Of a stretch of DNA of 9,841 nucleotides, positions 1 to 9,841 are shown piece by piece. The notes beneath the pieces were generated by a model. That model was not told the origin of the DNA. It ran no database searches and was given only the letters and a program-made list of their open reading frames with translations. Origin of the DNA: Candidatus Altarchaeota archaeon (lineage in GTDB: Archaea > Altiarchaeota > Altiarchaeia > IMC4 > QMZM01); the NCBI GenBank assembly GCA_016931955.1, contig JAFGDV010000046.1, positions 1 to 9,841 on the forward strand. Direction: 5' to 3'. How positions within the stretch are numbered: the first letter of the stretch is position 1; each line of letters opens with the position of its first letter. A program made the position numbers and the translations under genes.

Positions 1-83
1 TCAAACCACTCGGCAAAGACTTTATTAGCAAAACAAAAGAACTGGAAAAACTCATACATGAACTAGCAAAACAACTGATGTAA
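1..83 (+). CDS. C-terminal end of an unidentified gene (cut by the left window edge)
   Basis: Only the last 26 complete codons are in the window, read in the frame of position 3 and ending in TAA at 81-83. The peptide is lysine- and leucine-rich (it ends HELAKQLM) and looks like an amphipathic C-terminal helix. This is too little to identify a family. The open frame, the helical pattern and the single terminal stop support a real gene end, but a chance open frame of this length cannot be excluded. The next coding-like sequence begins about 30 bases downstream on the same strand. Confidence 0.45.
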   Translation, partial: KPLGKDFISKTKELEKLIHELAKQLM

Positions 84-112
84 AACAATATGTTACTATC
101 TTGTTAGAATAG

Positions 113-268
113 TATCCGCCTTCTGGAACGTATAGGTACGTCTTCAAGGTCTACGCGTTAGATAAAATTCTTGAACTCCCAGAGGGTGCGAAGAAGTCCG
201 AGGTCTTGAAGGCGATGCATGGACACGTTCTCGCTCAGGGAGAGCTTGTGGGACTATACAGTAGATAG
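113..268 (+). pseudogene. C-terminal remnant of a YbhB/YbcL (PEBP/Raf kinase inhibitor-like) family gene
   Basis: Frame 2 directly after a TAG at 110-112 encodes about 51 residues that match the end of the YbhB/YbcL phosphatidylethanolamine-binding-like family. It starts PPSGTYRYVFKVYALD (family form PPSGTHRYFFKLYALD), continues ELPEGAKK and LKAMHGHVLAQGELVG, and ends LYSR before TAG at 266-268. A complete member has about 150 residues. The ligand-pocket half, with its DPDAP and VHW motifs, is absent: upstream are only stops and the end of another gene in a different frame. There is no start codon before an internal ATG at 215, so the fragment is probably not translated. The homologous part has no internal stop or frameshift, so the 5' deletion may be fairly recent. 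The family match is from memory of its motifs, but it is strong over the whole fragment. Confidence 0.8.
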
Positions 269-273
269 GTGAG

Positions 274-281
274 ATATTAAG
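274..281 (+). promoter_or_regulatory. Possible TATA box for the LysE-like gene
   Basis: ATATTAAG lies about 30 bases before the ATG at 307, the distance expected for an archaeal promoter giving a transcript with almost no leader. There is no Shine-Dalgarno sequence close to that ATG. An AGGTGA at 267-272 overlaps the stop of the PEBP remnant but is too far from the ATG (34 bases) to serve it. The box is weak and assigned by position only. Confidence 0.25.
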
Positions 282-306
282 GGCCTAAATCCAGTAGTTA
301 TCTGCG

Positions 307-933
307 ATGGACTACTTAGGTATGTTATTTCTGCTGGGTTTGGGCTTTATCGTAGGATTGTCTGGGGCAATGATCCCCGGACCGCTGCTAATCTACACAA
401 TAAACGAGTCACTGCACAGGGGCAAGTGGACCGGCGTTATGGTTATAATAGGACACGCAATAGTTGAAGTATTAGTCTTCCTGCTATTGATGTTCGGTCT
501 AATGGAATTGATCTCCTCCGGGATATTCCTAAAGGCTATCAGCATCATAGGCGGTTTAGCCCTCATACTGATGGCGTTACAATCCATAAAGAACATAAGA
601 TCAGAGGTAAAAATCCAGGCAACAAAGATGAAGTATGGGGTAGTCATCGGCGGGATAATATTCACGGCATTAAATCCAAGCTTTCCCATCTGGTGGGCTA
701 CAGCCGGGACAAGACTGCTCCTTGAAGGGCTTCAGGTGATGGGATTCATCGGCATGATGCTTGTCTTCCTCGGACACCTGGGCGCCGACTTCGGCTGGTT
801 TCTCCTGGTTTCCATGACGACTTCAAAGAGCAGCAGCTTCCTCTTCGAGAAGGGATGGTACGCTAATGTGAGGGTGTTTCTGTCATTGATGTTGTTCGCG
901 ATAGGCCTGTACTTCTTCCTCAGCGGTCTATAG
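307..933 (+). CDS. LysE/RhtB-like membrane exporter
   Basis: This 208-residue protein is almost entirely hydrophobic, with about six predicted membrane segments, the usual size and topology of the LysE/RhtB amino-acid exporter superfamily. The N-terminal helix carries GLSGAMIPGPL at residues 17-27, matching the family's conserved G-x-x-PGP signature. The middle has NPSFPIWW at 123-130, matching the family's second conserved region (N-P-x-x-x-x-W). A basic cytoplasmic loop lies near residues 95-110. By family, it would export amino acids or small metabolites across the cytoplasmic membrane; the substrate cannot be read from sequence. It is followed after 30 bases by the GH15-like gene on the same strand, so the two may be co-transcribed, though no functional link is obvious. 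Confidence 0.85.
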   Translation: MDYLGMLFLLGLGFIVGLSGAMIPGPLLIYTINESLHRGKWTGVMVIIGHAIVEVLVFLLLMFGLMELISSGIFLKAISIIGGLALILMALQSIKNIRSEVKIQATKMKYGVVIGGIIFTALNPSFPIWWATAGTRLLLEGLQVMGFIGMMLVFLGHLGADFGWFLLVSMTTSKSSSFLFEKGWYANVRVFLSLMLFAIGLYFFLSGL

Positions 934-955
934 GTTTTAGAAATCCAAGCCCAAT

Positions 956-959
956 AGGT
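956..959 (+). promoter_or_regulatory. Shine-Dalgarno for the GH15-like gene
   Basis: AGGT sits four bases before the ATG at 964 and can pair with the CACCUCC 3' end of archaeal 16S rRNA. The same AGGT(G)-4-ATG spacing recurs before the TIM-barrel gene at 4437. It supports the 964 start and internal translation within a transcript shared with the exporter gene. Confidence 0.5.
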
Positions 960-963
960 TACG

Positions 964-2031
964 ATGAAGTCCCGTATAAAAAATCTCATAGATTCTAGCA
1001 AAGAGGTTATCTTAGACTGCTGCCTGGAGAATGGGGCTATTGTCGCTGCAAATTCCGCGAAAGACTACTATCCAAGGGAGGTGAAGAACTACTTCTCTGT
1101 GTGGCCCAGAGACGCCTCATTCACCTGTGTTGCGGCAGATGTTCTTGGTTTAAAGGGGATACAGGAAAGGTTTTTTAGATGGGTGATGAACAGGGCCGAA
1201 GGCTGGAGAGAGACCGGCCTGCTCTATGAAAAATACCACCCCAACGGATCAAAGGCGGAGGAAAGATTCCAGGCAGATCAGACAGGTAGTGTTCTATGGG
1301 CTATATGGCATCATTTCATGGGGGGAGACGCTGAGGAATTCAAGGACTTGGTGACTGAATCCGCTGACGGATTATGCAAAATCTGGGATAAAAATCATTT
1401 CACGCTGGTGACGAACGACCTTTGGGAAGAACGGCTGGCTTTCCCAGATTTACAGGAAAATTTCACTTATTCTCTGGCGGCATGCATTAGAGGCTTACTA
1501 GCGGCTAATAGCTTGTTTCCAGATAGAGAGTATGTGAAGGCTGCTGAGGAGATGCGAAAGGTTCTGTTGAATAATACAAGGGATAGAGGATTCTTCTACA
1601 GGTCATCCGGAGAGCTAAGCGATGAAAGAATCGATGCCAGCCTGATGGGTCTGCTGTGGCCCTTCGAGGTAGTGGAAGCCACGAATCCATTATTCAAGAA
1701 GACCTTGGAATTGATCGAGGAAAAACTGATAAAGGATCATGGAGTCCACAGGTATGAGCATGACGAATACGATGGATGGATGTTCCATAAAGCAGGGAGA
1801 AACAAGGGCGCTGGATTCTGGCCGCTGCTGAACCTCTGGATGAGTATCGTATTAGACAAAATGGGTGAAAAAGAGAAAGCTGCGAAATACTACCAGAAAG
1901 TGGTGGACTCTGTTGACAGATACATCCCAGAACAGATATTCAAAAACAGGATACAGAAGTCTATCTCTCCATTATGCTGGAGCCACGCCATGTTCATCTT
2001 AGCAACAAGGGAACTGGAGCTGAGTAGATGA
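964..2031 (+). CDS. Single-domain GH15-like glycoside hydrolase (glucoamylase/trehalase-type)
   Basis: The 355-residue protein resembles only the (alpha/alpha)6-barrel catalytic domain of glycoside hydrolase family 15. Visible motifs are WPRD at 47-50 (family: substrate-binding R-D), QADQTG at 103-108, NDLWEE at 151-156 and IPEQ at 321-324. By analogy with fungal glucoamylase (E179 in DLWEE and E400 as base), E155 would be the general acid and E323 the general base, so both catalytic residues appear present. There is no signal peptide, so it is probably cytoplasmic. Archaeal and bacterial GH15 enzymes usually exceed 600 residues because of an N-terminal beta-sandwich, which is entirely absent here. 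The substrate could be an alpha-glucan, an oligosaccharide or trehalose; the sequence does not decide. Its stop overlaps the start of the NucS-like gene as ATGA. Confidence 0.8.
   Translation: MKSRIKNLIDSSKEVILDCCLENGAIVAANSAKDYYPREVKNYFSVWPRDASFTCVAADVLGLKGIQERFFRWVMNRAEGWRETGLLYEKYHPNGSKAEERFQADQTGSVLWAIWHHFMGGDAEEFKDLVTESADGLCKIWDKNHFTLVTNDLWEERLAFPDLQENFTYSLAACIRGLLAANSLFPDREYVKAAEEMRKVLLNNTRDRGFFYRSSGELSDERIDASLMGLLWPFEVVEATNPLFKKTLELIEEKLIKDHGVHRYEHDEYDGWMFHKAGRNKGAGFWPLLNLWMSIVLDKMGEKEKAAKYYQKVVDSVDRYIPEQIFKNRIQKSISPLCWSHAMFILATRELELSR
2016..2019 (+). promoter_or_regulatory. Shine-Dalgarno for the nucS-like gene
   Basis: GGAG lies inside the end of the GH15-like gene, eight bases before the ATG at 2028. 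With the ATGA stop/start overlap it supports translational coupling and the choice of start. Confidence 0.4.
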
Positions 2032-2759
2032 TTTCACAGGAGCTATGCGACAGGATCAACCGCGATCTAGGCGATAGAAGGTTTACCTTGATAGTATGCG
2101 ACTGCAGCATAGAATACTACGGCAGATCAAGGTCGGAGATAGGGCGAGGACACCGCATGATAGTCGTGAAGCCGGATACCACCATACTCATACACAGCCT
2201 CAGCGGCTTCAAACCAGTGAATTGGATGAGCCCCCCAACGGAGACAATAGCCGAATACGAAAAAGAGCTCCTACTGCACAGCCAGCGGACAAAGAAACCA
2301 TACGAGGAGATAAAGATAAGAATCCATGACGTATTAGACTACAGGGCTTACGCCAACCTGATAGATGACGGCAGACTGGATATAACACACACGGAAAAAG
2401 ACTTACAGGATTACCTAGTCAGTCACCCAAAGCTGGTGCACCCGGAATTCAGGCTGAAAAAAGCCGAGTATCAGACGCCCCTAGGATTCTTCGACTTGTA
2501 TGGTAAGATAGGGGATAAATACGTTGTGGTAGAATTGAAGGCTGAGAAGGCCGGACTACCTGCCGCCTTACAGGTTAAGAGGTACGTTGAATGGCTTAAG
2601 CAGCACGTTAAGCCCGTGCAGGGAATGCTGATGGCTCCAGGGATAACAGCTAACGCCCTCACAATCCTAAGAAAAGAGGGGATAGAGTTTAAGAAAATAG
2701 ATGTGAGAAAGATATATATCAAACACAAAAAAAATAAAACGCTTGGGGAATGGTGTTAG
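2028..2759 (+). CDS. nucS: NucS/EndoMS-like endonuclease
   Basis: The 243-residue protein matches NucS/EndoMS, which cuts DNA at mismatches (and in earlier work was described on branched ends) and binds PCNA. The N-terminal DNA-binding domain shows YGRSRSEIGRGHR at 31-43, the VKPDTT loop at 48-52 and KPVNWMSPP at 62-70, whose Trp66 is in the conserved NW.PP segment. The C-terminal RecB-like nuclease domain has GFFDL at 153-157 and VVVELK at 166-171, giving the catalytic D156, E169 and K171, followed by Q182 and RYVEWL. Length is normal (about 230-255). The tail NKTLGEWC (236-243) resembles a PCNA-interacting peptide with Leu239 and Trp242, but it lacks the usual Gln and the second large hydrophobic residue. 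The gene is coupled to the GH15-like gene by ATGA, and its 3' end overlaps the convergent TBP gene by four bases. Confidence 0.93.
   Translation: MISQELCDRINRDLGDRRFTLIVCDCSIEYYGRSRSEIGRGHRMIVVKPDTTILIHSLSGFKPVNWMSPPTETIAEYEKELLLHSQRTKKPYEEIKIRIHDVLDYRAYANLIDDGRLDITHTEKDLQDYLVSHPKLVHPEFRLKKAEYQTPLGFFDLYGKIGDKYVVVELKAEKAGLPAALQVKRYVEWLKQHVKPVQGMLMAPGITANALTILRKEGIEFKKIDVRKIYIKHKKNKTLGEWC
2727..2739 (-). terminator. Oligo-T terminator of the TBP gene, inside the nucS coding end
   Basis: On the reverse strand, 17-30 bases after the TBP stop, the sequence reads TTTT-A-TTTTTTTT with no preceding hairpin. Such T-runs are the known intrinsic termination signal of archaeal RNA polymerase. On the forward strand the same bases encode the lysine/asparagine-rich linker before the C-terminal tail of the NucS-like protein, so one segment serves two purposes. 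Confidence 0.6.
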
Positions 2760-3301
2760 ATCACCGCCCCGATTTCTTCGACTGCCTTCTTCGTCTTCTC
2801 AGCAGCCCGGTCCACTTCCTCCGAGGTCTTGGCCCCAGTTATTATCATCTTACCCGACCTGAAGATCAACATAACCGTCTTCGGCTCATCAAGGGAAAAA
2901 ACAAGACCTGGGAACTGTTCAGGCTCATATTCTGTATTATCGCATTCCATCGCCAATATGTCCAAGTTAACGTTAACGTCCATGTTGGCTGATGCCACGA
3001 TGTTCTGCACCTTAACCTCGGGCTCCTTTTTGACGACTATGCCACCTTCAGCAAGCTTAGACTTCAGTTTCTGGACCGCGACCTTGATGTCCTCCTGAGA
3101 CCTGGCGCCAGTGCAGATTATCTTGCCTGAGCTGAAGATCAACATAGCAAGCTTCGGCTCCTTTATCCGGTAAACGATCCCCGGAAACCTATCAGGATTA
3201 TATTCAAGACCCTTGACCGTCTCCGAAAACTTCTTCAGGTCTATCTTCTGGTCTATAGTTATGGCAGAAACCATGTTCTCAATCTTCGCCTTAATCCCCA
3301 T
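2756..3301 (-). CDS. tbp: TATA-box-binding protein (TBP)
   Basis: This 181-residue protein is the standard archaeal TBP, which binds and bends the TATA box and recruits TFB and RNA polymerase. It is two repeats of about 91 residues. Repeat 1 has YNPDRFPGIVYRI (34-46) and LIFSSGKIICTGA (54-66). Repeat 2 has YEPEQFPGLVFSL (125-137) and LIFRSGKMIITGA (145-157). The pairs F39/F56 and F130/F147 occupy the positions of the phenylalanines that intercalate into the TATA minor groove. The protein ends right after the second repeat (EEIGAVI), with no acidic tail such as several archaeal TBPs carry. The ATG at 3301 is supported by a strong TATA box about 20 bases upstream. The gene converges on nucS with a 4-base overlap and diverges from a small membrane protein gene. 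Confidence 0.98.
   Translation of the reverse strand: MGIKAKIENMVSAITIDQKIDLKKFSETVKGLEYNPDRFPGIVYRIKEPKLAMLIFSSGKIICTGARSQEDIKVAVQKLKSKLAEGGIVVKKEPEVKVQNIVASANMDVNVNLDILAMECDNTEYEPEQFPGLVFSLDEPKTVMLIFRSGKMIITGAKTSEEVDRAAEKTKKAVEEIGAVI
2859..3146 (-). repeat. Internal duplication within the TBP gene (identical 15-mers 273 bases apart)
   Basis: CTGAAGATCAACATA (forward strand) occurs at 2859-2873 and again at 3132-3146, each followed after a few bases by CTTCGGCTC. The spacing is 273 bases, or 91 codons, the TBP structural repeat length. On the coding strand the 15-mers encode the MLIF.SG segments. This is the protein's two-fold repeat seen at DNA level, not a mobile or regulatory repeat. Confidence 0.8.
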
Positions 3302-3315
3302 TTTAGTTCACTCAC

Positions 3316-3327
3316 TTTTTATATATA
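3316..3327 (-). promoter_or_regulatory. TATA box of the TBP gene
   Basis: The reverse strand reads TATATATAAAAA, the best TATA match in the window, centred about 21 bases before the TBP ATG. Transcription would start at or very near the start codon, so the TBP mRNA is probably leaderless, consistent with the absence of a Shine-Dalgarno sequence. The forward strand reads TTTTTATATATA, so the box could also serve the divergent gene at 3376, giving a leader of roughly 25-30 bases. Confidence 0.65.
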
Positions 3328-3346
3328 GATAATATTCAACACAAGA

Positions 3347-3356
3347 ACTAAAAAAA
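3347..3356 (+). promoter_or_regulatory. Possible TATA-like box for the small membrane protein gene
   Basis: ACTAAAAAAA is centred about 24 bases before the ATG at 3376, the position expected for a leaderless transcript. It is a poor match to the archaeal TATA consensus. The alternative is forward use of the stronger box at 3316-3327. The whole 3302-3375 spacer is AT-rich, with no other recognisable element. Confidence 0.25.
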
Positions 3357-3375
3357 CAGTTTTTAAACAAAAAAG

Positions 3376-3612
3376 ATGGAAAATTCACTAATCCTAGCAG
3401 GCATCCTGCTGATCTTGCTCGGCTTTGTGGTAGTAATCACTGGCATACTCCTGAACTCAGCAGAGAAAGGAGAGACTATCAGGGGTGGCGCTGTCATCTT
3501 CATAGGCCCAATACCTGTCGCTTTAGGGACTGACAAGGGATCGATGATTGCTGTTTCAATACTGATGTTGATACTGATGATTGCTGCTTGGTTTCTGTTT
3601 TATAGGGGATAG
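3376..3612 (+). CDS. Small two-helix membrane protein, DUF131/TIGR00304-like
   Basis: The 78-residue product has a hydrophobic helix at about 5-27, a short polar stretch containing EKGET, a central GGAVIFIGPIPVALGTDKG segment (37-55) and a second membrane helix at about 56-76. The two helices flanking a GG.V.IGPIP...G.D loop match the archaeal DUF131/TIGR00304 family as I remember it; no function is known to me. The length is typical of that family. It diverges from TBP across a 74-base AT-rich spacer and ends three bases before the convergent TIM-barrel gene. The start has no Shine-Dalgarno, suggesting a short or absent leader. Confidence 0.8.
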   Translation: MENSLILAGILLILLGFVVVITGILLNSAEKGETIRGGAVIFIGPIPVALGTDKGSMIAVSILMLILMIAAWFLFYRG

Positions 3613-3615
3613 AGG

Positions 3616-4437
3616 CTATATCCTCTTCAAGATATCGTCTATCTGTTTTTTATCCCATCTGAGGAAGTAGTCCTGGTTCCTCGGCAACCAGCCCTCGATT
3701 ATGATACAGCCGTTATAAGGCTTCAATGCCTTGAGGAATTTCTCGAAGTCGATGTTCCCAAGCCCTATTGGTAGGTGGTCATCAATACCAGTGTTGTCGC
3801 TTATATGCACATGACTCACATAGTCCCTGAGACCCTCTGCGAAATGGTCAGGGCTCAGTCCGGTAGTGTTAGCGTGAGCGGAGTCCAGACAGACGCCAAA
3901 ATGGTCTGAATCAACCAAATCGCAGATGTGGCGGATCTCCTTTATATGCACACACAATGCCTTAGGCTTAGAGGATATGTTCTCCATGCACAACCACACG
4001 CCATTATCCTCTGAAAGCCTGGCCAGCGTCTTGAAGTTACGGACCATGATTTCTATTACGTGTTCCTTTCTGTACTTCCTCGACGCCAGATAGCCAGGAT
4101 GGACCACAACAATTCGAGAACCAAGATAGCTTGCGGTTTCAATGCACTCCGAGACCTGTTTTATCACCTCCTTCCTAACCCCGAGGTTCAATGTGGCAAT
4201 ATTAAGGTCATGGTAGGGCGCATGCAATGAAACACCTATATCCAGCGTGCTCAGTATGTCCTTTATCTCTTCCTTGGTCTGCTTGGCCTTTGGAGTACCC
4301 CAGCCCCTGAACATCGGACCCTGACAGTGTATCTCAGCGCAATCAAACTTCAGGTCATCTGCTATATGCCCTAATATGTAACCCATGTCCAGTTTCTCAT
4401 AGTCCCAGAATATCTGGGTTGAAATACCGACTTCCAT
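3616..4437 (-). CDS. Endonuclease IV/xylose isomerase-like TIM-barrel metalloenzyme
   Basis: The 273-residue protein is an AP endonuclease 2/xylose isomerase-like TIM barrel (PF01261 type). Visible metal-site motifs are AEIH (34-37), LHAPYHDLN (71-79), VVHPGY (111-116), CMENIS (150-155), GVCLDSAHAN (181-190), HVHISDNTGIDDHLPIGLG (209-227) and IIEGW (246-250). Candidates for all nine ligands of the E. coli endonuclease IV tri-zinc site can be placed: H72, H113, E152, D185, H188, H211, D219, H221 and E248. The DxH...G.G.IDF segment and overall spacing are also found in sugar-phosphate isomerases/epimerases of the superfamily, so the reaction (AP-site or 3'-end cleavage versus sugar isomerisation) is open. 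It follows the RtcB-like gene after one base, has its own Shine-Dalgarno, and is surely co-translated with it. Confidence 0.8.
   Translation of the reverse strand: MEVGISTQIFWDYEKLDMGYILGHIADDLKFDCAEIHCQGPMFRGWGTPKAKQTKEEIKDILSTLDIGVSLHAPYHDLNIATLNLGVRKEVIKQVSECIETASYLGSRIVVVHPGYLASRKYRKEHVIEIMVRNFKTLARLSEDNGVWLCMENISSKPKALCVHIKEIRHICDLVDSDHFGVCLDSAHANTTGLSPDHFAEGLRDYVSHVHISDNTGIDDHLPIGLGNIDFEKFLKALKPYNGCIIIEGWLPRNQDYFLRWDKKQIDDILKRI
3646..3651 (+). terminator. Possible oligo-T terminator of the small membrane protein gene
   Basis: A run of six T lies 34 bases after the stop of the 3376-3612 gene, inside the 3' end of the convergent gene. It is consistent with an archaeal T-run terminator but short. 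No comparable T-run follows the TIM-barrel gene on the other strand. Confidence 0.3.
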
Positions 4438-4438
4438 C

Positions 4439-5686
4439 TTACACCTTCAACGTCATCATGGGTTGGAGTTTAGCCACCGGCGTTCCTAGATCGTACTCCA
4501 TCACCTTCTCTATCACGCTGCTGCCTCGATAATCAAAGGGCAGTTCGTGTGGATTCATGATGATCATCTCGCCGAAGCTTGACACTCCTCTCTTAACTGT
4601 TTCTGTTATCTCACTCACCTTTGAGACTGGCTTAGTGTCGCTCATTATGAAGTGATTGCCGATCCCTGTTTTAACAACCTCTATCTTAGAGTACTGCAGA
4701 TTAATCTTGTAGCCTCCGCCGTGCGGGAGTATGTTGATGTTCCTCAAGCCATCCAACAACCCTACCTCCTCAGCCCTATTATAGAAGCCAGTCATCCCCA
4801 ACACATCATCGGAGAGATTCTCTTTTCCCTTGAATACGTACACCGGATGATCCCACCTCAGCGCAACTGGAAAGAGGGCCTTACCCTTAGGATAGGAGCC
4901 GTCCATGGTGTCATGGCAGCCTAACCTGACCTCGTTCTTTGAAAACAATCCCTGATGGGTTAGATTCGAAACAATCTCACAATTCCCAAGAACCGCCCTG
5001 GCAAGAACCTCCCTCCTCCTCTTCGAGAACCCATTGAATTCCTCCCACCTCCGATAGTATTCTTTACCGGCCTGACCATCCAAGATCGATATCCTGCCTA
5101 TGGGTGTTTCAACCCACTCACCATCGTCTATCATGCCATAGATTTGATCCTTCATCTCGGGGGAGGAGCCGTGAACTATCGCATACCAACCGTCTTTGGG
5201 CATGACATCCTCGACTTCGGGTGACACCCCAAGGGGCTTATAGAACTCAAAAAAATGGTTGCCTTTGCCGAAGTCCGGAGTCAATTTAATGCCGTCAAGA
5301 TATATGTCTGAGTTTTCGACCTCCGCAGCCTTCTTGATCAGTTCCTCCTTGGAGGGCATTTCATCTAATCTCAAGAGCAGCATTCCGCAGCTGTTTGGTC
5401 TGAGTTCCGGGAAAAAGACGCCTTCATCAGGCCAGCGAATCACTGCACCGTAGCCGAACCCACTACCCCAGCGCCCCACGTTCCGGGTTATCGTCGCATC
5501 CGGTCCAAAGACACAATACACGTCTCCACTATCTAATGCATACATCATCTTTCCAAGGCCATAGCGCATGTTCTCATAGGACAACGCAGAGGACATGTCC
5601 CTTAATCCAAGCGAGAATATCCTCTGACCACTGAACTGCAGTAATTCATTCCCCGACATCCGGCTTATCTTCGTTTCCACTTTCAT
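4439..5686 (-). CDS. Divergent RtcB-like protein (RNA-ligase fold, altered active site)
   Basis: The 415-residue protein is not an ordinary member of any family I recognise, but its motif order follows RtcB, the Mn/GTP-dependent 3'-phosphate RNA ligase. PNSCGMLLLR (97-106) aligns with RtcB DxxCGxRxxR, keeping C100. GKGNHFFEF (140-148) aligns with GxGNHFxE, keeping N143, H144 and E147. VHGSS (171-175) matches the next His, H172. NLTHQGLF (241-248) matches HNIA, with H244. PKGKALFP (266-273) matches RKGATRAFP. LPHGGGYKI (320-328) matches CHGAGRxxS, with H322 at the guanylylated-His position. VAKLQPMMTLKV (404-415) matches VARLRPLGVxKG, keeping a penultimate-region Lys (K414). Differences: the metal-binding Asp is Pro97, the Arg of HGAGR is Tyr326, and C100-H144 spacing is 44 residues against about 105 in the Pyrococcus enzyme. 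Ligase activity is therefore uncertain. It is the first gene of a two-gene operon. Confidence 0.7.
   Translation of the reverse strand: MKVETKISRMSGNELLQFSGQRIFSLGLRDMSSALSYENMRYGLGKMMYALDSGDVYCVFGPDATITRNVGRWGSGFGYGAVIRWPDEGVFFPELRPNSCGMLLLRLDEMPSKEELIKKAAEVENSDIYLDGIKLTPDFGKGNHFFEFYKPLGVSPEVEDVMPKDGWYAIVHGSSPEMKDQIYGMIDDGEWVETPIGRISILDGQAGKEYYRRWEEFNGFSKRRREVLARAVLGNCEIVSNLTHQGLFSKNEVRLGCHDTMDGSYPKGKALFPVALRWDHPVYVFKGKENLSDDVLGMTGFYNRAEEVGLLDGLRNINILPHGGGYKINLQYSKIEVVKTGIGNHFIMSDTKPVSKVSEITETVKRGVSSFGEMIIMNPHELPFDYRGSSVIEKVMEYDLGTPVAKLQPMMTLKV
4442..4446 (-). promoter_or_regulatory. Shine-Dalgarno of the TIM-barrel gene
   Basis: The reverse strand reads AGGTG four bases before the ATG at 4437, a perfect match to the 16S anti-Shine-Dalgarno core. 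It lies in the last codons of the RtcB-like gene, whose TAA ends one base before the ATG. This fixes the start and implies coupled translation of the two proteins. Confidence 0.7.
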
Positions 5687-5729
5687 CTAAGATTGAGTAT
5701 TATTATTTCTATCAGTATAATAATAAAAG
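5687..5729. promoter_or_regulatory. Divergent promoter region between the RtcB-like gene and trmI-polB
   Basis: This 43-base spacer is nearly all A and T and must hold both promoters. For the forward operon, TATTATT at about 5699-5706 is centred roughly 27 bases before the ATG at 5730, fitting a leaderless transcript. For the reverse operon, TTTATTATTA (reverse strand, about 5718-5728) is centred about 36 bases before the ATG at 5686, fitting a leader of about 10 bases. The initiation complexes would overlap, so the two operons may compete. The individual boxes are guesses from position. Confidence 0.4.
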
Positions 5730-6449
5730 ATGTACCTGCTCATAGATGAAAAGGGAAGACACTATCTCGTGAGAGGCGACTCCGACGTGCACACAAACTA
5801 TGGAGTCATCAAAGCGGACGACCTCAAGGAGGAAAACATCGGGGGAGAAATAGAAACACATACAGGCAGGAGATTCTTTCTTGTGAGACCTGATGCGCTG
5901 GATTTCATCAAGAAGGCTAAAAAGGGCCCTCAAAGCGTAACGCTGAAGGACTGCGGACTCATCATAGCTTATACTGGAGTCAGATCAGGGAGCAAGGTAG
6001 TGGACGCTGGAACAGGCTCAGGGATAACGTCCATGTTCCTCGCAAACATCGTATACCCGGAAAGGCTCACAACATATGAGGTCAGGGAAGACTTTTCAGA
6101 GATCGCGAGAGAGAACTTTAGGAAGGCGCGGATAGATAACATCGAACTGAAGATGAAGAGCATATATGATGGAATCGATGAGACAGACCTCGACCTAATC
6201 AACCTCGACCTCCCAGAGCCTTGGAGGGTCGTCGAACACGCTAGATCCTCCCTGAAGGTCGGAGGCTTTCTGGTATCGTATTCTCCAAGCATCGAACAGA
6301 GCAAGAAGTTCCACGACGAACTGGAAGGCTTCGAGTCTGAAACCGTTGAGTGTCTGGTCAGAAACTGGGATATGAAGATCGTGCGCCCTTATTCGAGGAT
6401 GCTTGGACATACAGGCTTCCTCACATTCGCAAGATTGATAAAAAGATGA
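5730..6449 (+). CDS. trmI: tRNA (adenine-N1)-methyltransferase, TrmI-like (m1A57/58)
   Basis: The 239-residue protein has the two-part build of archaeal TrmI: a small N-terminal beta domain (about 1-60) and a class I SAM-dependent methyltransferase domain. Motif I is VVDAGTGSG (90-98), which binds SAM. The acidic residue of motif II is E117 in YEVRED. The catalytic-site motif LDLPEPW (159-165) corresponds to the family's LDLPxPW. The C-terminal signature MLGHTGFLTFAR (224-235) matches the conserved SHTGFL end. It would place m1A at positions 57/58 in the T-loop of tRNAs, where the archaeal enzyme is known to modify both. The start follows an AT-rich divergent spacer without a Shine-Dalgarno. 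Its TGA overlaps the polB start as ATGA. Confidence 0.92.
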   Translation: MYLLIDEKGRHYLVRGDSDVHTNYGVIKADDLKEENIGGEIETHTGRRFFLVRPDALDFIKKAKKGPQSVTLKDCGLIIAYTGVRSGSKVVDAGTGSGITSMFLANIVYPERLTTYEVREDFSEIARENFRKARIDNIELKMKSIYDGIDETDLDLINLDLPEPWRVVEHARSSLKVGGFLVSYSPSIEQSKKFHDELEGFESETVECLVRNWDMKIVRPYSRMLGHTGFLTFARLIKR

Positions 6450-8758
6450 AAACACTCCTTGATGCGGATTACACTACACAAAATGAGAAGGCAGTAGTCC
6501 GACTGTTCTATAAAACGGAATCTGGTAGGGAAATCGAGGAAATCAGTGACTTCAAGCCGTACATATACGTGCTCCCTCGGGAACATGGGCTGGAGAGGCT
6601 GAAAAAGCGGATAGAGAAGCTAAATAGCGTGGAAAAACTGGAAACCGTGCAGATGAGGGACACAGACCATGAGATTGAAGTGTTAAAGGTTACCTTAGAT
6701 CACCCAAAGAACGTCCCAGACCTTCGCCCGCAGATAAAGGAACTCGAAGAATGCAAGGAGGTCCGGGAAGCACACATACCCTTCGCGGAGAGGTACATCA
6801 TTGACGCCGGGCTTGTTCCGATGGATGGCTGCGAAGCACTGGATCTAAGGATAGCGTCATTCGACATGGAGGTCTACAACCCCAGAGGAGAGCCTAAGGC
6901 TGACATAGACCCCATAATAATCATAAGCTACGCAGACAATCATGGCCTTGACAAGGTTTTCACTTATAAGACAGTTGAAGGCTTAGACCTGGATTACTTA
7001 GATGTGCTCAAAAACGAGGAAGACATAATAAAGAAGTTCATCGAAACAATAAAAGAGAGGGGGATAGACATAATCGTCACATACAATGGGGACAACTTCG
7101 ACTTCCCCTACCTCAAGGAGAGGGCTGAAAAACATAAAATCCCGTTATCGCTCGGAGTAGACGACAGCCCAGTGAAGATGGAAAAACGGGGCATGAACCT
7201 CGGCGCACGAGTAAGGGGCAGACCACATATTGACATGTATCCAGTCTGCAGACAAATATTCAACCTATCAAAGTACACCTTAGAGGACGTATACCTTGAG
7301 ATAACAGGCGGGGAGAAGAAGGACATACGGGTCGGGGAGATGGCAGGTATCTGGGATAATCCAACGACGGAAAAGTTCAAAGAACTCTTAGAGTATGCGA
7401 TGAGCGACGCCTCCTCGACATTAGAAATCGCGTTAGATATCCTACCCCTCCACTATGAGATCTCCAGAATAACCAAGGAGTTGATCTATCAGTCATCGAG
7501 GTCAGGCTCAGGGCAGCGGGTTGAATCCCTCCTCATAAAGAAAGCGTTCGAGAAAAAAATCCTTGTGCCGAATAAGCCCTCCGACCGGGTCGTGGATGAG
7601 AGGCAGAGGACAACATATGCTGGAGGTTACGTCGTCGAGCCCAAGAAGGGCATACACGACAACATTCTTTTGTTTGACTTCAGGTCGCTTTACCCCAGCA
7701 TAATCATCTCCCACAACATCGACCCATCCACCCTAGACTGTGAATGCTGCCCGGAGGACCCCTACAGGTCCCCAACAGGACACTATTTCTGCAAAAAAAA
7801 AGTGGGGCTCATACCTGAGACACTCGAAGGGCTGGTGCAGAGACGTATTGATGTAAAGAAGAGGCTGCGAGAGGAAAAAGACCCGAAGAGGGGGAGGTTT
7901 CTTGAAGTAGAACAGCAGGCCCTTAAGGTGTTGGCTAATTCAATGTACGGTTACTTCGGCTTCCCGAGGGCGAGATGGTACTCCAAGGAATGTGCTGAAT
8001 CCATCGCCGCCTTGGGTAGAAAATACATACATCAAACAATAGAGACCGTCCCCAACTTCGGGTTTGAAGTGATTTACGGGGATACTGACTCAGTGTACAT
8101 GATAGATAAAAGCGAATCTAAGCGAAAGGATATACTCAAACACTCCAAGAGCTTTCTGGATAGGATCAACTCCGAGCTCCCGGAGGCCATGGAGCTCGAG
8201 TTCGAGGGTTTCTATCCCCGAGGGATATTCATAACAAAGAAGAGGTACGCCCTCATAGACGAAAAAGACATGCTAATAGTCAAGGGGCTTGAGACCAGGA
8301 GGAGGGATTGGGCGAATATTGCAAAATACACACAGGAGAAGGTCTTAAATGCCCTGTTAAAGGACAAGGACCCCAACAAGGCTGCGAAGATCGTAAAAGA
8401 CGTCGTCCAAGAGATAAAGAAGGGCAAGATGCCCCTAGAGGAGCTTACAATAAACACGCAGATAACCCGGGGCATGGGAGAATACAAGACAGAGGGTCCT
8501 CACATCCAAGCCGCTAAGAAGGCTATAAAGAAGGGATTAGAATTCAAGCAGGGCAGCATCGTAACCTACGTCATCACAAAAAAAGGTGCAAGCATAAGCG
8601 ACAAAGCACAGGTCATAGACTTCGTCGAAGAAGGCGACTATGACGCAGACTACTATGTAAACAACCAGGTTCTGCCCGCAGTCCTAAGGCTTCTTGAGGC
8701 GCTCGGTTACTCAGAAGATGAGCTGAAGGGCTTAGGCAGACAAACAACACTCAGCTAA
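6446..8758 (+). CDS. polB: DNA polymerase B family, replicative type (PolB)
   Basis: The 770-residue enzyme combines proofreading and polymerase domains. The frame is open to 6350, but the ATG at 6446 is chosen because it forms ATGA with the trmI stop and gives the normal MKTLLDADY start. N-terminal uracil-read-ahead pocket residues seen in Pyrococcus/Thermococcus PolB appear present (Y9, P38, V90, P112-F113). Exonuclease motifs: FDMEVY (D140, E142), YNGDNFDF (N214, D219) and YAMSD (Y317, D321). Polymerase motifs: A, DFRSLYPSIIIS from D411; B, KVLANSMYGYFG from K494; C, YGDTDS at 544-549 with D546 and D548; then KKRYALI and KGLETRRRDW. A cysteine group (C432, C434, C435, C449) follows motif A; the 14-residue C435-C449 spacing matches a disulfide of thermococcal enzymes. 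The C-terminus RQTTLS looks like a PCNA-binding box cut before its aromatic pair. The 3' end overlaps the convergent gene by eight bases. Confidence 0.97.
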   Translation: MKTLLDADYTTQNEKAVVRLFYKTESGREIEEISDFKPYIYVLPREHGLERLKKRIEKLNSVEKLETVQMRDTDHEIEVLKVTLDHPKNVPDLRPQIKELEECKEVREAHIPFAERYIIDAGLVPMDGCEALDLRIASFDMEVYNPRGEPKADIDPIIIISYADNHGLDKVFTYKTVEGLDLDYLDVLKNEEDIIKKFIETIKERGIDIIVTYNGDNFDFPYLKERAEKHKIPLSLGVDDSPVKMEKRGMNLGARVRGRPHIDMYPVCRQIFNLSKYTLEDVYLEITGGEKKDIRVGEMAGIWDNPTTEKFKELLEYAMSDASSTLEIALDILPLHYEISRITKELIYQSSRSGSGQRVESLLIKKAFEKKILVPNKPSDRVVDERQRTTYAGGYVVEPKKGIHDNILLFDFRSLYPSIIISHNIDPSTLDCECCPEDPYRSPTGHYFCKKKVGLIPETLEGLVQRRIDVKKRLREEKDPKRGRFLEVEQQALKVLANSMYGYFGFPRARWYSKECAESIAALGRKYIHQTIETVPNFGFEVIYGDTDSVYMIDKSESKRKDILKHSKSFLDRINSELPEAMELEFEGFYPRGIFITKKRYALIDEKDMLIVKGLETRRRDWANIAKYTQEKVLNALLKDKDPNKAAKIVKDVVQEIKKGKMPLEELTINTQITRGMGEYKTEGPHIQAAKKAIKKGLEFKQGSIVTYVITKKGASISDKAQVIDFVEEGDYDADYYVNNQVLPAVLRLLEALGYSEDELKGLGRQTTLS

Positions 8759-9245
8759 CCAATCTCAATGCTAACTGAACTGCTCTATCAGCTTCTGCAG
8801 TATGCAACTTCTCCTTGATCCCCATCTCGTTGAGTTTTTCTTCAATAGAGTCGGCTAAACCACCCGAACCCTTGACTACAATAACTGGTTTTCTGTAGCT
8901 TAATGCCAGACCAATCTCCGAAAGTGTCCCAGACCTCCCGTTTATCGCTATGATCACATCGGAGCAGGAGACTACAAGGGCATTTCTCGCAAGCCCCATA
9001 CCAGTCGTTATCGGAACATCCACATAAGGGTTTGCGTCTTTTTTGTCAGATGAAGGCAGAATCCCCACGGTTATTCCTCCAGCCTTTTTAGCCCCACTGC
9101 AAGCAGCCTCCATAACACCTCCGCGTCCGCCGCATATGAGCAGAGAGCCTGACCTCCCTATATCCCCCCCAATCCTCTCAGAAATCTTCTGGATATTCTG
9201 CGGAATATCCCCATCACAACCTATAACACCTATCCTGGTTTTCAT
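8751..9245 (-). CDS. TIGR00725/LOG-like Rossmann-fold nucleotide-binding protein
   Basis: From the ATG at 9245 the product has 164 residues; a TTG one codon upstream is less likely. It has the small Rossmann fold of the LOG/lysine decarboxylase-like superfamily and resembles the TIGR00725 group. Motifs are IGVIGCDGD (5-13), CGGRGGVMEAA (38-48), NPYVDVPITTGMGLARN (72-88) and NGRSGTLSE (102-110), equivalent to the PGGxGTxxE phosphate-binding loop of LOG phosphoribohydrolases, with Asn-Gly in place of Pro-Gly. LOG enzymes release a base from nucleoside monophosphates; for TIGR00725 members I know no established reaction, so only nucleotide binding is inferred. It begins seven bases after the coiled-coil gene ends, without a clear Shine-Dalgarno, and is probably its operon partner. 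Its 3' end overlaps polB by eight bases. Confidence 0.85.
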   Translation of the reverse strand: MKTRIGVIGCDGDIPQNIQKISERIGGDIGRSGSLLICGGRGGVMEAACSGAKKAGGITVGILPSSDKKDANPYVDVPITTGMGLARNALVVSCSDVIIAINGRSGTLSEIGLALSYRKPVIVVKGSGGLADSIEEKLNEMGIKEKLHTAEADRAVQLALRLVS

Positions 9246-9252
9246 CAAATAA

Positions 9253-9841
9253 TCAGATACTTTCTAATGCAGATAATTTGGCTTCAAATTCTTCTTCGAG
9301 ATGAGAGCTGTCAGCCATCATCTTCTTTAACTTCTCTGAGAGCTCCTTCCTCTTTTGGGTGACTACCCCCATCCTCTCCCGGACCTCGGCCTGCTTTCTG
9401 AGTAGTTCCTCCTTCTTCCCCCTGACGACGGATTTGAATTCCTCAATCTTCTTCTCTTTCTCCTGCTTCTCTTTCTCCAACGCCTGCTCCCTAGCCTCAA
9501 GGTCTTGAATCTGTTTACTGAGGTCCTCTATTTTCTTCTCTAGTTGAGGGGATTCCTCTTGTGATTGCTTTAACTGCTCATCCATCTCCTTGAGTTGCGA
9601 TTCCAGGCTACTGCGTTTATTTGTTGATTCATCAATGTTCTGTGTTATATCGCTCCTTTTTTCCTCTAACTCCTCCAACTGCCTACGAACCTCATCCCTC
9701 TTCTTCAGAAGCTCATCACGCTTCCCCTCAATCTTCGGCCTCTGAGCCTGAATATCCTGAAGCACCATCTCCATCTCCTGACGCTCCTTCCCAACCCCCT
9801 TCTCCCTGACATCCAAATCCTTAACCTGCTTACTAACCTCA
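9253..9841 (-). CDS. Coiled-coil protein, N-terminal part outside the window
   Basis: The visible 195 or so residues are almost wholly Glu, Lys, Gln, Arg, Leu and Asp with heptad-like spacing of Leu/Ile/Val, so they form one long coiled coil. Two low-hydrophobicity interruptions are near ESPQLEKK and ERMGVVTQKR. It ends SALESI before TGA at 9253-9255. A TTG at 9814-9816 could be read as a start, but the frame stays open to the edge and continues the same heptad pattern (EVSKQVKDL), so the gene almost certainly extends to the right. It has no membrane segment and no visible catalytic domain. Candidates are an SMC/Rad50-like arm, a COG1340-type archaeal coiled-coil protein or a structural protein; the missing part would decide. 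The LOG-like gene follows after seven bases. Confidence 0.75.
   Translation of the reverse strand, partial: EVSKQVKDLDVREKGVGKERQEMEMVLQDIQAQRPKIEGKRDELLKKRDEVRRQLEELEEKRSDITQNIDESTNKRSSLESQLKEMDEQLKQSQEESPQLEKKIEDLSKQIQDLEAREQALEKEKQEKEKKIEEFKSVVRGKKEELLRKQAEVRERMGVVTQKRKELSEKLKKMMADSSHLEEEFEAKLSALESI

What the first reader, a model, noticed from the sequence alone, without database searches (positions are those of the whole stretch)
4439..5686. A strongly diverged RtcB-like protein with a remodelled metal site
Seen: Cys100, N143-H144-x-x-E147, H172, H244, PKGKALFP, H322-GGG and a C-terminal KLQP...LK occur in the same order as the RtcB ligase motifs, and the H244-H322 spacing (78) is close to Pyrococcus H329-H404 (75). 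Known: RtcB needs Asp, Cys and three His for Mn2+, a His for guanylylation and a C-terminal Lys near the guanine. Here the Asp is Pro97, the Arg of HGAGR is Tyr326, and about 60 residues between Cys and NHxxE are missing. Inference: a separate family that may still bind metal and GMP but act on another substrate or do another reaction.
Basis: partly seen in the sequence, partly recalled or inferred. Interest (0 to 1): 0.78.

Follow-up and report, generated by a model that had tools for sequence, protein, structure and literature searches.

The report
RtcB ligase relative with altered site
This archaeal gene encodes a distant, still uncharacterised relative of the tRNA-splicing ligase RtcB that keeps the metal, GTP and catalytic-histidine residues but has lost the residues tied to RNA joining, sits beside a phosphate-removing enzyme, and recurs in Altiarchaeota and Asgard archaea alongside a normal RtcB, so it probably does related chemistry on something else.

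Summary
In detail: the minus-strand ORF 5686-4439 (415 aa) carries the listed motifs. It is a genuine distant RtcB homologue. A 30-member family profile searched against all PDB sequences at E<=10 returns only RtcB (best 8.7e-5). Profile-profile comparison with a diverse RtcB set gives E 4.8e-13 (score 101.7, against at most 26.7 in 200 column shuffles).

Over 62 homologues, Cys100, His144, His172, His244 and nucleophile His322 never vary. Asp63, Asn143, Phe145 and Lys414 are nearly fixed. RtcB's metal-B Asp, and the Arg, Asn, Lys and Arg that follow, are Pro97, Pro176, Gln245, Leu255 and Tyr326 here; every RtcB examined keeps them.

The family occurs in Altiarchaeales (11/13 genomes) and Asgard archaea (103/227), nearly always beside a separate canonical RtcB. 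Its neighbours are repeatedly phosphoesterases: an endonuclease-IV-like TIM barrel (7 of 7 single copies adjacent) or an HD hydrolase (6 of 7), sometimes a metallophosphoesterase or GDPD. The protein is acidic; RtcB is basic.

Best reading: a GTP-dependent guanylyltransferase or phosphodiester-forming enzyme on the RtcB fold, working with an exchangeable phosphoesterase on a substrate other than tRNA exons. Homology is shown; chemistry and substrate are inferred. Structure prediction failed, so pocket geometry is untested.

The parts
4439..5686 (-). RtcB-like protein (T), 415 aa, stop codon included
   Evidence: ORF; orthologues in 11 of 13 genomes of its family, 60-78% identity, no internal stops; RtcB homology
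5498..5500 (-). codon of Asp63, aligned to RtcB Asp65 (MPD motif; needed for the His-GMP bond)
   Evidence: 60 of 62 homologues Asp; aligned D to D; role of Asp65 from PMC3973293
5396..5398 (-). codon of Pro97, at the position of RtcB metal-B Asp95
   Evidence: aligned P97 to Asp; 56 of 62 Pro, never Asp at this column
5387..5389 (-). codon of Cys100, aligned to RtcB Cys98 (bridges both metals)
   Evidence: 61 of 61 Cys; aligned C to C
5255..5257 (-). codon of His144, aligned to RtcB His203 (metal B)
   Evidence: 61 of 61 His
5171..5173 (-). codon of His172, aligned to RtcB His234 (metal A)
   Evidence: 61 of 61 His
4955..4957 (-). codon of His244, aligned to RtcB His329 (metal A)
   Evidence: 62 of 62 His
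4721..4723 (-). codon of His322, aligned to guanylylated RtcB His404
   Evidence: 62 of 62 His
4445..4447 (-). codon of Lys414, aligned to RtcB Lys480 (guanine contact)
   Evidence: 58 of 62 Lys
3616..4437 (-). endonuclease-IV-like TIM-barrel phosphoesterase (MJ1311 family), next gene downstream of T, 1 base after its stop codon
   Evidence: Pfam AP_endonuc_2 E 3.4e-44; best PDB match MJ1311, 3wqo, E 4.4e-32; its close homologue is single-copy and adjacent to T in 7 of 7 genomes that have it

Best explanation
T is a member of a separate family on the RtcB fold. It most likely binds a divalent metal pair (site A by Cys100, His172 and His244; site B altered), takes GMP from GTP onto His322, and passes it to a phosphomonoester, giving an activated X-pp-G and possibly then a phosphodiester with release of GMP. 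The acceptor is probably not a tRNA exon: the Arg, Asn and Lys residues that every RtcB examined keeps are gone, the protein is acidic, and a normal RtcB is present. A neighbouring phosphoesterase (endonuclease-IV-like TIM barrel in the window, HD hydrolase or others elsewhere) probably prepares the substrate or removes the phosphate or cap of the product. Shown: RtcB homology, invariance of the active-site residues, loss of the others, phyletic spread and gene linkage. Inferred: metal and GTP binding, guanylylation, the non-RNA substrate and the cooperation with the phosphoesterase.
For: A blind search of 177,635 PDB sequences with the family profile returned only RtcB structures at E<=10. 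Profile-profile score 101.7, E 4.8e-13, over residues 58-414, against a maximum of 26.7 in 200 column shuffles. Residues for Mn binding, nucleophile and GTP pocket are conserved: D63 60/62, C100, H144, F145 and H172 61/61, H244 and H322 62/62, N143 57/62, K414 58/62, Y386 56/62, E381 46 E + 6 D. The roles of these residues in RtcB are from PMC10630183, PMC8668186 and PMC3973293. P. horikoshii RtcB lacking the metal-B Asp (D95A), given Archease, regains guanylylation of RNA 3'-phosphate but not ligation; this is the precedent for a guanylyltransferase without that Asp. Residues changed in T (P97, P176, Q245, L255, Y326) are Asp, Arg, Asn, Lys and Arg in the eight bacterial RtcBs examined and in the host's own. 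Median pI 6.3 and net charge -4 for T, 8.8 and +8 for RtcBs of the same lineages. Canonical RtcB was found in 11 of 13 genomes of the family and 19 of 20 other T-bearing genomes sampled. Linkage to phosphoesterases: TIM barrel 7 of 7 and HD 6 of 7 single copies adjacent to T.
Against: No structure model: AlphaFold2 with three sequences gave pLDDT 30. The guanine-contact Glu206 is not kept across the family (E147: D, E or N), so the nucleotide may differ. The metal-B site may not bind metal, or Asn98 may replace the Asp. In human RTCB, loss of the same Asp leaves only weak guanylylation. Several T loci, including the Lokiarchaeal-type main group and five Altiarchaeales genomes, have no phosphoesterase next door. 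The adjacent phosphoesterases are inherited together within clades, so the counts are not independent.
Confidence: 0.45

Rival explanations
1. T is a second RNA (or DNA) end-joining or 3'-end-capping enzyme, specialised for a substrate such as rRNA or damaged RNA or DNA ends, with the neighbouring phosphoesterases healing the ends.
For: The closest described relatives by profile are the RtcB2 ligases linked to release factor H (PRK09588, 11 of 30 members, best E 1.6e-5), which are repair enzymes. An endonuclease-IV-like enzyme, an HD hydrolase and metallophosphoesterases are all possible end-healing activities.
Against: Residues R238, N330, K of HRKG and R408 are lost, and the protein is acidic. 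Canonical RtcB and Archease are present in the same genomes. A survey of archaeal rRNA circularisation names only EndA and PF01139 RtcB as the enzymes (PMC12918454).
Confidence: 0.25
2. T makes a small-molecule phosphodiester or nucleotide-activated intermediate (lipid head group, inositol or sugar phosphate), using the RtcB GTP chemistry.
For: A Lokiarchaeal-type paralogue lies between a glycosyltransferase, a nucleotidyltransferase and a CDP-alcohol phosphotransferase (L134, L138). Another paralogue group lies between a metallophosphoesterase and a GDPD (L135, L136). Acidic protein. The neighbour's nearest solved relative, MJ1311, is titled an uncharacterised protein.
Against: These contexts belong to distant paralogues (25-30% identity) and may not carry over to the window protein. 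No substrate is identified.
Confidence: 0.2
3. T has lost nucleotidyl transfer and is a metal-dependent phosphohydrolase, for example one that opens cyclic phosphodiesters (the first half-reaction of RtcB).
For: The metal-A ligands are invariant, while the metal-B Asp and the guanine Glu are not conserved.
Against: The nucleophile His322 (62/62), Asp63 (60/62) and Lys414 (58/62), which serve GMP transfer and guanine binding in RtcB, are kept (roles).
Confidence: 0.1

Closest known systems
RtcB2, the release-factor-H-linked RtcB (NCBIfam PRK09588 / TIGR03073)
   Same: Best family-library match (11 of 30 members, best E 1.6e-5); similar length (379-405 aa) and a likewise shortened Cys-to-NHxxE segment (59 against 43); same order of metal, His and Lys residues.
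   Different: RtcB2 keeps the metal-B Asp, R238, N330, the HRKG Lys and R408 and is encoded beside prfH; T keeps none of these residues and is encoded beside phosphoesterases. T scores 15.5 bits against a cut-off of 407.
Canonical archaeal RtcB (PF01139; P. horikoshii PH1602, PDB 1uc2/4dwq)
   Same: Colinear D65, C98, N202, H203, F204, H234, H329, H404, Y451, K480 equivalents.
   Different: T lacks D95, R238, N330, the HRKG Lys and R408 equivalents; it is acidic rather than basic; the host has a separate canonical RtcB at 590 bits; of 30 members only one matches PF01139, at E 0.055.
MJ1311-type endonuclease-IV-like TIM barrel (neighbour gene)
   Same: Window gene 3616-4437 matches MJ1311 (E 4.4e-32) and keeps all nine endonuclease IV zinc-ligand positions by eye.
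   Different: It is the partner gene, not T.

Membership tests
RtcB superfamily (homology/fold) | Significant profile similarity over the catalytic region | tested here: met
   E 4.8e-13 over residues 58-414, score 101.7 against at most 26.7 in 200 shuffles; PDB search returns only RtcB
RtcB superfamily (homology/fold) | RtcB fold with the five ligands in one pocket | tested here: inconclusive
Canonical RtcB (PF01139) RNA ligase | Score above the curated cut-off of PF01139 | tested here: not met
   No Pfam match for the window protein; 1 of 30 members at E 0.055
Canonical RtcB (PF01139) RNA ligase | Metal A ligands Cys98, His234, His329 and nucleophile His404 | tested here: met
   C100, H172, H244, H322 invariant and aligned
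Canonical RtcB (PF01139) RNA ligase | Metal B ligands Asp95 and His203 | tested here: not met
   His144 kept; the Asp position is Pro97, never Asp at that column in 62 sequences; Asn98 (N/D) nearby could substitute, untested
Canonical RtcB (PF01139) RNA ligase | R238, N330, HRKG Lys and R408, kept in every RtcB examined | tested here: not met
   P176, Q245, L255, Y326 in T; all present in eight bacterial RtcBs and the host RtcB
Canonical RtcB (PF01139) RNA ligase | GTP-dependent joining of 2',3'-cyclic-phosphate or 3'-phosphate to 5'-OH RNA | not testable with these tools
   needs purified protein
RtcB2 (PRK09588/TIGR03073) | Score above the curated cut-off and linkage to prfH | tested here: not met
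   15.5 bits against 407; no family member shares a neighbour cluster with a release factor among the 41 neighbourhoods clustered, although only recurrent and selected neighbours were identified

The most novel reading that the evidence does not exclude
An undescribed enzyme family, widespread in Asgard archaea and Altiarchaeota, that has redeployed the RtcB fold's histidine-GMP chemistry from RNA ligation to activating a non-RNA phosphate, paired with a phosphoesterase that has been swapped between unrelated folds.
Probability: 0.4. Interest if true: 0.78.

Novelty: new variant of a known kind. Interest (0 to 1): 0.62.

Why it matters
To my knowledge RtcB is the only characterised activity on its fold, and it is known only as an RNA (and DNA 3'-end) ligase. 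A widespread family that keeps its GMP-transfer residues but drops residues otherwise universal in the RtcBs examined would show that this chemistry was reused, and would give function to a gene present in nearly half of the Asgard genomes searched. It also offers a natural test of what the metal-B Asp does: in P. horikoshii RtcB its removal separates guanylylation from ligation (PMC3973293). No paper in the library searched describes the family.

Tried and rejected
A single-sequence PDB search found nothing, and the 13-row profile found only chance TFIIB matches at E 0.46 or worse; the 30-row profile replaced it. The N-terminal half alone was not significant against an archaea-only RtcB set (score 13.6, below shuffles); with a diverse RtcB set the alignment extends to residue 58 and includes D63 and C100. 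A viral origin was rejected: no relative in viral contigs or phage records. T as a replacement for RtcB was rejected because canonical RtcB and Archease are in the same genome. Chance motif resemblance was rejected by shuffle controls.

Full report
What is there. The finding's coordinates hold one minus-strand ORF, 5686..4439, 415 aa. The plus strand of the interval has many stops. The host is an archaeon of the Altiarchaeota: the window lies in a 1.55 Mb genome, and two relatives with 74% and 68% identity sit on contigs titled Candidatus Altiarchaeota and Altiarchaeales.

Is it RtcB? The window protein alone has no Pfam match and one weak NCBIfam match, to the RtcB2 model PRK09588 over the last 26 residues, E 0.0065. 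With the family the answer is clear. Scanned one by one, 11 of 30 members match PRK09588, best E 1.6e-5. A profile of the 30 members searched against all PDB sequences returns only RtcB entries at E<=10, led by Thermus TTHA1785 at 8.7e-5. Profile-profile comparison gives E 2.4e-6 against archaeal RtcBs and 4.8e-13 against a set that includes eight bacterial RtcBs. That score, 101.7, compares with at most 26.7 in 200 column-shuffled controls. An earlier run with archaeal RtcBs only gave 44.8 against at most 23.9 in 100 shuffles. The N-terminal half alone did not align significantly to the archaea-only set, so the Asp63 and Cys100 equivalences rest on the full-length alignment to the diverse set and on their invariance.

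What is kept and what is lost. Aligned residue by residue, T keeps D63 (RtcB D65), C100 (C98), N143 (N202), H144 (H203), F145 (F204), H172 (H234), H244 (H329), H322 (H404), E381 (E446), Y386 (Y451) and K414 (K480). In the 62-sequence alignment C100, H144, H172, H244 and H322 never vary in sequences that cover them; the others are 52/62 (E or D at 381) to 61/61. In RtcB, C98, H234 and H329 hold metal A; D95, C98 and H203 hold metal B; H404 carries GMP; N202 meets the triphosphate; F204, E206 and K480 meet guanine; D65 is needed for the His-GMP bond. T has lost D95 (Pro97), R238 (Pro176), N330 (Gln245), the Lys of HRKG (Leu255) and R408 (Tyr326). The eight bacterial RtcBs examined and the host's own keep all five. 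So metal A, the nucleophile and most of the nucleotide pocket remain, while metal B and residues fixed in the ligases do not. Asn98 (57 Asn, 4 Asp) may stand in for the Asp; this is untested.

PKGKALFP is not a conserved motif of the family and does not align with HRKGA. The short Cys-to-NHxxE segment is mostly shared with bacterial short RtcBs (59 to 71 residues against 43 here and 104 in the host RtcB). The Glu of NHxxE is not conserved in the family.

Distribution. 11 of 13 genomes of the window's family carry T; both exceptions are incomplete genomes (83% and 60%). None of the 16 other genomes of its class searched does. 103 of 227 genomes of another phylum carry it. A third phylum has it in 2 of 23 genomes. 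A tree groups those two with Altiarchaeales (support 96/94), which suggests transfer. Some Asgard genomes have second copies in a distant paralogue group. Canonical RtcB was found in 11 of 13 genomes of the window's family and in 19 of 20 other T-bearing genomes sampled, and Archease in all eight genomes checked. T is therefore additional to RtcB.

Neighbours. In the window T is followed one base later by an endonuclease-IV-like TIM barrel whose nearest solved relative is MJ1311. Its close homologue (48% identity or more) is present once in each of 7 genomes and is adjacent to T in all 7, including one outside Altiarchaeota. In other lineages an HD hydrolase subfamily (49% identity or more) is present once in each of 7 genomes and adjacent to T in 6. 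No genome in which both were searched had close homologues of both. In the small third phylum one genome has T followed by the HD protein and the other T followed by the TIM barrel, in the same slot. Metallophosphoesterases and GDPD proteins flank T in further groups. Within a clade these linkages are inherited together, so they count as a few events rather than as many. Many T loci have no such neighbour.

Charge. T proteins have a median pI of 6.3 and net charge -4; RtcBs from the same lineages have 8.8 and +8. This speaks against a nucleic-acid substrate but does not exclude it.

Mechanism. The best-supported chain is: GTP binds at the conserved pocket; His322 takes GMP with metal A; GMP passes to a phosphomonoester. 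The last step has a precedent: P. horikoshii RtcB without the metal-B Asp, given Archease, guanylylates RNA 3'-phosphate but does not ligate (PMC3973293). Human RTCB without that Asp is only weakly guanylylated, which limits the argument. Whether a phosphodiester is then made is open. The phosphoesterase neighbour would supply or remove the phosphate. Substrate identity is not established.

Limits. No paper found in the library describes the family, but subscription papers are missing from it.

Noticed in passing
window 964-2028 (+): A GH15-like ORF matches only the C-terminal part (269-611 of 616) of the oligosaccharide amylase model TIGR01577, so it may be a short or truncated glucoamylase.
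   Followed up: no
L088, L099 (G421) and L089, L100 (G400): Canonical RtcB in two Asgard-type genomes matches in two pieces (model 1-50 or 1-76 and 44/45-426) inside single open frames of 993-997 codons, as an intein insertion would give.
   Followed up: no
L138:6847-12046 and L134:2082-7187: A second, distant T paralogue in Lokiarchaeal-type genomes sits in a cluster with a glycosyltransferase, a nucleotidyltransferase and a CDP-alcohol phosphotransferase, resembling a polar head-group pathway.
   Followed up: partly
L135:8091-9371, L136:8783-10066, L139:8584-9840: A third, distant T group next to metallophosphoesterase and GDPD genes has a different C-terminus in which the Lys414 position is His or Tyr.
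   Followed up: partly
L115:877-2733 and 4938-6146: In genome G319 T lies 2.2 kb from a canonical RtcB-Archease gene pair.
   Followed up: partly
window 5730-6449 (+): A GCD14/TrmI-like tRNA methyltransferase gene is divergent from T with 43 bases between them; its close homologues sit at the same place in several Altiarchaeales genomes.
   Followed up: no
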